Assembly: GCA_037143175.1 (NCBI GenBank)
Contig: JBAWZF010000002.1
Span: 1-64,000 of the forward strand
Direction: 5' to 3'
From: a bacterium
Lineage (GTDB): Bacteria > Verrucomicrobiota > Kiritimatiellia > CAIKKV01 > CAITUY01
DNA length: 64,000 nt
Shown here: positions 1-64,000 of the stretch, piece by piece
How positions within the stretch are numbered: position 1 is the first letter of the stretch
Layout of the letters: every line of letters starts with the position of its first letter
The notes under the pieces: generated by a model
Told to the model about the DNA's origin: nothing
Seen by the model: the letters and a program-made list of their open reading frames with translations, nothing else
Databases searched by the model: none
Program-made: the position numbers and the translations under genes

Positions 1-450
1 GGCTGCCACCTGAGAGACAGCACCTGTGCTCCGCACATCTACATTGTCTTCAATTTCCTGGGAAAAACCGTTTTGCGATTTTTGTTGGCGCGACCCGCCT
101 GCAACGCTATGCCTGCCCGCAACGCTTCGCGTAGCGATGCAGGCGGGCGAAGCATTGCGGGCAGGGCTTTGCGCCGGCACAAATCGCAAAACATTTATTG
201 TTTTCTTCGCGAGCTTTGTGGGCTTCTGTTCAAAATCTTTCCCGGATTAGCGTGAATCAGTGAAGATCAGCCTGCCCGCAGTGCTACAGCGTTGCAGGCG
301 GGTGGTGAAGTCTTCCTCTCTTCATCCTACTCGGCACTCGGCGCTCCACGCTACTCCCTGCTTTACCCCCTTCCCCCCACTCCGCCCGCTATGCTATCCT
401 CACCACAATAACTAATAACAGATAACTGCCGCCGCAGGCGGCGGCTCCCC
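1..450. other. Repeat-rich intergenic stretch, no gene
   Basis: I see no credible gene in these 450 bases. The stretch is made of degenerate repeats: a GC-rich palindromic block at 95-168, a shorter version at 271-302, a minus-strand copy of the TTTGAACAGAAG motif near 225-236, and a C-rich run at 328-375 resembling the CGGCGCTC repeats near 46.5-47.0 kb. The short open frames here are shadows of the repeats. No Shine-Dalgarno sequence or promoter stood out. Confidence 0.7.
95..168. repeat. GC-rich palindromic repeat (CCTGCCCGCAA family)
   Basis: The core CCTGCCCGCAACGC appears, then its near complement as GCAGGCGGGC and GCGGGCAGGG, so the block can fold on itself. Related blocks occur at 271-302 and 62591-62663, which makes this a dispersed family found at both ends of the window. 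The function is unknown. Confidence 0.6.
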
Positions 451-1338
451 ATGCTCACCAACTTAACAACCACAATCATGATCGTTTTCGCAGGTGGACC
501 TCACACACCGGAGCGAACGGCCTTAGCCTGTGAACTCCTTACATCCCGCCCACCACCAGCCATCATCTATCTCACCGGGGTGGAGTATCGAGGAGAGTAC
601 AGCAACCTCGCTGATCGCGTCAGGTCCATCGCCTCCACCCTCCCCACCCATCCCAAGGTCCTCACCGACGACTGCCGCACCACTTGGGCCAGTTGTTTGT
701 ATCTCGCGCGCGAGTTACAAACAGCAGACAGGTGCGAAGCACTTGGAGGGCGAACCTCGCGTGAGCCGCAGCCACAAGAAGAGTCCAGAGTCGAAAGTCC
801 AAAGTCGAAAGTCACGGGGACTCGCGTCTCCTTGTCCGCCGTAGCCTTGGCGAAGGAGGAACATCTCACCATCACGGTCATCACCTCCAACTACCACGCC
901 CCGCGCGTCCGCTGGCTGCTCTCCGGCGTCCTTCCGGCATTCTGCCAGACGGGAAAAGAGAAGAGTTTTGAACAGAAGCCCGCGAAGACCGCAAAGGGAA
1001 GAGAATTGGTTTCCGCCGGAGGCGGGGAAGAAACATCTTCTTTGTGTGCTTTGTGTCCTTCTGTTAAAAATTCTGATCCCCCGTTCTCCATCTCCCGTCA
1101 CGCATCTCACTCCTTACATCTTACGTCTCACATCTCACCTCTCACCATCCTCACCACTCCCGACATTCCCTGGCGCGAGGCCTTCGCCACTCCCCGGAAT
1201 CGCCAACTAATTTGGGGCGAGTGCCTGAGTTGGCTCTATTGTGGCCCATTGGGTCTGATATACCGCCCTTGGCTGCTGGGCCTAGCTGGCATTTTGATGG
1301 CTGGCGCAGTGATGCTGGGCATAAAACTTCACTCTTAA
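451..1338 (+). CDS. YdcF/DUF218-like protein with repeat-derived internal segments
   Basis: This is probably a DUF218 (YdcF/SanA/ElyC-type) protein, a family linked to envelope processes but with poorly defined chemistry. The family-like parts are an N-terminal strand VFAGG (residues 12-16), a central region with LTGVEYRGE, and TSNYHAPRVRWLL (145-157), matching the usual TS-x2-H-x2-R motif. One hydrophobic helix lies near the C terminus (about 271-291). Residues about 92-137 and 170-235 look foreign: they are translations of repeats seen elsewhere (GAGGGCGAACCT, AAAGTCCAAAGTC, GCCTTGGCGAAGG, TTTGAACAGAAG). The frame stays open through all of them. Either the gene tolerates these insertions or it is a decaying copy. 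Residue 10 (position 478) is an alternative start; neither start has a clear ribosome site. It converges on the polysaccharide cluster. Confidence 0.6.
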   Translation: MLTNLTTTIMIVFAGGPHTPERTALACELLTSRPPPAIIYLTGVEYRGEYSNLADRVRSIASTLPTHPKVLTDDCRTTWASCLYLARELQTADRCEALGGRTSREPQPQEESRVESPKSKVTGTRVSLSAVALAKEEHLTITVITSNYHAPRVRWLLSGVLPAFCQTGKEKSFEQKPAKTAKGRELVSAGGGEETSSLCALCPSVKNSDPPFSISRHASHSLHLTSHISPLTILTTPDIPWREAFATPRNRQLIWGECLSWLYCGPLGLIYRPWLLGLAGILMAGAVMLGIKLHS

Positions 1339-1383
1339 TGGGAAATAAAGAAACTTATAAAAGAGAAGATGAGCAACGAAGTT

Positions 1384-2571
1384 CTATGCCAGGTCTTGAT
1401 AAATATCCACCATCGCTGCGATCATACGTTCTCTCGAGAAACACTCGTTTGCACGTTTTATTCCGTTAATACCGAACCGCGCGCAGTCTTCAGGATGATC
1501 TACAAGATGTTGAATCGCCAACGCTAAAGCCCGGGAATCTCCAGACGGAACCACTAATCCAGTTTCACCATCAATATTGATCTCGGGTAAGGGACCAAAA
1601 TCTGACGTTATAAGCGGCAATCCAAACGCCATCGCCTCAGCCAATACAAAGCCAAAACTCTCATGACTTACAGACGGCAACACCAAACAATGAGCCTGTT
1701 TGTACAGAGTTTCCATATCCTCCCGGTGCCCGACAAAACTAATCGATGACGAACATTCCTGTTCAAACGCAAGAGACTTCAGCATTTTCTCATCTGAACC
1801 ATCCCCGGCAATGATCAATCTGACCCGCTGGTCATTCAACAAGCCGAACGCTTGGATTAGAACATCGAAACCCTTCATTGGGTGCAATCTACCAACCGCC
1901 AAGACACAAAACGGCTCAGTAATACAACGCACAGAACGATTGTCGGTCTGGTATTTTAACAGGTCGATTCCATTCCACACCATCCTACATCGACGAGACG
2001 GCAAACCACTCAACCCACGCCAGGCATCAATGCATGCCTGAGACATCCCCCCCATTATGGTATAACTCCAGCATGTCCATCGATTCAGCCAGCGTCTCAA
2101 GGGTGTTGGATCACGACACGGCATTATGCAATGCCAGCCGACAGAAGGAATACCATTCAAGCGACACGCCAATCCGGCAACTTCATAACCATTCAAGTTG
2201 ATATGCATTACATCAACGGGAAACTGTCGAAACAATCGCCTCAAATACATCACCTCCCCGACATTACCTGCTAACAATTTGGCCCAATCAGGGACTAGCC
2301 GTCGTATTATTTTGCAAAGCCTATCAGTTTTCCTGTTGTCACTATCCGCAAAACAAGGAGGTTCTCCTGTCGATAAATCCGCCAACGGACTGCAGTTTCT
2401 CCAGGAAATACCCTCAATGCATGCGTCGTGTGCTTCCCGCCATAGACGAGTACCTTTAACCCCAAACAACACCGGCACATGTCCTGCATCCCGAATCCCT
2501 ATCATCAGGGATAGCAGATATGTCTCCGACCCTCCCCAACCTTCAATTGATGTAAAGAAACCTATTTTCAT
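1384..2571 (-). CDS. Glycosyltransferase family 4
   Basis: A GT-B fold glycosyltransferase that should transfer a sugar from a nucleotide donor to the growing surface glycan in the cytoplasm. The N-terminal GWGGSETYLLSL (residues 11-22) is the usual GT4 glycine-rich acceptor-side loop. The C-terminal ESFGFVLAE (E304 and E312) is the E-x7-E motif that binds the donor, followed by GETGLVVPSGD. Length (395 residues) is normal. The start codon overlaps the stop of the upstream glycosyltransferase by four bases, so the two are probably translationally coupled. This is the last gene of the minus-strand locus and converges on the YdcF-like gene 45 bases away. Sugar specificity cannot be read from sequence. 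Confidence 0.9.
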   Translation of the reverse strand: MKIGFFTSIEGWGGSETYLLSLMIGIRDAGHVPVLFGVKGTRLWREAHDACIEGISWRNCSPLADLSTGEPPCFADSDNRKTDRLCKIIRRLVPDWAKLLAGNVGEVMYLRRLFRQFPVDVMHINLNGYEVAGLACRLNGIPSVGWHCIMPCRDPTPLRRWLNRWTCWSYTIMGGMSQACIDAWRGLSGLPSRRCRMVWNGIDLLKYQTDNRSVRCITEPFCVLAVGRLHPMKGFDVLIQAFGLLNDQRVRLIIAGDGSDEKMLKSLAFEQECSSSISFVGHREDMETLYKQAHCLVLPSVSHESFGFVLAEAMAFGLPLITSDFGPLPEINIDGETGLVVPSGDSRALALAIQHLVDHPEDCARFGINGIKRANECFSRERMIAAMVDIYQDLA

Positions 2572-3890
2572 CGTTTACCCTTCATATCCAAATCCATGAA
2601 ATAGGACTCATATCTGCGAATCATCCGCTCAACCGTAAAGCAGTCTTCCCATCGTTGCCGCCCATTCTTACCCAATCGCTGTCGTTCAACTACTGAGGAC
2701 GTCAAATAACAGACGCCATCAGCCACCTTTTCATAATCATTCGGACTAACCAGCAGTCCCGTCTCTTCATGTACAACAATCTCAGGAATCCCCCCCATAC
2801 GGCTCGCCAAAACCGGTTTTTCACGACTCATGGCCTCAAGCAGTGTCAGCCCAAAGGCCTCAGGCTCTGACGACAATAGGACTGCCACATTAGCAGCATT
2901 GAAATATCGATCCGCATTGGGCCGCCCGCCCATGAACACCACACAGGACCCGAGGCCAGCCTCCTCTGCATCCCGTCGGACCGCATCAAGACATTGCCCA
3001 TCACCGATCAATACCAGTCGGGCGCATCTTTCACCCCGCTTGATAACCTCCCGCCATACCCGAATAAGACTCCCCTGCCCTTTCCAGCTCACAAATCGGG
3101 CCACACACAGGAAATCAACAATCCCTTCCTGCCGGGAAGGATAATCATCAGGAATGGACAAATCAGGAGGTTCGGTGCCAAGATGTATAACACGTCCCTT
3201 GGACGAGGGAAGACCCAACTTGCCAGCCCATTCACGCCGGGAAGATCCGGAATTGTAGAGAATGTCGTTAAGGCTCCAATAGCAGGCCCGCTCGACCCAA
3301 CGCCGTACCCAGTGATTCGCCTCAGCCCCATTCCCAGGATGCGTATGGCTGATTGCCACAATTCGGGCAAGAGGAAAAACCAACCGGAGAGCAACGGGAA
3401 GCGTCTCGCATCCAAATTGATTGGTAAGGATAAAACGATGCCGGCATTGCCCGCGAACCGCCCATACCCGCCGGATGTCTATCCAAAGGAGTTTTAAGTA
3501 ACCCCAAAAAAGAGATAGAGATACAGGCTTTATATGAACTGTAGTAGCCGCTGTCCCCAGCGGCGCTCTTTCGTCCGTTGCCGGTGGGGTCACCGGCCCT
3601 ACATGTGCTCCGCTCTCACTATCTTCTCGATTCTTGTAGTAGCGGCTGTCCTCAGCCGCGCTCTTCCCGACCATGCCGGTGAGGACACCGGCCCTACATT
3701 GTGCTCCGCTCACTTCTGGCTCATAATTCCCATGAGGAATCTCTACTACCCTGAAACTATCCCCATACTCACAGAACCCATCAGCCATTTGACGCACAAA
3801 TGTCGTCACCCCGCTGGGCAGCATGTCCACCAGTGAAGGCATAATGAAGGCGATTTTGGGGAATTGGGGAATTGGTTGCATTCGTTTCAT
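2568..3890 (-). CDS. Glycosyltransferase family 4 with an in-frame palindromic-repeat insert
   Basis: A GT4 enzyme. The N-terminal motif PSGVTTFVRQM (25-35) and the C-terminal EAFGLTLLE (E344 and E352) define the family. Residues about 61-118 are not family-like. They are the translation of two tandem palindromic repeat units at 3540-3619 and 3635-3712, related to the intergenic repeat beside wzm (42562-42630). The insert keeps the frame and falls between the N-terminal strand region and the rest of the acceptor domain, perhaps in a surface loop. Without it the protein would be about 380 residues, the usual GT4 size. Whether the enzyme is active is uncertain. It overlaps the next glycosyltransferase gene by four bases. 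Confidence 0.85.
   Translation of the reverse strand: MKRMQPIPQFPKIAFIMPSLVDMLPSGVTTFVRQMADGFCEYGDSFRVVEIPHGNYEPEVSGAQCRAGVLTGMVGKSAAEDSRYYKNREDSESGAHVGPVTPPATDERAPLGTAATTVHIKPVSLSLFWGYLKLLWIDIRRVWAVRGQCRHRFILTNQFGCETLPVALRLVFPLARIVAISHTHPGNGAEANHWVRRWVERACYWSLNDILYNSGSSRREWAGKLGLPSSKGRVIHLGTEPPDLSIPDDYPSRQEGIVDFLCVARFVSWKGQGSLIRVWREVIKRGERCARLVLIGDGQCLDAVRRDAEEAGLGSCVVFMGGRPNADRYFNAANVAVLLSSEPEAFGLTLLEAMSREKPVLASRMGGIPEIVVHEETGLLVSPNDYEKVADGVCYLTSSVVERQRLGKNGRQRWEDCFTVERMIRRYESYFMDLDMKGKR
3540..3712. repeat. Two tandem palindromic repeat units inside a glycosyltransferase gene
   Basis: Two direct copies begin at about 3540 and 3635, each reading GTAGTAGC then a GC hairpin, GGACACCGGCCCTACAT (GGGTCACCGG in the first) and GTGCTCCGCT. 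Each contains inverted arms such as CCGCTGTCC...CAGCGG. A one-unit relative is intergenic at 42562-42630. The two copies differ at several bases, so the duplication is not brand new. Confidence 0.8.
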
Positions 3891-3964
3891 TGGAGATTAT
3901 GAAAGCTCGGAGCATTATTACACAACAACTTATCAAAATGACAACTCAACAACTCTCTGCTAGC

Positions 3965-4108
3965 AGCCTGTCGAAAAAAAATGTCTCAAATGTGGGAGGC
4001 GCACTCCGTGCGGCGATAGTTCATTATAGGCGCTCATATGGGCCTGTCGCGGCAGGGACTGCCCCTCCCACATTGAAGAAAGAATGCCCGCAAGTGTTTT
4101 TCAACACG
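3965..4108. mobile_element. MITE-like 140-bp element, copy 1
   Basis: The left end AGCCTGTCGAAAAA and the right end GTGTTTTTCAACA are imperfect inverted repeats. The interior carries GTGGGAGGCGCACTCCG and TGGGCCTGTCGCGGC hairpin arms and the inverted pair ATGTGGGAGG/CCTCCCACAT. A second copy at 44171-44307 shares almost the whole sequence. No coding capacity, so movement would need a transposase in trans. The right end of this copy overlaps the stop codon of the GT2 gene. Confidence 0.75.
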
Positions 4109-5174
4109 CCACTAAAGGCTCCGGTGGCCAGGGAACGTGCCAATCTTGGATGAGTTGCCTCACATAATGCTCTTCATTGCCAAAATCATCCTGATTCCAG
4201 GTCAGTCCCGTCGCAATCCTCCGCCTCAAATATCCTGGCTCGTGGAGACTCGCATAAGCCAACCCCTGCAGGAACGCCCACGGTTTGGTTAGGAACGTTG
4301 AGCGATCTAACCCGATGCGTTTATAATACTGTCCCCTAACATTCCTCAGGATTCTCTCACGCCACCGGACATCCCTCTTCCACTCATTTGGTAACCGGTC
4401 CTCGCAGGCCGCCAATGTTTCCGCAGAAAGCATCCAATTGCGCCTCACATCCATGATGGATGGGCGAAGCCGCGACGCCTGCATGGAGTGCTGGCGCCAG
4501 GTGGCCAAACAGTCAGGGATGGAAAGCGTATCAGTCACCAAACAAGCCTTCATCGCCCACAATCGGTCCGCGCACGTCCCGCAATCCGCCCGAAAAAAAC
4601 CAATTTTATCAATCAGACGCCGCCGGATCACCACCGAGGTAATTGAGGTCCATGAAGGGCAGTCCAACCCCACATGCACCAGAAACTCGAGCAAACCATT
4701 GCGGCGATGCACCTTATCCCGCCATGGATCATAAAAGGCGCCCACTTGCGGAAATGGCGGGGGCGACATTTCCAGCCCGGCTTGATCAATGAACACAAAC
4801 TTACAAACCACCAGATCCACATCGGGATGCTTTTCCAACACCCCGACCATTCGTTCCAACAGATCCGGATTTGCAGTATCATCGCTTGTCGCAACATACA
4901 CATACTGCCCTTGCGCGCGCTTCAAACACTCATTCCATCCTGCATACACACCTTCCCGCGGAATCTGGGACAGCTGCACGCGTGGATCATTACGAAATTG
5001 TTGAAAATATTCCCATGCCCCATCACTCGAATAACTATCACATACAACCAGTTCCCAGTCCCGCAGGGTCTGGTCGAAAATCGAGGCCATCCGTGCCTCC
5101 AAAAAAGGGCGGGTATTCAGATTGGGTAGACAAATGGAGACGAGGGGTATAGAACTAGAGGCCATAGAAATCAT
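4101..5174 (-). CDS. Glycosyltransferase family 2
   Basis: A GT-A fold transferase. The N-terminal VSICLPNLNTRPFL (12-25) is the nucleotide-binding strand, ELVVCDSYSSDG (41-52) is the GT2 consensus with the second aspartate region, and ATSDDT (95-100) carries the metal-binding DD. The last residues, PLVAC, and the TGA stop run into the terminal inverted repeat of the MITE-like element at 3965-4108, so the original C terminus may have been longer. The start is ATG at 5174; a second ATG three codons in is possible. No membrane segment is visible, consistent with a cytoplasmic enzyme of the glycan locus. Confidence 0.88.
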   Translation of the reverse strand: MISMASSSIPLVSICLPNLNTRPFLEARMASIFDQTLRDWELVVCDSYSSDGAWEYFQQFRNDPRVQLSQIPREGVYAGWNECLKRAQGQYVYVATSDDTANPDLLERMVGVLEKHPDVDLVVCKFVFIDQAGLEMSPPPFPQVGAFYDPWRDKVHRRNGLLEFLVHVGLDCPSWTSITSVVIRRRLIDKIGFFRADCGTCADRLWAMKACLVTDTLSIPDCLATWRQHSMQASRLRPSIMDVRRNWMLSAETLAACEDRLPNEWKRDVRWRERILRNVRGQYYKRIGLDRSTFLTKPWAFLQGLAYASLHEPGYLRRRIATGLTWNQDDFGNEEHYVRQLIQDWHVPWPPEPLVAC

Positions 5175-5243
5175 ACCTGGAAGGCGGTTTCATTGGGTAT
5201 TCGGTTCATTTTAATTGGTTAACGGCTAGGACATGCATTTTCA

Positions 5244-5951
5244 TCATTTGACAGCTCTTATCCCAATGATGATTTGATAATTTTTGTCCACTTGCATAAG
5301 TTTCGAGGCCTTAGGGATATCTTCAACCGCTAATCCTTGTATAAATGCACTTGCAGCCAAGGCATTACCATATATCTGCACTTCCACATGCCCTTCTCCG
5401 AATACTTCTTCAAACATCTTTCGGATGGACAAATCGGTAAAACGCCAATAGTCACCCCATCGATCCATGTCATACCTTGATATTTGCGACAAACCTGCAA
5501 CCGTTCCTAAAAACACACCCCCATCCGCAAGAAGTTTACGGCATCCTATAATCGCAGATTTTACGTCATAAATAAAATTGAGTGTTTGCGTGCAAATAAA
5601 GCAATCATAAACGGATGAAGGCAGCCCCTGGGGGTCAGTCAAATCGCCTTTAAGCGTTGTATCACTGTTCGGTTCATCAAAATTCAATATTTGACTGACG
5701 CTTACGTCGTCTCCAAATTTCGCTGTATAAGTTGCCTCAGCTACTTCAAGAACTTTTCCTTGAATACATTTTCTATTTTTAGCCAAAAAGTTTTCAATAT
5801 ATAATCTATCAATAGGCGTACCCCTATCGAAACCAAACACGTCGCTAACGGGTTTGACAGAAAGCAGACCTATCGAATACCTCTTTAATCTTAATTTCCG
5901 CGTGATTCTTTGTATAATGTGTCTCATATTTGACATTTGGCATACCTTCAA
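5244..5951 (-). CDS. Class I SAM-dependent methyltransferase
   Basis: A Rossmann-fold methyltransferase, probably modifying a sugar or chain end of the polysaccharide. GKVLEVAEATYTAKFG (about 65-80) corresponds to motif I, although the usual glycine-rich turn is weak. LPSSVYDCFICTQTLNFI (about 107-124) resembles the motif IV region, and LLADGGVFLGT the post-IV strand and turn (LLKPGG in most relatives). DRWGDYWRFT is commonly seen in glycan-locus methyltransferases. The gene lies 11 bases downstream of the membrane protein gene, in the same transcription unit. Its target is unknown. Confidence 0.8.
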   Translation of the reverse strand: MKVCQMSNMRHIIQRITRKLRLKRYSIGLLSVKPVSDVFGFDRGTPIDRLYIENFLAKNRKCIQGKVLEVAEATYTAKFGDDVSVSQILNFDEPNSDTTLKGDLTDPQGLPSSVYDCFICTQTLNFIYDVKSAIIGCRKLLADGGVFLGTVAGLSQISRYDMDRWGDYWRFTDLSIRKMFEEVFGEGHVEVQIYGNALAASAFIQGLAVEDIPKASKLMQVDKNYQIIIGIRAVK

Positions 5952-5962
5952 TCAAGCATCTA

Positions 5963-7174
5963 TCAACCGCTTGAACTCTTCACATCCCTGCGGCCACCAA
6001 CCACGTATTCCATGAACAACAGTCCATACCCCATTATTGCAGGAGCACACAAAAACGCGGTTTTTAACTTCACATGCGTTGCCGGGTATTTGTAGAGCAT
6101 GTCATCCCTGACGTCCACAATGAGAAACAGAAGCAAAAAACAAAAGCACCCGGCAGAATACCAGCCCCGAACCCGCGCCGTTTCAAAAGCAAGGGGCAAC
6201 ATAACGAGCACCGGCACGAGTCGATGACTTTCCATGGAAATAGAAAAAAAGAACGGGAAGGACAACAGCACTACCACTGCCGCCGCAAAACTCAACTTCC
6301 TGCGCCAACTCAAAACATAGACCCAGAGAGATAGACCACCAATGATCAACTTATTCAGTCCGGGGGAATACGCACCTCCAATTAACTGCCACACAGAAAA
6401 CCAACGGGGAACTCCATTTTCAAGGGCAGCCCTCCTCGTCCAACCAATTAACGCATCAGGAAAATAAGGAATCATGGCAAGCATCAATCCGAAACCGAAA
6501 AATGAAATCACAACGATCGCTCGGCGAAAATTATTGGAACTCTTCTCTCCTCCCGACTGCAAGGCATCAATGACTAGCACCGGTAGTATTATACCAGGAA
6601 CACCTACCAGACCTGTTAATACACCCAGGGACCATGCAACAAATCTGCAAGACATTGCTCTTGCCAAAAGAATGAACGGCGGCAGTAGCATGAAAATTAT
6701 CTTGTCTTCGAATGAACGAATGAAAAGGACATACCAAGTGTAAGGAGCAAAAATCAGAACCGAAACCCAAACATACTCGTTTGTCGATATCAAAGCCCGA
6801 CGTTGAAGTGTATACAAAGATAACATTGTGGCCGTAATGAGTCCCAATGAATAGAGTAAAAACCCGTTGAGCTTCCACCAAATACTCCATTGAACAGCAA
6901 AACAAAGATTGTATATCGCCTGTTGAAATCCTGTATAATCCAAATAAACTGTAGCCCTAAATGTTTCATTGATGTCCTTGGTTACCACATCAGGTACGTT
7001 ATATGGATTTTGACCATGGTAATAAAAAGATGCGAAATAGTTGTAAATATTGAGATTAAATCCACTTATCCCTCGATTCACCAGAATCACGCCTATTAGT
7101 ATCACCGCAATAAGGGAGACCACCAGAATGCATATAGATAAACGATACTGTTTCACGCCCGAATTCCTCCCCAT
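5963..7174 (-). CDS. Polytopic membrane protein, GT-C/GT87-like
   Basis: About ten hydrophobic segments run through the 403 residues, the first at 12-31. After it comes YYHGQNPYNVPDV (51-63), which resembles the loop motif of DUF2029/GT87 mannosyltransferase-like proteins (G-x-NPY). Such enzymes use polyprenyl-phosphate sugars on the outer face of the inner membrane. The assignment is by motif and topology only. It lies between a GT4 gene and a methyltransferase gene with gaps of about 10 bases, so it is almost certainly co-transcribed. Confidence 0.65.
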   Translation of the reverse strand: MGRNSGVKQYRLSICILVVSLIAVILIGVILVNRGISGFNLNIYNYFASFYYHGQNPYNVPDVVTKDINETFRATVYLDYTGFQQAIYNLCFAVQWSIWWKLNGFLLYSLGLITATMLSLYTLQRRALISTNEYVWVSVLIFAPYTWYVLFIRSFEDKIIFMLLPPFILLARAMSCRFVAWSLGVLTGLVGVPGIILPVLVIDALQSGGEKSSNNFRRAIVVISFFGFGLMLAMIPYFPDALIGWTRRAALENGVPRWFSVWQLIGGAYSPGLNKLIIGGLSLWVYVLSWRRKLSFAAAVVVLLSFPFFFSISMESHRLVPVLVMLPLAFETARVRGWYSAGCFCFLLLFLIVDVRDDMLYKYPATHVKLKTAFLCAPAIMGYGLLFMEYVVGGRRDVKSSSG

Positions 7175-7184
7175 AAAACCAGTT

Positions 7185-8540
7185 TCAGTATTTTTGACTG
7201 AGAATTTTATGATACCATGTCAGGTAGTCATTGGCCTGCCGATTTAAATCAAAACTCTGTCGTGCACGTTCTACAGCTTTTCGTCCCAGTTTCGCTCGCA
7301 GCGCATCACTGTGAAGGATCTCCACTATTCGTGCAGCCATCATACGGGAATCCCCTGGCACCGCTAAATACCCCGTTTCACCCTCGTCAATCTGTTCTGG
7401 AATACCCCCAACAGCGGTGGCAACAACAGGAGTTCCGCAGGCAAGCGCCTCGATAACGGTTAAGGGGAATGTATCCGCTTTTGCGGCATGAACATAAACG
7501 TCTGCCGCCTGATAGTAACGGGAAACAAGTCTCGTGTCCCGCTGGTAAGGCACAAAGCGAATTGTAGCCCGACCAATTTTTTCAGACGGAGCATCCTCTC
7601 CCAGTGCAATCAAAAGAAGCTCCTGTCCTTTCATACTTATATCAACCTGTCCCAAAACCTCCCGCATCATCTGATAATCTTTCCAAGGATTATTCCGGAT
7701 GCTGTTTGCCGCAAAGAGGAGCACGCGAGAATGAGGAGGAATACCAAGCAACTCACGTGCACAACCTCTATCTTGGGGATTGAAGATTGCAAGATCAACC
7801 CCGTTTGGAATGACTCGATATTCTGCGATCCCAGGCATCAACATGGATTGCTTAACTTTATCCATCAGCCATTTTGACGGTGTTGCCACATAAAGCCGAC
7901 ACCCCTGATAGAGTTTCTGCTTACGCCGCCAATTATGAGCGGTGGCATCCCTCGCAATCTCGGGATAAATAGTGAGATCGGGACAGTGACCGCATCCCAT
8001 CTTCCACCTCTCACACGCAAAAGAGTGCGCACAATGCCCGCTCAGCAACCACGCATCATGTAAAGTCAGCATGACCGGTGTTTGCCTACTCAAAGACGGA
8101 AGTACGCGCAAATCAAAATATCCACCATGCAGATTGTGGCAGTGGATGATATCCGGTTTTGCAGGCAACCGCTTTAACAGGTGACAGAATCCAGCATGCC
8201 GAAAGTCCTCAATACCGCGAAAGCGTTCCCATGATTTCCGAGGGTTCGCCAGCCAGGGTATCAGGCGACTACCACGCCAGAGCCCCATCCTGTGAATCCT
8301 GGGACTCAGCTCAACCATTCGATTTTGAACGCTATTCCAAAAATGCACCCACCGATTCAACTGTTCAGAAGCCGGTATTTCAAAAACTTTATTGTCGTCA
8401 GAAACTTTCCTGGAGACTGCCAGCCACGACTCCTGTTGCCGTTCTCTGAACCGCTGGAACAAATCCCACGCCACACGTTCCGCACCGCCGGAAATATCGA
8501 CCTTGCTAACCTGAAGAATTTTGAGTGGCCTCGTTTTCAT
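7185..8540 (-). CDS. Glycosyltransferase family 4
   Basis: A GT4 enzyme of 451 residues. The N-terminal SGGAERVAWDLF (17-28) is the glycine-rich loop, DIIHCHNLHGGYFDL includes the conserved H region, and DTFPLTVIE (356-364) is a D-x7-E variant of the donor-binding E-x7-E. LTLHDAWLLSGHCAHSFAC, with several Cys and His further on (MGCGHCPD), is typical of the WcaC-like subgroup and may bind a structural metal (inference). The start overlaps the deacetylase stop by four bases (ATGA), indicating translational coupling. Confidence 0.9.
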   Translation of the reverse strand: MKTRPLKILQVSKVDISGGAERVAWDLFQRFRERQQESWLAVSRKVSDDNKVFEIPASEQLNRWVHFWNSVQNRMVELSPRIHRMGLWRGSRLIPWLANPRKSWERFRGIEDFRHAGFCHLLKRLPAKPDIIHCHNLHGGYFDLRVLPSLSRQTPVMLTLHDAWLLSGHCAHSFACERWKMGCGHCPDLTIYPEIARDATAHNWRRKQKLYQGCRLYVATPSKWLMDKVKQSMLMPGIAEYRVIPNGVDLAIFNPQDRGCARELLGIPPHSRVLLFAANSIRNNPWKDYQMMREVLGQVDISMKGQELLLIALGEDAPSEKIGRATIRFVPYQRDTRLVSRYYQAADVYVHAAKADTFPLTVIEALACGTPVVATAVGGIPEQIDEGETGYLAVPGDSRMMAARIVEILHSDALRAKLGRKAVERARQSFDLNRQANDYLTWYHKILSQKY

Positions 8541-9562
8541 CCAAAATATTCAAGTAATCTCCGCTCAAACTCCTCGCCTCCCCAATTTCTCACCACAAAC
8601 CGCGGCAACTGGTAGCGATTGGTCCACGGGTATAAATGACCGTCGTAGTTCGAGCAGGAACAGTTAAAACCAGCCTCATGAACAATCCTCACCGTTTCAC
8701 GGGTGTAGGCGGGTTTATCCCCATAGGGATAGGCGAAAAGATTTACATCCCGCCCCAACCACGCCTCCAGCATCTGCTTACCCTGAATAATTTCCGACTT
8801 CTGGGCATCCACAGGAAGGGCCGACAACATAGGGTGGTTCGCTGTATGAGCGCCCACTTCAACGATCCCGCCCTGGCCCAATCTCATCACTTCATTCGGC
8901 GTCATAACACGACGGGCAGAACGTCCTACCGATCCCACGCCAGCCCATTTTTGTAATGTATCCAGAACGTGCTGTTGCTGTTCACAGGTCATACCTTTCA
9001 ATGCCTTGCAAAGGAAACGGTAAATCTCATGTCGCATGGTTGGCGTCTCATGGCTCAACACTGTCCATCCGGAATATTTCCGAGCAGTCCCTGAATCATA
9101 GCAGGCAATGTCTCCTAGGGACCATTGCCAAACAGCGCCATTGATACTGATGTTTAATTCACCCGGCAAGGAGCTTTCGGTCAGCAGCAGTCGATCCAGT
9201 TCATCCCACCAAAACTCAGCCGATTGCCCAACAAGACCGCTCGCCACAAAAACTGTGGCAGGAATGTCATTTCGTTCAAGGATCGGCTTGGCTCCGATCA
9301 GGTTGTCGGCATATCCATCATCGAACGTCACTGCCACCGCGCGATCCGGCATCAGACCAAACCTATACTGTGACGCCAGTGATGCCAGACTCATCGGCCG
9401 GAAAATTTTTCGCAACACCTGAAGGTGTTCATCAAAATGCACTGGGCTTACACAAAGCAGTTGTGGATCCAAGGGTTCATCGGCAACACGGTGATACAAC
9501 AAAATTGCGCCTCGGGGCATCATGCGGTTAAACAGTCGTTTTGCACGCCATATGCCTCTCAT
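8537..9562 (-). CDS. Polysaccharide deacetylase family protein (NodB-like)
   Basis: A carbohydrate esterase 4 fold protein expected to remove N- or O-acetyl groups from the glycan. ILLYHRV near the N terminus, AVTFDDGYADN (FDD at 80-82) and AHTANHPMLSAL carry the general base and the zinc-binding His-x3-His. There is no clear signal peptide, so a cytoplasmic or membrane-face role is possible. I chose the ATG at 9562 because a G-rich ribosome site precedes it. An earlier in-frame ATG at 9634 would overlap the upstream gene by 40 bases and adds a non-conserved tail. Confidence 0.85.
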   Translation of the reverse strand: MRGIWRAKRLFNRMMPRGAILLYHRVADEPLDPQLLCVSPVHFDEHLQVLRKIFRPMSLASLASQYRFGLMPDRAVAVTFDDGYADNLIGAKPILERNDIPATVFVASGLVGQSAEFWWDELDRLLLTESSLPGELNISINGAVWQWSLGDIACYDSGTARKYSGWTVLSHETPTMRHEIYRFLCKALKGMTCEQQQHVLDTLQKWAGVGSVGRSARRVMTPNEVMRLGQGGIVEVGAHTANHPMLSALPVDAQKSEIIQGKQMLEAWLGRDVNLFAYPYGDKPAYTRETVRIVHEAGFNCSCSNYDGHLYPWTNRYQLPRFVVRNWGGEEFERRLLEYFG

Positions 9563-9594
9563 TGTACCCCCCCCCTTCTCCACGCTGACTACTC

Positions 9595-10563
9595 TCACAA
9601 CGCACTCTTCCGCCAGGTCCGCCATCTCGCCCACCAGACACCCACAACAGGCATTTTCCGAATAAAGGCTCCATAGGCCCAGGGATTAAGAACTGTTTCT
9701 TGAATCCGCGTCCACAAAGTGGGCTTATACATCTGCCCGTAAGTCCAGCGATCAGCCGCCGTATTGATCATCATGATTTCGAGGTGCTCAATCCTAACGA
9801 GGGACTCCGTCGGCATATTCATATACCATTTATCGTCTTGCCGATGGGTGGAATCCGCGCCCACCCCAATGTTTGACACAAGGTTAACACCTGGCACAAT
9901 AGCGACTCCATGCTGTACCCATATAGTAAACACCCAGGAAGAATCCCAAGTTTTACTGGCACCACGATATTGCCGATCAAACGCCTCCCCCCAAAATGCA
10001 CGTTCTCCACGACTTCCACATACAGATTCCAAGAGTCCCGCCTCCCTGGCCTGTGGCCAAGCACTTACTTTCAGATCGTAATAATGCCATGCACGTCGCC
10101 AAGTTGCCCACCCCCAAACATCCACCAACATGGAAAAATAATAGCCAGATGAATTGAGATTCTTTTTATCTCCAACGTTATTCCCACCAATGTGCATTAC
10201 CCTTGTGTCTAATCTGTAGCGATCAAGCATGACATCACAAAAGGTGAAGAAACTTTGATCCGGCAGGCAATCATCTTCAAGGATAATAGCCTCCTCAACC
10301 TCCTCAAAGACCCAATCCAGGCCGGAGGCCATCCGGTCACGACACCCCATGTTGACTAGAGAATAGTTTCGTCGGACATCGCAAGGCCAATCCACCAGAT
10401 CCACGATAGCCCGCGTCGCATCACACTTTACCCGGTCTTGCTCATCACGAGGCCCGTCGGCCACAATCAACAATACAGGCGGTTTGGCTTTGCAGATTTC
10501 TTCCCAGACCCGTCGTGTGTAATCGGGTCGCCTGTAAACGAAAAATGCAATAGCTGTTTTCAT
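9595..10563 (-). CDS. Glycosyltransferase, HlpA/GT-A-like
   Basis: This matches the hemolysin HlpA-like glycosyltransferase group. AIAFFVYRRPDYTRR (4-18) is the N-terminal strand and turn. ILEDDCLPDQSFF (94-106) carries the acidic metal-binding EDD motif. DVWGWATWRRAWHYYD is the usual tryptophan-rich segment of this group. It is probably a cytoplasmic transferase, like the GT2 enzymes around it. The acceptor is unknown. Confidence 0.8.
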   Translation of the reverse strand: MKTAIAFFVYRRPDYTRRVWEEICKAKPPVLLIVADGPRDEQDRVKCDATRAIVDLVDWPCDVRRNYSLVNMGCRDRMASGLDWVFEEVEEAIILEDDCLPDQSFFTFCDVMLDRYRLDTRVMHIGGNNVGDKKNLNSSGYYFSMLVDVWGWATWRRAWHYYDLKVSAWPQAREAGLLESVCGSRGERAFWGEAFDRQYRGASKTWDSSWVFTIWVQHGVAIVPGVNLVSNIGVGADSTHRQDDKWYMNMPTESLVRIEHLEIMMINTAADRWTYGQMYKPTLWTRIQETVLNPWAYGAFIRKMPVVGVWWARWRTWRKSAL

Positions 10564-10607
10564 TACGTGTAATTCGCCGTCTCTGGTCTTCCAGCTGCGC
10601 CCATCCG

Positions 10608-12149
10608 TTATTTGACATCCCGCTTGGCGATCGGAATTCCCATCAGGCTCTTCCTCAAGAGACCATCAATTTGTCCAGTAAACAAACGCACTTCATTGCA
10701 TTCGTAGATCATTTCCAATCCTAGTGCCCTGAATGCCTCATCGTAGTTTGCGATACCATAAGCGACTTTCCACATGCTGGAAAGCGGCCCGTCAACATAC
10801 AGAAATAGATAGTCGTAGTCCCCTGTTTCCACCAGGATTCGTCCCTTCTCAAATGAACATACCACGAGGTTGGAAGGATAGTTGTAACTGAAAAAGAAAG
10901 GCAAGATCTCTGGACTGCGCTTATCTGATGTCAATAATAAGTATCTGAAACCAGCGTTTGTTTGCATTTTCTCTTTGACTATGGTCATGGCTCCGGAGAT
11001 CTCCCTGAACTGCCACTTCTGCGCACCAACATGAAACCTAGCACATGGGTACGCAACGAGAAACGCAATAAGAAAAAAAACTGGCCAAGGCCGAAATGCT
11101 GCACGCTCCTCACCAAGAGCAAATAGGCGTGACCCAAAGTGACTCGCAAGTATTACGAACCCTGGCAATAGAGGAAGACTCATCCTTTCTTCGAGTGGTA
11201 ACGGCTCGTACTGAGTAAAACTGGATGTTCCAAACCAGAATAATAACAGTAATGTAACCGTGTAAAGTTTCCAGAACCTCATTTTCCCAGGATAGACCAC
11301 AAAGTCGAGAAACACCATGATTAGGATTATTCCGTATTCTCTTAATAAAAAAATCACAGGGGCCACCGTGATTCGAAAAAATATATTGCGGTCATGCCAA
11401 GACCATAGGTGTTTTCCGCTCAGTTCCTGAACACCCTTAAACCTGGCTAGACAGTCCCCGAACTCCAACTGCATTAATAATAGATAAAGCGCCCCAAGCA
11501 ATATGATCGAACAAATGGCTGGCAGGTAAAACCGCCGTAGTATAATATGATGTCCCTGCTTGAGATCCCACACAAGAGTCATCGCCCACACCGGCAATAC
11601 CCAATACGCCGTCTCCTTTGCGGCAAAAGCGACCAGTAAAGCGGCAACGGCCCCTATAGGGACAACCCATCTCCCCCGCTCCGCCGATGCCCACCTCCGG
11701 AAATAGAGCGCCAGCGAAGAGAGTGCTATGAACGCAGCAGCAATGATGTCGGGGTACAAATCACACGACTGCCGGAATAGAGCGATGCAGGTGACAGATA
11801 GCACGATCCCATACACCTTGGCGCTTAATGGTTGCATCAGAAGCGCAACCCAGACCATAACGATAATCAAGAGCGCTGATAGCAAAGGCCAAACAGTGGT
11901 GGTTGTAGCGGACACTCCAAAAAGGCGATAAATAACTGACACTGGAAGATACACTCCCATTCTCTAGTCAAATGGGTGCGCTGTTCTCCCCCCGAAACAG
12001 TCGCCTTGAACCGCCATGTGTGCGCGTCTCGCGTACTCATGCGCGTCGCACCGATCGATCTCTTTTGGATAGACCATCCAAAGTGCCACGAAGAGAAGAC
12101 AACCGGCCACTAGAGTCGATACCGAAATTATTTCTTTGCTTCTAATCAT
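10608..12149 (-). pseudogene. GT-C-like membrane glycosyltransferase interrupted by an in-frame amber codon
   Basis: Two open segments lie in the same frame and are separated only by TAG at 11964-11966 and one further codon. The first segment (61 residues) has an N-terminal membrane helix and then RCDAHEYARRAHMAVQG, which fits the first periplasmic loop of ArnT/PMT-type enzymes. The second (450 residues) continues with GVYLPVSVIYRLFG and about ten membrane segments plus a soluble tail. The natural reading across the stop, HPFD-stop-R-MGVYLP, suggests that one tyrosine-like codon became TAG. The whole would be about 513 residues, a normal GT-C length. It could be a recent pseudogene, a sequencing error, or a case of suppression. 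The second segment has its own ATG but would lack the catalytic first loop. Confidence 0.75.
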
Positions 12150-12171
12150 TTATCTAGCCCAATACCTTCCA

Positions 12172-14664
12172 TCACCAGAACTCCTTGGACGGGCTGTTGC
12201 GCTTAAGGTGTGAAGATTCTCGCACCCCATCATGTCTCAACGTGCGCCGGCGAAGGCCAACGGAGTGGCGGAACGGCTTCGTCCAACGCATTACACTCCA
12301 GTACATCTTCAACAATGTCTCAATAACTATACTTTTGATCTCATGGGCAAGCCATGCTCTGTAGAACATTTCATGAAGTTTCTCATGACGCACCGGAACA
12401 CTGTTCATCACCTTTAGAAACTGCAGCCCCGCCGTTTCCCAAGCAAAACAAGAAGATACTCTTTTTGCTGCTTCAATTCGCTGGCTTTCCAAAGGCAAGT
12501 GCTGGCTCCATAGTTCACCAATGAAACTCGCCAAACCCGCCGCATCTTCCTCCGTGTAGAAATAGCCCGTGACTCCATCCATTGCCGTTTCGACAAAACC
12601 CCCTTTCCTTGGCAATACAGGAATGCAGCCGCAGGCTTGCGCCTCAAGCGAAACAAGTCCGAACGTCTCAGCCACGCGCGATGGCATCACCAGTAAAGAG
12701 TGTGCCCGGAAAGCTTGAGCCAAATCCTCGGAAGATGCTTCCCCTTTATAGGATATGCCCGGCAGCGCTCTTTCAATGACACTCCAATTGGGGAGGATGT
12801 CACCCCCCAGCCATCCTTCTTCCATCACATGATCCCTGTGATCGAACCAGTCCCCTATTTTTCCATATATCGAAAACGTCGCATCGGGAAACTGGAGTTT
12901 CAATATTTTGAAGGCCTTCAAGGCTATATCCACACCCTTATAGGGTACGATCATCCCGGCGAATATCAAACTGTGGGGCAAGCGACTCCCCACAGAGTCG
13001 AGCCTGAATACTCGCTGATCGTACCCATTCAGTATTACGTGAACTAATCCAGGAGATATCCCGCCAGCAACCAAAATACTCTCTGTGTACAAAGAGGGGC
13101 ACACAACATGGACTTCGGCCTTATTGATTGCCGACGCGGAGACATACCTCCCACCCGCTTCTTGTATGGGATGTGGCCCATGATGATAAACCAGGCGTCG
13201 TCGCGCGAACACTTTCCGAAAAATATCCGCACGTGAGATTCCAATCAGGGTATCAATGGGTCCCAACCTCGCCATAACTTGTCCTACATACCTTTCCTCA
13301 TGCAGCCCAATGAAGGACACCCCTCCGATCAGTCCCATGGGTTCATCAGATCCAATCAACAGAAACAAATCTCGGCCTGTACTGGTAATGGCGTTTGCAA
13401 CCGCAAGCGTGGCATTCAATGTCCCATAGGGGGGTGAGGCATCCAACCTCTCGCCCATCTGGGCCACTATGATTACATTCCCTTCTTTAGCAGTAACCCC
13501 TGCATCTGCCTGAGCCCCTGCAAATGATCGCCCTGTAATGCCCGTGATATAGCGGCGTAAAGGAGCCGCCTTCTCATTGCCACCTGCCTCGTAGCGCCAG
13601 CAGGTTGTAATCGCGAGTTCAACAGGATCCACACACCGGTAATTGAATGGCGAAGGAGACCAACACAGCGGGCTACCAGCAACTTTCCAAAACACCCCAT
13701 GACCCCGCTCCTTTATCCCGTTGGCAATAGCGTCAGCCCGCCGATTGACGAATCTTTTCAGAGACACTGCCAATCGCCTATCAACCCGATTATTTACCCA
13801 CTCGACCAAGCGAAGCAGCAAGGCCGGATGCGGCCCCAACCCATAAAGAAACGGACTCCTGACATCCGCCGCAACATCGAGGCACTTTTCAGTTGCACCG
13901 ATGGCATCCTGTTTCTTCCGCAAATCGAGGAGAGGAAACAACTCCTCAAAACGATGCTTGTTGAGGGTAGTGATTACGGCTTTGCACGAATCAAAAAAAC
14001 AGGCTTCAGGAAACTGGTTCGTAGTCTGGCCCGGATGTACGCGCGTGATGCAAGTTCTATCCGGAATGAATTCTGCGGGGTTACTCAGCAGCAACCGCAA
14101 CCACATGTCGTAATCCTGCCCCTGGCGTAAAGTTTCATCAAATCCCCCCGCCTTTTTCCAGGCATCAGCCTTTACGCAAATGCTGTTCCCGTGGATATAC
14201 GCACCCTTGAGGGACTCGATGACTTGCCATGGTTTTTCAGGAATGTTGTTCCAGAGGGGGGGGGTGGTGATCTGACCGGTGTCATCAGCCATCTCCTGAA
14301 AATGCGTGAAAAAGAAACGGCATTCGGGATGCGCGGTGATGGCCCTCCGATGGATTCTTAGCTTGGACGCCGTAAATAAATCGTCTGAACTTAACCAGCA
14401 AATCCATTCGCCCTGCGCCCGAGCCAACCCATAATTGAGTGCAGTTGACACCCCCCCATTAGCCTTATGAAATACTCGAATGCGTGAATCGCGCTTTGCA
14501 TACTCTTCGATGATGCCGGGGGTCAGGTCGATGGAGCCGTCATTAACCACAATGGCTTCCCAGTCCGCATCGTCTTGCGCAAGCAAGGAATCAAGCGCCG
14601 CACCAATATATCGGTCATGATTATATACCGGCACCAGCACAGAGAATTTAGACCCACAACTCAT
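12172..14664 (-). CDS. Bifunctional GT2-GT4 glycosyltransferase fusion
   Basis: One 830-residue chain carries two transferase domains. The N-terminal GT2 domain has SVLVPVYNHDRYI (8-20), VVNDGSIDLTPG (39-50) and the metal-binding SSDDLF (92-97). The GT4 domain begins near residue 395 and contains IFAGMIVPYKGVDIA and ETFGLVSLEAQACG with E-x7-E. Between them is a linker of about 150 residues without a clear domain. Such fusions probably add two consecutive sugars to one acceptor. A basic tail of about 60 residues follows the GT4 domain. Confidence 0.88.
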   Translation of the reverse strand: MSCGSKFSVLVPVYNHDRYIGAALDSLLAQDDADWEAIVVNDGSIDLTPGIIEEYAKRDSRIRVFHKANGGVSTALNYGLARAQGEWICWLSSDDLFTASKLRIHRRAITAHPECRFFFTHFQEMADDTGQITTPPLWNNIPEKPWQVIESLKGAYIHGNSICVKADAWKKAGGFDETLRQGQDYDMWLRLLLSNPAEFIPDRTCITRVHPGQTTNQFPEACFFDSCKAVITTLNKHRFEELFPLLDLRKKQDAIGATEKCLDVAADVRSPFLYGLGPHPALLLRLVEWVNNRVDRRLAVSLKRFVNRRADAIANGIKERGHGVFWKVAGSPLCWSPSPFNYRCVDPVELAITTCWRYEAGGNEKAAPLRRYITGITGRSFAGAQADAGVTAKEGNVIIVAQMGERLDASPPYGTLNATLAVANAITSTGRDLFLLIGSDEPMGLIGGVSFIGLHEERYVGQVMARLGPIDTLIGISRADIFRKVFARRRLVYHHGPHPIQEAGGRYVSASAINKAEVHVVCPSLYTESILVAGGISPGLVHVILNGYDQRVFRLDSVGSRLPHSLIFAGMIVPYKGVDIALKAFKILKLQFPDATFSIYGKIGDWFDHRDHVMEEGWLGGDILPNWSVIERALPGISYKGEASSEDLAQAFRAHSLLVMPSRVAETFGLVSLEAQACGCIPVLPRKGGFVETAMDGVTGYFYTEEDAAGLASFIGELWSQHLPLESQRIEAAKRVSSCFAWETAGLQFLKVMNSVPVRHEKLHEMFYRAWLAHEIKSIVIETLLKMYWSVMRWTKPFRHSVGLRRRTLRHDGVRESSHLKRNSPSKEFW

Positions 14665-14716
14665 AAGAGTTTTTCAAGTTTCATGTTATTTGCACCACAG
14701 GCATGACACCCAATTC

Positions 14717-15787
14717 TTATGCAATAAGTATACGCACAACAGTATCACTCACATCCGTGCGCTGATATTCCGCGGGGACAGACCATAGGGCGGGCTTGTC
14801 TATAACGGCACGGACACAACGCATGACTCGCTCAGGCTCCACGCCACCCAACATATTACTTCCACATTCAATGGTCTCAGGTCGCTCGGTTACATCCCGC
14901 AGAGTGACATTGGGTACGCCCAAAATACAGCATTCTTCTTGCACGGTGCCGCTATCGCTCAACACACAGCGGGCGTTACGTTCGAGCTTAATAAAATCGA
15001 AAAACCCAAAAGGCTCGAGAAAATGGAGACCCTTCGAGCCAGTCTTTATACCGAATTGTGCCATACGCTGGCGCGTTCTGGGGTGCGTGCTGATAATCAC
15101 GGGGATCCTGTACTCCAGCTCGAGCAGTGATAAAGCTTCGAGCAGCTTGGCCAGGCGATCCTCGCGGTCAACGTTTTCCGCACGATGAACCGTAACCAGC
15201 ATATACTGCTTCGGGCTGAGTTGTAGTTGCTGTAAAATGCCGGCTGATTCAACAGACTTTTCATGGCGACGGATCACCTCGTTAATAGGATTTCCCGTCA
15301 CATAGATCCGGCGCCCCTCGAAGCCTTCGCGCAGAAGATTCTGGCGGCTTCGCTCGGTGTACGACATGAGTATGTCGCTTGAATGGTCAATGATGCGGCG
15401 GTTAGTTTCCTCAGGCACCTTGTCATCGAAACAACGATTACCTGCCTCCATATGGTAAACGGATATACCGGCGCGTTTAGCGACAACGGCGGCCAAGCCG
15501 CTGTTAGTGTCCCCTAGAATCAACAGACGATCCGGCTTTTCCTCCGCCATGAGCCGCTCCACGGCGGGCATCATGACTGCAAGTTGTTCGCCGAATGATC
15601 CTCGGGCGTTTAAATAATGGTCAGGCGCACGGACTTTCAGTTCGTCAAAAAACACATCTTTCAGCGCCGGCGTGAAATTTTGCCCGGTATGCACAAGAAT
15701 GTGCTCACAATGGGCGTCTAATTTTTCGATTATGATGCTTAGCCGGATGATTTCCGGCCTTGTTCCAAGGATGGTCATGATTTTCAT
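14717..15787 (-). CDS. wecB: Non-hydrolysing UDP-N-acetylglucosamine 2-epimerase family (WecB/FnlC-like)
   Basis: This cytoplasmic GT-B-like epimerase inverts C2 of a UDP-HexNAc. GTRPEIIRLS (8-17), HTGQNF (33-38), ILGDTNSGLAA, HMEAGNR and PEETNRRIIDH are the conserved family motifs. Length (356) is normal. With the CapE-like dehydratase and RmlD-like reductase upstream it completes the usual three-step route from UDP-GlcNAc to UDP-L-FucNAc (CapEFG or FnlABC scheme). That makes a FnlC/CapG role more likely than ManNAc formation. The ATG at 15787 follows a GGGAGATC ribosome site that lies in or beside the CGCGAATT repeat. Confidence 0.85.
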   Translation of the reverse strand: MKIMTILGTRPEIIRLSIIIEKLDAHCEHILVHTGQNFTPALKDVFFDELKVRAPDHYLNARGSFGEQLAVMMPAVERLMAEEKPDRLLILGDTNSGLAAVVAKRAGISVYHMEAGNRCFDDKVPEETNRRIIDHSSDILMSYTERSRQNLLREGFEGRRIYVTGNPINEVIRRHEKSVESAGILQQLQLSPKQYMLVTVHRAENVDREDRLAKLLEALSLLELEYRIPVIISTHPRTRQRMAQFGIKTGSKGLHFLEPFGFFDFIKLERNARCVLSDSGTVQEECCILGVPNVTLRDVTERPETIECGSNMLGGVEPERVMRCVRAVIDKPALWSVPAEYQRTDVSDTVVRILIA

Positions 15788-16006
15788 AGGATCTCCCGCG
15801 AATTACGCGAATTTACACGAATCGGTTGATGTTGAGGAAAAGAAATGAAGATTTTGCCCGCGAATAACACGAATTTACTCGAATGGGAAGGGAGATCTGT
15901 ATTACCAAATTAGCGTTTATTCGCGTCATTCGCGGGCAATCCCCTCTTTATCTCCCCACTAAAACACTCATTCGCGTTTATTCGCGCCATTCGCGGGCAA
16001 TCCCCC
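15788..16006. repeat. CGCGAATT/ATTCGCGGGCAAT repeats, 3-prime side of the GxxExxY gene
   Basis: Degenerate copies of CCCGCGAATTACGCGAAT lie at about 15788-15820 and 15849-15886. They are answered by inverted copies reading ATTCGCGGGCAATCCCC at about 15928-15946 and 15987-16006. The two inverted copies are inside the end of the GxxExxY reading frame. The same repeat lies on the other side of that gene. Confidence 0.75.
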
Positions 16007-16407
16007 TTAACGAGGCGTTGATATTCCAGTTTCGGGTGATGCCCAAAGTTAATCAATAGCCCTAATCCAAACCCGGTTACGTGAAGATAGTTAATGAGTT
16101 GAGCACGATGCTCATCGATTAAGGCAGAAACCGCTTTCAATTCCACGATAATCTTGTCGAAGCAGACCAAATCAGCTTTGTAGGTTTTCTGCAATCTCAT
16201 CCCCCGATAGGTAAGGTTTAGCTCCTTCTGCGCCACAAAGGGGATCTTCAGAGCAGCCAGTTCAAGTTCAAGACATTCCTGATACACTGGCTCCAGAAAG
16301 CCAGACCCGAGCGAGTTGTAGACCGCGAAACAAGCGCCCATTATTTGATAGCTTTCTTCCGCAAAAACCACCCCATCCGGATTCCAAACAACTCTCTTGT
16401 CATCCAT
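15910..16407 (-). CDS. GxxExxY protein (PD-(D/E)XK-like)
   Basis: GSGFLEPVYQECLELEL is the family signature (G-x2-E-x2-Y), and KADLVCFDKIIVELKA resembles a PD-(D/E)XK nuclease core strand pair. The function of the family is not established; no DNA target is known to me. I start at the ATG at 16407, preceded by AGGGAG. The longer frame to 16455 only adds residues translated from the flanking CGCGAATT repeat. The last 25 or so codons and the stop are also repeat sequence. The gene sits between capE-like and wecB-like genes of one pathway, so it looks like an insertion together with its repeats. Confidence 0.8.
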   Translation of the reverse strand: MDDKRVVWNPDGVVFAEESYQIMGACFAVYNSLGSGFLEPVYQECLELELAALKIPFVAQKELNLTYRGMRLQKTYKADLVCFDKIIVELKAVSALIDEHRAQLINYLHVTGFGLGLLINFGHHPKLEYQRLVKGDCPRMARINANECFSGEIKRGLPANDANKR

Positions 16408-16431
16408 CCGTGCAATCTCCCTTACGTTAAA

Positions 16432-16602
16432 CCCATTCGCGTAAATTCGCGTCATTCACGGGCAATCCCCGTATTACTTATAACTAGAAAAATTCAGGCA
16501 TAGATTTTCCCGCGAATTACGCGAATTTACACGAATGGGATGGGTGATTTGGATTACCAATTCGTGTTTCATTCGTGTTATTCGCGGGCAATCCCTGTAT
16601 TA
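16432..16602. repeat. CGCGAATT/ATTCGCGGGCAAT repeats, 5-prime side of the GxxExxY gene
   Basis: Three copies are visible: CATTCGCGTAAATTCGCGTC at about 16434-16453, CCCGCGAATTACGCGAAT at about 16510-16527, and ATTCGTGTTATTCGCGGGCA at about 16571-16590. The last abuts the stop of the capE-like gene at 16600. Together with the block at 15788-16006 they bracket the GxxExxY gene. Confidence 0.75.
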
Positions 16603-17658
16603 CCGCAACAAATCTTCCTCATACGCGAGGCGGTCATCCACTGTCAATTTATGCTTCACTATAAGTGCTAACACAGCCTCTCGATCCAGTAGATCGTCTC
16701 CGGAACTATACTCTGATTGAAGTGCGGCCTCCACTTTCTCTCCGCTTCTAAGCTCAGGCAGTATGGGTAATATGGAGTAGTATTTGCCCCTTTCCACAGT
16801 CCTGTGAGCCTCCTCCTCTGAGACAAGAATTTCATCTACTTTTTCGCCCGGACGGATGCCTGTCACCTTGACTTCAATCTTCCGGTCACCTATGAGTGCC
16901 GCCGCAACATCCACCATCCGCGCCGCCGGCACCCGGGGAATATACGTTTCTCCTCTTCCGGCACCTTTAAGAGCAGCAAACACCGTATCAACAGCATCAT
17001 TCAGACTTAGCAGGAAGCGCGTCATGCTCTCAGTTGTGATCGTCACAGGCCCACCATCGCGAATTTGCTGATGGAATAGCGGAATGACTGATCCCCGTGA
17101 GGCCAGGACATTTCCATATCTGACGCAAATAAAGCGGGTATCAGGACAACTCATGTTGGCGGTGATAAACACCCGTTCCTGTATGGCCTTGGTCATGCCC
17201 ATCACGTTGACGGGCTTGCAGGCCTTGTCAGTCGAAATCCCCACAACTGTTTTAACAACACTGTTTCTTTCACGGATCGCTCGTATAATGTTTTCAGGCC
17301 CCATGATATTGGTCTGAACAGCCTCATAAGGGAAATATTCACATGACGGCACTTGCTTAAGTGCCGCGGCATTAAAAACCACATCTGCATCCCTCATCAC
17401 CGAACTTACAGCATGGAAGTCCCTCACGTCGCCAATTTGGAACTGAAGCACTTCCTGCATATTCCGGTAGATCACCTCATCCGTTGCCACACGCCGATGC
17501 TGATAATGAAGCCTCATGGCGTGCTGCTTGGCTTCGTCACGGGAAAACACGCGAATGCACTTCGGCACACCCATTTCACCTGATAGCAGGCGCCGGATCA
17601 GCACTTTCCCAAGGGACCCGGTCCCACCCGTCACAACAATTTTTTGTCCTGTCAACAT
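16600..17658 (-). CDS. capE: UDP-GlcNAc 4,6-dehydratase/5-epimerase-type protein (CapE/FnlA-like)
   Basis: A short-chain dehydrogenase fold enzyme of the FlaA1/CapE group. GGTGSLGKVLIRRLL (11-25) is the NAD(P) glycine loop. The catalytic segment reads MGMTKAIQER, with methionine in place of the tyrosine of YxxxK as in FlaA1-type enzymes, and ISTDKA precedes it. GIRPGEKVDEILVSEEEA near the C terminus is typical. It should convert UDP-GlcNAc to a 4-keto-6-deoxy sugar, the first step to UDP-L-FucNAc. The ATG at 17658 has a good AGGAGAG site upstream. FlaA1/PseB-like activity without C5 inversion is the main alternative. Confidence 0.85.
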   Translation of the reverse strand: MLTGQKIVVTGGTGSLGKVLIRRLLSGEMGVPKCIRVFSRDEAKQHAMRLHYQHRRVATDEVIYRNMQEVLQFQIGDVRDFHAVSSVMRDADVVFNAAALKQVPSCEYFPYEAVQTNIMGPENIIRAIRERNSVVKTVVGISTDKACKPVNVMGMTKAIQERVFITANMSCPDTRFICVRYGNVLASRGSVIPLFHQQIRDGGPVTITTESMTRFLLSLNDAVDTVFAALKGAGRGETYIPRVPAARMVDVAAALIGDRKIEVKVTGIRPGEKVDEILVSEEEAHRTVERGKYYSILPILPELRSGEKVEAALQSEYSSGDDLLDREAVLALIVKHKLTVDDRLAYEEDLLR

Positions 17659-17755
17659 GGCTACTCTCCTTTATTCTTTCGTGGTTTAAGGTAAATCCTG
17701 GTCATTGTGTTTACATTACTATTACCCGTAAATCCGTGTCTGTTGTTCTGTATTC

Positions 17756-17884
17756 TGGAGGGCGAACCTTGGTGAGCCGTGCGCGTATCAGGCGCATATA
17801 GGGCCAGAATATTCATGAAGACACGTCGATCTTCTGTATTAAAAGCACACTATATTGACACGGCTCACCAAGGTTCGCCCTCCA
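17756..17884. repeat. Inverted repeat, TGGAGGGCGAACC family
   Basis: TGGAGGGCGAACCTTGGTG at 17756 and its complement ending at 17884 form arms of about 26 bases around a 75-base loop. The same arms occur around 56110-56191, and a single arm lies inside the YdcF-like gene at 742-772. Here it occupies the gap between the RmlD-like and CapE-like genes and could act as a weak terminator or an RNA-stabilising hairpin (inference). Confidence 0.75.
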
Positions 17885-17934
17885 AGCGGTTTCCGCCTCC
17901 GACTAATGGAAATCGAAACCTCCCAGGATTGGGG

Positions 17935-18816
17935 TTATTTCTTCGCCCGAATCTCTTCATATGGTGTCGGATCCTCGTACATCTCGCGGATCAAATCCGG
18001 CCAGGGCGGCACCACATAACCTGTTGTTTCCCGGAAGTGGGAACCATTCAGGCTGCGATCGCAAGCGGACTGGTCATCAGGCTCAATGCTGATGTTCAAG
18101 GCATACCGCTCATTAATCAAATGCAGCAAATCATATTTTGTGATCGGAGCCGAACTCACGTGATAGAGTCCCGAGAGAAGCGGCTCATGCTCCATGATTT
18201 TCACAATAACACGTGACAACTCCAAAGTCGTTAATCCGCTGAAAACAGCGTGCCGATACCCTTTTACACACTGGCCAGCTTGCGATAACAACCACTCCAC
18301 CAACCCCTGTTGCCCCGAAAGCTCCCGCCCAATCATGGATGTCCGCAAGGTCAGACAATGACTCCCCATCACCTCGCCCAGCGCCTTGGTCCGGCCATAA
18401 AGGTCTTCTCCATCCGACGGCTCTTCCTCCTTGTAGCCGCCTTTCCTTCCTGAAAACACACAATCCGAACTAATGGTAATGATGCGAATGTCTCGTTTCT
18501 GACACGCTCTCGCCAATAAATGCGGAAATAAAGCATTCACCGTTATGCTGGTGATCGGATCTTTACCAGCTTCACGTTGTTTCACCACTCCGATGCAGTT
18601 CACCACCGCGTCGGGCTTGACCTGATCAAGGGCGGCTTCAACGGTCTCGAAACGTTCCGCGAAAACGGAGCCATGCATTCTTTCAGCCGGGAGGAACATA
18701 GACATATTCCCAGAGGGTTGATGGCAAAATGTGGCATGCACCTCCATTGATTTTCCGGCTACCTGGCACAACTTGTGCCCCAGCATTCCCGCACCACCCA
18801 TTACAAGCAGTCTCAT
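17935..18816 (-). CDS. RmlD-like SDR reductase
   Basis: This belongs to the dTDP-4-dehydrorhamnose reductase family by fold. GGAGMLGHKLCQ (7-18) is the cofactor loop, ITISSDCVFSGRKGG carries the catalytic serine region, and YGRTKALGE is the YxxxK motif. No complete rhamnose set (RmlABC) is visible in the window. Placed between a GT4 gene and the CapE-like gene, it more likely reduces the 4-keto intermediate of the UDP-FucNAc route, replacing CapF/FnlB. It starts within the stop of the upstream GT4 gene (four-base overlap). Confidence 0.8.
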   Translation of the reverse strand: MRLLVMGGAGMLGHKLCQVAGKSMEVHATFCHQPSGNMSMFLPAERMHGSVFAERFETVEAALDQVKPDAVVNCIGVVKQREAGKDPITSITVNALFPHLLARACQKRDIRIITISSDCVFSGRKGGYKEEEPSDGEDLYGRTKALGEVMGSHCLTLRTSMIGRELSGQQGLVEWLLSQAGQCVKGYRHAVFSGLTTLELSRVIVKIMEHEPLLSGLYHVSSAPITKYDLLHLINERYALNISIEPDDQSACDRSLNGSHFRETTGYVVPPWPDLIREMYEDPTPYEEIRAKK

Positions 18817-20057
18817 TTTTTTCGTCCTTCTCCTTGTTGCCGGTTAAGCAGTCTTTCGTAGGTTGCCAACACGTGCGGGCGGATCTTTGCCTCATCAAGG
18901 CGGTCTTTTGCAATCTGGCTATTGATTTCTGCCGCGCGGTTTACCAAGACATCTTCCCTTAAGGCACGCCGCAAGGCGAACTCTACGGCAGGAACATTAT
19001 CGCAGGGAACCATCAGGCCATTTCTTCCATCATCAATCCATTCCCCGATGGCACCGGAGTCAGATTGAATCGGGAAAGCACCCAGCATCATGGCCTCCAG
19101 CATACAGTTAGGCGTCCCATCAGTCACCGAAAGTGCCAACGCAATGCGTGCCCGCCCCATAAGGGTCAAGATTTCATCATGGGGTCGAGGTCCGTCGAGA
19201 ACACGAAGATTCAGACCGGTTAACCTCCGGACATGCCCTGCCACTTCTGCCACCCCGGAAGTCGCGCCATACACACAGATTTCATAGCCCGCAAGCACAT
19301 CAGCACAACGATGAATGGCTTCCAATGCATCCAAAGCCCGCCCTGCCCAATTTTCACGCCCCTTGACCATAATGAGTCGACGTTGCGCAGGCAACAGAGT
19401 CGACGCCAGTTTCTGCACCTCGGCCAGAGGGTAACCCCCAGGGCCAGGAAAGACCTCACCCGGCTCGCCATGATAACCAAACTTCCTGGCTAAAATAATA
19501 TCTCGCTGACAGTCGGCCAAATGAAAATCACAAGCCGCCAAGACTTCTTTTATTTTCGAGATCTGTTCGCCAAATTGGCCAAAATAATAAATGTCATTGC
19601 CCCAGGAAGAATAGATCCACGTCGGAAAACCATCTGGAACCATTTTACGAGCTTGCATCGTCAAGTAACCGGCATGCTGCATTTCGAGCGAATGAATAAT
19701 ATCCGGCTTTAACTTTCTAATAATTCGCGCCAGGCGTATTGCCCGATCGGATTGTTCCAGCCCCAGCCATTTTTGAATCCGGGATATTTTAAAGGCCCCT
19801 ATGGGAAGCGGCCAAAGTCCGGCCACCCGGACCGATGGCTGCAATCCGTTGGGACGCCATAGCCCTACATCATGCAAGGTGATGTCGCTAAAATCCGGAT
19901 GAATGTCGCCCGGTCCATCGCAAGGAAACAAATGGACATCCCAATGTGTCCCGGCCAACTGGTTCACCCAATGTGCCGTATGCACACTGTCAGCCATGGC
20001 CACAAACAGGATACGAGGTCGTCTCGCGCATTTTTGTCCAAGGCAACTCAATACCAC
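18813..20057 (-). CDS. Glycosyltransferase family 4
   Basis: A GT4 enzyme. ILFVAMADSVHTAHWVNQL (about 16-34) is the N-terminal strand and loop, IIHSLEMQHAGYL and WSSWGNDIYYFG are typical of this subgroup, and PNCMLEAMMLGAFPI replaces the canonical E-x7-E region. The predicted start is GTG at 20057, which overlaps the GT2 gene by ten bases; another rare start a few codons later is possible. Its place directly before the FucNAc genes suggests that it may be the FucNAc transferase (WbuB/CapL-like role), by context only. Confidence 0.85.
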   Translation of the reverse strand: MVLSCLGQKCARRPRILFVAMADSVHTAHWVNQLAGTHWDVHLFPCDGPGDIHPDFSDITLHDVGLWRPNGLQPSVRVAGLWPLPIGAFKISRIQKWLGLEQSDRAIRLARIIRKLKPDIIHSLEMQHAGYLTMQARKMVPDGFPTWIYSSWGNDIYYFGQFGEQISKIKEVLAACDFHLADCQRDIILARKFGYHGEPGEVFPGPGGYPLAEVQKLASTLLPAQRRLIMVKGRENWAGRALDALEAIHRCADVLAGYEICVYGATSGVAEVAGHVRRLTGLNLRVLDGPRPHDEILTLMGRARIALALSVTDGTPNCMLEAMMLGAFPIQSDSGAIGEWIDDGRNGLMVPCDNVPAVEFALRRALREDVLVNRAAEINSQIAKDRLDEAKIRPHVLATYERLLNRQQGEGRKK

Positions 20058-21037
20058 CTCATTAGCGAACGCACAATATCATGTGACAACCCGCATTGAA
20101 CAATAGTCCGCCATTCCTTCTTTTTTGGCATAATGGGAATCAGGTAACGAATATCCGCAGCTCTTTCTTTCCTCACGCAATCCGCACCCACTGGATGCTT
20201 CTTAATCAACGTCCTCGCCACTTCGAATAGTAAGGCGTAATCCTTCATGGCCATTCGATCAAGCACCCCGCAAGTTCTCAAAAATAACCTCTCCAAGCGC
20301 TCACGCAATCTTTCCTGCACCTCGAAACTACACGGCGTCTTCAAAAACAGTGAAAGTTGCCGACAGGAAATCATTTCGGCATTTTTTTTCTGATCGCCTC
20401 TCAGCTGCCCGCTAATTCCTGAAGCATGACGACGATAGACCACCAACGGGTCGGACAGGACCCTCGTTTCACATACGTTTGCCACCCGCGTCCAGAAATC
20501 AAAGTCAAGAGAACTCCGCAAAGTTTCATCGTGCCTGAGCCCATATTTATCCAACACCTCTTTTTTGAGCATGACAGAAGAACTGCACACAGGGTTTTGA
20601 AACAGAAAACGCCAGTGCAACTCGGCATCAGTGAGGGATGATTGATGCAACGAAACCACATCGCTCTCTTCCTCTATCTGATAGAACCCGGTCCCGAGTA
20701 ACCCCACCGAATGTCGCTCCAGATAATCCGCTTGGACAGCTAACCGCCCCGGCAACGAAATATCGTCGCAGTCCATCCTTCCAACGTATTTTCCTCTGGC
20801 ATTGTCTAGCCCACGATTCATGCAATAGGAAGCGCCCCGGTTTCGCTCATTCTGGAGCAGGTGAATCCTCTCGTCCACCCACCGCCTAACCACATCTTGA
20901 CTACCATCGCTAGAACCATCATCCACGACGACTAGCTCCCATTCCTTCAAGGTTTGCGTCGTGATGCTCCTGATCGCCTTATCAATAAAGGCAACTCCGT
21001 TTAGCACCGGCATTACAATGGAAACTATTGGTGTCAT
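20048..21037 (-). CDS. Glycosyltransferase family 2
   Basis: A GT-A enzyme with VSIVMPVLNGVAFI (5-18), ELVVVDDGSSDGS (34-46) and RMDCDDISLPGR (87-98), where DCDD binds the metal. FQNPVCSSSVMLKKEVL and DFDFWTRV (DFDLWLR in most relatives) are the usual acceptor-side motifs of this GT2 group. The C-terminal 90 residues are helical and without membrane segments. A fragment of a GT4 gene lies just upstream, so the neighbourhood has been rearranged. Confidence 0.9.
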   Translation of the reverse strand: MTPIVSIVMPVLNGVAFIDKAIRSITTQTLKEWELVVVDDGSSDGSQDVVRRWVDERIHLLQNERNRGASYCMNRGLDNARGKYVGRMDCDDISLPGRLAVQADYLERHSVGLLGTGFYQIEEESDVVSLHQSSLTDAELHWRFLFQNPVCSSSVMLKKEVLDKYGLRHDETLRSSLDFDFWTRVANVCETRVLSDPLVVYRRHASGISGQLRGDQKKNAEMISCRQLSLFLKTPCSFEVQERLRERLERLFLRTCGVLDRMAMKDYALLFEVARTLIKKHPVGADCVRKERAADIRYLIPIMPKKKEWRTIVQCGLSHDIVRSLMRWY

Positions 21038-21053
21038 CCTTCTTCCTGCCCTT

Positions 21054-21330
21054 TATTGTATAATCCCAATCACTTCAAGAAAGCGAATCCTCACGATCTC
21101 CCCTGAGAACTTCCTATGAACATGCTCGTGCCCAGCATTTTCCATCCTTAGTTGCATCTCGACGTCATAAGCAAGACGGATAATGCCGCCATCCTCACAA
21201 CTATCTCCTTTGTCACTCAAAAGCCCTGCAGCCCCATCCTTGACAGCCTCTGGATCCCCGCATATCTCGGAAAGACCGTCATCATTCCATACCCCGCGTT
21301 TCGACGTCGCGCCGCCTAAGTCGAGGATGA
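21054..21330 (-). pseudogene. Remnant of a GT4 glycosyltransferase C terminus
   Basis: Reading the minus strand in the frame that ends with TAA at 21054-21056 gives GLSEICGDPEAVKDGAAGLL, then IIRLAYDVEMQLRMENAG and HRKFSGEIVRIRFLEV. This has the layout of the end of a GT4 protein. The frame closes upstream inside the next gene and no start codon or N-terminal domain is present. It therefore looks like the tail of an older glycosyltransferase cut off when the AT-rich gene at 21316-22548 arrived. A chance frame is the alternative. Confidence 0.5.
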
Positions 21331-22548
21331 CGGTCTCCGATCAGCCACTTCAAATACGGAGAAATTTTCTTTAAGCAAATTGTCCATTTTACGAGACCAA
21401 ATCTTTGCAGTAAATAGTTGCTCAAACCGCAATTTGGCTTTTCTTCCCATTTCAATTCTTAACATCTTGTTGTCAATAAGTTGCAATAATCTGTCGATCA
21501 TTTGATCTTTATTTGCAACATCCACAAGAAAACCTGTTTCTCCATCCAAAACAGATTCAACAGTCCCTCCATTGTTGGTGGCGACCACAGGCAAGCCGTA
21601 ACACATTGCTCCAACAACAGAGATTCCATGCGCCTCTCTATTTGCTGGGTTAAAATATATATCTGAATTAGCATAAAGCTCAGGAACATCATTCCGATGA
21701 CCTATAAACTGCACTTTATTGTGATTTTTTACTCTTGCCTTCGCTTCACCAAGGGCATCACCTGAGCCCGCCCAAACAAATATGACGTTGTCCCTTAAAT
21801 CGGTAATTATATTACCTAATTCCGCGAATAATACTGGATTTCTCGCCTCATCAGCACGAGCCAGTGAGAGTATTCTGATCTTATCACTTGAGATTCTTGC
21901 CGTATCAGTCCCATCAAAATAATTATAAATCACTTCCGTATTTCTCACCAGGATTCCCCAATTTTCCGCCATTTTGTTTCTGCAAAAATCAGAAACCGCA
22001 ATGAACTTTAGGCTCTTAAACTTAAACAACAATCCACACTTTAAAATCAATCGATTGCCAGAATCAAGAGGATGCAAAGGCATAACGTGTTGAATATAAT
22101 AGATTTTGCCTGGAATATATAAACCCACAAACCATATAAAAGGATAGCCAACTGATATATACGTGAATTTCGGGTTGATTGTCCTGTAGATATTCAGAAG
22201 AAATATGATTTGCTTAAGGGCGTGCAAAATGAAGTAAATCCAAGACTTCAATGATTGCCCTTTACGCTGAAATATTTGATAAATTTCCCCCCTAGTGAAA
22301 ATGGTCATTTTAATACTATATTTATCAACAATTTTCAATACTGACTCATCAATTTCGTTCTCGCACACAAGCAGATGAATCGAAAGCCCACGTTGAGCTA
22401 AATATTCTGTTATGTACTTGAAATAGGTATGCGTTCCACCATTTTGAGGTGATTGAAATATCAAGAGTACTGTTTTGGAATCCCTTGTTATATGCGGCAC
22501 AAACCTCAGGCATATAAAACCGAAAATTAGTTTAATGGCATTGATCAT
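21316..22548 (-). CDS. Glycosyltransferase family 4, AT-rich
   Basis: A GT4 enzyme of 410 residues. SPQNGGTHTYFKYITEYL (about 33-50) is the N-terminal loop, IRILSLARADEARNP starts the donor domain, and EAHGISVVGAMCYGLP replaces the second glutamate of E-x7-E with glycine. Base and codon use is clearly more AT-rich than in the flanking genes (many AAA, ATA and AAT codons), suggesting separate acquisition. The last residues, VADRRPSSST, run into the GT4 remnant downstream. It overlaps the preceding GT4 stop by four bases. Confidence 0.85.
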   Translation of the reverse strand: MINAIKLIFGFICLRFVPHITRDSKTVLLIFQSPQNGGTHTYFKYITEYLAQRGLSIHLLVCENEIDESVLKIVDKYSIKMTIFTRGEIYQIFQRKGQSLKSWIYFILHALKQIIFLLNIYRTINPKFTYISVGYPFIWFVGLYIPGKIYYIQHVMPLHPLDSGNRLILKCGLLFKFKSLKFIAVSDFCRNKMAENWGILVRNTEVIYNYFDGTDTARISSDKIRILSLARADEARNPVLFAELGNIITDLRDNVIFVWAGSGDALGEAKARVKNHNKVQFIGHRNDVPELYANSDIYFNPANREAHGISVVGAMCYGLPVVATNNGGTVESVLDGETGFLVDVANKDQMIDRLLQLIDNKMLRIEMGRKAKLRFEQLFTAKIWSRKMDNLLKENFSVFEVADRRPSSST

Positions 22549-23690
22549 AATTCCAAAGGGGTTAATCCCATGATCTCTTGAAGGCTGTCCCGCTCACGCT
22601 CCCAAGTAAACAATTCCTTTGCCCGGCACCACCCTTCGCGTCCCATGCTCCGGCGCAATTCAGCATCGTTCGCGAGTTCAACCAAACACTTCGCCATCCC
22701 TACACTGTCGCCCTCCTCCACTAGCAAACCTGTGCCTTGGTCAACGACGGCATCCGGTATGCCAGCGTGGCGTGTCGAAATAATCGGAAGCCCGTGAGCC
22801 ATGGCCTCCATAATGGCCACCGGCAGTCCCTCTTCATCCCCTGTAACCTGATCGGTCATGCCGTGCTGAATATAGATATCTGATTTCATCATAAGGTCAC
22901 GGATCACCTCATGAGGTTGGCCGCCCATAAGATCAACCCTGTCTTCGAGTTTGAACGCTTGGACAAACTGCCTGGCGGAGGCCAGTTGTTCACCAGTGCC
23001 AACATAATTAAGATGCAGCGCAGGAATCACTTCAGCAGCACGCCGGAATGCATCGAGGCACAGCACTGGCGCCTTTTTCGGGACCATTCTTCCCACCGAA
23101 AGACAATATATAAACCCATCCACGCCTCGATGAGTTGGGGGAATGTCCGGCACCTCCACACCGCAGGGGACGACATGAATACGTTTTTCATCAAGGCCTA
23201 AGTCTATGAGACGGGATCTCTGAACGTGATTGACGACGATGATACCGTCGGCCATTTGATACTTGCGATAGGCCTCGCGCCAAGAGTCGCTTCGCAGAAG
23301 TTGCGACACATCATACCCATGGGCATGACCATAGAAGCGAATGCCTAGATCCCGGCATACTTCCAACCATGGAAGGGCGGTATTGAGATACTCCCCCATG
23401 GCGCCCGTCACCTGGTGTTGGCAGAGAAATTCCCGTATCGCCCGGATTTCAGGATTCTCATGTTTCCATCCCGCCTTCTCAAGACAGGCTCGAAACAAAA
23501 CGTTAGCGAACCTCGGCTCAGACAATTCGTCCAAGATCAGGGCAGGGCACTGGACGGACCACTGGGCACCAACCCGGCTACCGGCAATCACCACAGTCCG
23601 TCCCGGATATACACTGTCGATGTGGCGTTTGATAAACGTCTCGGAGCGTTCCCCTATCTTTGGGGTATAGATGGCTAAGGTGTCAGTCAT
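22545..23690 (-). CDS. Glycosyltransferase family 4
   Basis: A GT4 enzyme of 381 residues. IYTPKIGERSETFIKRHI (7-24) is the N-terminal signature of the WcaL/AmsK-like subgroup. FYGHAHGYDVSQLLR precedes the linker, LSVGRMVPKKAP opens the donor domain, and EGLPVAIMEAMAHGLPI is E-x7-E. HVVPCGVEVP is the usual interdomain turn. It lies about 95 bases after the WbsX-like gene and is coupled to the AT-rich GT4 gene. Confidence 0.9.
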   Translation of the reverse strand: MTDTLAIYTPKIGERSETFIKRHIDSVYPGRTVVIAGSRVGAQWSVQCPALILDELSEPRFANVLFRACLEKAGWKHENPEIRAIREFLCQHQVTGAMGEYLNTALPWLEVCRDLGIRFYGHAHGYDVSQLLRSDSWREAYRKYQMADGIIVVNHVQRSRLIDLGLDEKRIHVVPCGVEVPDIPPTHRGVDGFIYCLSVGRMVPKKAPVLCLDAFRRAAEVIPALHLNYVGTGEQLASARQFVQAFKLEDRVDLMGGQPHEVIRDLMMKSDIYIQHGMTDQVTGDEEGLPVAIMEAMAHGLPIISTRHAGIPDAVVDQGTGLLVEEGDSVGMAKCLVELANDAELRRSMGREGWCRAKELFTWERERDSLQEIMGLTPLEL

Positions 23691-23784
23691 GAGGAATCGA
23701 ATATCGACGGAGTGGGATGTTCAGGATATGCCGAAGAATGAGGCTATTCAATATATCCCTGAATCTATTCCGTTACAAAGAAGG

Positions 23785-24894
23785 TTAATCGTTTTGCTTA
23801 AGTTCGCGTTTCAACGCCTCCAGACAGCCTTTTCCAAACTGCGCGTCTGGTTCAACATAGTTTCCTTCAGCCCACTCATTCCAGGACTTAATGAACAGTA
23901 ATCGGTGCTCTAGTGGCCGCGAGGCAAGTTTTTGAACCTGCGTCCTGACTAGGGATGCGAACAACTCAGGCGTCGCCCCTATCAACACCTCGCCCCGAAC
24001 TCCACAGCGTGGCGTATTATCCCAATTCGGAACGGCACAAGGGAACATCTTATCCCCGAGTTCCCATGCGCCGTATTTTTTTACAAACGCTTCATAGGGA
24101 CAACACAACGGCATTTTCACCGGGGGTATTTTGCGGCGCAACACAATTCTTGCGATCAATCGTCTCGCACGATAATTCCATCGCAAACTGGGGATGGGTG
24201 TCCTGCACTCATGCATGGCATTCCCAATGCTCCGGAGGAAAACTCCATCGAGTTCTTCGAATGGACGACCGGAGGAATTCAAGTCGCCAGAGACAAAGTA
24301 GAAACCCTTGAACCCATGTTCATGGGCGAGTCCGTTCCAATAGTTTACGAACCCGGCAAGATCAGGTATCCATGCGGGGCGGTAGAGAATAAACAATTTC
24401 CGGCCATCCACTTCGACATAGCGCCGATCCCAAAAGGCGGGCAAAAGGGCCATGAAATGGTTTCGCCAATCATCGAGACCGGGATAAGTCTGCTCAAAGA
24501 TCACTTGGTCGTCTAATCCATGCCATCTTCCTGTCCAACTTTCATTGGCCCAAGCCAAGCAAAAGGGAAAGTCCGGCTGCCCCGATTGCACCACCTCGTT
24601 GAATACACGTTCAAGCGCCCGTTTACCGCTGCCAAACCAATAGTGCCAATAGCAAAATCCTTCAATACCAGCATCCCGAGCCAACTCCGCCTGCTGTTCA
24701 CGCACCTCAGGAACCCTCAGATCATAAAATCCAAGATCTGCCGGGAGATGAGGCTGATAATGCCCCTCAAACAACGGCTTCGCCTTGACCACATTAGACC
24801 ATTCCGTAAACCCTCTTCCCCACCACCGATCATTCTCAGGGATGGGATGAAACTGAGGGAGATAGAAAGCAATCGCTCTAACATGAGTGTTCAT
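23785..24894 (-). CDS. WbsX/GH99-like glycan protein
   Basis: AIAFYLPQFHPIPENDRWWG (8-27) followed by GFTEWSNV and HYQPHLPADLGFYDLR is the hallmark of the WbsX family, related in fold to GH99 endo-mannosidases. FCYWHYWFGSGKRALE and CLAWANESWTGRW continue the TIM-barrel strands, and FIKSWNEWAEGNYVEPD is the conserved end. The family occurs in O-antigen loci but its reaction is unproven. It may trim or remodel a glycan or act as a transferase. There is no signal peptide. It is coupled by a four-base overlap to the GT4 gene upstream. Confidence 0.88.
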   Translation of the reverse strand: MNTHVRAIAFYLPQFHPIPENDRWWGRGFTEWSNVVKAKPLFEGHYQPHLPADLGFYDLRVPEVREQQAELARDAGIEGFCYWHYWFGSGKRALERVFNEVVQSGQPDFPFCLAWANESWTGRWHGLDDQVIFEQTYPGLDDWRNHFMALLPAFWDRRYVEVDGRKLFILYRPAWIPDLAGFVNYWNGLAHEHGFKGFYFVSGDLNSSGRPFEELDGVFLRSIGNAMHECRTPIPSLRWNYRARRLIARIVLRRKIPPVKMPLCCPYEAFVKKYGAWELGDKMFPCAVPNWDNTPRCGVRGEVLIGATPELFASLVRTQVQKLASRPLEHRLLFIKSWNEWAEGNYVEPDAQFGKGCLEALKRELKQND

Positions 24895-26180
24895 AATGCT
24901 GGCACTTTCATCACAGATTCTGCGGAGTTATTTCTCTTCCCTTTGGAAACAACAGATTCGAGTTCACGCTCAAGCCTCGCAGCGGCGGCATCAACCGTCC
25001 ACTTCTGACCAACCCACGCTATTGATTGTCGGGCAAGTTTTTCCTGCAGGCCAGGCTCTGTTATCAGGCGACTTATGGCGGCAGCCCAATTAACAGGCTG
25101 GCGATTTTCAATGAGAAGACCATTAACACCATCCTGCACCGTCTCCCGGATTCCGCCCTCGGCAATGGCAATAACGGGAGTGCCGCAAGCATTAGCTTCA
25201 AGTGGCGCATAGCCAAATGGCTCAAGACATGACGGATATACTAAAGCCAGAGCCTGCTGCAATCGTATTCGCAAAAACTCCTCCGGCAGCCGGGTTTCGC
25301 ATACAAAATCCACCCCTAAATGACGAGCCAGCGCTTCACATTGTTGCTGATACTGGGAATTTGTATAATTACAGACCCATTTTAGAGCGGGCCTTCCTTT
25401 CATCGGCAATTGTCCAAGCGCCTCAATTGCCAAATGTACACATTTATTTATATCAAGCCCACCCAAACCAAGAAGGTAATTTGACCGGACACCAGTCGTT
25501 GGCGAAAATGAAGAGGTGTCGATTCCTAGATAGCAGACTCTGGCGTCAATACCGTAGGCACGCACAATCGTCTCGCGGGAGAAGAAGGAATTGCACAGGA
25601 TTGCATCCCATTCCATAGCAGCCTTCCGCTCTTCTCGCATAACCATACGATCGGTTTGTGTGTCCAGCAAGTTAATCGCAAACCAACGCCAGTAAGAGGG
25701 TGAACCATAACGCCTCACAGGATCGGGCAAGGCTTCCCATGGTAAGGCAGGACGGGCTTCATGGATACAACGATAGATTTCCTGCAAGTAGAGAACAGAT
25801 GGGATCTGCGTAAAACGAGCGAGTGGATGCATGTAAAACAATCTTGAGGGATGAGCTAAAATTACATCAAATTCACCTTGCTGTATTTCCTCCGCACATT
25901 GCCGTACATGATTTTCAAGTGCTCGCAGTGCATGCTGCACAGTTTTATATCGTTGCCACGCAAGTCTGAAGGCGTCATTTCGCAGAACACTGTGCCCCGC
26001 AGCCGATAAGGGGAGCCTATGAACCTTTGCCACTTGATCTATAGGCAACAGGATCCGCTCCGCACTTTCCGGGCACCAGATTTCGACCTGATGCCCGCCT
26101 CTAACAAGACCACGAACTTGATCAAACAGGGCCCTGAAGCCGCCCCCGCTTGGAAGGTTATGCCATACAGCTATCTTCAT
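24891..26180 (-). CDS. Glycosyltransferase family 4
   Basis: A GT4 enzyme of 429 residues. AVWHNLPSGGGFRALFDQV (4-22) has the glycine-rich loop, VCYLGIDTSSFSP leads into the donor domain, and EPFGYAPLEANACGTPVI carries E-x7-E. VNGLLIENRQPVNWAAAI follows as usual. It is the first gene of a coupled run (GT4, WbsX, GT4, GT4) after a gap of 148 AT-rich bases, where a promoter could lie, though I cannot name one with confidence. Confidence 0.9.
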   Translation of the reverse strand: MKIAVWHNLPSGGGFRALFDQVRGLVRGGHQVEIWCPESAERILLPIDQVAKVHRLPLSAAGHSVLRNDAFRLAWQRYKTVQHALRALENHVRQCAEEIQQGEFDVILAHPSRLFYMHPLARFTQIPSVLYLQEIYRCIHEARPALPWEALPDPVRRYGSPSYWRWFAINLLDTQTDRMVMREERKAAMEWDAILCNSFFSRETIVRAYGIDARVCYLGIDTSSFSPTTGVRSNYLLGLGGLDINKCVHLAIEALGQLPMKGRPALKWVCNYTNSQYQQQCEALARHLGVDFVCETRLPEEFLRIRLQQALALVYPSCLEPFGYAPLEANACGTPVIAIAEGGIRETVQDGVNGLLIENRQPVNWAAAISRLITEPGLQEKLARQSIAWVGQKWTVDAAAARLERELESVVSKGKRNNSAESVMKVPAL

Positions 26181-26328
26181 TTGAACTATCCTTGAGAATT
26201 CTCTGAGGAAGTAAAAGAATTAATAATTGCTATTTCTTTTGTTTCGTTTCCGCATAAACCCAATCAATTTATGGCTCTCATCTAACGCATGGTTATATTA
26301 TCAATTCATACCAAAGGCACAGCGTAAC

Positions 26329-27528
26329 TCACCTAATCTTCCGCCACATATTCCGCATTGTTAATAATTGATGAACAGGAAAGGCAGATGCCAGTCGTGC
26401 GTATGCAGCCTTCCATTTACCTGCTTCAGCCTCCAACCGATTATTATGCAAAGTCAATTTGCCAACTAGCTCCCGTAAATGTCGCCAACGCATATCCACT
26501 CTCCCCGATTCAAAGTTATGTTCCGTATCAATAAATAGGGATTTCCATCTGGAATCAAATGGATTGTCCGCTTTCATGAAAGCCTCATGCCGAGTTCGAA
26601 TTAGTTCACGCCAGACCAATCGTACTGGCGTGTAATCCGTAAGAACTCCCCATCCGTATCCCTTTCCCCCCCCGTCCCATCCTGCTAACCGGAGCCGATC
26701 CGCATACATCCGCTGCAGATTGTCCAATGTGACATTGTTTTCGAACTGATATTTTTCATGAACACTGAGTCGTTCCGGGGTTTTGGGATCGAACCCCGTA
26801 AAATGAAAGAACACCAACGGTACATCGTCAATATACAATGTGCCTAAAGGGTCTCGCACCAGCATTCGCCCCCCTACGTTCCAGACAGCGACGTTGTATC
26901 CAGGATGACGCAATACAACGCTACCATCAAAGAAACACGGAACCATGGCAAGCCAATTCTGATCAACAAAACTGTGCGCCAACGTATCGACTATACAGTC
27001 ATGTTCCACCTTTTCAGCCCACCAGTTCAGGAAATTGCACCCCACCTCACTGTTGCGGATCCCAATGAAGCCAGCGTTAAATGGCCCCGCTATTAACAAC
27101 GCTTTCTCATTCAGAGTCACCGTCCAATTTCGCGCCAACGGGGCAAGACGGTGCGGACTGAGCAATATGTTACCCACCGTGAGTTCATCCCATGCTTCTT
27201 TCAATGGCCTTTCTACCCAGATGTCAGAATCCAAGTAAATCACACGCTTATAGGATTGAAGGACGTGACGAATGACAAACGGTTTAAGTGCGCAACACAG
27301 TTCAAAAGGGGAATACTGAAAACAAAACCGGGCCATATCTGGGATCTGCAAATCAGCAGGGCAACAACATGATAGCCCGTCCTCCTGCGGCAGAGAGTCG
27401 GGTGTCGCGTCCGCCACACACACATGCAACGGGACATCCGGTTCGGCCCGGCGAAGGCTCTCTGCCAACACCTTGACCCACGCCCAATGGCTTCTGGTGG
27501 CAACGGTGATATAGGCACGAGAAAGCAT
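26329..27528 (-). CDS. GT8-like glycosyltransferase
   Basis: A GT-A protein resembling the GT8/nucleotide-diphospho-sugar transferase group. AYITVATRSHWAWVKVLAES (5-24) is the N-terminal strand and helix. RVIYLDSDIWVERPL (95-109) holds the metal-binding D-x-D at 100-102. GPFNAGFIGIRNSE is the conserved acceptor-side loop. The C-terminal 60 residues are charged and helical. It lies 9 bases after the GT9 gene. Substrate unknown. Confidence 0.82.
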   Translation of the reverse strand: MLSRAYITVATRSHWAWVKVLAESLRRAEPDVPLHVCVADATPDSLPQEDGLSCCCPADLQIPDMARFCFQYSPFELCCALKPFVIRHVLQSYKRVIYLDSDIWVERPLKEAWDELTVGNILLSPHRLAPLARNWTVTLNEKALLIAGPFNAGFIGIRNSEVGCNFLNWWAEKVEHDCIVDTLAHSFVDQNWLAMVPCFFDGSVVLRHPGYNVAVWNVGGRMLVRDPLGTLYIDDVPLVFFHFTGFDPKTPERLSVHEKYQFENNVTLDNLQRMYADRLRLAGWDGGGKGYGWGVLTDYTPVRLVWRELIRTRHEAFMKADNPFDSRWKSLFIDTEHNFESGRVDMRWRHLRELVGKLTLHNNRLEAEAGKWKAAYARLASAFPVHQLLTMRNMWRKIR

Positions 27529-27537
27529 ATTTCAGAT

Positions 27538-28572
27538 TTACCCAATAAAGAATTCATCCACAACTAAAGGAGAACGGGGAGTTGCCAGCATGGTATAAAT
27601 CGCCTCCACCACTCGGTTTGAAGTAATTCTAGTCATACATTCGTGCTGATGATCGCATGTATGCCGGCGCCAGCAGGGGGAACAAGGTAATTGTTCGCAG
27701 ATATTGAAATTACATGAGTACCCCGTCTGCCATGGAGCTTCTCGTCCGCCATAAATAATTACTGCCGGACACTCCACAGCCCGCGCCAGATGCATTAACA
27801 ACCCCACAGCACCAACATAAAGTCGTGCTTGACTAAACAATGCGGCAGATTCTCTCATGCTTGTTTTGCCCCGTAAGTCGATAACCCCTGGCAATATCGG
27901 GTCGCGGGGTGAACCAATTTGAATCACGTCATACTTACCCGCCAACAGTCCCACTGTCTCCATAAACTGTTCTGGATACCACTCCCGGTTAGGCATCGGA
28001 AAACGCGATGCCATCCCTGAACTTTGGATGACAATCTTCCCTTTTGCCCAAGAATAATCCTTCACCTCGTCTGCCCGAAGGTTCAAGTACGGCCGCAAAT
28101 TCACAAAACCCCGTATTCCGGCCTTCGCACACATCTCCGCAATGATATGGCGCCGGGGCGGTTCATTCAGATCGTTATCGACATCGTAACTCTCATAACT
28201 GAGTATGATAAATTGGCCCCCAAACTCTTGAATTTTACGAACCATCCTGGCACCAGGCGTTGCCACTAGTGCTACATCACGGTTTCGCGTGAATATTTCA
28301 GGATGCGCAGTCACCATGCAAACACCACCCATGTGGCGACGGCTCAATTCCCGCAGGACAGCAGTACATAGCAGATCATCCCCGATGCCACCCGCTCCAC
28401 GGAAACAAATCCCAGGCCTTCCTAATCGAATCCAAGTCAAGCGTTCTCGTGATCTCGTTATTATCAATTTTACCGCATACCACAGTCGCACAGTATACTG
28501 ATAAAATAGCGTGGGCACACAAAAACGATAAGAGGTTTTCAACAGATCGATCATTTTAACGTGCAAATTCAT
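27538..28572 (-). CDS. Glycosyltransferase family 9 (heptosyltransferase family)
   Basis: A GT9 protein, the family of LPS heptosyltransferases. FRGAGGIGDDLLCTAVLREL is the N-terminal GxGD-type motif. IVIQSSGMASRFPMPNREWYPEQF matches the donor-side region with the NR.WY pattern, and YVGAVGLLMHLARAVECPAVIIYGG matches the conserved GP.gG..H.A region. A cysteine-rich tail (CEQLPCSPCWRRHTC) is common in GT9 members of glycan loci. The neighbouring RfaE2 supports a heptose-type substrate. Confidence 0.85.
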   Translation of the reverse strand: MNLHVKMIDLLKTSYRFCVPTLFYQYTVRLWYAVKLIITRSRERLTWIRLGRPGICFRGAGGIGDDLLCTAVLRELSRRHMGGVCMVTAHPEIFTRNRDVALVATPGARMVRKIQEFGGQFIILSYESYDVDNDLNEPPRRHIIAEMCAKAGIRGFVNLRPYLNLRADEVKDYSWAKGKIVIQSSGMASRFPMPNREWYPEQFMETVGLLAGKYDVIQIGSPRDPILPGVIDLRGKTSMRESAALFSQARLYVGAVGLLMHLARAVECPAVIIYGGREAPWQTGYSCNFNICEQLPCSPCWRRHTCDHQHECMTRITSNRVVEAIYTMLATPRSPLVVDEFFIG

Positions 28573-28631
28573 TTTTCAGTGAGTGCCGCCCCATTCATCA
28601 TTTTCATTACCGTTCTAAATGATAGGTAATG

Positions 28632-29198
28632 CTACTTTCCCTGACCAATACTTTTGATAATCGACGTTGTTGAGATTCCGCCTTCAATCGGAATATAAAT
28701 AATTTTACCCCCATAACTATAAACTAGAGAAGCCTCAGGAATGGGTTTCCCTCCGGGTGGAGCATAATCGGCACCCTTACAATGAATATCTGGCTGTAAT
28801 TCCAAAAGACAGCGTTCAGGAGTCAGTTCATCAAAACTCACAACATAATCCACACATTCTAACGCCGCCAACATTTGCATTCTATCCACTAGTGGCACAA
28901 TGGGACGGGTATCCCCTTTAAGAGTCCGTACAGACTTATCACTGTTAACCCCCACCACCAATATATGTCCTACTGCTTTAGCTCTCTGCAAGGATCTAAC
29001 ATGGCCAATATGCAACAAGTCGAAACATCCATTCGTCCAAATGACTGTCTTTCCAAGTAATTTCCATTGCCCACGCAACTGGACAAGTTCTAACCATCCC
29101 ACCAATTTATTCAGGCTATTTCCCAGAATATCCACATCGTCACCTTCAGATATATTGCCATTATCGACGAAATCACTACTGTCCAGCTTCATTTTCAA
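28632..29198 (-). CDS. rfaE2: RfaE2-like D-glycero-beta-D-manno-heptose 1-phosphate adenylyltransferase
   Basis: A cytidylyltransferase-fold enzyme activating heptose 1-phosphate to ADP-heptose. TNGCFDLLHIGHVRSL (55-70) contains the HIGH nucleotide-binding motif. GVNSDKSVRTLKG and GGISTTSII near the C terminus (the ISTT-S motif) are conserved. It corresponds to the C-terminal half of HldE; no kinase domain is present and no other heptose genes are in the window. About 45 residues precede the core, more than usual. Other cytidylyltransferase-like activities, such as glycerol-phosphate activation, are less likely. Confidence 0.88.
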   Translation of the reverse strand: MKMKLDSSDFVDNGNISEGDDVDILGNSLNKLVGWLELVQLRGQWKLLGKTVIWTNGCFDLLHIGHVRSLQRAKAVGHILVVGVNSDKSVRTLKGDTRPIVPLVDRMQMLAALECVDYVVSFDELTPERCLLELQPDIHCKGADYAPPGGKPIPEASLVYSYGGKIIYIPIEGGISTTSIIKSIGQGK

Positions 29199-29335
29199 CT
29201 GCCATAATATCAGTCTTATTCGACCAACATAAAAGAGTCACGATGCCAATTTTTGCATTTCACCTTTGGCCGAGATTTCTCATGGTTTTCCCTAACTTTT
29301 TGAAAGATTTGCATAATATGAACTCGTCGTACCTG

Positions 29336-30031
29336 CTAAACACATCCCCCCGTTCGTAAACCCAAACGGCTCTTACACCGCGTCAATATTGACGTTGGAT
29401 TATTTCCCGCCTTGTCTAATGCATCTCGAAGAAGTGCACTGTTGGCCACTTTCACAGACGTTAAAAACGAGATACTGGTTGCGGATAATTTGGGTACAAC
29501 AATACCAAGCCCTCCCCATAATCCGTCAGACTGAAGATGGCCGTCCACAAGATCCAAATTCGAATAGGCATTACAGTTCATCAAGGCTCTCTGATACCCA
29601 CGGCGACATTCAGGATTACTGGCATCATGCAATACGATCACATCTGCGAGCAGAATTGTCTCCTGCAAATCGCGACAGGCACCTTCGACAGAGTGATCAG
29701 CATCGACTAGCGCGAACTGGAAGTGTCTCCCTTCATTTCTTAGTTTGCACAGTGCTTCGCTAGTTTTCATATGCAACGGTATGGTATTGGCAAATCGTCC
29801 AGGGCTTTCAAGTACAGTGGCATCCATATCAACAGTCCAAACTTTTTCTGAATATTGGGCCAGATATTCAGTACAGCCGCCAGCCTTGTAACCCAACTCC
29901 AACGCTGTTTGAGGCCGTAAGATCGACAACAACCCAACGATTGTTAACCGCTCCACGGGACTCATCATCCAATTTTTGGATTCAACCGTAAGCCCCAAGA
30001 AAGTCGCAATTATTTTGTCGTCAATCTTCAT
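29336..30031 (-). CDS. Class I SAM-dependent methyltransferase (Methyltransf_24-like)
   Basis: TALELGYKAGGCTEYLAQY (about 42-60) is motif I and KVWTVDMDATVLE the second strand with the acidic ribose-binding residue. FQFALVDADHSVEGACRDL is the characteristic VDADHS motif of this O-methyltransferase group, seen with glycan and cephalosporin-hydroxylase-like enzymes. VIVLHDASNPECRRG follows. Probably an O-methyltransferase for a sugar of the surface glycan; the substrate is inferred from the locus only. Confidence 0.82.
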   Translation of the reverse strand: MKIDDKIIATFLGLTVESKNWMMSPVERLTIVGLLSILRPQTALELGYKAGGCTEYLAQYSEKVWTVDMDATVLESPGRFANTIPLHMKTSEALCKLRNEGRHFQFALVDADHSVEGACRDLQETILLADVIVLHDASNPECRRGYQRALMNCNAYSNLDLVDGHLQSDGLWGGLGIVVPKLSATSISFLTSVKVANSALLRDALDKAGNNPTSILTRCKSRLGLRTGGCV

Positions 30032-30125
30032 GATGATCCTCTCTATCCGGCAAGTGCTTCAAACGCTGAACAGCCTAATTCTTATTTACCAGCATATCAA
30101 TGTCACGCCGTCCCTACTGGTCGAG

Positions 30126-30719
30126 TTATATAACTTGTTTTCCCTCGGTTTTCTTTTCGCAAACAAGTTCCCATGAGTATATATCAACGAGGCTGCATGC
30201 ATAAACGATTTCAACACCACCAATTTGTTTAAGTATTGTTTTAACGAAGTTGAAAGAGAATTCTACATGGACATGACATGGGTTAAGCGATTGACCCGTT
30301 AGTGCGCAATGTTTTCGAAAGACCTGTTCATCCGGACAATAAAGAATCAACTTGCCACCAGGCTTTATAACACGCAGCCATTCACGAAGCACATTTTCCG
30401 TATCATCATAGTCCTCAAGAAGGTGCGATGAATACACAAAATCGAGGACCTCATCATTGAACCATAATAATTTCTTTGCATCGCCACCAAGTTGCACTGA
30501 TTCAAATCCAACATTTGTATATGGCAATGGTTTGTCAACCCGAATTGCATGGGCAGTGATAGGGTCACCGCCGAATCCTAAATCAATTCCATAACCCAAA
30601 CAATATGGAGCTAATCGTTCACGACACTTGGACGTTTCGCTCTGCCACACTGGCGTGGGGATATTAACGTGTGATGTCTGCTTGATGCAACCAACTATTT
30701 TTCTAAGCCATATATTCAT
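30126..30719 (-). CDS. Class I SAM-dependent methyltransferase (Methyltransf_11-like)
   Basis: GYGIDLGFGGDPITAHAI (about 40-57) is motif I. LDFVYSSHLLEDYDDTENVL (motif IV) and WLRVIKPGGKLILYCPDE (post-IV) are typical of small methyltransferases in glycan loci. The 197-residue length is short but complete. The gene begins 9 bases from the end of an IS1380 element. The AGG of its ribosome site (AGGAAATAACT before ATG) belongs to the element's terminal repeat, so insertion replaced the original upstream region. Confidence 0.82.
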   Translation of the reverse strand: MNIWLRKIVGCIKQTSHVNIPTPVWQSETSKCRERLAPYCLGYGIDLGFGGDPITAHAIRVDKPLPYTNVGFESVQLGGDAKKLLWFNDEVLDFVYSSHLLEDYDDTENVLREWLRVIKPGGKLILYCPDEQVFRKHCALTGQSLNPCHVHVEFSFNFVKTILKQIGGVEIVYACSLVDIYSWELVCEKKTEGKQVI

Positions 30720-30727
30720 AGTTATTT

Positions 30728-32387
30728 CCTGAATTTTGCATCACTTGACTTTTTTTTTGAGACATTCCACATTTTTGTGCCCTCCCGATTACAGTCTTTT
30801 GAGTGGTCTTCCTCTGGTGCAAAATCTTTTTTACACAGCAACCAGTTTGATTTCATCGGTTTATGCCGCCTCCCTGCGACGGCGATCCAGATAACTGAGA
30901 AAATCCATCAACCCGGCCGCGCGTTGCTCATGCATCGAGTAACGCATCTCATCCCGGTTCCCATGGGAGAGGATTTTCGCCGCTACAAAAAGCATTTTCA
31001 GCCGCGCGATTCGAATGATGTGGTCAGGCATGGTGATTTGCCTCCGATCATCCTTCGAGGCTACCCCCTTCGCCTCACGCTGCGCATGCCCGGCCAGAAG
31101 CTTCATCCACCGCCACAGATTGTAGGCCAACATGACGATCTGGAAAAACGCATGGTGAGCCTGGAACCGCTTCGATGGAATCGCCAGAACGCCCTCGCGT
31201 TGTGCTTCCCCGATCAGATTCTCCACGTCAGCACGCTGGTCATAATCATCAATGCCTTGATGGGAGCGGCCTTTCGCGTTGGTCACAAACACCCGATAGA
31301 GAAAGTTCTCCGACTCCAGCAGCTTCAATTGCCGATCGCCTCTTTGATCTTCGCGGATACGCATGACGACGAATCGGAATGGCTGCTCCCAGCCCATCGG
31401 TTGGTAGTCGCACTCGTTGTATTCGTATTCCCCATGTCGATACCAGCCGTCTTCGAGAAACGGCGGAGTGCAGCGTTTGTTCCCGAAGGTGAAGACAAAA
31501 CCCTCGTCCAGACAGGCTTTTATGCTCTCCCACCCAATGAATTCACCATCTCCCCGCACCCGAATCTCCTTCACGCACTCGGGCAACTGCTTGCGAAACT
31601 GCCGAATTTGACGGGCCGCTTCCTCGTTGCTGATCGTCTCGCCGCGCCGCTGAGTCCCGCACGAATATTCCCGCGTCTCCTCGATAAAACACAGAACCGG
31701 TCGCAACCCTTTCTTGCCACGATGCTTGGTGTTGTGCCCTTTGCGCGCCCCTTCGATCTCCCCGTACACCGTGGCCACAGTCGTGTCGATGTTCACCGTC
31801 GCCCGGCGCGGCTCGTATTCACACAGCGCCCACACCTTCGCTCGCAAGGCGGCCCCCAACCTCAGCAACGAGGCCGACTGCATGATCCCCAGCGAGGTCA
31901 GATAGCGCCAGAACGTGCTGACCACGGGCAACGCCTTAACGTGAAAGACGCCGCAGATCATTGCGTCCCTGCGCACATAGGCGAGATGTCCCAGCCGTTG
32001 AAATCCAATAAACAACATCGTCAGCATCCCCAGAACCATCCGATAATCACCCAATTCAGCTTCCCGCTTCGGGCGAACGTAATGCCCTTCCAACGTCTTC
32101 TTAAAGTCGAGCAAGTCCAGAAACTTCACCAGCGCCAGCAAGCCGCCGAACGCCGTCAGCCGCTCGGAACATTCGGCGTAGGGTGTGTCCGACGTAATCA
32201 CCGTCTTTCGCGCGTCCGCGTCCTGCCCTTTTTTGACTTGTCCACGACTCCTTTTTGCCGCATCTTTCCGCATAACCATCTGGGTGACCTCCGTTTAGGG
32301 TTAACCGATTTGAACTTCAGTCAATCATATCGGGGTTCCCAGATGGTTTTTCAATCTCAAATCACGTATTCAGGTGCAAAATTCAGG
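30728..32387 (-). mobile_element. IS1380-family insertion sequence
   Basis: The ends CCTGAATTTTGCATC (30728-30742) and GGTGCAAAATTCAGG (32373-32387) are inverted repeats matching at 14 of 15 positions. They bound 1,660 bases with one transposase gene, the usual IS1380 size. I could not find an identical short target duplication on the two sides (TATTT on the left, GTTTA on the right), so the flanks may have recombined after insertion. It lies between wzt and a methyltransferase gene of the glycan locus. Confidence 0.85.
30861..32279 (-). CDS. IS1380-family transposase
   Basis: A 472-residue transposase of the DDE type. NIDTTVATVYGEIEGARKGHN is followed by HRGKKGLRPVLCFIEETREY, the typical IS1380 catalytic region. 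VRGDGEFIG carries the second acidic residue, and QRADVENLIGEAQREG near the C terminus carries the last glutamate within the Y-x2-R-E-x-E-N-like segment. The ATG at 32279 is preceded by GGAGG at good spacing. The gene is intact, so the element may be active. A 538-codon open frame on the other strand is its shadow. Confidence 0.93.
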   Translation of the reverse strand: MVMRKDAAKRSRGQVKKGQDADARKTVITSDTPYAECSERLTAFGGLLALVKFLDLLDFKKTLEGHYVRPKREAELGDYRMVLGMLTMLFIGFQRLGHLAYVRRDAMICGVFHVKALPVVSTFWRYLTSLGIMQSASLLRLGAALRAKVWALCEYEPRRATVNIDTTVATVYGEIEGARKGHNTKHRGKKGLRPVLCFIEETREYSCGTQRRGETISNEEAARQIRQFRKQLPECVKEIRVRGDGEFIGWESIKACLDEGFVFTFGNKRCTPPFLEDGWYRHGEYEYNECDYQPMGWEQPFRFVVMRIREDQRGDRQLKLLESENFLYRVFVTNAKGRSHQGIDDYDQRADVENLIGEAQREGVLAIPSKRFQAHHAFFQIVMLAYNLWRWMKLLAGHAQREAKGVASKDDRRQITMPDHIIRIARLKMLFVAAKILSHGNRDEMRYSMHEQRAAGLMDFLSYLDRRRREAA

Positions 32388-32444
32388 GTTTAAGAATTAA
32401 TCATGTTTTGGAATTTTTGTTACGCATTGATTAGGATTATGACT

Positions 32445-33737
32445 TTAGCAAGGAGAAACCGGTGAAACTGGAATTTGATAGGCACCACCCCAGCCTCGAT
32501 CGCCAACCATACGTGTCTTCACACAGTTCATAGCATGGATTAGAGTATTCTTTTTGGTGGAATCTGTAATCGTTACGCTCAAATCATAGTCGTCTTTCCG
32601 AAGGTGAATCGGGCCCAAACGAAATATCAAAGTGGACTGACCTCGTGGTATTCGCTTCAACATGTCTGTAAAATTAGTCTGGGAGTAAAATATTTCTGCA
32701 GCCCCCAGCGTAAATAGGCATAATCCAGTCTCTAGATTCTCCCTGGAATCGAAAGTTAATGTGACGTCAAGCATGTCGCCATATTGTAGAACCGATTTGT
32801 CTAAACTCGGAGTGAAGTTTATAATCCTAGGATCCAAAATTGTTATCTTTGGGACACCTTTTGACCCTATCGCCAGGGATGAATACAAGTCAACTCCGCT
32901 CTGAGTCGCACCGCAATGAAGAATTCGTCCTTTTTCGAGAAGCATTACGGTATCACAAATTCGTGACACCTGCACCATATCGTGGCTAACAAACACCACC
33001 GCTGCATGTTTCAGGATTTTTCCGATTCGATGGTAACATTTGGCGTGAAAATTCATGTCACCCACCGCGAGAATCTCATCTATCAAAATAAGATCGGGAA
33101 TACTGGCCGTTGCCACGGCAAAGCCAAGTCGAACTGACATGCCTGACGAATAAGTGGATACAGGTGCGTCAATGAAGTCGCCAATATCCGCAAAATCAAC
33201 TATTTCATCAAACTGGTCATCAATTTCTTTGCGCCTAAGACCAAGAATCGCACCATTGAGATAAATGTTTTCCCGACCTGTCATGTGAGGGTGAAATCCT
33301 GCACCCAATGCAATCAGGGCGCCCACTCTTCCTCTCACCGCAATTTCTCCCGCATCAGGAGGATATATGCCAGCCAACAGACGTAATAAAGTGGACTTAC
33401 CCGAACCATTGCGCCCAATCAGACCAAGACATTCCCCGCGTTTTAACTCGAAGTGGATGTCTTGAACAGCCCAGAATTCATCGCGGCGGAGACCTTCACC
33501 AGTTGCTAAGTTGTCAGGTTGCTGCGCTGTTGAGGATCTCACGCCCAGCATATTCCTTGTCAGATCCTTGATTCCATAGATCATGGAGCGCTTGAGGTTG
33601 CGACAGAATTTCTTGGAAACGCCGCGGACGCTGAGAACAACGTCATCAGGGAGGGAGAGTGACGGGTTATTTGGGATTGGGGTCATTTGTTGATTGGTTG
33701 CATTATTTGGGAAGGGGATCAGTTTCATTCGTTTCAT
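32445..33737 (-). CDS. wzt: Polysaccharide ABC exporter ATPase with chain-end-binding domain (Wzt)
   Basis: The ATPase of the Wzm/Wzt exporter that drives finished glycan across the inner membrane. GRNGSGKST (108-116) is Walker A, YSSGMSVRLGFAVAT the ABC signature, LILIDEILAVGD Walker B, and VFVSHD the switch histidine. About 150 C-terminal residues (from VPKITILDPRI) form the extra beta domain that in other Wzt proteins recognises the modified chain end. I start at the ATG at 33737, preceded by AAGG. The longer frame begins with TTG at 33791. The permease gene is 8 kb away beside a truncated second copy of this N terminus. Confidence 0.92.
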   Translation of the reverse strand: MKRMKLIPFPNNATNQQMTPIPNNPSLSLPDDVVLSVRGVSKKFCRNLKRSMIYGIKDLTRNMLGVRSSTAQQPDNLATGEGLRRDEFWAVQDIHFELKRGECLGLIGRNGSGKSTLLRLLAGIYPPDAGEIAVRGRVGALIALGAGFHPHMTGRENIYLNGAILGLRRKEIDDQFDEIVDFADIGDFIDAPVSTYSSGMSVRLGFAVATASIPDLILIDEILAVGDMNFHAKCYHRIGKILKHAAVVFVSHDMVQVSRICDTVMLLEKGRILHCGATQSGVDLYSSLAIGSKGVPKITILDPRIINFTPSLDKSVLQYGDMLDVTLTFDSRENLETGLCLFTLGAAEIFYSQTNFTDMLKRIPRGQSTLIFRLGPIHLRKDDYDLSVTITDSTKKNTLIHAMNCVKTRMVGDRGWGGAYQIPVSPVSPC

Positions 33738-33898
33738 TAATACCTTACGACTTGAATCAATCGCATCTTGGTTATGATTTGGAGAAAACAAACTAATTTG
33801 ACGTAGAGCTGAGATCCCCGCTGATGCGAGCTAAAGTGCTTTGGTAAGTATTCACACAGAGTCATGATATGACCTCGGCTCGATATGTTTCATGTTCC

Positions 33899-35776
33899 TT
33901 ACAGTCGCTCATTCCTTAAATCCTGTCGAACCAAAAGTGTCGTCGGCAGGGCATAGTATTCACCTTCATGATCGGCAATCAAGCTGGCATCAACAGGGGG
34001 CAACATCTCACGAGCTGAGAGTATTGCGAAACAGTTCGACTGCATCATTGAATCCTTTTGCGCCAATCGACGCTCATCACGAACGATCGGAGCCGCTATT
34101 TCCCATTCCATAGTCGGCAAACGCTCCAAGAGCGATCCAGCGGTTATTCCCTTCTCTCTGAAGTATTTCCGATTATGGGGATTAGAGATCGCAAGTTTAA
34201 CTTTAACTTCAGGCGATCTGGCGAGAAGACGACGCGTCAACTGAATCAGGTCCGCATTACACCAAGCCTCTTGTCTCTCACTGCGCATAAGAGCAAGACC
34301 TTGTCCCAAAACGATGACCGATAAAAGAAAGCCACTAACAATTAAACGTCTCATCACTGACAAATGCGCACACTTATGCGCCACCGGAACGGCAGCAATC
34401 AAACAAAAGAAAATCGGGAATAGTGAAAGGTTTTTCACTATAGCATGACTTGCATGTGGAACATGCTGCAGGTATTTCAAGACGGCAACCATTGATAAAA
34501 GAGCGGTCGTGACTGCAATCGTCAAAGCTACTATCCGCATGCGGCTATATTTAAAACCTGCATAGAGAAATACACCCAGAGCGATGATAAGGGCATAATC
34601 CGCGACCCTCACGACCATGTTCCGTGCTTCCGGCATTTCATAGCCGAGGACAGAGCGGAGACCCACAAATTCGAACGATCCAATGAGGCCACGCCAATCC
34701 CACCCCGGAGGGATTGCGGTGCGCGCGACCCAAATCAACTCGTTAAGCGTGTTGGGCAGATATATACCGCCCACTACCAGAATGGTGAGCGGACCAAGAT
34801 AAGCCCACCACTCTTGGCCGAGGCGAAATCGCACGGCAAATTGCATGACCCAGAAAACCCCTGCTACCAGCAGCATAGATGGATAGTGAAGAATGGCGGT
34901 TCCTATTAGACATCCAGAGAGTATCGCTTCAATCTTCCCTGCCTTTTTACGTCCACCGATCAATAAGCCAGCCATGCCAAGCACCACGCCAGATGCTTGA
35001 CTTACATAAGTGAAGTAGAGAAGAAAATAAAGAAACGGGTGGAGAAGCAATATCACCAGAACGTACTGTGGGTGAGGAATCTCAGAATCCAGCCAACATT
35101 GGGCCAAGCCAAGCATTAACAGTATTAACGCCACGATTGAAGGCACGATGACTTGATGAATGGCTAATGGCGACAATATCGACCCCATATATGCCAGAAA
35201 GACCATACAGCCAAGTCTTGCATGCTTACTAAGGTGAGCCTGAATGTCTACTGCATGAAAAGCTGTTTGATTCTGATAGGCATCAAGATTTGCACCGTGC
35301 TGCTGCATATAATCCGAGACTATCCAATACGCCCCGAAGTCGCCCGAACCCCAGACATCGCGCACACTACCTCGGCCTCCCTGAGTTATCAGCGCCGTCG
35401 ATGCGACAGCGACTACTATCAGCACCCCTGCGCCTGCCAAAAAACGGCGCCTTACCCATGTCAACAGGATACGTCTCCCTCGCTGGTTCTTAGACATGCG
35501 TAGCGTAACGATTAGCGAACCGAGGATCCCTCCCGCAAATATTACCGGGGCGACATATGCCACCGCCCCTCCAATCAATGCCAAAGGCACGCCAATGATT
35601 GTAACGATTGCCAACCCGGCTAGCGGAGCAAAAATCGGCCAACGTAACTTCGCGAAGGACGGGAATACCAGCCAAACTGGGCCGGCTCCAAGAACGGCAA
35701 GCAGTCCCAAGACCCCCATTGTCTCTGCGCCTAGCACAATGCTTTGGGCGACTAAATGAATAACAACACTGATCAT
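33899..35776 (-). CDS. Large polytopic membrane protein, GT-C-like
   Basis: A 625-residue protein with about 12 or more hydrophobic segments and a soluble C-terminal region of about 110 residues. After four N-terminal membrane segments comes GSGDFGAYWIVSDYMQQHG, which resembles the first extracytoplasmic loop of GT-C transferases with its acidic residue. The N-terminal block is longer than usual. I do not recognise the precise family. It may be a polyprenyl-phosphate-sugar-dependent transferase or a polymerase-like protein. It lies in the same orientation as its neighbours, between a methyltransferase gene and wzt. Confidence 0.6.
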   Translation of the reverse strand: MISVVIHLVAQSIVLGAETMGVLGLLAVLGAGPVWLVFPSFAKLRWPIFAPLAGLAIVTIIGVPLALIGGAVAYVAPVIFAGGILGSLIVTLRMSKNQRGRRILLTWVRRRFLAGAGVLIVVAVASTALITQGGRGSVRDVWGSGDFGAYWIVSDYMQQHGANLDAYQNQTAFHAVDIQAHLSKHARLGCMVFLAYMGSILSPLAIHQVIVPSIVALILLMLGLAQCWLDSEIPHPQYVLVILLLHPFLYFLLYFTYVSQASGVVLGMAGLLIGGRKKAGKIEAILSGCLIGTAILHYPSMLLVAGVFWVMQFAVRFRLGQEWWAYLGPLTILVVGGIYLPNTLNELIWVARTAIPPGWDWRGLIGSFEFVGLRSVLGYEMPEARNMVVRVADYALIIALGVFLYAGFKYSRMRIVALTIAVTTALLSMVAVLKYLQHVPHASHAIVKNLSLFPIFFCLIAAVPVAHKCAHLSVMRRLIVSGFLLSVIVLGQGLALMRSERQEAWCNADLIQLTRRLLARSPEVKVKLAISNPHNRKYFREKGITAGSLLERLPTMEWEIAAPIVRDERRLAQKDSMMQSNCFAILSAREMLPPVDASLIADHEGEYYALPTTLLVRQDLRNERL

Positions 35777-35941
35777 ATCTATGTCGCCATTACAGACTTA
35801 GCCTGATAATGGATCGGCCAACCTTCCGCAAAACGAATGTTAATATCCCCCGCCGCTCGATCCTTAAATATACCTATTTAGAGTTACGGAAGAGCTTTCG
35901 ATGAAGCCCGCTTGAACAGACGAAAATGCTTCCAAACTCGG

Positions 35942-36754
35942 TTAGTCTTCAGCACGCTTCTGCAGAACAACTCGGCGAGACATAGCAAATATGTCTGGAG
36001 ACAAGGAAATTAAGCCACGATCTAAGGCGAGAACCATTCTTTTAAAGAATCTAAACAGTGGGATATGTAAGGTCGCACGATCTACTCCTCCAGAGTTCAA
36101 TAAGATTATGCACTCAGAGTATTCATGATGAATCGCCTTGAAACTCGAGACATTTTTGTCGAATTCACGTAAATCATCGAATAACAAATCTGGAACGGCG
36201 CAATTCGCTTCCCAGCGATCGTCTGCATTCAATTTCATCATCGCTGTCCGGTCATATACAGATACTCCATAGTCGTAGGATTCGTGGTTCATCAGGCGTA
36301 AGATCGCCCTCATTAAAATTGAACATTTCACTTCGTTTATCAACAAAAGGCCGCCAGGCTTTAGGATGCGCGCCATTTCACTGAAAAACATCATCGGATT
36401 AGGGACATGGTGTATAACATGACTAGCAACAACAAAGTCAAAATCCTTAGCTCTAAACGGAGTATTTAAGGCATCCACTTTCTTTACATCCAAATACTCT
36501 GCATTTGTAAAGTCGCTTAGCAGAAAAGGCCCGGATTTTACATATTCTCTGCTAAGCCCTGACCCGCTTCCCACTTCCAAGCCACTTGAAGAAGCACTTA
36601 GAAACCGATTCATCCAAGAATATCTGTTTTCCAATAAAAACATTAAATTGATTGGTTTGTCTCCATAATATCGGTTTCGCTCATCCGCTGAATCCCTTGC
36701 TGCGTGAGCTTCGCAATAAAATGGTTTGATTTGATGTTTATTTAATGCCGCCAT
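35942..36754 (-). CDS. Class I SAM-dependent methyltransferase
   Basis: SSGLEVGSGSGLSREYVKSG (about 56-75) is motif I. FDFVVASHVIHHVPNPMMFF is the methyltransf_11 motif IV, and ARILKPGGLLLINE the post-motif strand. The tail of about 120 residues has no clear domain and probably forms the acceptor cap. It lies 4 bases downstream of another methyltransferase gene and both are likely co-translated. A role in methylating the glycan or its chain end is inferred from the locus. Confidence 0.82.
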   Translation of the reverse strand: MAALNKHQIKPFYCEAHAARDSADERNRYYGDKPINLMFLLENRYSWMNRFLSASSSGLEVGSGSGLSREYVKSGPFLLSDFTNAEYLDVKKVDALNTPFRAKDFDFVVASHVIHHVPNPMMFFSEMARILKPGGLLLINEVKCSILMRAILRLMNHESYDYGVSVYDRTAMMKLNADDRWEANCAVPDLLFDDLREFDKNVSSFKAIHHEYSECIILLNSGGVDRATLHIPLFRFFKRMVLALDRGLISLSPDIFAMSRRVVLQKRAED

Positions 36755-36758
36755 AGGC

Positions 36759-37595
36759 TCACTTTCTCAATCTGGTAATATAGCGCGGTCGGCGCGCAAC
36801 AATTACGACATTCCAACACAACCAACCCAGAAAAGGAAAAACGCAGAGTACAATTCGGTCTAAAAATTCAAGAGGCTGATAAATCGGTGCCCAACGGTTC
36901 GCCTCTTCAATGACTTTCTTCCAATATCGCTCTTTTCCGGGGTGCCGCCATTGTAGAGCAAACATCGCGATAAACACCGCTTGAGTAAAAAGCCAAAAGA
37001 ATTTCGTGTCAGCCTGTTCGAAACGACAGGTGATAAGTCTTACATCCGCTGCTTTGAGCGGGTGTTCCTCCTCGGTACGCACCTTTTTGGCCAAGCGGCG
37101 ATAGAGCTGAATGAGCGGATTATATAGCATGGGATCCCAACTAACCAAAACGCCGTCAGGGCGCAACAACGGCAAGAGCTGGTCAAGGGTTTTGGTAATA
37201 TCAATGTGGTGAAAAGCGTTCCCGACATAGATAATATCAAATAACTCATCATTCTGAGGCTTTAGCGTCTCGGCCGCACCTTGGTGAATTCGGACGCTCA
37301 CACCATGGTGTACAGCCAACCGCTCTGCGGCGCGGAGCATCCCGGCAGAGAGATCAGTCAAGGTGACTTGCGCCCCAAGCGTAGCGAAATAGACACCCGC
37401 TTCGCCCAGGCCGCAACCGACATCGAGCAATCGCTTGCCGTGCAGGTCACCCAAAGTCGCACGGATATACCTTAGCTCAGGCGCCGTACAGGCTTCGCAC
37501 ATCTGCCGCACATCAATCTTGGTGATGTCCACACTGTCGGCCCACTCATCATGGAATTGGGCTTCATCATGGAGATTTTGGTTTGAAGTTTTCAT
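36759..37595 (-). CDS. Class I SAM-dependent methyltransferase with C-terminal hydrophobic region
   Basis: GKRLLDVGCGLGEAGVYFATLG (about 54-75) is motif I. LTDLSAGMLRAAE gives the acidic ribose-binding region, and FDIIYVGNAFHHIDITKTL is motif IV. From about residue 205 two hydrophobic stretches (FTQAVFIAMFAL and IVLCVFPFLGWLCWNVVIV) suggest membrane association, as in UbiE-like enzymes acting on lipid-linked substrates. That would fit methylation of a lipid-linked glycan (inference). The start overlaps the small unknown gene by four bases. Confidence 0.82.
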   Translation of the reverse strand: MKTSNQNLHDEAQFHDEWADSVDITKIDVRQMCEACTAPELRYIRATLGDLHGKRLLDVGCGLGEAGVYFATLGAQVTLTDLSAGMLRAAERLAVHHGVSVRIHQGAAETLKPQNDELFDIIYVGNAFHHIDITKTLDQLLPLLRPDGVLVSWDPMLYNPLIQLYRRLAKKVRTEEEHPLKAADVRLITCRFEQADTKFFWLFTQAVFIAMFALQWRHPGKERYWKKVIEEANRWAPIYQPLEFLDRIVLCVFPFLGWLCWNVVIVARRPRYITRLRK

Positions 37596-37963
37596 TTATG
37601 CAAAGTGATGGCGGCTGCCGCAACCAGTTCGTCGAAACAGCGATCGAAACATTTGCGGTTGTGCCGCTCAACTGCATCCCCACTGAAGTTATGACCGCCT
37701 TCGCATTTTTGTTGTGCCGCGAGGCAAGCATCACCCCGTTGATACAATTTAGCATCTGTGAAATCCACTGTGGCTGAGCCAGAAGCAGGAAACGACCAAT
37801 TGGCCTTTAATGTTCTTGCTCCTTCAACCTCAAAGCGCAAAGATTGCAGAAATTTTCGAAGTGTGGTGATATCGGCTTGATATGCTCCTAAAGTTTCAAG
37901 GCGGCGACGCCCCGCGGCGGCGAGTTGGTGAATCGCACTCTCAAAAAGTATTTTTTTTGGCAT
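37592..37963 (-). CDS. Small protein of unknown function between radical SAM and methyltransferase genes
   Basis: I do not recognise this 123-residue protein. It begins MPKKILFESAIHQLAAAGR and has four cysteines in its second half (CLAAQQKC, KCFDRC), with no signal peptide or membrane segment. The stop overlaps the downstream methyltransferase start by four bases, and the gene follows the radical SAM gene by 19 bases, so all three are probably coupled. I start at the ATG at 37963; the longer frame to 38071 runs into the radical SAM gene. No strong ribosome site is visible. A partner or substrate of the radical SAM enzyme is possible but unproven. Confidence 0.55.
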   Translation of the reverse strand: MPKKILFESAIHQLAAAGRRRLETLGAYQADITTLRKFLQSLRFEVEGARTLKANWSFPASGSATVDFTDAKLYQRGDACLAAQQKCEGGHNFSGDAVERHNRKCFDRCFDELVAAAAITLHK

Positions 37964-37982
37964 GAGATTCGACTCTGGAGAC

Positions 37983-39170
37983 TCAAGATTGAGAATCTGA
38001 AGGAATGGGCAACTGAAGACGCTCGCGTGATTCACTACGAATCCGCTCTGCGATTGAGACCAACTGATCATAAGTAATGGGCCAACGCTTTGTTGGAGGT
38101 GATGTGAGAAAAAGTTTCATCCGCTCTAGTTTGGCCGCAAAAAAACGCATTGCAATGCTCATCTCGGGGTAACTTCCATACATACACCCCGGGCAAGTCC
38201 GGGTTACGGCAAGAACCTCATCGCGAAACTTACGACTTCGATAGATGGCCGGAAACTCAGGTGCATATACTGGGATTGATCCCCCAATCCGGTGATCGCA
38301 ACACGGAGAAAAATTCCCATTGGGCAGAACGGAAAAGTAAAGATTGGGACTATCACAGACACCATCGTTCTTACTTCGCCAAGTTGTGGAATCGCCTGCT
38401 ATGAATCGCTTTATGTCATCCAGATACTGATCGCTGTCATAAAGCAGGTATCCTTCACGGCGCATGCGACGAATCCGCTCAATACAGGAATTCACAACGG
38501 GTAACTCCTCAGGCTTCCAGCGAAGGCTCTGATCAAATGTCCGGAAGTTCATTGGAAGGTCGAGCGTTGTAACATGAATCGGGACAAGAGACGTATACCA
38601 ACTAACCTCACTCCCAAACCGTATCACATCCTCTATATCGCCGAGGTTATCGCGCTGCAAAACACACCCTATAGACCCAAATGACCCCTCGCGCGGAAGG
38701 TACCGGCTAAAATTGGCCATGGCTCGTAGCGCATCATGCCAGGATTTGACAAAGCCCCCATTTATATCATCCTGTCTGGGCGGCCAAAGCGAGTCGAGGG
38801 AGATGGAAACGTCGAGACCACCAGCTGCAACAACCTCCTGGATGCGCTCCTCGCTCGCAAGGCCATTGGTTTGCATGCGAACATGGATGCCGCGCGACTC
38901 GAACGCGCGAATGATGGCGGGCAGATCCTGGCGGGCAAAAGGTTCGCCTCCTGTGAGCAAGACCATGGCAACGCGCAATTTGACGAAGTTATCTGCGATG
39001 CGCTGGATCTCATCCAGCGTGCATTCGCGAACGTCCGAGTTAGCGTAAATAATATTGCATTGTTTGCACGTAAGATTACATCGAGCAGTGATATAAAACT
39101 GGATGTAGATGGGCACATCATGCAACAGCGCAGCGCGAGCCAATGTCAACTTAGATAATTTTGAAAACAT
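37983..39170 (-). CDS. Radical SAM protein with SPASM-like C-terminal cysteines
   Basis: CNLTCKQC (C31, C35, C38) is the C-x3-C-x2-C site for the 4Fe-4S cluster that cleaves SAM. VLLTGGEPFARQDL is the GGE motif. The C-terminal part has CDSPN, CCDHR and TCPGC, a pattern like the auxiliary-cluster SPASM or twitch domain. Length (395) is normal. The reaction is not predictable. In this position it could modify a sugar, for example by dehydration or epimerisation, or modify the small protein encoded next. Confidence 0.85.
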   Translation of the reverse strand: MFSKLSKLTLARAALLHDVPIYIQFYITARCNLTCKQCNIIYANSDVRECTLDEIQRIADNFVKLRVAMVLLTGGEPFARQDLPAIIRAFESRGIHVRMQTNGLASEERIQEVVAAGGLDVSISLDSLWPPRQDDINGGFVKSWHDALRAMANFSRYLPREGSFGSIGCVLQRDNLGDIEDVIRFGSEVSWYTSLVPIHVTTLDLPMNFRTFDQSLRWKPEELPVVNSCIERIRRMRREGYLLYDSDQYLDDIKRFIAGDSTTWRSKNDGVCDSPNLYFSVLPNGNFSPCCDHRIGGSIPVYAPEFPAIYRSRKFRDEVLAVTRTCPGCMYGSYPEMSIAMRFFAAKLERMKLFLTSPPTKRWPITYDQLVSIAERIRSESRERLQLPIPSDSQS

Positions 39171-39182
39171 ATGATATTGGCT

Positions 39183-40151
39183 TTAAGGATTTGGCAAATT
39201 GGCTGTCGCTGCAATTATATATAAAGGCCGCTGTTTGGATTGCTCGAAAATTCTGCCAATGTATTCCCCGAAGATACCCAGAACTACAAAATGCATTCCG
39301 CTGGTTAACAGGATGAGGAATATGACAGCCGAAATGCCCGGCACATAAAACGTTGTCATGAAGCGGAAATACAATATCACGAGGAGACCAATAAAACTAA
39401 ACACCGTCATTCCACAACCAAGAAAAACGGCTAGACGCAACGGGAAATTCGAGAACGAAAACAGTGCATCCATGGCGAAATGAAGCATCTTGCGAATGGG
39501 CCACTTGGTGCTGCCCGCATAGCGGGCTTGGCGATCATAGAGAAATGGTGCACTTCGAAATCCCAACCATGGGACCATACCACGAATAAACCGATGCGTC
39601 TCTCGCATCTGGCGAAAGGCCAGAATTGCACGCCTCGACACAAGGCGAAAATCACCGGTGTCGGGAGGGATTTCAATTTTACAGAGAACGGTGATGAGTC
39701 GATAGAACAGGGATGCTGTCGCTTTTTTAAATCGAGTTTCGCCGTCACGCGAACGGCGTTGGGCATAAACAATGTCGTAACCTTCACTCGCCTTAGCAAG
39801 CATTTCAGGGATAAGCTCGGGCGGATCCTGCAAATCGCCATCAATGATGCACACCCAATCGCCGTCGGCGCGGTCAACACCAGCGGTAAGAGCAGCTTGA
39901 TGTCCAAAGTTCCGACTGAGGAGAATCATCTTGACACAACTATATTCATTCGCTGCAGTGGCTAGCAGAACCGTGGTTCCGTCATTGGATCCATCATCGA
40001 CAAAGATGTACTCCAATTCCACATCCCGCAGGCGGTCGCGCAGGGAAAGAAGCCTGGTTAAAAGCGGCTGGAAACATTCACTTTCATTATAAACCGGCAC
40101 GACAACTGACAAACTGCGGGAATGGGCTGAAATTGCGGGAAACTTATCCAT
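39183..40151 (-). CDS. Polyprenyl-phosphate glycosyltransferase, GT2 (GtrB/ArnC-like)
   Basis: An N-terminal GT2 domain is followed by two membrane helices (about 240-260 and 275-297). SVVVPVYNESECF (14-26), YIFVDDGSNDGT (48-59) and CIIDGDLQDPPEL (about 100-112, metal-binding D-x-D) are typical, as are LSRNFGHQAALTAG and DTGDFRLVSRRA. Enzymes of this type transfer glucose or a related sugar to undecaprenyl phosphate on the inner face of the membrane. The lipid-linked sugar would feed the GT-C proteins of the locus. Confidence 0.9.
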   Translation of the reverse strand: MDKFPAISAHSRSLSVVVPVYNESECFQPLLTRLLSLRDRLRDVELEYIFVDDGSNDGTTVLLATAANEYSCVKMILLSRNFGHQAALTAGVDRADGDWVCIIDGDLQDPPELIPEMLAKASEGYDIVYAQRRSRDGETRFKKATASLFYRLITVLCKIEIPPDTGDFRLVSRRAILAFRQMRETHRFIRGMVPWLGFRSAPFLYDRQARYAGSTKWPIRKMLHFAMDALFSFSNFPLRLAVFLGCGMTVFSFIGLLVILYFRFMTTFYVPGISAVIFLILLTSGMHFVVLGIFGEYIGRIFEQSKQRPLYIIAATANLPNP

Positions 40152-40310
40152 AGAGTTATCTTTTTTGAATGACTGTATTTTTTGACCAATCGGACATTAG
40201 ATCTTTCAACTTACAATAAATGTTACCAGCAGACACGATATTGTCGATTTTTTAGGTTCAGATTTTGCTCATACCGGGTTCGGACGGCAACAATATCTTT
40301 GATATATTCA

Positions 40311-40493
40311 TCAACCATCATCGGTTTGATATGCGTTATATGGCCGCATACGCATAAAGCGTTTCCTGAGGTCGCTCATCCCATACGCCATGGAGCGCTT
40401 GAGGTTGCGACAGAATTTTTTGGAGACGTTGCGCACGCTGAGGACGACGTCCGGAGGAAGTGAAGTGTGATCAGTGATGAGCGAGGAGTTCAC
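40311..40493 (-). pseudogene. Truncated wzt copy (N-terminal fragment)
   Basis: The fragment reads LPPDVVLSVRNVSKKF and CRNLKRSMAYGMSDLRKR, nearly the same as residues 29-59 of the complete Wzt (LPDDVVLSVRGVSKKF, CRNLKRSMIYGIKDLTRN). The similarity is also plain at the DNA level (GAGCGCTTGAGGTTGCGACA in both). It stops after 60 codons, before Walker A. The following bases read, in another frame, MMVDEYIKDIVAVRTRYEQN, perhaps the tail of a different gene. A deletion joining the two is the simplest explanation. Confidence 0.75.
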
Positions 40494-40527
40494 AGAGAGT
40501 GAAGAGTGATGGGTTACGAGTGAAGAG

Positions 40528-40902
40528 TTAAGGAAGGTGAGTGAGCTTTCTCACGCGGATTTTACGATTATCTATGATGATGAGACTGCGGCACCACTCG
40601 GGCGAAGGTAACTGTTCAAGCAGCCGCTTCAACGCCTCAATTGTGTGTTCAATCGTTGTCGGCCACACTCGGAGACGAATCACACCATGATGGCACCCGA
40701 GCGGATAACACCTTGCATCTGCAAAATCCTCATCATACGTGATAACAATGGCTTGTTTGTGCTGCGCCCATTGATATAGAAACGTATCACTTTTCCCCTC
40801 AAACCCAAGTTCATTTACATGCCTAATATTCCAGTCCGGATGTTGTCCCCGTAACCAATCGGCAGCGGCAACTGGCACATTCTGGTCTATCAGAACATTC
40901 AT
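40528..40902 (-). CDS. DUF5615 PIN-like putative toxin
   Basis: MNVLIDQNVP at the N terminus, VITYDEDFADARCYPLG in the middle and IIIDNRKIRVRK at the end fit the DUF5615/Mut7-C-like PIN fold, whose acidic residues suggest RNase activity. The start at 40902 matches the family N terminus; the longer frame to 41007 only reads through the upstream gene. Paired with the DUF433 gene seven bases upstream it forms a typical toxin-antitoxin module. Its position beside a broken wzt suggests an accessory insertion. Confidence 0.82.
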   Translation of the reverse strand: MNVLIDQNVPVAAADWLRGQHPDWNIRHVNELGFEGKSDTFLYQWAQHKQAIVITYDEDFADARCYPLGCHHGVIRLRVWPTTIEHTIEALKRLLEQLPSPEWCRSLIIIDNRKIRVRKLTHLP

Positions 40903-40909
40903 TACCAGT

Positions 40910-41131
40910 TTACGCATGGGCCAGGACTTGTTCTTCATCGATAACAGAGGCCGCATACTCCAGCGCCGCCTCAACCATTTCAATTGTGAGTTCCGGATAG
41001 GCTTCAATTATCCGGCTCAGCGTGTATCCGCCCGCTACCATCCCAAGAATATTCTTAACCAGAATGCGGGTTCCGGTAATAACAGGCTTCCCTCCGCATA
41101 TCGCGAAATCGACTGTGATCCATTCTTTCAT
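40910..41131 (-). CDS. DUF433 putative antitoxin
   Basis: ITVDFAICGGKPVITGTRI is the DUF433 signature (a helix-turn-helix-like small protein), followed by GYTLSRIIEAYPELTIEMVEAAL. Length (73) is normal. The ATG at 41131 is preceded by GAGG at good spacing. It is the expected partner of the DUF5615 protein encoded next and may bind DNA to repress the pair. Confidence 0.87.
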   Translation of the reverse strand: MKEWITVDFAICGGKPVITGTRILVKNILGMVAGGYTLSRIIEAYPELTIEMVEAALEYAASVIDEEQVLAHA

Positions 41132-41181
41132 CTTTTACCTCGCATTTTTTTACTTATACTCTGTTATTTAGGCGTTATCTA

Positions 41182-41385
41182 TTACGTACTGACCTCGACG
41201 GCAAGTGATGCAGAATCATCCTGCAAAACGGAAACCCGGTAGTCGCTCAGGATCCCGATGAACTCGGAACGTGATACCCCACACAACTCAGCGGCTTTCC
41301 CTTGAGATATCCTGCGCATTTCATACCACTTGACCGCCGCCGCACGGCGCATCTCATTCAAATACTCTAACGTCGCTAATATACC
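41182..41385 (-). pseudogene. 5-prime truncated UPF0175-type antitoxin
   Basis: The minus strand reads LEYLNEMRRAAAVKWYEMRR, then SQGKAAELCGVSRSEFIGIL and a short tail ending in TAA at 41182-41184. This is the C-terminal two thirds of a UPF0175 protein (x-EMRxALAVKLYE-x-GRLSxGxAAELAGxSRxEF). The frame is closed by TAG at 41386-41388, so the N-terminal strand is missing. An ATG at 41352 or a TTG could still give a protein of about 55 residues. It adds a second antitoxin-like relic to the DUF433/DUF5615 site. Confidence 0.7.
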
Positions 41386-41653
41386 CTAGATTGAATGAAA
41401 AACCAAGGTACAGGTTACTACATGTGCTTCGTGCTATTTCGCAACTCCCTCGCCTCTCATTTGTCTTTCAAACTGGTGGCGTTCGACGTCCTCGGCGAAC
41501 GCATGGTCCCTTTTAAAGCCCTTGCAGGGTCCCGCAGCCGCCGGGGACGTCGGCTGCCACCTTGTTAGCTTCGCTCCTGGTCAATAACCATTTTGCTGCA
41601 TTGTGTATATTATGTCTAAGAATCCCTTCAGTCGAGGGGCTCTCTTCACACCC
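41386..41653. repeat. Intergenic stretch with a GACGTC-centred inverted repeat
   Basis: There is no gene here. GGTGGCGTTCGACGTCC at about 41471-41487 is answered by GGGGACGTCGGCTGCCACC at about 41545-41563, imperfect arms around the loop ACCCTGCAAGGGC (as GCCCTTGCAGGGTC). The motif GGCTGCCACCT also starts the window at position 1. The repeat lies downstream of wzm and could act in termination (inference). Confidence 0.5.
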
Positions 41654-42547
41654 TCACACCATTCTCTCTATCAGCTTGTCCTCACTCACATAGAACAGGC
41701 GCCATGAAATCATGAATAGCACCAGAGAGATCGTCGCCGCTATAAAGTAGCCTTTGGGGTGATATAAATGACCATAAATGATCATATCCCGGCAGGAACA
41801 CACCAAGTAGGTCAATGGATTCCATCGATTGATGAGTTGAAGCCCCTCACTGCTATTGCTGGCAGAATAGATGATCGGCGTGGTGTACATCAAAATACTC
41901 ATGCCAATATCTACCATTCGACTGAGGTCATATGCCACTACCGAGATCATCGACACCATAAGCCCCACCGCTGTCGCCAAAAAGAACAACGGCAGCGCTA
42001 CCAGGGGAAGTAACAGTATCCCCCAACTGGGGACAACATGAAAGGCCAGCAAAACACAGATATTCATCACGAAACCGATCAGATAATTGGCCAATTGGGT
42101 GGCAAGTTGTTTGAATAAAAGGGCTTCATGGGGGTAATTCACCTGCATCAATAACCCACCACCCGCCGATAGCGTGGATGATGCAGATCCGAAAAAGCCA
42201 ATAAAAAGCGCCCACATTGAGGTACCGATCAGCACATACGCCGGATAGGGAATACCAACATCACCCGGCTTCAACAACCCAGTCTTCTGGAGGAATATCC
42301 AAGATACAATCCCCAAAATCGGAGAAACAAAAACCCAGGAAAAGCCGACAAAAGACTTCTTGTAGCCCGCCAGAAAGTCGCGCTTAAATAACTGCCAGAT
42401 CAGCTCGCGCGCCCCCCAGACATTGCGGGACATGACCGCCCAAGTTTGAAAGAACCCAAGCTCATGCCGCATATTAGGGCGATAAACGGTGATCTTTGGA
42501 GAGTCGTTAGATGTGAAACCCGAAGTGTGAGAAGTGCTCATAGTCAA
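41654..42547 (-). CDS. wzm: Polysaccharide ABC exporter permease (Wzm)
   Basis: An ABC-2 type permease with six membrane segments. ELIWQLFKRDFLAGYKKSF near residue 50 is the amphipathic coupling region before the first helix, and SFVGFSWVFVSPILGIVSW, STLSAGGGLLMQVNYPHEAL and LINRWNPLTYLVCSCRDMI are conserved family segments. It forms the channel that works with Wzt. The intact wzt is about 8 kb downstream and only a wzt fragment remains close by. The N-terminal 30 residues are variable. Confidence 0.9.
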   Translation of the reverse strand: MTMSTSHTSGFTSNDSPKITVYRPNMRHELGFFQTWAVMSRNVWGARELIWQLFKRDFLAGYKKSFVGFSWVFVSPILGIVSWIFLQKTGLLKPGDVGIPYPAYVLIGTSMWALFIGFFGSASSTLSAGGGLLMQVNYPHEALLFKQLATQLANYLIGFVMNICVLLAFHVVPSWGILLLPLVALPLFFLATAVGLMVSMISVVAYDLSRMVDIGMSILMYTTPIIYSASNSSEGLQLINRWNPLTYLVCSCRDMIIYGHLYHPKGYFIAATISLVLFMISWRLFYVSEDKLIERMV

Positions 42548-42561
42548 TTACTTGTCTTTAT

Positions 42562-42630
42562 TGTAGTAGCCGGTGTCCTCACCGGCGCTTTTGTATTGTC
42601 ATCACCGCTGAGGACAGCGGTTACTACATT
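42562..42630. repeat. GTAGTAGC palindromic repeat, intergenic copy
   Basis: TTGTAGTAGCCGGTGTCC then CCGCTGAGGACAGCGGTTAC form two small hairpins with inverted outer ends (TGTAGTA and TACTACA). This is the intergenic form of the repeat inserted twice in the glycosyltransferase gene at 3540-3712. It lies upstream of wzm. Confidence 0.75.
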
Positions 42631-42708
42631 TGGAATCAAACGGATTCTATTCTTCATCTTCAAAGTTTATGGCCTAAAGTCTGGAGTCTACGGTCTCCCC
42701 CGCAACCC

Positions 42709-44028
42709 CTACCCGCCATAGGCCCTATTTAGCACCAATACGGATGCATAGATATAGGCAATGCTCCCCAGTGTTGCCAGAGTACCCGTCACCATCACAT
42801 CCTTCCGGAAATTTATAAGTGGAGGATAATCCTCCGGAAGATATCGCTGAGCAATTACCGGAATGGCATTCATTAAACCAAACAGGAAGAAAAAGGGATA
42901 AACATAGGCACGGCTCAGAAAATATGAAGACGCGGCAAATCCAGCCATGGCTACAATACTCAGTCCTGATAGACGCTTCAAATAAGATTGCGCCCCATTC
43001 CTGGGTCGCTTAAACACAGCCCGCGTCCGCCAACACCCAATCACCCCAAGTGACAAAAGATTGAACCAGAACCAATACCCAATCAACCCGAGTTCCGCAT
43101 AACAGCATACAAAGGCATTATGCGCCGCCCGGTCTGTACCGGTAATTTCAGCAAACATACCATACCCCCCTCCAAAGAGCATGTTAATCGGACTGCTCTT
43201 AAAATACCTGTTAGCATAACCCCAAAAAACAATCCGATCCCGTGCCGACATATCTAATAGGGAAGAACCAAATACTGCACAAAACCCTAACCCTGCCACC
43301 AAACCTATCGCCGCTAGATAGGGCATCCACTTTACAGGGAAGCGTAAAAGCAACATGCAGGCCAACATCGCAAACACTCCCACTAAGGTCCCGCGCGAAT
43401 GCGTTGTCAGGAGTGCCTCGGCAACAAACCACACCACTCCCGCCGCCATCAGGAACGTAATGGGATTCATGCGCCTGGGAAAGGCAAATACGAAAGGGAT
43501 CGCCAACCCGAGAAATTGCCCCATATCATTCGGATCCGAGAAGATGCCGAAGAACAGGGTTTGTATGATTAATTTATGCTTATCTGAATTCCACCAAACT
43601 ATCGGCCCCGATCCCGCGAAACCAACCCCCGTGTTGTATTGAAGAATAGCGTGAACCGACATCACAACTGCCGCCATCACAAAGATCAACACGACCAGCC
43701 GCGCACGATTTATTTGATTGATCACCACCAGCAGTAACACCAAAAGAAGAGATATTTTAAATGTTGGTACAATGGTGTTTATAGCCCCTTGGAAATAGGT
43801 GTGCGCCACATGAGACATTATGGCTGCAAACCAGAGCCCCACGGCCAGCTTCACTGCAGGGGTTTTCGGCATGGTGATGCTTTTCTGGCTAGCCTCCATA
43901 ATCAGCCCTAGCAAAGCCGCATACACCACCCCGCTCAGCACCGGCACGCCATACATCCAAGGAAGCAGCCACTCCTGCGGACGCCAGAAAACAAGCCAGA
44001 TGAAAATGAGGGTGAGGGGGAAGGTCAT
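42709..44028 (-). CDS. O-antigen ligase/polymerase-like membrane protein (Wzy_C family)
   Basis: A polytopic protein with about 11 membrane segments. HNAFVCCYAELGLIGYWFW is the conserved loop and helix of O-antigen ligase family proteins, and TTHSRGTLVG is the other family hallmark. It may ligate the exported glycan to a lipid carrier or act as a polymerase. The ATG at 44028 is preceded by AAGGTG; the longer frame to 44061 starts in a tandem repeat. It is the first gene of the minus-strand locus. Confidence 0.85.
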   Translation of the reverse strand: MTFPLTLIFIWLVFWRPQEWLLPWMYGVPVLSGVVYAALLGLIMEASQKSITMPKTPAVKLAVGLWFAAIMSHVAHTYFQGAINTIVPTFKISLLLVLLLVVINQINRARLVVLIFVMAAVVMSVHAILQYNTGVGFAGSGPIVWWNSDKHKLIIQTLFFGIFSDPNDMGQFLGLAIPFVFAFPRRMNPITFLMAAGVVWFVAEALLTTHSRGTLVGVFAMLACMLLLRFPVKWMPYLAAIGLVAGLGFCAVFGSSLLDMSARDRIVFWGYANRYFKSSPINMLFGGGYGMFAEITGTDRAAHNAFVCCYAELGLIGYWFWFNLLSLGVIGCWRTRAVFKRPRNGAQSYLKRLSGLSIVAMAGFAASSYFLSRAYVYPFFFLFGLMNAIPVIAQRYLPEDYPPLINFRKDVMVTGTLATLGSIAYIYASVLVLNRAYGG

Positions 44029-44052
44029 TTTCGCACCTTGGGGGTGCGGAAA

Positions 44053-44092
44053 TGAGACCATAGACCATAGACCTTAGACCTTAGACCTTTAG
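44053..44092. repeat. Short tandem repeat (AGACCTTAGACC)
   Basis: About four copies of a 10-base unit AGACC(A/T)TAG lie directly upstream of the O-antigen ligase-like gene. A degenerate form (AAAGTCTGGAGTCTACGG) occurs after the gene at about 42676-42693. Length variation here could affect expression of the first gene of the locus. Confidence 0.6.
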
Positions 44093-44170
44093 GAGAATGC
44101 AAGATGCGATTCATGTCGATTTTGGGGATTATTCCTATCGGAAGAAATGAATGACTTAGTGACTTAGGAG

Positions 44171-44307
44171 CCTGTCGAAAAACAGATGTCTTCAATGTGG
44201 GAGGCGCACTCCGTGCGGCGATAGTTCATTTTAGGCGCTCATATGAGCCTGTCGCGCCCCTCCCACATTGAAAAAAGAATACCAGCAAGTGTTTTTCAAC
44301 AGGCTGT
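44171..44307. mobile_element. MITE-like 140-bp element, copy 2
   Basis: The left end AGCCTGTCGAAAAAC and the right end GTTTTTCAACAGGCT are inverted repeats with one mismatch in 15. The interior matches copy 1 at 3965-4108, including GGAGGCGCACTCCGTGCGG and CTCCCACATTGAA, but lacks the short GGCAGGGACTG segment. It separates the ligase-like gene from the accessory strip. Confidence 0.8.
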
Positions 44308-44328
44308 TAGGGCACAAATCCTCATGGT

Positions 44329-44760
44329 CTATGGCCGGATCACCCATCCCAGACTGATCACGACCGCACTCGTCACCTTCGCAATTACCCGCGTAACGCT
44401 GCCTGCTTCTTGCTCCACGGCGTTGATCAGACCAGCTAAGACACGCATGGTTTCGTTGGCCTGATCAAGCAGCAGCTTGCATGCTGCGTCATCAGCGTAT
44501 TTCAGCCTGCGAGAGAGATGAATAAAGTAGCGGGTTTCCGATAGTGACCCACGTGCAATGTAAAGGAAATGCAAGTAGTCTTTCTTGGACTCACGAGACG
44601 AACCTTCCACAATATTGGCAGGTACAGAGTATGCCGCGCGGCGAAGTTGGCTGGTCAATGCATACAACTCATCTTTGGGGAAAGACCGCGTACCTTCGTA
44701 AACCGCAACAGTTAGGTCATCCGCTTTCTGCCAGGCTACAATTTTGGTATAGTCACGCAT
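44329..44760 (-). CDS. Four-helix-bundle protein (S23/IVP family)
   Basis: DYTKIVAWQKADDLTVAVYE (3-22), FPKDELYALTSQLRRAAYSV and PANIVEGSSRESKKDYLHFL are the conserved segments of the S23 family, named for proteins encoded in 23S rRNA intervening sequences. There is no rRNA here, so this is a free-standing copy. The molecular role is not established. A MITE-like element lies at its 3-prime end. Confidence 0.9.
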   Translation of the reverse strand: MRDYTKIVAWQKADDLTVAVYEGTRSFPKDELYALTSQLRRAAYSVPANIVEGSSRESKKDYLHFLYIARGSLSETRYFIHLSRRLKYADDAACKLLLDQANETMRVLAGLINAVEQEAGSVTRVIAKVTSAVVISLGWVIRP

Positions 44761-45003
44761 TGGTTAGGAAAGGACATTAGTAGACGCACATGCCTTATCT
44801 CTGCGAATTTACCGTATTTTTCAGTTCACGCTCGGTCAATAACGCCGAACGCTCAATCTGCAAGCATATGCAAATCCAGAGCCCAGATATTGGTTATTCG
44901 TTATTGAATTCCGAAAACGTGTAACCCATATAGTCCCGCAGCCGCCAGCATGTCGGCCGGAGTTAGGCCCCTATATGGTCCCACATCCGCCTGTGGCGGA
45001 GAC

Positions 45004-45555
45004 TTACGGGTCTTTCTTCTTCTTGATCGTGTGCTTGAATTTTAACACAGCAAAATTCAACTCAATAGAGGTCTCGGTATCGCTTGTTCGAAGGTCGTCA
45101 TCTAAAATTCCGGCAATCAATTCTCCGCTTTTCTGCATTAGCGCCTTCTGCGCCGTCTTGTCCTGGACCATCGGCAGATCCCGGATGTTTTTGGACAGTT
45201 CGCGAATTTGCGTAAACGTCTCAATGATGGCCAGCGTCGCCTGAAACGCTTTCGAGCTCTTGAGAATGGTGGCCAGCATATATAGGCCTTTCTCGGGAAA
45301 CGCCTTGGGATTGACAGTCGAGTGTTTGAGCCTACCAAACCGGTGGAAATTTTCCACCAGTCCCTCTTTTTCATGTCGTGTTAGCTCAACAACGTACCCT
45401 TCTGGAAACTTTCCCTGATTGTTGGCAACCGCCTTATTGACATCTCGGGTCGCAACACCGTAAAGCTCGGCAACATCGCAATCAAGCAGAACGCGTTGTC
45501 CTCTAAGCTCAATAATCCGGTCTTGCAGATTCTCAAATTTAATGACTTGGCTCAT
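45004..45555 (-). CDS. ORF6N-domain DNA-binding protein
   Basis: RIIELRGQRVLLDCDVAELY (about 13-32), YGVATRDVNKAVANN and FPEGYVVELTRHE match the ORF6N domain common in phage and accessory regions. The C-terminal half is helical and ends with a lysine-rich tail. It probably binds DNA, but its target is unknown. The gene stands alone with about 100 bases on the regulator side and 240 on the other. Confidence 0.85.
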   Translation of the reverse strand: MSQVIKFENLQDRIIELRGQRVLLDCDVAELYGVATRDVNKAVANNQGKFPEGYVVELTRHEKEGLVENFHRFGRLKHSTVNPKAFPEKGLYMLATILKSSKAFQATLAIIETFTQIRELSKNIRDLPMVQDKTAQKALMQKSGELIAGILDDDLRTSDTETSIELNFAVLKFKHTIKKKKDP

Positions 45556-45660
45556 GCGCTAAATTTTATATATTTAGTAATAATTTAGCAAATTAATTAT
45601 ATATAATCACCTTACAGTTAATAACCCATAACAAATGACCGAAGTAGCCGCCACCAACTG

Positions 45661-46194
45661 CTACTTCAGCATCAACTTCACAATGGGGTTGTTCCAAGTC
45701 TTGTTTACCTTTTCCTGAAATTCACGCAAGCGAGCCACCCTTCCATGAAGGAAGGGTGAGTTGTTGGGTTGTTGGGTTGCCTGCCCTGAGCCCAGTCGAA
45801 GGGCCGAGTTGCTAAGTGAGGGATCGCCTTTTAATTCCCGCTCGGCCGCATCTAAAGACTGCGATAAGGCCGCAAGACGCTTTCCCATAAGATCGGAGGC
45901 GATGTTGCGGATGATCTTCCCGAAGTAGTCGTTGGCAGTATAGTAGTCCTTGCGGTCACCTTTGACCCAAACGCGCTGAACTGCTCCCCATTGTTCAAGC
46001 TGGCGTACGCCCATGCTGGCAGAGCCTTTGCTGATACCAAGGGCCTCCTTCATGTCGTCTAACCCCCGCGGCTCCTCACTAAAATAGAGGTACCCGAATA
46101 TTTGCCCAATGACACGGCCCACCCCAAGCGCCTGGGTGGTATTCCCCGCATCTTCGATGAACTTGCGAATTATTGGCTGATCTAAGGGACTCAT
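45661..46194 (-). CDS. GbsR/MarR-family regulator with a repeat-derived insert
   Basis: GRVIGQIFGYLYFSEEPRGL and DDMKEALGISKGSASMGVRQ then LEQWGAVQRVWVKGDRKDYY form the winged helix of the GbsR group. The C-terminal helices follow. Residues about 127-148 (SALRLGSGQATQQPNN and neighbours) are not family-like. They are the reading of the repeat CCTGCCCTGAGCCCAGTCGA at 45780-45799 and adjoining sequence, kept in frame. Ligand and targets are unknown; the nearest genes are accessory. Confidence 0.82.
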   Translation of the reverse strand: MSPLDQPIIRKFIEDAGNTTQALGVGRVIGQIFGYLYFSEEPRGLDDMKEALGISKGSASMGVRQLEQWGAVQRVWVKGDRKDYYTANDYFGKIIRNIASDLMGKRLAALSQSLDAAERELKGDPSLSNSALRLGSGQATQQPNNSPFLHGRVARLREFQEKVNKTWNNPIVKLMLK

Positions 46195-46199
46195 AGCGG

Positions 46200-46560
46200 G
46201 GAATAGCGTGGAGCGTGGAGCGCCGAGGGCCGAGGATAGAAAGGGGGATAGCAGGGAGCGGGGGAAGAGCGCGGAGCGGGGGAAGAGCGCGGAGCGTTTA
46301 GCGCCGAGAGCCGAGAGGGGTGAGGGGAAGAGCGCGGAGCGCGGAGCGCCGAGCGCCGAGGATAGAAAGAGGGAAAGCAGGGAGCGGGGGAAGAGCGCGG
46401 AGCTAGGAGCACCGAGCGCCGAGACAGGGGATATAGATGGAAGAACGTTTTCATCTTTTTGGAACTTATTTCTCGGCGCTCTTTACTCGGAACTCTGCGC
46501 TACTTGCTTGGCGCTATTTCTCGGCACTCAGCGCTCGGAGCTCGGAGCTCGCTCCCGCGA
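46200..46560. repeat. Degenerate GAGCGCCGAG repeat array with inverted continuation
   Basis: At 46200-46435 GAGCGCGGAGCGCCGAG, GGATAGAAAG and AGGGAGCGGGGGAAG recur in at least three uneven units. At 46472-46560 the complementary style (CTCGGCGCTCTTTACTCGG, CTCGGAGCTCGGAGCTCG) follows, so the whole can form long imperfect hairpins. It fills the gap between the GbsR and S23 genes and reaches into the S23 reading frame. Confidence 0.75.
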
Positions 46561-46920
46561 AAGGATATGCTTTCGGAGTCCGCTAAGCATCTTAGCGATT
46601 TCGGTTGCTTCCGATTTAACTTTTGAAACATCCTCAGCCTTCAGATATTCAAGGCGCAACGCAACTTCGAGATGGGATACAAGCTCAAACAATGAACCTC
46701 TGGAGATATTAAGAAAATGAGCGAAATCTTTTTCGGTATCCCGTGCAGAGCCTTCAGCAATATTAGCTGAAATGGATACTGCAGCTCGTCTCATTTGATC
46801 GATGAGTCCAAATTGCTCAGTACGAGGCAATAATTTGGTGATCTGATAGATCTTCCCGGCCAATTCTACCGAACGCTTCCAAACATCAAGTCCCTCAAAT
46901 CTGAACGCCATCTCATTCAT
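46528..46920 (-). CDS. Four-helix-bundle protein (S23/IVP family), second copy
   Basis: FEGLDVWKRSVELAGKIYQI (8-27), QFGLIDQMRRAAVSISANIA and EGSARDTEKDFAHFLNISRG are the S23 family segments. It is clearly diverged from the copy at 44329. The final residues SRERAPSSER and the stop are encoded by the GAGCGC repeat array. The same repeat continues upstream of the gene (46960-47060), so the gene is bracketed by it, much like the GxxExxY gene by its own repeat. Confidence 0.88.
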   Translation of the reverse strand: MNEMAFRFEGLDVWKRSVELAGKIYQITKLLPRTEQFGLIDQMRRAAVSISANIAEGSARDTEKDFAHFLNISRGSLFELVSHLEVALRLEYLKAEDVSKVKSEATEIAKMLSGLRKHILSRERAPSSER

Positions 46921-47235
46921 CTGTCACTACTCAGCTCACCAATCTCTACGCTCTTTACTTGAACTCTGCACTCGGCGCTACTTTCTCGGCGCTTCTTCCC
47001 GGCACTCGGCGCTCGGCACTACTTTCTCGGCGCTTTTCCCCGGCGCTCGGAGCTCCAATCTCCTTGCTCTAGGCACGCTCTGCCCCCATCCATTATGCAC
47101 TGGAGGGCGCAAATGGATCATTCAGTATGTTTTGAACGATACATGATTCAGGCCGTTTGATCAACAAAAAAGGGGGAAACGCATCCAACTGGTCACGTCC
47201 AATGGACTTCGATCCAGGATTACACCCCCCAATGC
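46921..47235. repeat. Intergenic stretch with CGGCGCTC repeats
   Basis: No gene is seen. About 46965-47055 is built of CTCGGCGCT, TTCTCGGCGCTTC and CCCGGCACTCGGCGCTCGG units in the orientation opposite to the array at 46200-46435. The remaining 180 bases hold nothing I recognise. Confidence 0.65.
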
Positions 47236-47490
47236 TCACGCACCGCTAGGCGGGATCGATTCGGCAGGCTCTTGCTTTGCATTAGCGAGGTCAATTTCAT
47301 CCCGGAAACGACGGAAGTCACCCAAACGCCCCGTAGCAGCGTCAAAAAGAATCTCAGGATCAACAACGTCATAACCATGCACAATCAGGTTACGCATGCG
47401 GACAATGGATCGAGCTGAATGACGCCATTCCATCTCAAGCTCATGCGGCCACCGATTTTCGCTGAAGACGATATGAGGCTTGCCGCTCAT
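47236..47490 (-). CDS. HEPN-domain protein, apparently short at the N terminus
   Basis: RMRNLIVHGYDVVDPEILFD is the conserved HEPN end with the R-x4-6-H motif (RNLIVHGY), and WRHSARSIV before it fits the preceding helix. A typical DUF86-type HEPN protein has about 110-140 residues; this has 84 from the ATG at 47490. The first two helices seem to be missing. It overlaps the MNT gene by 50 bases. HEPN proteins paired with MNT act as RNase toxins in known systems; activity of this short form is doubtful. Confidence 0.65.
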   Translation of the reverse strand: MSGKPHIVFSENRWPHELEMEWRHSARSIVRMRNLIVHGYDVVDPEILFDAATGRLGDFRRFRDEIDLANAKQEPAESIPPSGA

Positions 47491-47884
47491 AATCACGCAT
47501 TTGGCTTTCGTATTCCCGGCAGGCAAAAGAAAAGGAGCTAAGATACCGCTCCTGATCGCGCGCGAAAAGTAAACGCCCCTTCAGGGCTTCAAAGCGATAA
47601 ACAGGTTCAGTTTTGTCAAAATGCCCGACATCAATATCTACCCCCGGTGCAAACCGACCGACCACTTTTGCAACACGCTCATGCAGTTCAAAAGTCAGAC
47701 GCTTCTGCAGGCTCAGGGCCAGATCGAGATCCCCTCCTGGCGGGATCCGGCCGTCCCGACTCGATCCCATGAGCAGGGCAAAATCCACCTCAGGACACTC
47801 CTCACGAAGCGCCACACCGAGGGCCAGCGGGTCAAAACTTACCGCTTCGGTTCCTGTTTTGTATTCTCGTTTTGAAAGCGACAT
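47441..47884 (-). CDS. MNT-family nucleotidyltransferase (antitoxin type)
   Basis: FALLMGSSRDGRIPPGGDLD has the GSS...D-x-D nucleotidyltransferase motif and VDIDVGHFDK the third acidic residue. Such MNT proteins AMPylate and neutralise HEPN toxins in characterised pairs. I start at the ATG at 47884, since the longer frame begins with TTG. The overlap with the HEPN frame suggests that a deletion brought the two genes together. Confidence 0.8.
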   Translation of the reverse strand: MSLSKREYKTGTEAVSFDPLALGVALREECPEVDFALLMGSSRDGRIPPGGDLDLALSLQKRLTFELHERVAKVVGRFAPGVDIDVGHFDKTEPVYRFEALKGRLLFARDQERYLSSFSFACREYESQMRDYERQASYRLQRKSVAA

Positions 47885-48247
47885 GTTGCCAATCAAATCA
47901 GTGTCGTATGATTAAATGCTACTTCGGCTTAATGTTTAGTCTAAATCAAAGAAGAATTCAAGCCACAAGCACCCTCCATAATCCTCACTAATAGCAACCC
48001 CTCACCCCAACCCTCTCCCTCAAGGGGCGAGGGAGCAGATTCATGCACCCCTCTTAAACCAGACATTAAAAAGGCAGCTATTCCATTCCCTCGCCCCTTG
48101 AGGGAGAGGGCTAGGGTGAGGGGGGTGTATGTTGCGCCGCACTTTCCCGTCACAATTTTGTATTCACCTTATCCTGCGTATCCTGTATATCCATGTCTGT
48201 AATCTTGATTATTGATTCTTAAACTACGCCAAGTCAGGTGAAACATA
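47885..48247. repeat. Intergenic stretch with a CCTCTCCCTCAAGGGG inverted repeat
   Basis: CCCTCACCCCAACCCTCTCC at 47998 and its complement ending near 48124 form arms of about 40 bases around a 47-base loop. The small open frame across it is a shadow. The rest holds the upstream region of the omptin-like gene, with the ribosome site AGGTGA at about 48235-48240 but no convincing promoter. Confidence 0.7.
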
Positions 48248-49225
48248 ATGAAATATATCAATCAAATCGCACTGCTGTCCGTCTGCCTTATTTCTGGTTC
48301 AGTCATGGCGCAATTGCCGGGTGCGGCCAAAACCTCACCCCGTTCTAATCCCTGGTCGGGAAGCGTACAGGCGGGTGCAGGCTACTGGCTCGGGGATGCT
48401 ACGTATTCCATCGGCGGCCAGGCTTGGACGCCGGATGAGGGGTCCATACAACTGCCCGAAAAAATCAGTGAATTGAAATTCCCCCTGAATGTCGCCTACG
48501 GCTCTCTAGGCGGAAATCTGTTTTATAAGGGTAACATTGAGTTCTTCGGCACCATCATGGGAAATCTGACGGATCCTTCATCCAAAATGGAGGACTCTGA
48601 CTGGGGCATTTTCGATGATTCAGGGTCGCTGGATATCTATTCTGAATCCGATGCCACACTCTCGGCCATGGCCGCCGATATGGGCGCTCGCTATTGGTTC
48701 CACGTAACCACCTCATCGAATCGTTTCGATATGTTCATTGGATTTGGTCCCAGCCTGCTGGTTCAGCATCTGGACTGGACAATGAGCAACGTGGACCAGA
48801 GATATCCCTCCCGTCCGCAAATGCCGCATGACACCCAGAGCGGGGTAGTCGCCACTTACACCTCCGACATTGTGATGGCGTATCTCAACGCCTGCGCCAA
48901 GGTTAAATTCAAGCGGCTTACCGGTCGCGTTGAATTTGGGATCGGTCCGGCAGTTGTGCAGGATGAAGATGACCATATTCTCCGTCAAAAACGGTCCACA
49001 GCCGATATGTTCGGGGCAGGGGCGAAAGGGGCCGCGGAACTCCGTTATGATCTGACCCAGCACCTGTTTGCCCTCGCCCGCATGGAGGCCCTTTCCATCG
49101 TGGCCACCGGCACCTCAAAAGACAAGGGATACGGCGGCGATCTCGTCGGATATTATGCTGAAATCGATGAGGATTTCACCCTGACTTCACTCCAGGGCGG
49201 CCTCGCCATCGGCTGTAATTTCTAG
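48248..49225 (+). CDS. Omptin-like outer-membrane beta-barrel protein
   Basis: A signal peptide (1-21, cleavage after VMA) precedes alternating beta strands ending in GLAIGCNF, a C-terminal phenylalanine typical of outer-membrane barrels. Length (325) is near that of omptin proteases. MEDSDWG (D116 and D118) corresponds to the D-x-D-W motif of the catalytic aspartates in OmpT. QDEDDH (D241 and H243) corresponds to its D-x-H pair. Strand spacing between the two motifs also fits. The PROSITE-type loop W-T-D-x-S-x-H-P is not present. An outer-membrane endoprotease is likely, but similarity was judged by eye. It is transcribed alone. Confidence 0.7.
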   Translation: MKYINQIALLSVCLISGSVMAQLPGAAKTSPRSNPWSGSVQAGAGYWLGDATYSIGGQAWTPDEGSIQLPEKISELKFPLNVAYGSLGGNLFYKGNIEFFGTIMGNLTDPSSKMEDSDWGIFDDSGSLDIYSESDATLSAMAADMGARYWFHVTTSSNRFDMFIGFGPSLLVQHLDWTMSNVDQRYPSRPQMPHDTQSGVVATYTSDIVMAYLNACAKVKFKRLTGRVEFGIGPAVVQDEDDHILRQKRSTADMFGAGAKGAAELRYDLTQHLFALARMEALSIVATGTSKDKGYGGDLVGYYAEIDEDFTLTSLQGGLAIGCNF

Positions 49226-49290
49226 GCTAAAGAGCATTTTGACTACGAAACACGCGAATAACAAGAAATGATCGGTGTTTTGCCTCTTGT

Positions 49291-49365
49291 TGTGGGGCGG
49301 ATGTCCCCATCCGCCTTGTCACCAGCCGGGTCCGCAAACAGGCGGATGGGGACATCCGCCCCACA
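49291..49365. repeat. Inverted repeat, TGTGGGGCGGATGT family
   Basis: TGTGGGGCGGATGTCCCC and GGGGACATCCGCCCCACA form near-perfect arms of about 24 bases. The repeat lies between the convergent omptin-like and sufS genes, so a bidirectional terminator role is plausible. A second member is at 53498-53571. Confidence 0.8.
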
Positions 49366-49385
49366 TCAAGATGCTGGATTGAGTA

Positions 49386-50603
49386 TCACGTTTCCAGAAT
49401 GTCCTTGAGTCCTTCGAGCAAGCGGTCAATGTCGGCGTGGGTATTGAATACGTGAGTCGAGGCGCGGATGGTTCCCTCCACATTTAGCCGATGATGAAGG
49501 ATGTGGGCGCAGTGGTAGCCACCACTTACCAGAATCTGGTGCCGATCATAAAGTTGCCGTGCGACAGTATCGGCACTGAGAGCTCCTTTCCCAAGACTGA
49601 AGGACGCGAGCCCTATGCGTTTTGAAAGCGGGATGTCGCGGGCAAGCACCTCCACGCCGGTGAACGCGCTGAGCTCATCAACGAGATGCTGCCCAAGAGC
49701 GCGTGAGTGTTCATAGACCGCATCCATCCCGATGGCCCGAAGGTACGCTACCGCGGCACCAAGCCCTATCACCCCCTCAATATTCGGGGTTCCTGCCTCA
49801 AACCGGGATGGGAGCTCATTGGGTATAAAGCGGTCATCAGCAAGAAGCTTTACCATGCCGCCTCCCGTCTGGTAGAGGGCAAAGGATTCGAGCAGCTCAC
49901 GCTTCCCATACAGAATACCAACTCCGGACGGGCCCAGCAATTTATGGCCTGAAGTGACAAGAAAATCGCAGTCCAGTGCCTTGACGTCAATAGGGAGATG
50001 ACTGGCGCTCTGCGAAGCGTCCACAAGGGCAGGTACATTCCATGCGTGTGCGGCAGCGATCCACTGCGCCACTGGCGCCACTACGCCAAGCGTATTGGAC
50101 ACCTGGGCGAGCGATACCAACCGCGTTTTAGGGCCCATGTGTGATTCGAGTTCGTCATAGAGGGGCACTCCGCAGGCATCGAGGCCCACCGGATTCTCCC
50201 GGGCATTGACACGCCATGGGATATAATTGGAGTGGTGCTCGGACGCCGGGAAGACAATCTCATCATCGGGCTGAAGTTTGAGTCCATGTGCCACCAGATT
50301 GATGGCTTCTGTCGTGTTGCGGGTAAAAATGATTTCGGACGGTGAGGCGTTCAGGAATGAGGCAACCTCATGACGTGCGCGTTCAAAATGCTCCGTCGCC
50401 TCTTCCGACAAGCCATGCACCCCCCGGTGCACATTGGCGGTATAGTCGGTATAAAAACGCGTGACGGCATCAATCACACATTGCGGTTTCGGGGCTGTCG
50501 AGCCACTATCCAAATGAGTAATCGGCAGTCCATCCACCTGCCTATTTAGCAGGGGGAAATCCGCACGAGTCCAAGCCAAAGGATCTATAAATTCACGCTT
50601 CAT
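49386..50603 (-). CDS. sufS: SufS-type cysteine desulfurase
   Basis: A PLP enzyme that releases sulfur from cysteine for Fe-S cluster or thiol synthesis. LDSGSTAPKP opens the fold, IFTRNTTEAINLVA and SEHHSNYIPW are conserved, and DFLVTSGHKLLGPSGVG carries the PLP lysine. GGYHCAHILHH contains the persulfide cysteine, followed by GTIRASTHVFNT. Length (405) matches SufS. No sufBCD or sufE is in the window, so the sulfur acceptor is not evident. It is the last gene of the sulfur block. Confidence 0.92.
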   Translation of the reverse strand: MKREFIDPLAWTRADFPLLNRQVDGLPITHLDSGSTAPKPQCVIDAVTRFYTDYTANVHRGVHGLSEEATEHFERARHEVASFLNASPSEIIFTRNTTEAINLVAHGLKLQPDDEIVFPASEHHSNYIPWRVNARENPVGLDACGVPLYDELESHMGPKTRLVSLAQVSNTLGVVAPVAQWIAAAHAWNVPALVDASQSASHLPIDVKALDCDFLVTSGHKLLGPSGVGILYGKRELLESFALYQTGGGMVKLLADDRFIPNELPSRFEAGTPNIEGVIGLGAAVAYLRAIGMDAVYEHSRALGQHLVDELSAFTGVEVLARDIPLSKRIGLASFSLGKGALSADTVARQLYDRHQILVSGGYHCAHILHHRLNVEGTIRASTHVFNTHADIDRLLEGLKDILET

Positions 50604-50633
50604 AGCCTATTCGATACACCACAAAGCCGATTG

Positions 50634-50741
50634 AGAAAATCATAATCTTAATCGTAATCATAATCTCCTCTGGTCTTCTCGGAGGCCCAGAAGAAAGAAG
50701 GATTAAGATTACGATTAAGATTATGATTATGATTAAGAGTT
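50634..50741. repeat. TAATCG-type hexamer hairpin
   Basis: ATCATAATCTTAATCGTAAT at about 50638 is matched by GATTACGATTAAGATTATGA at about 50707, with a 35-base loop. The arms are built of six-base TAATC(G/A/T) units. The hairpin lies between the PaaK-like gene and sufS, and its right arm overlaps the stop region of the PaaK-like gene. A similar hairpin is at 53581-53671. Confidence 0.8.
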
Positions 50742-52026
50742 AAAACATGTCATCAGGGTTCCATGGAAATGTGGTTCGGGCAAGACGAAATTTGCCTGAT
50801 GGCTCGGTAGAAATCGCGGATTCAGGGCGCATCGTAATTCTTGCTCCTGTGCCGTAAAGCTTTGTCAACCCGGCACGAAGCTCCGACACTGGCGCTGCTT
50901 GACCGGCTGCTGCGACATATCGAAACATGTAGTCTTTGGGGGCGGTCTGTTCTAATTGATAAGTGACTAAAGTGTCCGTTTGCCCCACGATGCGATCCAA
51001 TTCATCCACCGTCACAGCCCGGCCGGTTTCAGTGAAAGTCAGGTCGCGCACCCGCCCAAGCACGTGTGCCACCGTAAGCCCTGAAACGCGTCCGCAGGGA
51101 CAGTCCCCCGTTTCAAGTTGAACCAGGTCGCCAATGTCAAAACGAAGCAGACTGACCCAGGGGTTGCCGAGTGTGGTAACCAACAGTCGCCCAACACGAG
51201 AATCACCGACTTCGGACTGCAGAAAATCGACATCAAGATGGCAGGTCTCTGTGTTTTGATGGAAACGCCCATGCTCGCATTCGGTAAGTACATGGCTGGC
51301 TTCAGTCGAACCATAGGAACTTAACACCGGGGTATTTGGGAAAGCCCGCCGGATCTGGCGATAATGCAGACGGGACGGAAATTCATAGGTGAGCGAAATA
51401 TAGGCAGGCATGAACAACGAGCGCCCGCTCTCCGTCGCATACCGGCACAGGATTGCCAGATAGGCGGGGTCCGCCTCCAGCAGCTGGGGTTTAAATTCCT
51501 CAAGTTCATGAATCATTCGATCCATATCACGGGACGTCCAGCGAGCGGGGTCCGCCTGCTGGTTCAGAAAGAGTAAACGACCCAGTGTACGTTCCTCCAT
51601 GGAAAGATCACCAATATGGCAAACCGTTCCGGCACATAGCGGTGTGGTAAGGACCGCCTCACGCTGATGGCCATTGATGACCTGGTCGAGTCCGGTGTGA
51701 AGTTTCGCCGCCGCTTGCTCTGATTCATCCCACCACCGTTGGTACCAGACAATGGAGGAGCGGTCTTCCGTGGTGCCACTGGTTGACACCAGCTCAACCT
51801 CACCGGCGGCTACGCCTGCCTTGAAATCCCGATCGCGCGGGACAAACCCCCTGGGCATGTGGGCACGAATGTCCCGCTTGGTCAGATGCGGCATAGCAGC
51901 ATAGCGCACTTCGACAGGATGGTCAGGGCCGAGGTCGAATTGAAGCCACCGTTCATAGAACGGGACGTTGTCCAAGGCATGCTCCAGCGTCTGGGTGAGG
52001 CGTTGTCGATCAGAGGATCGGTCCAT
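50740..52026 (-). CDS. PaaK-like acyl-adenylating enzyme (phenylacetate-CoA ligase family)
   Basis: The ANL-superfamily fold is shown by VELVSTSGTTEDRSSIVWYQ (ATP-binding loop), SSYGSTEA, LLRFDIGDLVQLE and the C-terminal SGKFRLARTTF. DCPCGR supplies metal-binding cysteines seen in PaaK relatives. It should activate a carboxylic acid as an adenylate; the acceptor need not be CoA. Length (428) is typical. The gene is surrounded by cysteine metabolism genes (cysK upstream, sufS downstream), which is unusual for a phenylacetate enzyme. No other phenylacetate genes are present. Confidence 0.82.
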   Translation of the reverse strand: MDRSSDRQRLTQTLEHALDNVPFYERWLQFDLGPDHPVEVRYAAMPHLTKRDIRAHMPRGFVPRDRDFKAGVAAGEVELVSTSGTTEDRSSIVWYQRWWDESEQAAAKLHTGLDQVINGHQREAVLTTPLCAGTVCHIGDLSMEERTLGRLLFLNQQADPARWTSRDMDRMIHELEEFKPQLLEADPAYLAILCRYATESGRSLFMPAYISLTYEFPSRLHYRQIRRAFPNTPVLSSYGSTEASHVLTECEHGRFHQNTETCHLDVDFLQSEVGDSRVGRLLVTTLGNPWVSLLRFDIGDLVQLETGDCPCGRVSGLTVAHVLGRVRDLTFTETGRAVTVDELDRIVGQTDTLVTYQLEQTAPKDYMFRYVAAAGQAAPVSELRAGLTKLYGTGARITMRPESAISTEPSGKFRLARTTFPWNPDDMF

Positions 52027-52152
52027 AAACTTACACAGGCTCTTTCTTTTCAGTCAATGTTATCGGTTATTGAGTTATTGGTTATCAGAAAATCCCCAAC
52101 ACCCATTAACACATAACCGATAACACTCTTCCCCGCACCGGCTCTATCAACC

Positions 52153-52396
52153 CAGGGCAAACGCATCTAAATTCAGGATTTCTGTCCATTTTTGACTCAA
52201 TTTGGCAACGCCAATTTGGAGTGCGGCGGCTTGACGCCGCTTTTTCAAGGCCTGGCTTGACAGGCCGCCCGTACGGCGCGTCAAGCCGCGCCTATGAATA
52301 GCGGCGTCAAGCCGCCGCACTCCAAAACCATGCCGTTTCTCAATGATTTGAGCCAAAATCGGCATAATTAGAGAGCATATAGATGCGTCTGCCCTG
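52153..52396. mobile_element. MITE-like element with ACGCATCTA ends, copy 1
   Basis: The left end CAGGGCAAACGCATCTA and the right end TAGATGCGTCTGCCCTG are 17-base inverted repeats with one mismatch. Inside lies a large hairpin, TTTGGAGTGCGGCGGCTTGA with its complement. The 84-codon frame across it is not a gene. It lies one base after the cysK stop. Copy 2 is at 59525-59759. Confidence 0.82.
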
Positions 52397-52397
52397 A

Positions 52398-53354
52398 TCA
52401 TCCAATGCCCTCAAAGAGCACTGTCGACAGATAGCGTTCGCCGGCATCCGGCAGGATGACCACGATTGTCTTTCCAGCAAACTCATCAAGCTGGGCTAAC
52501 CGTACCGCCACTGCAGCGGCGGCGCCGCAGGAGATACCCACCAGCATCCCCTCCTCTTTGGCCAGACGACGCGCAAATGCAACGGCCTCAGCGCTATCCA
52601 CCTGCTCCACACGATCCACCACGGAGAGATCCAGTGTATCGGGAATGAAGCCGGCACCGATTCCCTGAATTTTATGAGGCCCGGGCTTCAATTCCTGACC
52701 CGCCAGTTTCTGGGTGATGACCGGGCTTTCTTTCGGCTCTACAGCCACAGAGATGATCTTTTTGCCCCTGACATTTTTAATGTAGCGCGAGACGCCACTA
52801 ATCGTGCCACCCGTGCCGACGCCTGATACCAGCACATCAATTTCACCATTGGTGTCATTCCAGATTTCCGGACCCGTGGTAGCCTCATGGATGGCGGGAT
52901 TCGCCGGGTTTTTGAACTGCTGCGGCAGGAAGTACTTGGCGGGATCAGACGCTGCGATTTCCTCAGCGCGCTTGATGGCCCCCTTCATCCCCTCGCTACC
53001 GGGCGTCAACACCAGCGTGGCCCCAAAGGCCGCGAGCACACGCCGCCGCTCAACGCTCATGGTCTCTGGCATGGTCAGGGTTAATTTGTAGCCCCGGGCA
53101 GCGGCGACATACGCCAAGGCAATTCCCGTGTTCCCACTGGTCGGCTCAATGATCTCAACACCGGGCTTCAGCACGCCCCGTTTCTCTGCATCCCAGATCA
53201 TGGCCGCACCAATACGGCACTTCACCGAATAGGCCGGATTGCGCCCCTCAATTTTGGCCAATACTGTAGCTTTTGCACCCTGGGTAACTCGGTTGAGTTT
53301 GACCAGAGGCGTGTTCCCAATTGACTGTGCATTATCGCTATATATTTTGCTCAT
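52398..53354 (-). CDS. cysK: Cysteine synthase A (O-acetylserine sulfhydrylase)
   Basis: This PLP enzyme makes cysteine from O-acetylserine and sulfide in the cytoplasm. IGNTPLVKL, then [11 protein letters not shown] with the PLP lysine, [16 protein letters not shown] and [16 protein letters not shown] are the family motifs. [13 protein letters not shown] closes the phosphate-binding region. I start at the ATG at 53354 because AAGGAGA precedes it; the longer frame adds only five residues. A plausible promoter lies about 80 bases upstream. No cysE is in the window. Confidence 0.95.
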
Positions 53355-53429
53355 AATTCTCCTTAACACTGCTATTTATTGTCACTGAAATAAAATCTCA
53401 AACCCGCTTACTCTACTCAATCTATAGAC

Positions 53430-53458
53430 AAGGTAATGTATTGTCTTTTTTTTGTCAA
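53430..53458 (-). promoter_or_regulatory. Candidate cysK promoter
   Basis: On the minus strand TTGACA (53453-53458) is followed after 17 bases by TACCTT (53430-53435), then by TGTCTATAGATTGAGTAGAG. The -35 box is perfect and the -10 weak, which would fit an activated or Rrf2-controlled promoter. This was found by inspection only. Confidence 0.35.
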
Positions 53459-53497
53459 CCACTTATCCGGGCACATTTCTGGGCTATTTGCTCTCGT

Positions 53498-53671
53498 TGT
53501 GGGGCGGATGTCTCATCCGCCTTGTTGCCAGATGGGTCCATAGACAGGCGGATGGGGACATCCGCCCCACATTAACTCTTCATAATCGTAATCCTAATCG
53601 TAATCGTAATCTATTCCCGTCGTTACTGAAGAGGGATTACGATTACGATTATGATTACGATTATGATAAAG
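53498..53671. repeat. TGTGGGGCGGATGT inverted repeat plus TAATCG hexamer hairpin
   Basis: 53498-53571 repeats the arms found at 49291-49365. Directly after, 53581-53671 holds CATAATCGTAATCCTAATCG and, after a short loop, GATTACGATTATGATTACGA. Two different hairpin families thus stand side by side between the metC-like gene and cysK. No gene is present in the 339-base gap. Confidence 0.8.
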
Positions 53672-53693
53672 AACAGACTCTATATTTGCCCCA

Positions 53694-54830
53694 CTAGGTG
53701 ACTAACGCCGCATCGATGTCTGCCATTAAATCTTCTGGTGCTTCCAGACCGGCGGATAGTCGGACTAGACTATCCGAAATTCCCCGTGCCAGACGTTCCG
53801 GCTTTGGCATGGCGGCATGAGACATGGTTGCCGGATAGGACAAAATGCTCTCCACTCCGCCAAGACTCACAGCCATCAAGGGCAACTTCACCCGTTTAAG
53901 AAGATTCAGGGTCGTTGCCACGTCATGGAGCTCAAATGAAAGAACCGCACCCGCACCTGAGGCTTGAGCTTTGTGCACGCCATGTCCGGTATGCTGCGGC
54001 AAGCCAGGGTAGTACACCCGCTTGACCTCCGGACGCTTGAGCAACCATTCCGCCATCATCCCGGCAGTGCGTTGTTGAGCATCCATCCGCACCCCCAAAG
54101 TCTTGATGCCACGCATGACCAGCCAGGAATCCTGCGGCCCCAGAATGGCACCAAACGTATTCTGGATCACCTTCAACCGATGTCCCAACTCGGCCTCACG
54201 AGTTACCGCCAACCCGGCAATCAGGTCACTGTGTCCCCCCAGAAACTTAGTTGCACTGTGCACCACGACGTCAAACCCGAGCTCAATCGGCCGTTGAAAA
54301 TAAGGCGTCATGAACGTGTTATCCGTAATCGCCAGCAGCTTATGCTCACGCGCAATTTCAACCATGGCGCGTAGATCGGTAATGGACAATAAAGGGTTGG
54401 CTGGCGTTTCAACAAACAACGCACGGGTGGCCGGGGTTATCGCCTTCCTGACACTGGCGGGATCGGTGCTGTCAACAAACGTCACCTCAAGTTTCCATTG
54501 CCGGAACAGGGTGGTCAAAGCACGAAAGGTGCCCCCATAAATATCCTGACCAACCACCAGATGATCACCGGGGGAAAACAGCATCAGCACCGATGAAGTC
54601 GCCGCCATACCGGAAGCAAAGGCCAGCCCGCGCGCTCCGCCCTCCAGGGAGGCAATGGCCTGCTCAAGCGCTTCCCGTGTCGGATTCCCACTGCGGGCAT
54701 AGTCATAATGCCCTAGGTGCTCGGGGTCCGCCTGATGAAAAGTAGAGGCCTGATAAATAGGGATACTGGAGGCCCCGGTATAAGGGTCGCGATCCTTGCC
54801 AGAATGAATCAAACGAGTCGCATAGTTCAT
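53694..54830 (-). CDS. Cys/Met-metabolism PLP enzyme (cystathionine lyase/synthase family), second of two
   Basis: IPIYQASTFHQ and YDYARSGNPTREALEQAIA are the N-terminal family motifs, and DVVVHSATKFLGGHSDLIAG contains the PLP lysine. LGGVESILSYPATMSH is the substrate-binding end. The upstream paralogue starts the pair and their genes overlap by four bases. In comparable pairs one acts as cystathionine gamma-synthase and the other as beta- or gamma-lyase. I cannot assign which reaction this one performs. Confidence 0.9.
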   Translation of the reverse strand: MNYATRLIHSGKDRDPYTGASSIPIYQASTFHQADPEHLGHYDYARSGNPTREALEQAIASLEGGARGLAFASGMAATSSVLMLFSPGDHLVVGQDIYGGTFRALTTLFRQWKLEVTFVDSTDPASVRKAITPATRALFVETPANPLLSITDLRAMVEIAREHKLLAITDNTFMTPYFQRPIELGFDVVVHSATKFLGGHSDLIAGLAVTREAELGHRLKVIQNTFGAILGPQDSWLVMRGIKTLGVRMDAQQRTAGMMAEWLLKRPEVKRVYYPGLPQHTGHGVHKAQASGAGAVLSFELHDVATTLNLLKRVKLPLMAVSLGGVESILSYPATMSHAAMPKPERLARGISDSLVRLSAGLEAPEDLMADIDAALVT

Positions 54831-55966
54831 AGCAGCACTTTCAGATCATCAATCAATTCGCCCGCATCCTCAATACCAATTGACAACCGCAGAAGCCGGT
54901 CATTAATTCCCAATCTTTCACGAACTGAAGTATCCATATCCGCATGGGTTTGCACGGCAGGGTAAGTGATCAGAGATTCCACACCGCCCAGACTCTCCGC
55001 AAAAGTGAACACTTTTACACCGGCCAAAATGGGCGGAATACAGGCCGCCTCGGTCACCTCAAAGGAAATCATGCCACCATACCCGCTGTGTTCACGATCC
55101 AGAATATCGCGTCCTGGATGATTGGGCAGGCCCGGGTAATACACATGCCGCACACGGGGATGCGCCGCCAACCATTCGGCGATGGCGCAGGCGTTATCCT
55201 GCTGTTGGCGCACCCGCAGGGGCAGTGTCTTCAGCCCGCGCAGGGTCAGCCAGCAATCCTGCGGTCCCAACACGCCCCCAATCGCGTTCTGAAAGAATCC
55301 CAGGCGCTCTGAGATCTCGGGATTCCCTGAAACCACAATCCCTGCCACCACATCGTTATGCCCGGCCAGATACTTGGTGGCACTATAGACAACCATATCC
55401 GCCCCCTGCTCTAGTGGGCGCTGGAATACCGGCGTGAGAAAGGTGTTGTCCACGATGGTCAATGCACCCAAAGCCCGCGCCGCCTTCGCGATGGCTCGAA
55501 GGTCCGCGATTTTAAGCAGGGGATTGGTTGGACTCTCGACAAATACGGCTTTTACGCCTGCATAGTTCAAGGCGCCCTGCACAGCCGCCAGGTTTGAAGT
55601 ATCCACATAAATCGCCTCGATCCCATAGGGGCGGAACACCTTCTCGAATAGACGGAATGTGCCGCCATAAAGATCCTCGGTGACAACGATACGATCCCCT
55701 TGTTTGAACAGGTGCAAGACCGTATCAATCGCGGCCATCCCTGAGGCAAAAGCAAACCCTTTATGGCCCCCATCTGCTTTCGCCAGGGTCTCTTCAAGAA
55801 CTAAACGGGTCGGATTTGAGGTTCGCGAGTAGTCAAAGCCCGTCGATTGGCCGAGAGCAGGATGCCCAAAGGAAGCCGTCTGATAAATCGGCACCGAGAT
55901 GGCCCCCGTTCTGGAGTCATACCTGTTCCCCGCCTGCGCTAATAATGTCGATATCGTTTGAGTCAT
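54827..55966 (-). CDS. metB: Cys/Met-metabolism PLP enzyme (cystathionine gamma-synthase-like), first of two
   Basis: ISVPIYQTASFGHPALGQ and DYSRTSNPTRLVLEETLA open the fold, and DMVVYSATKYLAGHNDVVAG carries the PLP lysine. SLGGVESLITYPAVQTHADM follows. It is a clear paralogue of the next gene. Together with CysK the pair would connect cysteine and homocysteine through cystathionine. Upstream are two TTTCTCTAT boxes that may belong to its promoter. The metB symbol reflects the closest functional guess, not a proven reaction. Confidence 0.88.
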   Translation of the reverse strand: MTQTISTLLAQAGNRYDSRTGAISVPIYQTASFGHPALGQSTGFDYSRTSNPTRLVLEETLAKADGGHKGFAFASGMAAIDTVLHLFKQGDRIVVTEDLYGGTFRLFEKVFRPYGIEAIYVDTSNLAAVQGALNYAGVKAVFVESPTNPLLKIADLRAIAKAARALGALTIVDNTFLTPVFQRPLEQGADMVVYSATKYLAGHNDVVAGIVVSGNPEISERLGFFQNAIGGVLGPQDCWLTLRGLKTLPLRVRQQQDNACAIAEWLAAHPRVRHVYYPGLPNHPGRDILDREHSGYGGMISFEVTEAACIPPILAGVKVFTFAESLGGVESLITYPAVQTHADMDTSVRERLGINDRLLRLSIGIEDAGELIDDLKVLL

Positions 55967-55988
55967 GCCCGTCTCCCTACAGCCACTA

Positions 55989-56044
55989 TGTCAATTAATA
56001 CGATAGAGAAACTATTCCATTGATTATTAATGTCAATAGAGAAA
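55989..56044 (-). promoter_or_regulatory. Upstream region of the metB-like gene with paired TTTCTCTAT boxes
   Basis: On the minus strand TTTCTCTAT occurs at 56036-56044 and 56003-56011, 33 bases apart, each followed by a TTGACA (56031-56036 and 55989-55994). The repeat of box plus TTGACA suggests an operator/promoter arrangement for the sulfur genes. The -10 elements are not convincing. Confidence 0.35.
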
Positions 56045-56109
56045 GCAATATCCAATCCGCGCCTAATAGCCGGATCACGATTTAAGAACGACTTTTGCGC
56101 CCCACAACG

Positions 56110-56191
56110 ACACGGCTCAGCAAGCTTCGCCCTCCAGCAGAAAAATGCGAGCGGAGCACATTGGAGGGCGAAGCTTGCCTGAGCCGCGTCG
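56110..56191. repeat. Inverted repeat, TGGAGGGCGAAGC family
   Basis: ACACGGCTCAGCAAGCTTCG and its partner CGAAGCTTGCCTGAGCCGCG form arms of about 26 bases around a 26-base loop, twelve bases past the stop of the trhA-like gene. It is a relative of the repeat at 17756-17884 and could terminate the transcript. Confidence 0.78.
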
Positions 56192-56203
56192 ATGAATGGT
56201 CTG

Positions 56204-56854
56204 TTACGGAATCACATACCACATAACGCTGAAGAAGTGGCAGAGGCTTCCGGCAAAGACGAAGGCATGCCAGATGGCGTGGTTGAACGGAATACGACGG
56301 CCCAGATAAAAAGCCGTACCGGCCGTGTAGAATAATCCGCCGGCAACCAACCACACCAGGCCCCCCATCGGCAGATTCTGATAGAGGGGCCTGATTGCCA
56401 CCACGACCATCCAACCCATGCCGACATACACGAGGGTCGAAAGCAACTTGAAGCGACCGGCGAAAAAGATCTTAAACACCACCCCCACCAGCGCCAATCC
56501 CCAAACGACCCCAAACAAAGACCACCCCCAGGGCCCTCTCAGGGAGATAAGAAGGAAAGGGGTATAGGTTCCGGCAATCAGCAAATAAATAGCGGAGTGG
56601 TCAATGACTTTCAGGACAGCCTTGGCCCGCGGCCAGGGAAAACTATGATAGAGCGTCGAAGCCGCAAACATAAGAACCATCGTTGTCCCGTACAAGGAAC
56701 ACGACACCACATGCCAGGCCGTCCCCCGCAATGCGGCAAAAACCACCATCACCACCAAGGCCGCCACGGCCAGCAAAAGCCCGATCCCATGGGTGACACT
56801 ACTGGCAATTTCTTCGCTTAACGAATAGGTTGGTTTAGTTGGCTCCACAATCAT
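56204..56854 (-). CDS. trhA: Hemolysin III family protein (TrhA/PAQR type)
   Basis: A seven-helix inner-membrane protein of the PAQR family. EEIASSVTHGIG (14-25), STLYHSF with the metal histidine, KVIDHSAIYLLIAGTYTPF and the final IWHAFVFAGSLCHFFSV, with two more histidines, are the family signatures. Bacterial members have been linked to membrane lipid homeostasis. Length (216) is normal. The gene starts inside the stop of the long upstream gene (four-base overlap), so the two are translationally coupled. Confidence 0.93.
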   Translation of the reverse strand: MIVEPTKPTYSLSEEIASSVTHGIGLLLAVAALVVMVVFAALRGTAWHVVSCSLYGTTMVLMFAASTLYHSFPWPRAKAVLKVIDHSAIYLLIAGTYTPFLLISLRGPWGWSLFGVVWGLALVGVVFKIFFAGRFKLLSTLVYVGMGWMVVVAIRPLYQNLPMGGLVWLVAGGLFYTAGTAFYLGRRIPFNHAIWHAFVFAGSLCHFFSVMWYVIP

Positions 56855-59475
56855 TTCCCAAGATAGCAGATCACCTTCTGTTTGACGGTGTCGGCATGAA
56901 GATTCAATCGAAAGCCCCCGGGAAGATCCGTGCCATCCACGACTCGCAGAGCTGACTCCAATGCGGCGGCTTCTGGAAGAAGCGTCGAAAGCCGGTTGGG
57001 AAGCGTCAATAGAATCTCCTGATTCAACGCATGCCCTTTTTTGTCGGGGGAGACCGCGAAATAAAGCATGTTTAACTCCACCAGATCATTAAAGAAGTGG
57101 GTCCCGAGAGAAACATCAGGCACCAGTCCCTCGTGCATGACGGCAATCTCGCAAATAACGGAGGCGGAATTGATCTCCGCAAAGGAAACCGGAATTCCCA
57201 GGGACGGCGTAGAGGTGGCCCAGCGGCCCGGCCCGGCCATCATCACCACCGGCGCGGCGCCGGCAAGTTTCAGTCGGTTCAACTTCCCGATCGTGCGCGC
57301 CACAGTATATCTCGCGCTTTCACTCATTTTTCCGTAGACCGCAGGTACCACATATATCAGTCGATCCACGAAAATGGATGAGCTGTGACCAATAACCGGC
57401 CCAGCGCTTTCCATGAGCAGATCCTGCTTTCGCACGGAGGAGGGCGCCTTCATTCTGGCAGACTCGCCCGTCATACGAACCTGAAACGGCCGGCACTGAA
57501 CCAAATTGATCCGGTAGTCCCCGTTGAGCATAAAGTTCGTTGTGAATTCGATATCCACGGGATACGCATAGGCTTCTTGAAGCTTGCTGAGAATCTCCCG
57601 CATGGTGGTGACAAAGGTCGTGTCATTAATGAGTTTCCGGAAAGTCAGGTGTCGGTAATCAGACGAGGCGGCCGGAGTCTTTTCGGCAAATAGATCCAGC
57701 GACAAAGATTCCTGAGGAATCCCCGAAATCACCGAATTAAATTCCTTTGCAGTCAACTTGTTCTGGGGCAGATCCAAAATATCCACCTCGCGCTGGCTGA
57801 ACCGGATCGCATCGGTGCCGCCTCCCTCCGGCTGTTTGTCCGGGGCATTCAGGGCAATCAGGCGGGTGTAGTCGCTACTGATCCGGTCCACCGCGCGGGT
57901 TCCAAGTCCAAACACAAGCCTCAACATTCCGGCTTCGGGGTCAATATCCTCGTTCCACACATAAGGATTAAACGAGAACCCGACACCGGCAATCTGAGGA
58001 AAATAGTTGTCGCCGTATAAAGCACCTGACACCCGCTGGATCAAGAGAGACATCTGCTCGTCCTGATCGAGAAGCCCGCGCTGCATACGATACGCAAGGG
58101 CCTCCTGGCTAAGCGTACTGGCATAGACATGACGGACCGCCGCCATGAAGGCTTCCAACCGCTGTTCGGGAGTTCCCTGGTTGGCACAAAAAACCGTTTC
58201 GTATTTCCCAGAGAAGGCGTTCCCATAACTATCCTCAAGCAATGAACTGGAGCGCACGATGATCGGCGATTGACCGAAATAATCCAGCATTTCAACAAAT
58301 TGACGCCGGATGTGATCGGGGAAGGCGCCCGACAGCAGGCGCTGCTGCCGCTCCTCATGACGCTCATGGGAAACCAGAGCATCCTCAACTTTTCGTTTTA
58401 ATTCCCAACAGCCATTCTGGACGAGATAAGTGTAATAGACATCGGCGCCAATAAAAAAGGAGTCGTGTGGCTCGAGTTTCTCGTACAAGTGTGGCGCCTT
58501 CTTTCGGAGGATCGCCCGGGCCAACAGCATCCCGAGGGATTTTCCCCCAATCAGACCGGTTCCAATCATCCGCTGAATGATGGCCATAAGATCCGGAAGC
58601 TCAAAATAGCGACAGATCAGCGGCATGAATTTTTCATCGCGCGTAATGGCACTTCGCAGAAGGCGTTGAAACGATTCCTGAATGTCCTGCACCGGGGCAC
58701 CCCCGACTTTCATCGCCTCGATGGTCTTCTGGGCACGGGCCAGATTTTTCATCCAGATGCCGGGCCGGGTGGCAGAGAAGTCCAGCCAAGGCTGCGAGAT
58801 ACCTGCCAGGATTTCCGAAATGGTGGTACTGGAGGTGACCGGCAGGCAGTTATCGTCCTCCGTCCATTCATGCAACATATACAAGGTGGGCGAGTAGCGC
58901 CGATCCACCTTGAGCGGCTGAATAAAAAAACGGTCCCGGTTGCGATAGACATCCAAAACAAGCTGCGCAGTCTGGTGAATGCTTTCAGAGGCGTGGAAAG
59001 AATGGTGGTATCGGAAAAGTGCGAAATAGGCGATCGTATCGAGCTTGAAAAGGAACGGACAGGTGATCATAAAGAAATTACCGAGCATCCGATCGCTATA
59101 CCAGTCGGCCGCCAGTTCGGAAAGTCCGTCAAAAACATACAAGGCTCCCCGCCCCTTGTTTTCAATGACATTTAAGATCTTGCCCACAAAATGTTCAAAT
59201 CCTGCTTCCGGCTCAACATTGTGAATCTCGACCCCCGGGGTTTCAGGAATAAGCTGGCGATGGCTCGCGAACCGGAAATAGACAAGCGGTGCCCCAGTGG
59301 TTAATCCATACTCAACAAAGCGCTCAACCAAAGGTCGATAATCCTCAATGTCATCGACCTGCCACACAACATTGTCGCCCGCCGCCAGATTTTTCAGGGT
59401 CGCATCAAGTGAAGGAATCCCCGTACTGAAAGAAGGCAGGGCCGCATCGTTTTTGTTCTTGAGTAGATTAGCCAT
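56851..59475 (-). CDS. KaiC-like domain fused to a PEP/pyruvate-binding domain
   Basis: The first 230 or so residues (FSTGIPSLDATLKNL, then VYFRFASH and ALYVFDGLSELAADWYSDRM) follow the KaiC/RAD55 layout, but the Walker A GxxxxGKT is replaced by VDDIEDYRP, so ATP binding there is doubtful. GLIGGKSLGMLLARAIL (about 308-324) and SPIIVRSSSLLEDSYGNAFS then define the PPDK N-terminal (PEP/pyruvate-binding) fold, ending near VQCRPFQVR. A last part with GPGRWATSTPSLGIPVSF and GTHFFNDLVELNM resembles extra domains of related proteins. The swivelling-His and PEP domains of PEP synthase are missing, so it is probably not a complete PEP synthase. It is coupled to trhA. Confidence 0.75.
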   Translation of the reverse strand: MANLLKNKNDAALPSFSTGIPSLDATLKNLAAGDNVVWQVDDIEDYRPLVERFVEYGLTTGAPLVYFRFASHRQLIPETPGVEIHNVEPEAGFEHFVGKILNVIENKGRGALYVFDGLSELAADWYSDRMLGNFFMITCPFLFKLDTIAYFALFRYHHSFHASESIHQTAQLVLDVYRNRDRFFIQPLKVDRRYSPTLYMLHEWTEDDNCLPVTSSTTISEILAGISQPWLDFSATRPGIWMKNLARAQKTIEAMKVGGAPVQDIQESFQRLLRSAITRDEKFMPLICRYFELPDLMAIIQRMIGTGLIGGKSLGMLLARAILRKKAPHLYEKLEPHDSFFIGADVYYTYLVQNGCWELKRKVEDALVSHERHEERQQRLLSGAFPDHIRRQFVEMLDYFGQSPIIVRSSSLLEDSYGNAFSGKYETVFCANQGTPEQRLEAFMAAVRHVYASTLSQEALAYRMQRGLLDQDEQMSLLIQRVSGALYGDNYFPQIAGVGFSFNPYVWNEDIDPEAGMLRLVFGLGTRAVDRISSDYTRLIALNAPDKQPEGGGTDAIRFSQREVDILDLPQNKLTAKEFNSVISGIPQESLSLDLFAEKTPAASSDYRHLTFRKLINDTTFVTTMREILSKLQEAYAYPVDIEFTTNFMLNGDYRINLVQCRPFQVRMTGESARMKAPSSVRKQDLLMESAGPVIGHSSSIFVDRLIYVVPAVYGKMSESARYTVARTIGKLNRLKLAGAAPVVMMAGPGRWATSTPSLGIPVSFAEINSASVICEIAVMHEGLVPDVSLGTHFFNDLVELNMLYFAVSPDKKGHALNQEILLTLPNRLSTLLPEAAALESALRVVDGTDLPGGFRLNLHADTVKQKVICYLGK

Positions 59476-59524
59476 ACGTATAAGTGAAGATTACTCCGGT
59501 TATACATCGATTTCACGCAAAATC

Positions 59525-59759
59525 CAGAGCAGACGCATCTAATGACATTCCCGTGGCTGAAAACATGTGGGCAAAGGCTTGTTTTGGAGTGCGGCGGCTT
59601 GACGCCGCTTTGTAAAGGCACGGCTTGACGCGCCTCATAGGGTGTGTCCCGTCAAGCCGGGCCACAGGAAAGCGGCGTCAAGCCGCCGCACTCCAAATCC
59701 ATGTCACCAATTGGCGCCAATAATGTCAGAAAAATGAGAAATTAGATGCGTCGGCCCTG
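59525..59759. mobile_element. MITE-like element with ACGCATCTA ends, copy 2
   Basis: The ends CAGAGCAGACGCATCTAAT and ATTAGATGCGTCGGCCCTG are inverted repeats. The interior hairpin TTTGGAGTGCGGCGGCTTGA with its complement matches copy 1 at 52153-52396, while the bases between the ends and the hairpin differ. It fills most of the 380-base gap between the divergent KaiC/PPDK-like and Rrf2 genes, where promoters of both would be expected. Confidence 0.82.
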
Positions 59760-59855
59760 GCAAAATCCTTTCCAGAGAAAGGTTAAAGTGTTATGTTATG
59801 TACTCTACAGGGTTACTATCGAATATGTTGCGCTAAGATCATAGGATGAAGAAAA

Positions 59856-60299
59856 ATGAAAATTTCGACTAAGGGAAGATACGGGCTCAGAATTCTGCTA
59901 GACCTTGCTGCGCACCAGAAAAAGGGGCCTGTAAATTTAGGCGACATCTCCAGACGGCAGGGGATTTCTGAAAAATATCTCTGGCAGGTGATCAATCTTG
60001 CCAAGGCGGCGGGCCTCATCAACTCAGCCCGCGGGCCAAAAGGTGGCTACACCGTGGCCAAGCCAGCCGATAAAATCAGCCTGCTGGATATCATCTCGGC
60101 CCTGGAAGGCCCTATTGTTCTGGTTGACTGTCTGGACAAAGCTGGAAGTTGCGACCGGAGCTCTTCATGTGTTACCAGGGAAGTCTGGGGTCAAATCGAA
60201 GATAACATGAAACAGACCATGTCCAAGATCACCCTCCAGGATCTGGTCGACAAACAGGAAGCCAGAGCAACAGGCCAAGCATCCAGCTACGATATCTAA
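59856..60299 (+). CDS. Rrf2-family regulator with Fe-S-type cysteines
   Basis: MKISTKGRYGLRILLDLA and DISRRQGISEKYLWQVIN form the winged helix, and ARGPKGGYTVAKPADKISL the wing. VDCLDKAGSCDRSSSC (C92, C98/C104 region) has the three-cysteine loop of IscR-like members, so it may sense Fe-S status or a redox signal. Length (147) is normal. With msrB immediately downstream and cysK, sufS and metB-like genes nearby, control of sulfur or redox genes is a reasonable inference. Confidence 0.9.
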   Translation: MKISTKGRYGLRILLDLAAHQKKGPVNLGDISRRQGISEKYLWQVINLAKAAGLINSARGPKGGYTVAKPADKISLLDIISALEGPIVLVDCLDKAGSCDRSSSCVTREVWGQIEDNMKQTMSKITLQDLVDKQEARATGQASSYDI

Positions 60300-60770
60300 A
60301 TGAAAAGCATCATAATATCCTGCTTGATTTTCACCAGTATGGCATTGTTAGCTGCGGAGAAGATCCCTATGGAAAAGGTAATTAAAACGGACGCAGAATG
60401 GAAAAAACAACTGACGGCCGAGCAGTACCGCGTCACCCGCAATAAGGGAACTGAACCCCCTTTCTGCAGTCGGCTAACAGATCAGGCGGAGCCCGGTGTC
60501 TATGCCTGCGTCTGTTGCGACCTACCCCTTTTCAGTTCAGATTCCAAATTCCATTCCGGCACCGGTTGGCCGAGTTTCTTTCAGCCCATCTCCCCTGAAA
60601 ACATAATCGAGCATAAGGATACATCGTTGGGGATGACGCGTACTGAAATCCTCTGCGCCCGATGCGATGCCCATCTCGGCCACGTCTTTAACGATGGCCC
60701 CAAGCCGACAGGGCTTCGCTACTGCCTGAATGCAGCAGCACTGGTGTTTAGGAAAAAGCGTGAAGAGTGA
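60300..60770 (+). CDS. msrB: Exported peptide-methionine (R)-S-oxide reductase
   Basis: A signal peptide of about 19 residues (IIISCLIFTSMALLAAEK) indicates periplasmic export. ACVCCDLPLF and CARCDAHLGHVF supply the zinc-binding C-x2-C pairs, GTGWPSF and RYCLNAAAL the substrate pocket and catalytic cysteine. It repairs oxidised methionine in envelope proteins. The ATG follows the Rrf2 stop with no gap (TAAATG), so the two are translated together. No MsrA is seen. Confidence 0.95.
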   Translation: MKSIIISCLIFTSMALLAAEKIPMEKVIKTDAEWKKQLTAEQYRVTRNKGTEPPFCSRLTDQAEPGVYACVCCDLPLFSSDSKFHSGTGWPSFFQPISPENIIEHKDTSLGMTRTEILCARCDAHLGHVFNDGPKPTGLRYCLNAAALVFRKKREE

Positions 60771-60845
60771 AACGTGAAGCGTGAGGCGTGAAACGTCCAA
60801 AGTTGGGAGCCCAAGATTTTGGACGTTCTGACTTTGGACTTATTA

Positions 60846-61124
60846 TTACTCTGATTTCAGCTTCGTAATAAGCGCCGGAGGTTGCGGCGGCTTCTTGGCT
60901 TCTGTTCGAGCCATAGGGGTAACCGGACAGCAACAGCAGGGATCGGTAGTTTCGGCGGAAGAAATCGAGCGGGGCGGAGCGGGAGGAGGCGTGCGATCCT
61001 TGGGAGGAGGTACAAAACCCTGCTCATCAGATCCGTCACCGGCGGCCAAAGCCGTTCCCATGCACAACGTTGCAGCGATCATAGGAATCACATACTTCAA
61101 ATTCTTCAACGTCTTACTCTTCAT
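60846..61124 (-). CDS. Small exported proline-rich protein with four consecutive cysteines
   Basis: From the ATG at 61124 (preceded by AGGAGG at ideal spacing) the protein has 92 residues. A signal peptide (about 1-28, ending TALAA) is followed by a proline-rich region PPPKDRTPPPAPPRS and then TTDPCCCCPVTPM and a basic proline-rich tail. I do not know a family for it. It lies 67 bases downstream of the YcaO gene in the same direction. The four adjacent cysteines could bind metal, form disulfides, or be modified by the YcaO enzyme (speculation). Confidence 0.72.
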   Translation of the reverse strand: MKSKTLKNLKYVIPMIAATLCMGTALAAGDGSDEQGFVPPPKDRTPPPAPPRSISSAETTDPCCCCPVTPMARTEAKKPPQPPALITKLKSE

Positions 61125-61191
61125 ATTGCCTCCTGTTACAATTACCATATTATCATGCCAAAAGCTGACCAAAAACAACAGCTAATTTTGA

Positions 61192-62481
61192 TTACTTAAA
61201 CCCTTTATTCGACGCGCCTCCAACGGAAGCCTCTCCCTCCGCCGCCTCATAAGACCGCAGGATATCGCCGCGGGTATACCGCTGAAAAAGCACCTTGCTG
61301 CTGGCGGGATAGTAAGGGAGAACATCCGAGTATCCAGGCACTACAATCTCAACAACCGGGAAATTGATCTTGGGATCCGTGAAATCAATCACAAAACAAT
61401 CCTTCCCCAGTTTTGCAAAGATGGTTTTAGCCTTCTCAATGTCCTGCATGCAGTCGTCAAACTCCTCCCCCTTCTCAAAAGGCACGACGTCACCCTCTTT
61501 CAAGAATTCAGCAGTAACATGGGGCACAAACCCGAACATAAACGCAGAAAGGTAATTATCCCCCCCATCCGCGATACATTTGAGGGCGCGCAAGTCATAT
61601 TTCAAGACCCGCTCCTGATCCTCCTTAGCCCCTGTGATAAACTCATTGATCATACGGCCCTGGGTATATTCAGTGAACACACGGATCAACGCATCTTCCA
61701 AGTTAAATCCAGCCCCCACCTTGAAGAAATGATGGAACTGATAATTTACCGGGATATTCGGATCCCAGAAATAGGCACCAATACAAGGCATCTCCCCACC
61801 AAACGACAAATCTTTGAGATAGATCTCAATCCCTTTACCCTTTAAAAACGCAATCTGGTCCCGGATCACAGGATGCCCGATGGTCTCCATGTCAATTGTC
61901 GGCATGATGAGTTTTTGCTTGAGCACTGTGATATGAACCCGGCGCTCAAAAATCTCATTGGTCGCATGAACAATCGCCTCTTCTCTCCGGTTGCCCGCGG
62001 CCATACCGTTGGGCCCGCCAATCCGCCTCAGGAATTCAATTGGAAGTTTGACCGTTTTCCCCGTCATCAACGAATAACCGTCCACCCAATGCATGGCAGT
62101 ATCAGTGCGCTTGATCTTCTCAACCACTTCCTTTGAAACGGCAATATGCGCAATAAACTCTTCTATCCCCACCGCGTTCGGAATGGTTTTCTGATGTCCC
62201 ACCATATAGCCCGGAAGCTCACCTGTTTCCTTAGCGGCAACCCACTCCGCACACTCCGCCAGGGCGCCAGCTTTCGCCTGCAAAGCCGTGATCCCCTTGC
62301 CCATGGAGCGAAATTCAAGCTCATCGATGTACAGAGCGGACCAGTAAAGACGATCCGATACCTTGGTCTCAAAAAGCCGATATTCGTGCATCCCCCAGAT
62401 GGCTGCTTCCAGCCTTTTCACGGTATCTTCAATCGGCACACAACGTCCAAACGCAATCTTTTTACAGCTTTCCAATTTCAT
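61192..62481 (-). CDS. YcaO-domain protein
   Basis: SMGKGITALQAKAGALAECA followed by EWVAA, and GMAAGNRREEAIVHATNEIFER with AGFNLEDALIRVFTEYTQGR, form the ATP-binding glutamate-rich core of YcaO enzymes. Known members use ATP to cyclise or thioamidate backbone amides; RimO-linked and unknown members also exist. Length (429) suits a single YcaO domain with short additions. No cyclodehydratase C/Ocin-ThiF partner or TfuA protein is in the window. The next gene in the same direction encodes the tetracysteine protein. Confidence 0.88.
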   Translation of the reverse strand: MKLESCKKIAFGRCVPIEDTVKRLEAAIWGMHEYRLFETKVSDRLYWSALYIDELEFRSMGKGITALQAKAGALAECAEWVAAKETGELPGYMVGHQKTIPNAVGIEEFIAHIAVSKEVVEKIKRTDTAMHWVDGYSLMTGKTVKLPIEFLRRIGGPNGMAAGNRREEAIVHATNEIFERRVHITVLKQKLIMPTIDMETIGHPVIRDQIAFLKGKGIEIYLKDLSFGGEMPCIGAYFWDPNIPVNYQFHHFFKVGAGFNLEDALIRVFTEYTQGRMINEFITGAKEDQERVLKYDLRALKCIADGGDNYLSAFMFGFVPHVTAEFLKEGDVVPFEKGEEFDDCMQDIEKAKTIFAKLGKDCFVIDFTDPKINFPVVEIVVPGYSDVLPYYPASSKVLFQRYTRGDILRSYEAAEGEASVGGASNKGFK

Positions 62482-62738
62482 ATTACGGTGTCATCCCCTA
62501 ACCGGAAACAAAACAAAGAGTTTGAACAGAAGATCACGAAGATCACAAAGAGGATTTGTATTACCCGCCTGCGGCGGAAAAACCTTAACCCCTGCCCGCA
62601 ATGCTACGCCCACCCGCAGCACTACGCGCAGCGTTGTGGGCGGGCATAGCGTTGCAGGCGGGCTTCGCGGTCTTAGTGTGCTTCTGTTCAAATTAAATTC
62701 TCCTCCGAATCCTAACCAAACCTCGCTTGATTAAACTC
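62482..62738. repeat. Intergenic repeat block (TTTGAACAGAAG ends, CCTGCCCGCAA core)
   Basis: TTTGAACAGAAGATCACGAA at about 62519 and the inverted GCTTCTGTTCAAA at about 62682-62694 bound a block whose centre (62591-62663) is the GC-rich palindromic repeat seen at 95-168. The same end motif bounds a block inside the YdcF-like gene (967-1073). No gene is present. Confidence 0.7.
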
Positions 62739-64000
62739 CTATGGCGTAAGGAAATCATCGATTTCACACCCTGCCCTCATCCCCTCTTCAATACACTGGA
62801 CCACAGCGGCACCACCATTGATAAGGCCTCCGCCGGCGTAGACGCCGGATAGTCCGCACGAAAGCGATGCACCCCCCCGGGTTTTTACCAATCCCTTCTC
62901 GCTGAATTGGCATCCCTCGAGCGCCTCAACAAGGGATTTTTCGATGCCAAGCCCCATGGCCTCAATGACCATTCCCGTCTCCATCAAATATTCAGTGCCC
63001 GGCACCTTGTCTGGCCCAACCACCTGATTCATGCGGACATAGAGCCCGGAGACTTTGCCACCAGCCTCCAAAGCATAGCCCATCGGGCGGGTCTGGGTCA
63101 TGAAATTTACACCTTCCGTCCGGAACCAGGAATCCGGCATATGCCAATGCATTTCTGAAAGCGCTCCAGCATAAACAATCGTCAATTCGCGGGCTCCTAA
63201 CTCGCGAGCCACCATCGCGCAATCCATGGCACAATCACCGCCCGCCAATAGAATCACTTTCGAGGGCACCTTCTCTATTTCGCCTGCGCGCGCTTTTTGC
63301 AGAAAGGTCACCCCATCCAAGACGCCCTCCGGGCGGCCCAGCGATCGTTCACCCCAAACCCCTGCCGCTAAAAACACGGCGTCGTGGTCGCGCCGCAATT
63401 CTTCAAGCGCAAGCTCCTTCCCCAATTCACACCCAAATTTCAGTGTCAATCGAGCCTCTCTGAGTGCGGGTTGCAAAATGGCCTCAACCTCAGCTGCAGC
63501 CCCGGTGAACCGACTTGAACGAATGAGCCGCTCGGGCGTTCCGCCCAATCGGGAGCCCCGCTCAAACACCACAACCTGATGGCCCCGCTCCAGCAAAATT
63601 ACCGCACAAGCGATACCAGCAGGCCCGCCCCCCACGATAGCAATGCGCTTCCCGGTATCTGCCTGAGGCACGCGAACCCCCGTGAGTCCATTATGGCGGG
63701 CATCCCAACAGACCGCATACTGAATATCGTGAATAGGAATCGGATTCCCCGCCAGGGTATTGGTCACGCAGGGTCCCTCGCACAGCCTGCCAACCGGGCA
63801 CAAATGGGAACACATCTCCGGCAGCACATTGGTCTTGCGAATGATTTCATAGGCCTTCCCGATATCGTCATCCGCGAAAGCCTTGAGAAAGGCCGGGACG
63901 TCAATCCGCGTCGGACACCCGGCCCGACAGGGGGCGGGCTCACAGGCAAGGCACCGACGTGCTTCATCCCTCAAATTATCCAAGGCAAAATGCCGGCGAC
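62739..64000 (-). CDS. GltD/PreT-like FAD-dependent pyridine nucleotide oxidoreductase (5-prime end outside window)
   Basis: EARRCLACEPAPCRAGCPTR and CSHLCPVGRLCEGPC are the N-terminal Fe-S cysteine motifs of the GltD-type domain. GKRIAIVGGGPAGIACAVIL is the FAD-binding loop and VILLAGGDCAMDCAMVAREL the NAD(P) site. The end GVYAGGGLINGGAAVVQCIE closes the FAD site. It resembles the NADPH-oxidising subunit of glutamate synthase or PreT of dihydropyrimidine dehydrogenase. The frame stays open to the window edge (RRHFALDN before EARRC), so the true start is probably outside. Confidence 0.85.
   Translation of the reverse strand, partial: RRHFALDNLRDEARRCLACEPAPCRAGCPTRIDVPAFLKAFADDDIGKAYEIIRKTNVLPEMCSHLCPVGRLCEGPCVTNTLAGNPIPIHDIQYAVCWDARHNGLTGVRVPQADTGKRIAIVGGGPAGIACAVILLERGHQVVVFERGSRLGGTPERLIRSSRFTGAAAEVEAILQPALREARLTLKFGCELGKELALEELRRDHDAVFLAAGVWGERSLGRPEGVLDGVTFLQKARAGEIEKVPSKVILLAGGDCAMDCAMVARELGARELTIVYAGALSEMHWHMPDSWFRTEGVNFMTQTRPMGYALEAGGKVSGLYVRMNQVVGPDKVPGTEYLMETGMVIEAMGLGIEKSLVEALEGCQFSEKGLVKTRGGASLSCGLSGVYAGGGLINGGAAVVQCIEEGMRAGCEIDDFLTP

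Follow-up and report, generated by a model that had tools for sequence, protein, structure and literature searches.

GTAG-tagged REP dimers in frame within a GT4 glycosyltransferase gene, in an environmental genus with many in-gene REPs

REPs are named and treated as extragenic elements, and Rickettsia provides the textbook case of palindromes within coding sequence. The Rickettsia palindromic elements, as far as the work of Ogata et al. (2000, 2002) is summarised in PMC10969869, are about 150 bp long and have a conserved encoded peptide. A 2013 survey (Di Nocera, De Gregorio and Rocco, PMC3733652) had already listed intragenic in-frame GTAG REPs from several species, among them double dimers within one gene. 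Most REPs in that survey were intergenic, Opitutus terrae (PVC superphylum) was the richest in intragenic GTAG REPs, UvrD/RecB-type genes were among the hosts, and RPE-4/6 were reported to be CGTC-tagged (PMC3733652). The element described here is a GTAG REP by the published definition. The initial annotation of this DNA had presented an in-frame palindromic insertion in a lineage, and with a repeat, unlike those of Rickettsia. This is borne out: homologues lack the segment, five of the seven sites of the repeat in this genome are in ORFs, and the tag is GTAG, not the CGTC of RPE-4/RPE-6. In-gene REPs outside Rickettsia were, however, already known (PMC3733652).

The window (i.e., the whole 64,000-nt stretch that was analysed) contains a GT4 glycosyltransferase ORF of 440 aa on the minus strand (2568–3890; Glycos_transf_1, E = 1.8e-31), in which a repeat block encodes 58 residues (61–118). 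This block had been annotated as tandem palindromic repeats in frame, and both its coordinates and its frame were correct. The two 65-nt tandem units (3540–3604 and 3635–3699) are 83% identical and 95 nt apart, their homology runs on to 3615 and 3711, and both share the same 12-nt GAGCGGAGCACA prefix. Each unit comprises two facing hairpins, in which a 5'-GTAG and one or two unpaired bases lead into a GC-rich stem of 7 bp with a loop of 4 nt, with unpaired GTAG(TA) or GTAG(G) preceding the stem in 4/4 hairpins of the insert. In coding order, the first REP dimer (3635–3711, minus strand) has a hairpin at 3634–3661(+) facing one at 3673–3699(−) and encodes VSGAQCRAGVLTGMVGKSAAEDSRYYK, and the second (3540–3615, minus strand) has a GTAG hairpin at 3539–3566(+) facing 3578–3604(−), carries an 11-nt tail and encodes ESGAHVGPVTPPATDERAPLGTAATT. 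The 19-nt spacer between them (3616–3634, minus strand) encodes approximately KNRED, is single-copy and may be native loop sequence. As also noted initially, the same repeat lies beside wzm: an intergenic dimer of the same family (42561–42629, plus strand; hairpins 42561–42588(+) and 42602–42629(−)) is located between a wzm-like ORF (41654–42547) and a 450-aa membrane ORF (42709–44061).

All three dimers in the window are head-to-head heterodimers with their GTAG termini outside, and the element mostly occurs as such dimers, of approximately 65 nt. The stems differ by compensatory changes (GCCGCTG/CAGCGGC, GCGGCTG/CAGCCGC and GCCGGTG/CACCGGC), hence the palindrome itself is what the repeats have in common. 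Stem and loop lengths lie within the limits for GTAG REPs (stem 5–13 bp, loop 2–20 nt), and a 7-pair model (R1) recovers all copies. The repeat pattern was matched four times in the window and never in 100 dinucleotide-preserving shuffles, and the folding z-score of the GT4 repeat region relative to shuffles was −5.4, which together exclude a chance origin of the repeats. An Rfam scan of the repeat region found no family. A different palindromic family (GTGGGAGGCGCACTCCGTGCGGC) adjoins the GT4 gene (window 3961–4109, and also 44165–44304), and a relative of it occurs in frame within an 895-aa ORF elsewhere (L061:12774–12861).

The host protein has a Glycos_transf_1 domain and a GT-B fold, and its predicted model resembles BshA-type GT4 structures. 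Catalytic-domain residues are kept, with E344 and K270 invariant and E352 nearly invariant (alignment A4). The AlphaFold model, which was built from a 15-sequence alignment after a 3-sequence alignment had given a poor model, has a mean pLDDT of 80.5. Residues 55–117 form its only long segment below 50, and the remainder of the fold is confident. Across the repeat block, which is situated between strand E46–51 and helix H121–144, pLDDT is 34–45. Based on this model, the insert most plausibly forms a disordered loop and leaves the enzyme intact, so that it very probably still works with its loop extended.

A search of the genome collection for homologues of the GT4 returned only two genes, both from a family relative (record LaPlata_bin-2000), and no close orthologue was found within its genus. 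One homologue (L018; 49% identity, related genus) has a matching context, adjoining a GT2 gene of the same type, and is without the insert, as is the second (L010). The expectation that residues 61–118 would be missing from homologues was thus upheld by alignment to the two nearest. Upstream of the insert, residues 16–54 can be aligned to the N-terminal end of the homologue, showing that the insert is internal; a mis-called start codon was ruled out. The statement that the repeats add about 58 residues stands for what the block encodes, but not for the net gain, because the two nearest homologues have longer native loops: G54 to L127 spans 72 residues in the GT4 and the equivalent native loop 30–34, giving a net lengthening of approximately 38–42 residues. 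The GT4 either lost residues of its native loop or had a short loop to begin with. In a GH20 gene of the genus, the same REP is common to three species and replaces approximately 13 native residues, which indicates that insertion can bring loss, and this may have happened likewise in the GT4. The insert-free homologue L018 has its own 48-residue insert in another loop (L018:1311–1515), a low-complexity repeat of ATTGGGGAATGG type, and a repeat similar to this type encodes the first residues of the GT4 in the window (3855–3891).

The wider distribution of the family was assessed by searching genomes with a hairpin covariance model, and the genome-wide picture combines these searches with sampled stretches. 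This genome has 12 matches at seven sites (E < 0.02), of which 11 have E ≤ 0.01; 11 matches at seven sites is a low copy number compared with REP-rich genomes and provides no evidence of recent mobility. Counting in-gene and intergenic copies, as proposed initially, placed five of the seven sites inside ORFs and two in intergenic sequence. The five hosts are the GT4, an FNR-type oxidoreductase, two LacI-type proteins and a type I restriction-like protein. Among congeners, four of five had 9–16 matches and the fifth (G004) had none (E ≤ 0.01), and the family fades outside the taxonomic family. Across five species of the genus, approximately 27 of 41 sites were inside ORFs, 12 were outside and two were unclear, based on manual reading of fetched loci; the count rests on ORF calls with orthologues counted per genome, and counting shared insertions once leaves approximately 20 events. 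Hosts with Pfam domains include HemW, an AddA-like helicase-nuclease, a histidine kinase, GH20, Ddl-GNAT and a LysM/L,D-transpeptidase. Alignment with a solved structure (4i5s) places the histidine kinase insert in the ATPase domain, between two of its strands.

Other repeats were also observed in coding sequence. This genome has 16 LacI-domain matches, and LacI-type HTH proteins with long Pro/Glu-rich tails (L052:13084–14532, L053:4306–5730, L049:7323–9206 and L057:1662–2687) occur in congeners too (L082, L089, L092 and L096); genome repeats from several families, read in frame, appear to make up part of these tails. Non-palindromic dispersed repeats of AGTGGGCAGT and CACATCTCACCCCTC types lie in frame within conserved genes (L052:17066–19021 and L050:13278–14564), the hosts being a YgiQ-like radical SAM protein and a GDP-mannose dehydratase-like epimerase. 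An intergenic GTAG REP in G000:C30 (L075:1501–1552) appears to be interrupted by another short repeat, i.e., a nested insertion.

Several in-gene REPs have been inherited across species, as inserts in the GH20, histidine kinase, Ddl-GNAT and AddA genes are each common to two or three of them. The AddA-like gene offers one precise empty site: G006 and G007 have a complete dimer of 63 nt that G008, G004, G000 and G005 cleanly lack, and the empty site (CACG^ACAGC) reveals no target duplication. For the GT4, we consider it highly probable that GTAG-tagged REP dimers entered the gene in frame and extended the protein by a disordered loop. Entry would have been into the loop that follows the second beta strand of the N-terminal Rossmann domain, either by two dimers or by a single dimer that then underwent a 95-nt tandem duplication. 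The length of the insert as a whole would have preserved the frame, using frames without stops, and the protein would thereby have gained its putative disordered loop. The insert was presumably near-neutral, and only in-frame, loop-located insertions would survive selection.

As to how the dimers arrived, REPs may move via single-stranded DNA copying by RAYT/Y1 HUH transposases acting in trans. REP-associated transposase homologues were detected in 17/17 genomes of the order, with seven matches in this genome. RAYT/Y1 transposition is expected to leave no target duplication, as for IS200/IS605-type enzymes. Mobilisation of the focal REP by these transposases is something we infer, because the REPtron link was not established for the focal family: no focal-family REPs flanked RAYT genes at the RAYT loci examined (a minority of RAYT matches), the sole exception among these loci being a weak RAYT homologue approximately 1 kb from the C84 dimer. 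In another genus, a RAYT-like transposase gene (G002:C53; L081:1317–2000) carries an in-frame focal REP array between two conserved halves. RAYT loci of relatives (L154:669–771 and L155:21–1041) are accompanied by non-focal tagged hairpins (GTAG-GGCGGCCACG and GGAG-TGCGGGACTACAGTCCCGC).

A possible, though less probable, alternative is that no transposition took place, and that the family spread via template switching or recombination among REP copies, the second GT4 unit arising by tandem duplication. The 95-nt tandem layout with its common prefix would fit such a process, as would the missing REPtron at the examined loci and the AddA-like empty site, although the lack of a target duplication there is equally expected of RAYT/Y1 transposition. 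Copies at unrelated sites, on many contigs and in many species, also speak against it.

Reading frames provide evidence on how the inserts are treated once in a gene. Of the forward units, 21 were in the Val-Val frame, two in the Ser/Cys frame and none in the stop frame, and reverse units used Thr-Thr 12 times, Tyr-Tyr three times and Leu-Leu never (duplicates removed by hand; significance by binomial tests). The bias persisted without the LacI-tail proteins, a group that duplication may have given rise to (11/13, P = 0.011; 10/13, P = 0.0016). This pattern in the sequences argues that the inserts are translated and that bad frames are selected against. Substitutions add a second signal. Five in-gene REPs common between species had accumulated two synonymous changes, whereas windows of equal length elsewhere in these genes predict approximately 17 (P = 5.5e-5), and nine non-synonymous changes, as expected (P = 0.52). 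The conservation was uneven over these few genes and few sites, being strong in AddA, HK and GH20 and weak in Ddl and LacI. Any of four causes could account for it: recent lateral spread, gene conversion, base composition and nucleic-acid constraint.

The synonymous deficit, with non-synonymous change at its expected level, favours the idea that the repeat is kept mainly as a nucleic-acid element (an mRNA hairpin or DNA structure in a polysaccharide operon, or a sequence that gene conversion among REP copies keeps uniform), its peptide being incidental. We regard this as rather unlikely, as the effect comes from few genes and sites and varies among them, the frame bias points to selection at the protein level, and recent lateral spread or a GC-rich mutational bias could yield the same signal. 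In a broader proposal, which is tentative and which we lean against, in-gene palindromes of this genus are an ongoing source of protein-loop evolution. Several independent families would repeatedly enter the same loops of given genes, in frame, in different species, and the coding palindromes would be under a double constraint, at the protein level (frame bias) and at the nucleic-acid level (synonymous conservation).

Insertions at one gene are exemplified by the orthologous FNR-type oxidoreductase genes of four congeners, each of which carries a palindromic repeat of its own within one shared C-terminal stretch (L104:2066–2093, L106:2093–2163, L105:2031–2093 and L107:1332–1475 (minus strand)). 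In G000 this is a GTAG REP in frame, in G005 a 65-nt near-perfect palindrome in frame, in G007 a TGGAGGG repeat next to a TAA stop, and in G008 a GCGGCGGCTTGACGCCGC array, beyond which the protein lacks its C terminus. The broken genes of G007 and G008 illustrate how the GT4 might be becoming a pseudogene whose frame is open by luck, which we consider very unlikely given 440 open codons, intact GT4 motifs and a confident predicted fold. All hairpins are read through although stops close one of the three forward frames. For comparable shared insertions elsewhere, dN/dS of the flanks is well below 0.2: the values for AddA, GH20, the histidine kinase and Ddl-GNAT are 0.09–0.17 (the LacI-tail pair is looser, at 0.40), hence genes with in-frame REPs stay under purifying selection, which by analogy lends indirect support to the integrity of the GT4. 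Also very unlikely is exaptation, i.e., selection of the insert for changing the enzyme (e.g., substrate access or partner binding), since persistence of REP-bearing inserts across species in AddA, GH20, HK and Ddl-GNAT is set against their location in loops of unrelated proteins, the predicted disorder of the GT4 insert, and low-complexity peptides in varying frames.

Entry of REP dimers into coding sequence can now be studied with ordinary comparative data in an environmental genus where genes hold approximately two thirds of one REP family's sites, several of them common to species, and where one precise empty site exists. Such data can test how repeats insert, what proteins tolerate, and whether selection on coding palindromes acts on protein or nucleic acid. 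Compared with classical REP/BIME systems with RAYT (TnpA-REP), the family shares tagged hairpins arranged as inverted pairs and RAYT homologues in the genome, whereas classical REPs are extragenic and flank their own RAYT, a linkage not found for the focal family at the RAYT loci examined. Like Rickettsia palindromic elements, the repeats are dispersed palindromes, many in frame in unrelated genes where the fold tolerates them, but they are set apart, as far as the available RPE descriptions go, by a 27-nt unit, a 65-nt dimer, a GTAG tag and the use of several frames. The closest match is to the GTAG REPs of PMC3733652, with which they share the GTAG tag, short GC-rich stem, short loop, head-to-head heterodimers, in-frame genic copies and double dimers. 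They differ in organism and in stem and loop sequence; orthologous empty and filled sites are available here, and no clear REPtron was found for the focal family at the RAYT loci examined. Moreover, approximately two thirds of sites here are in ORFs, in contrast to the mostly intergenic REPs of that survey. Scale is what stands out: an unusually dense in-gene occurrence of REPs in one genus.
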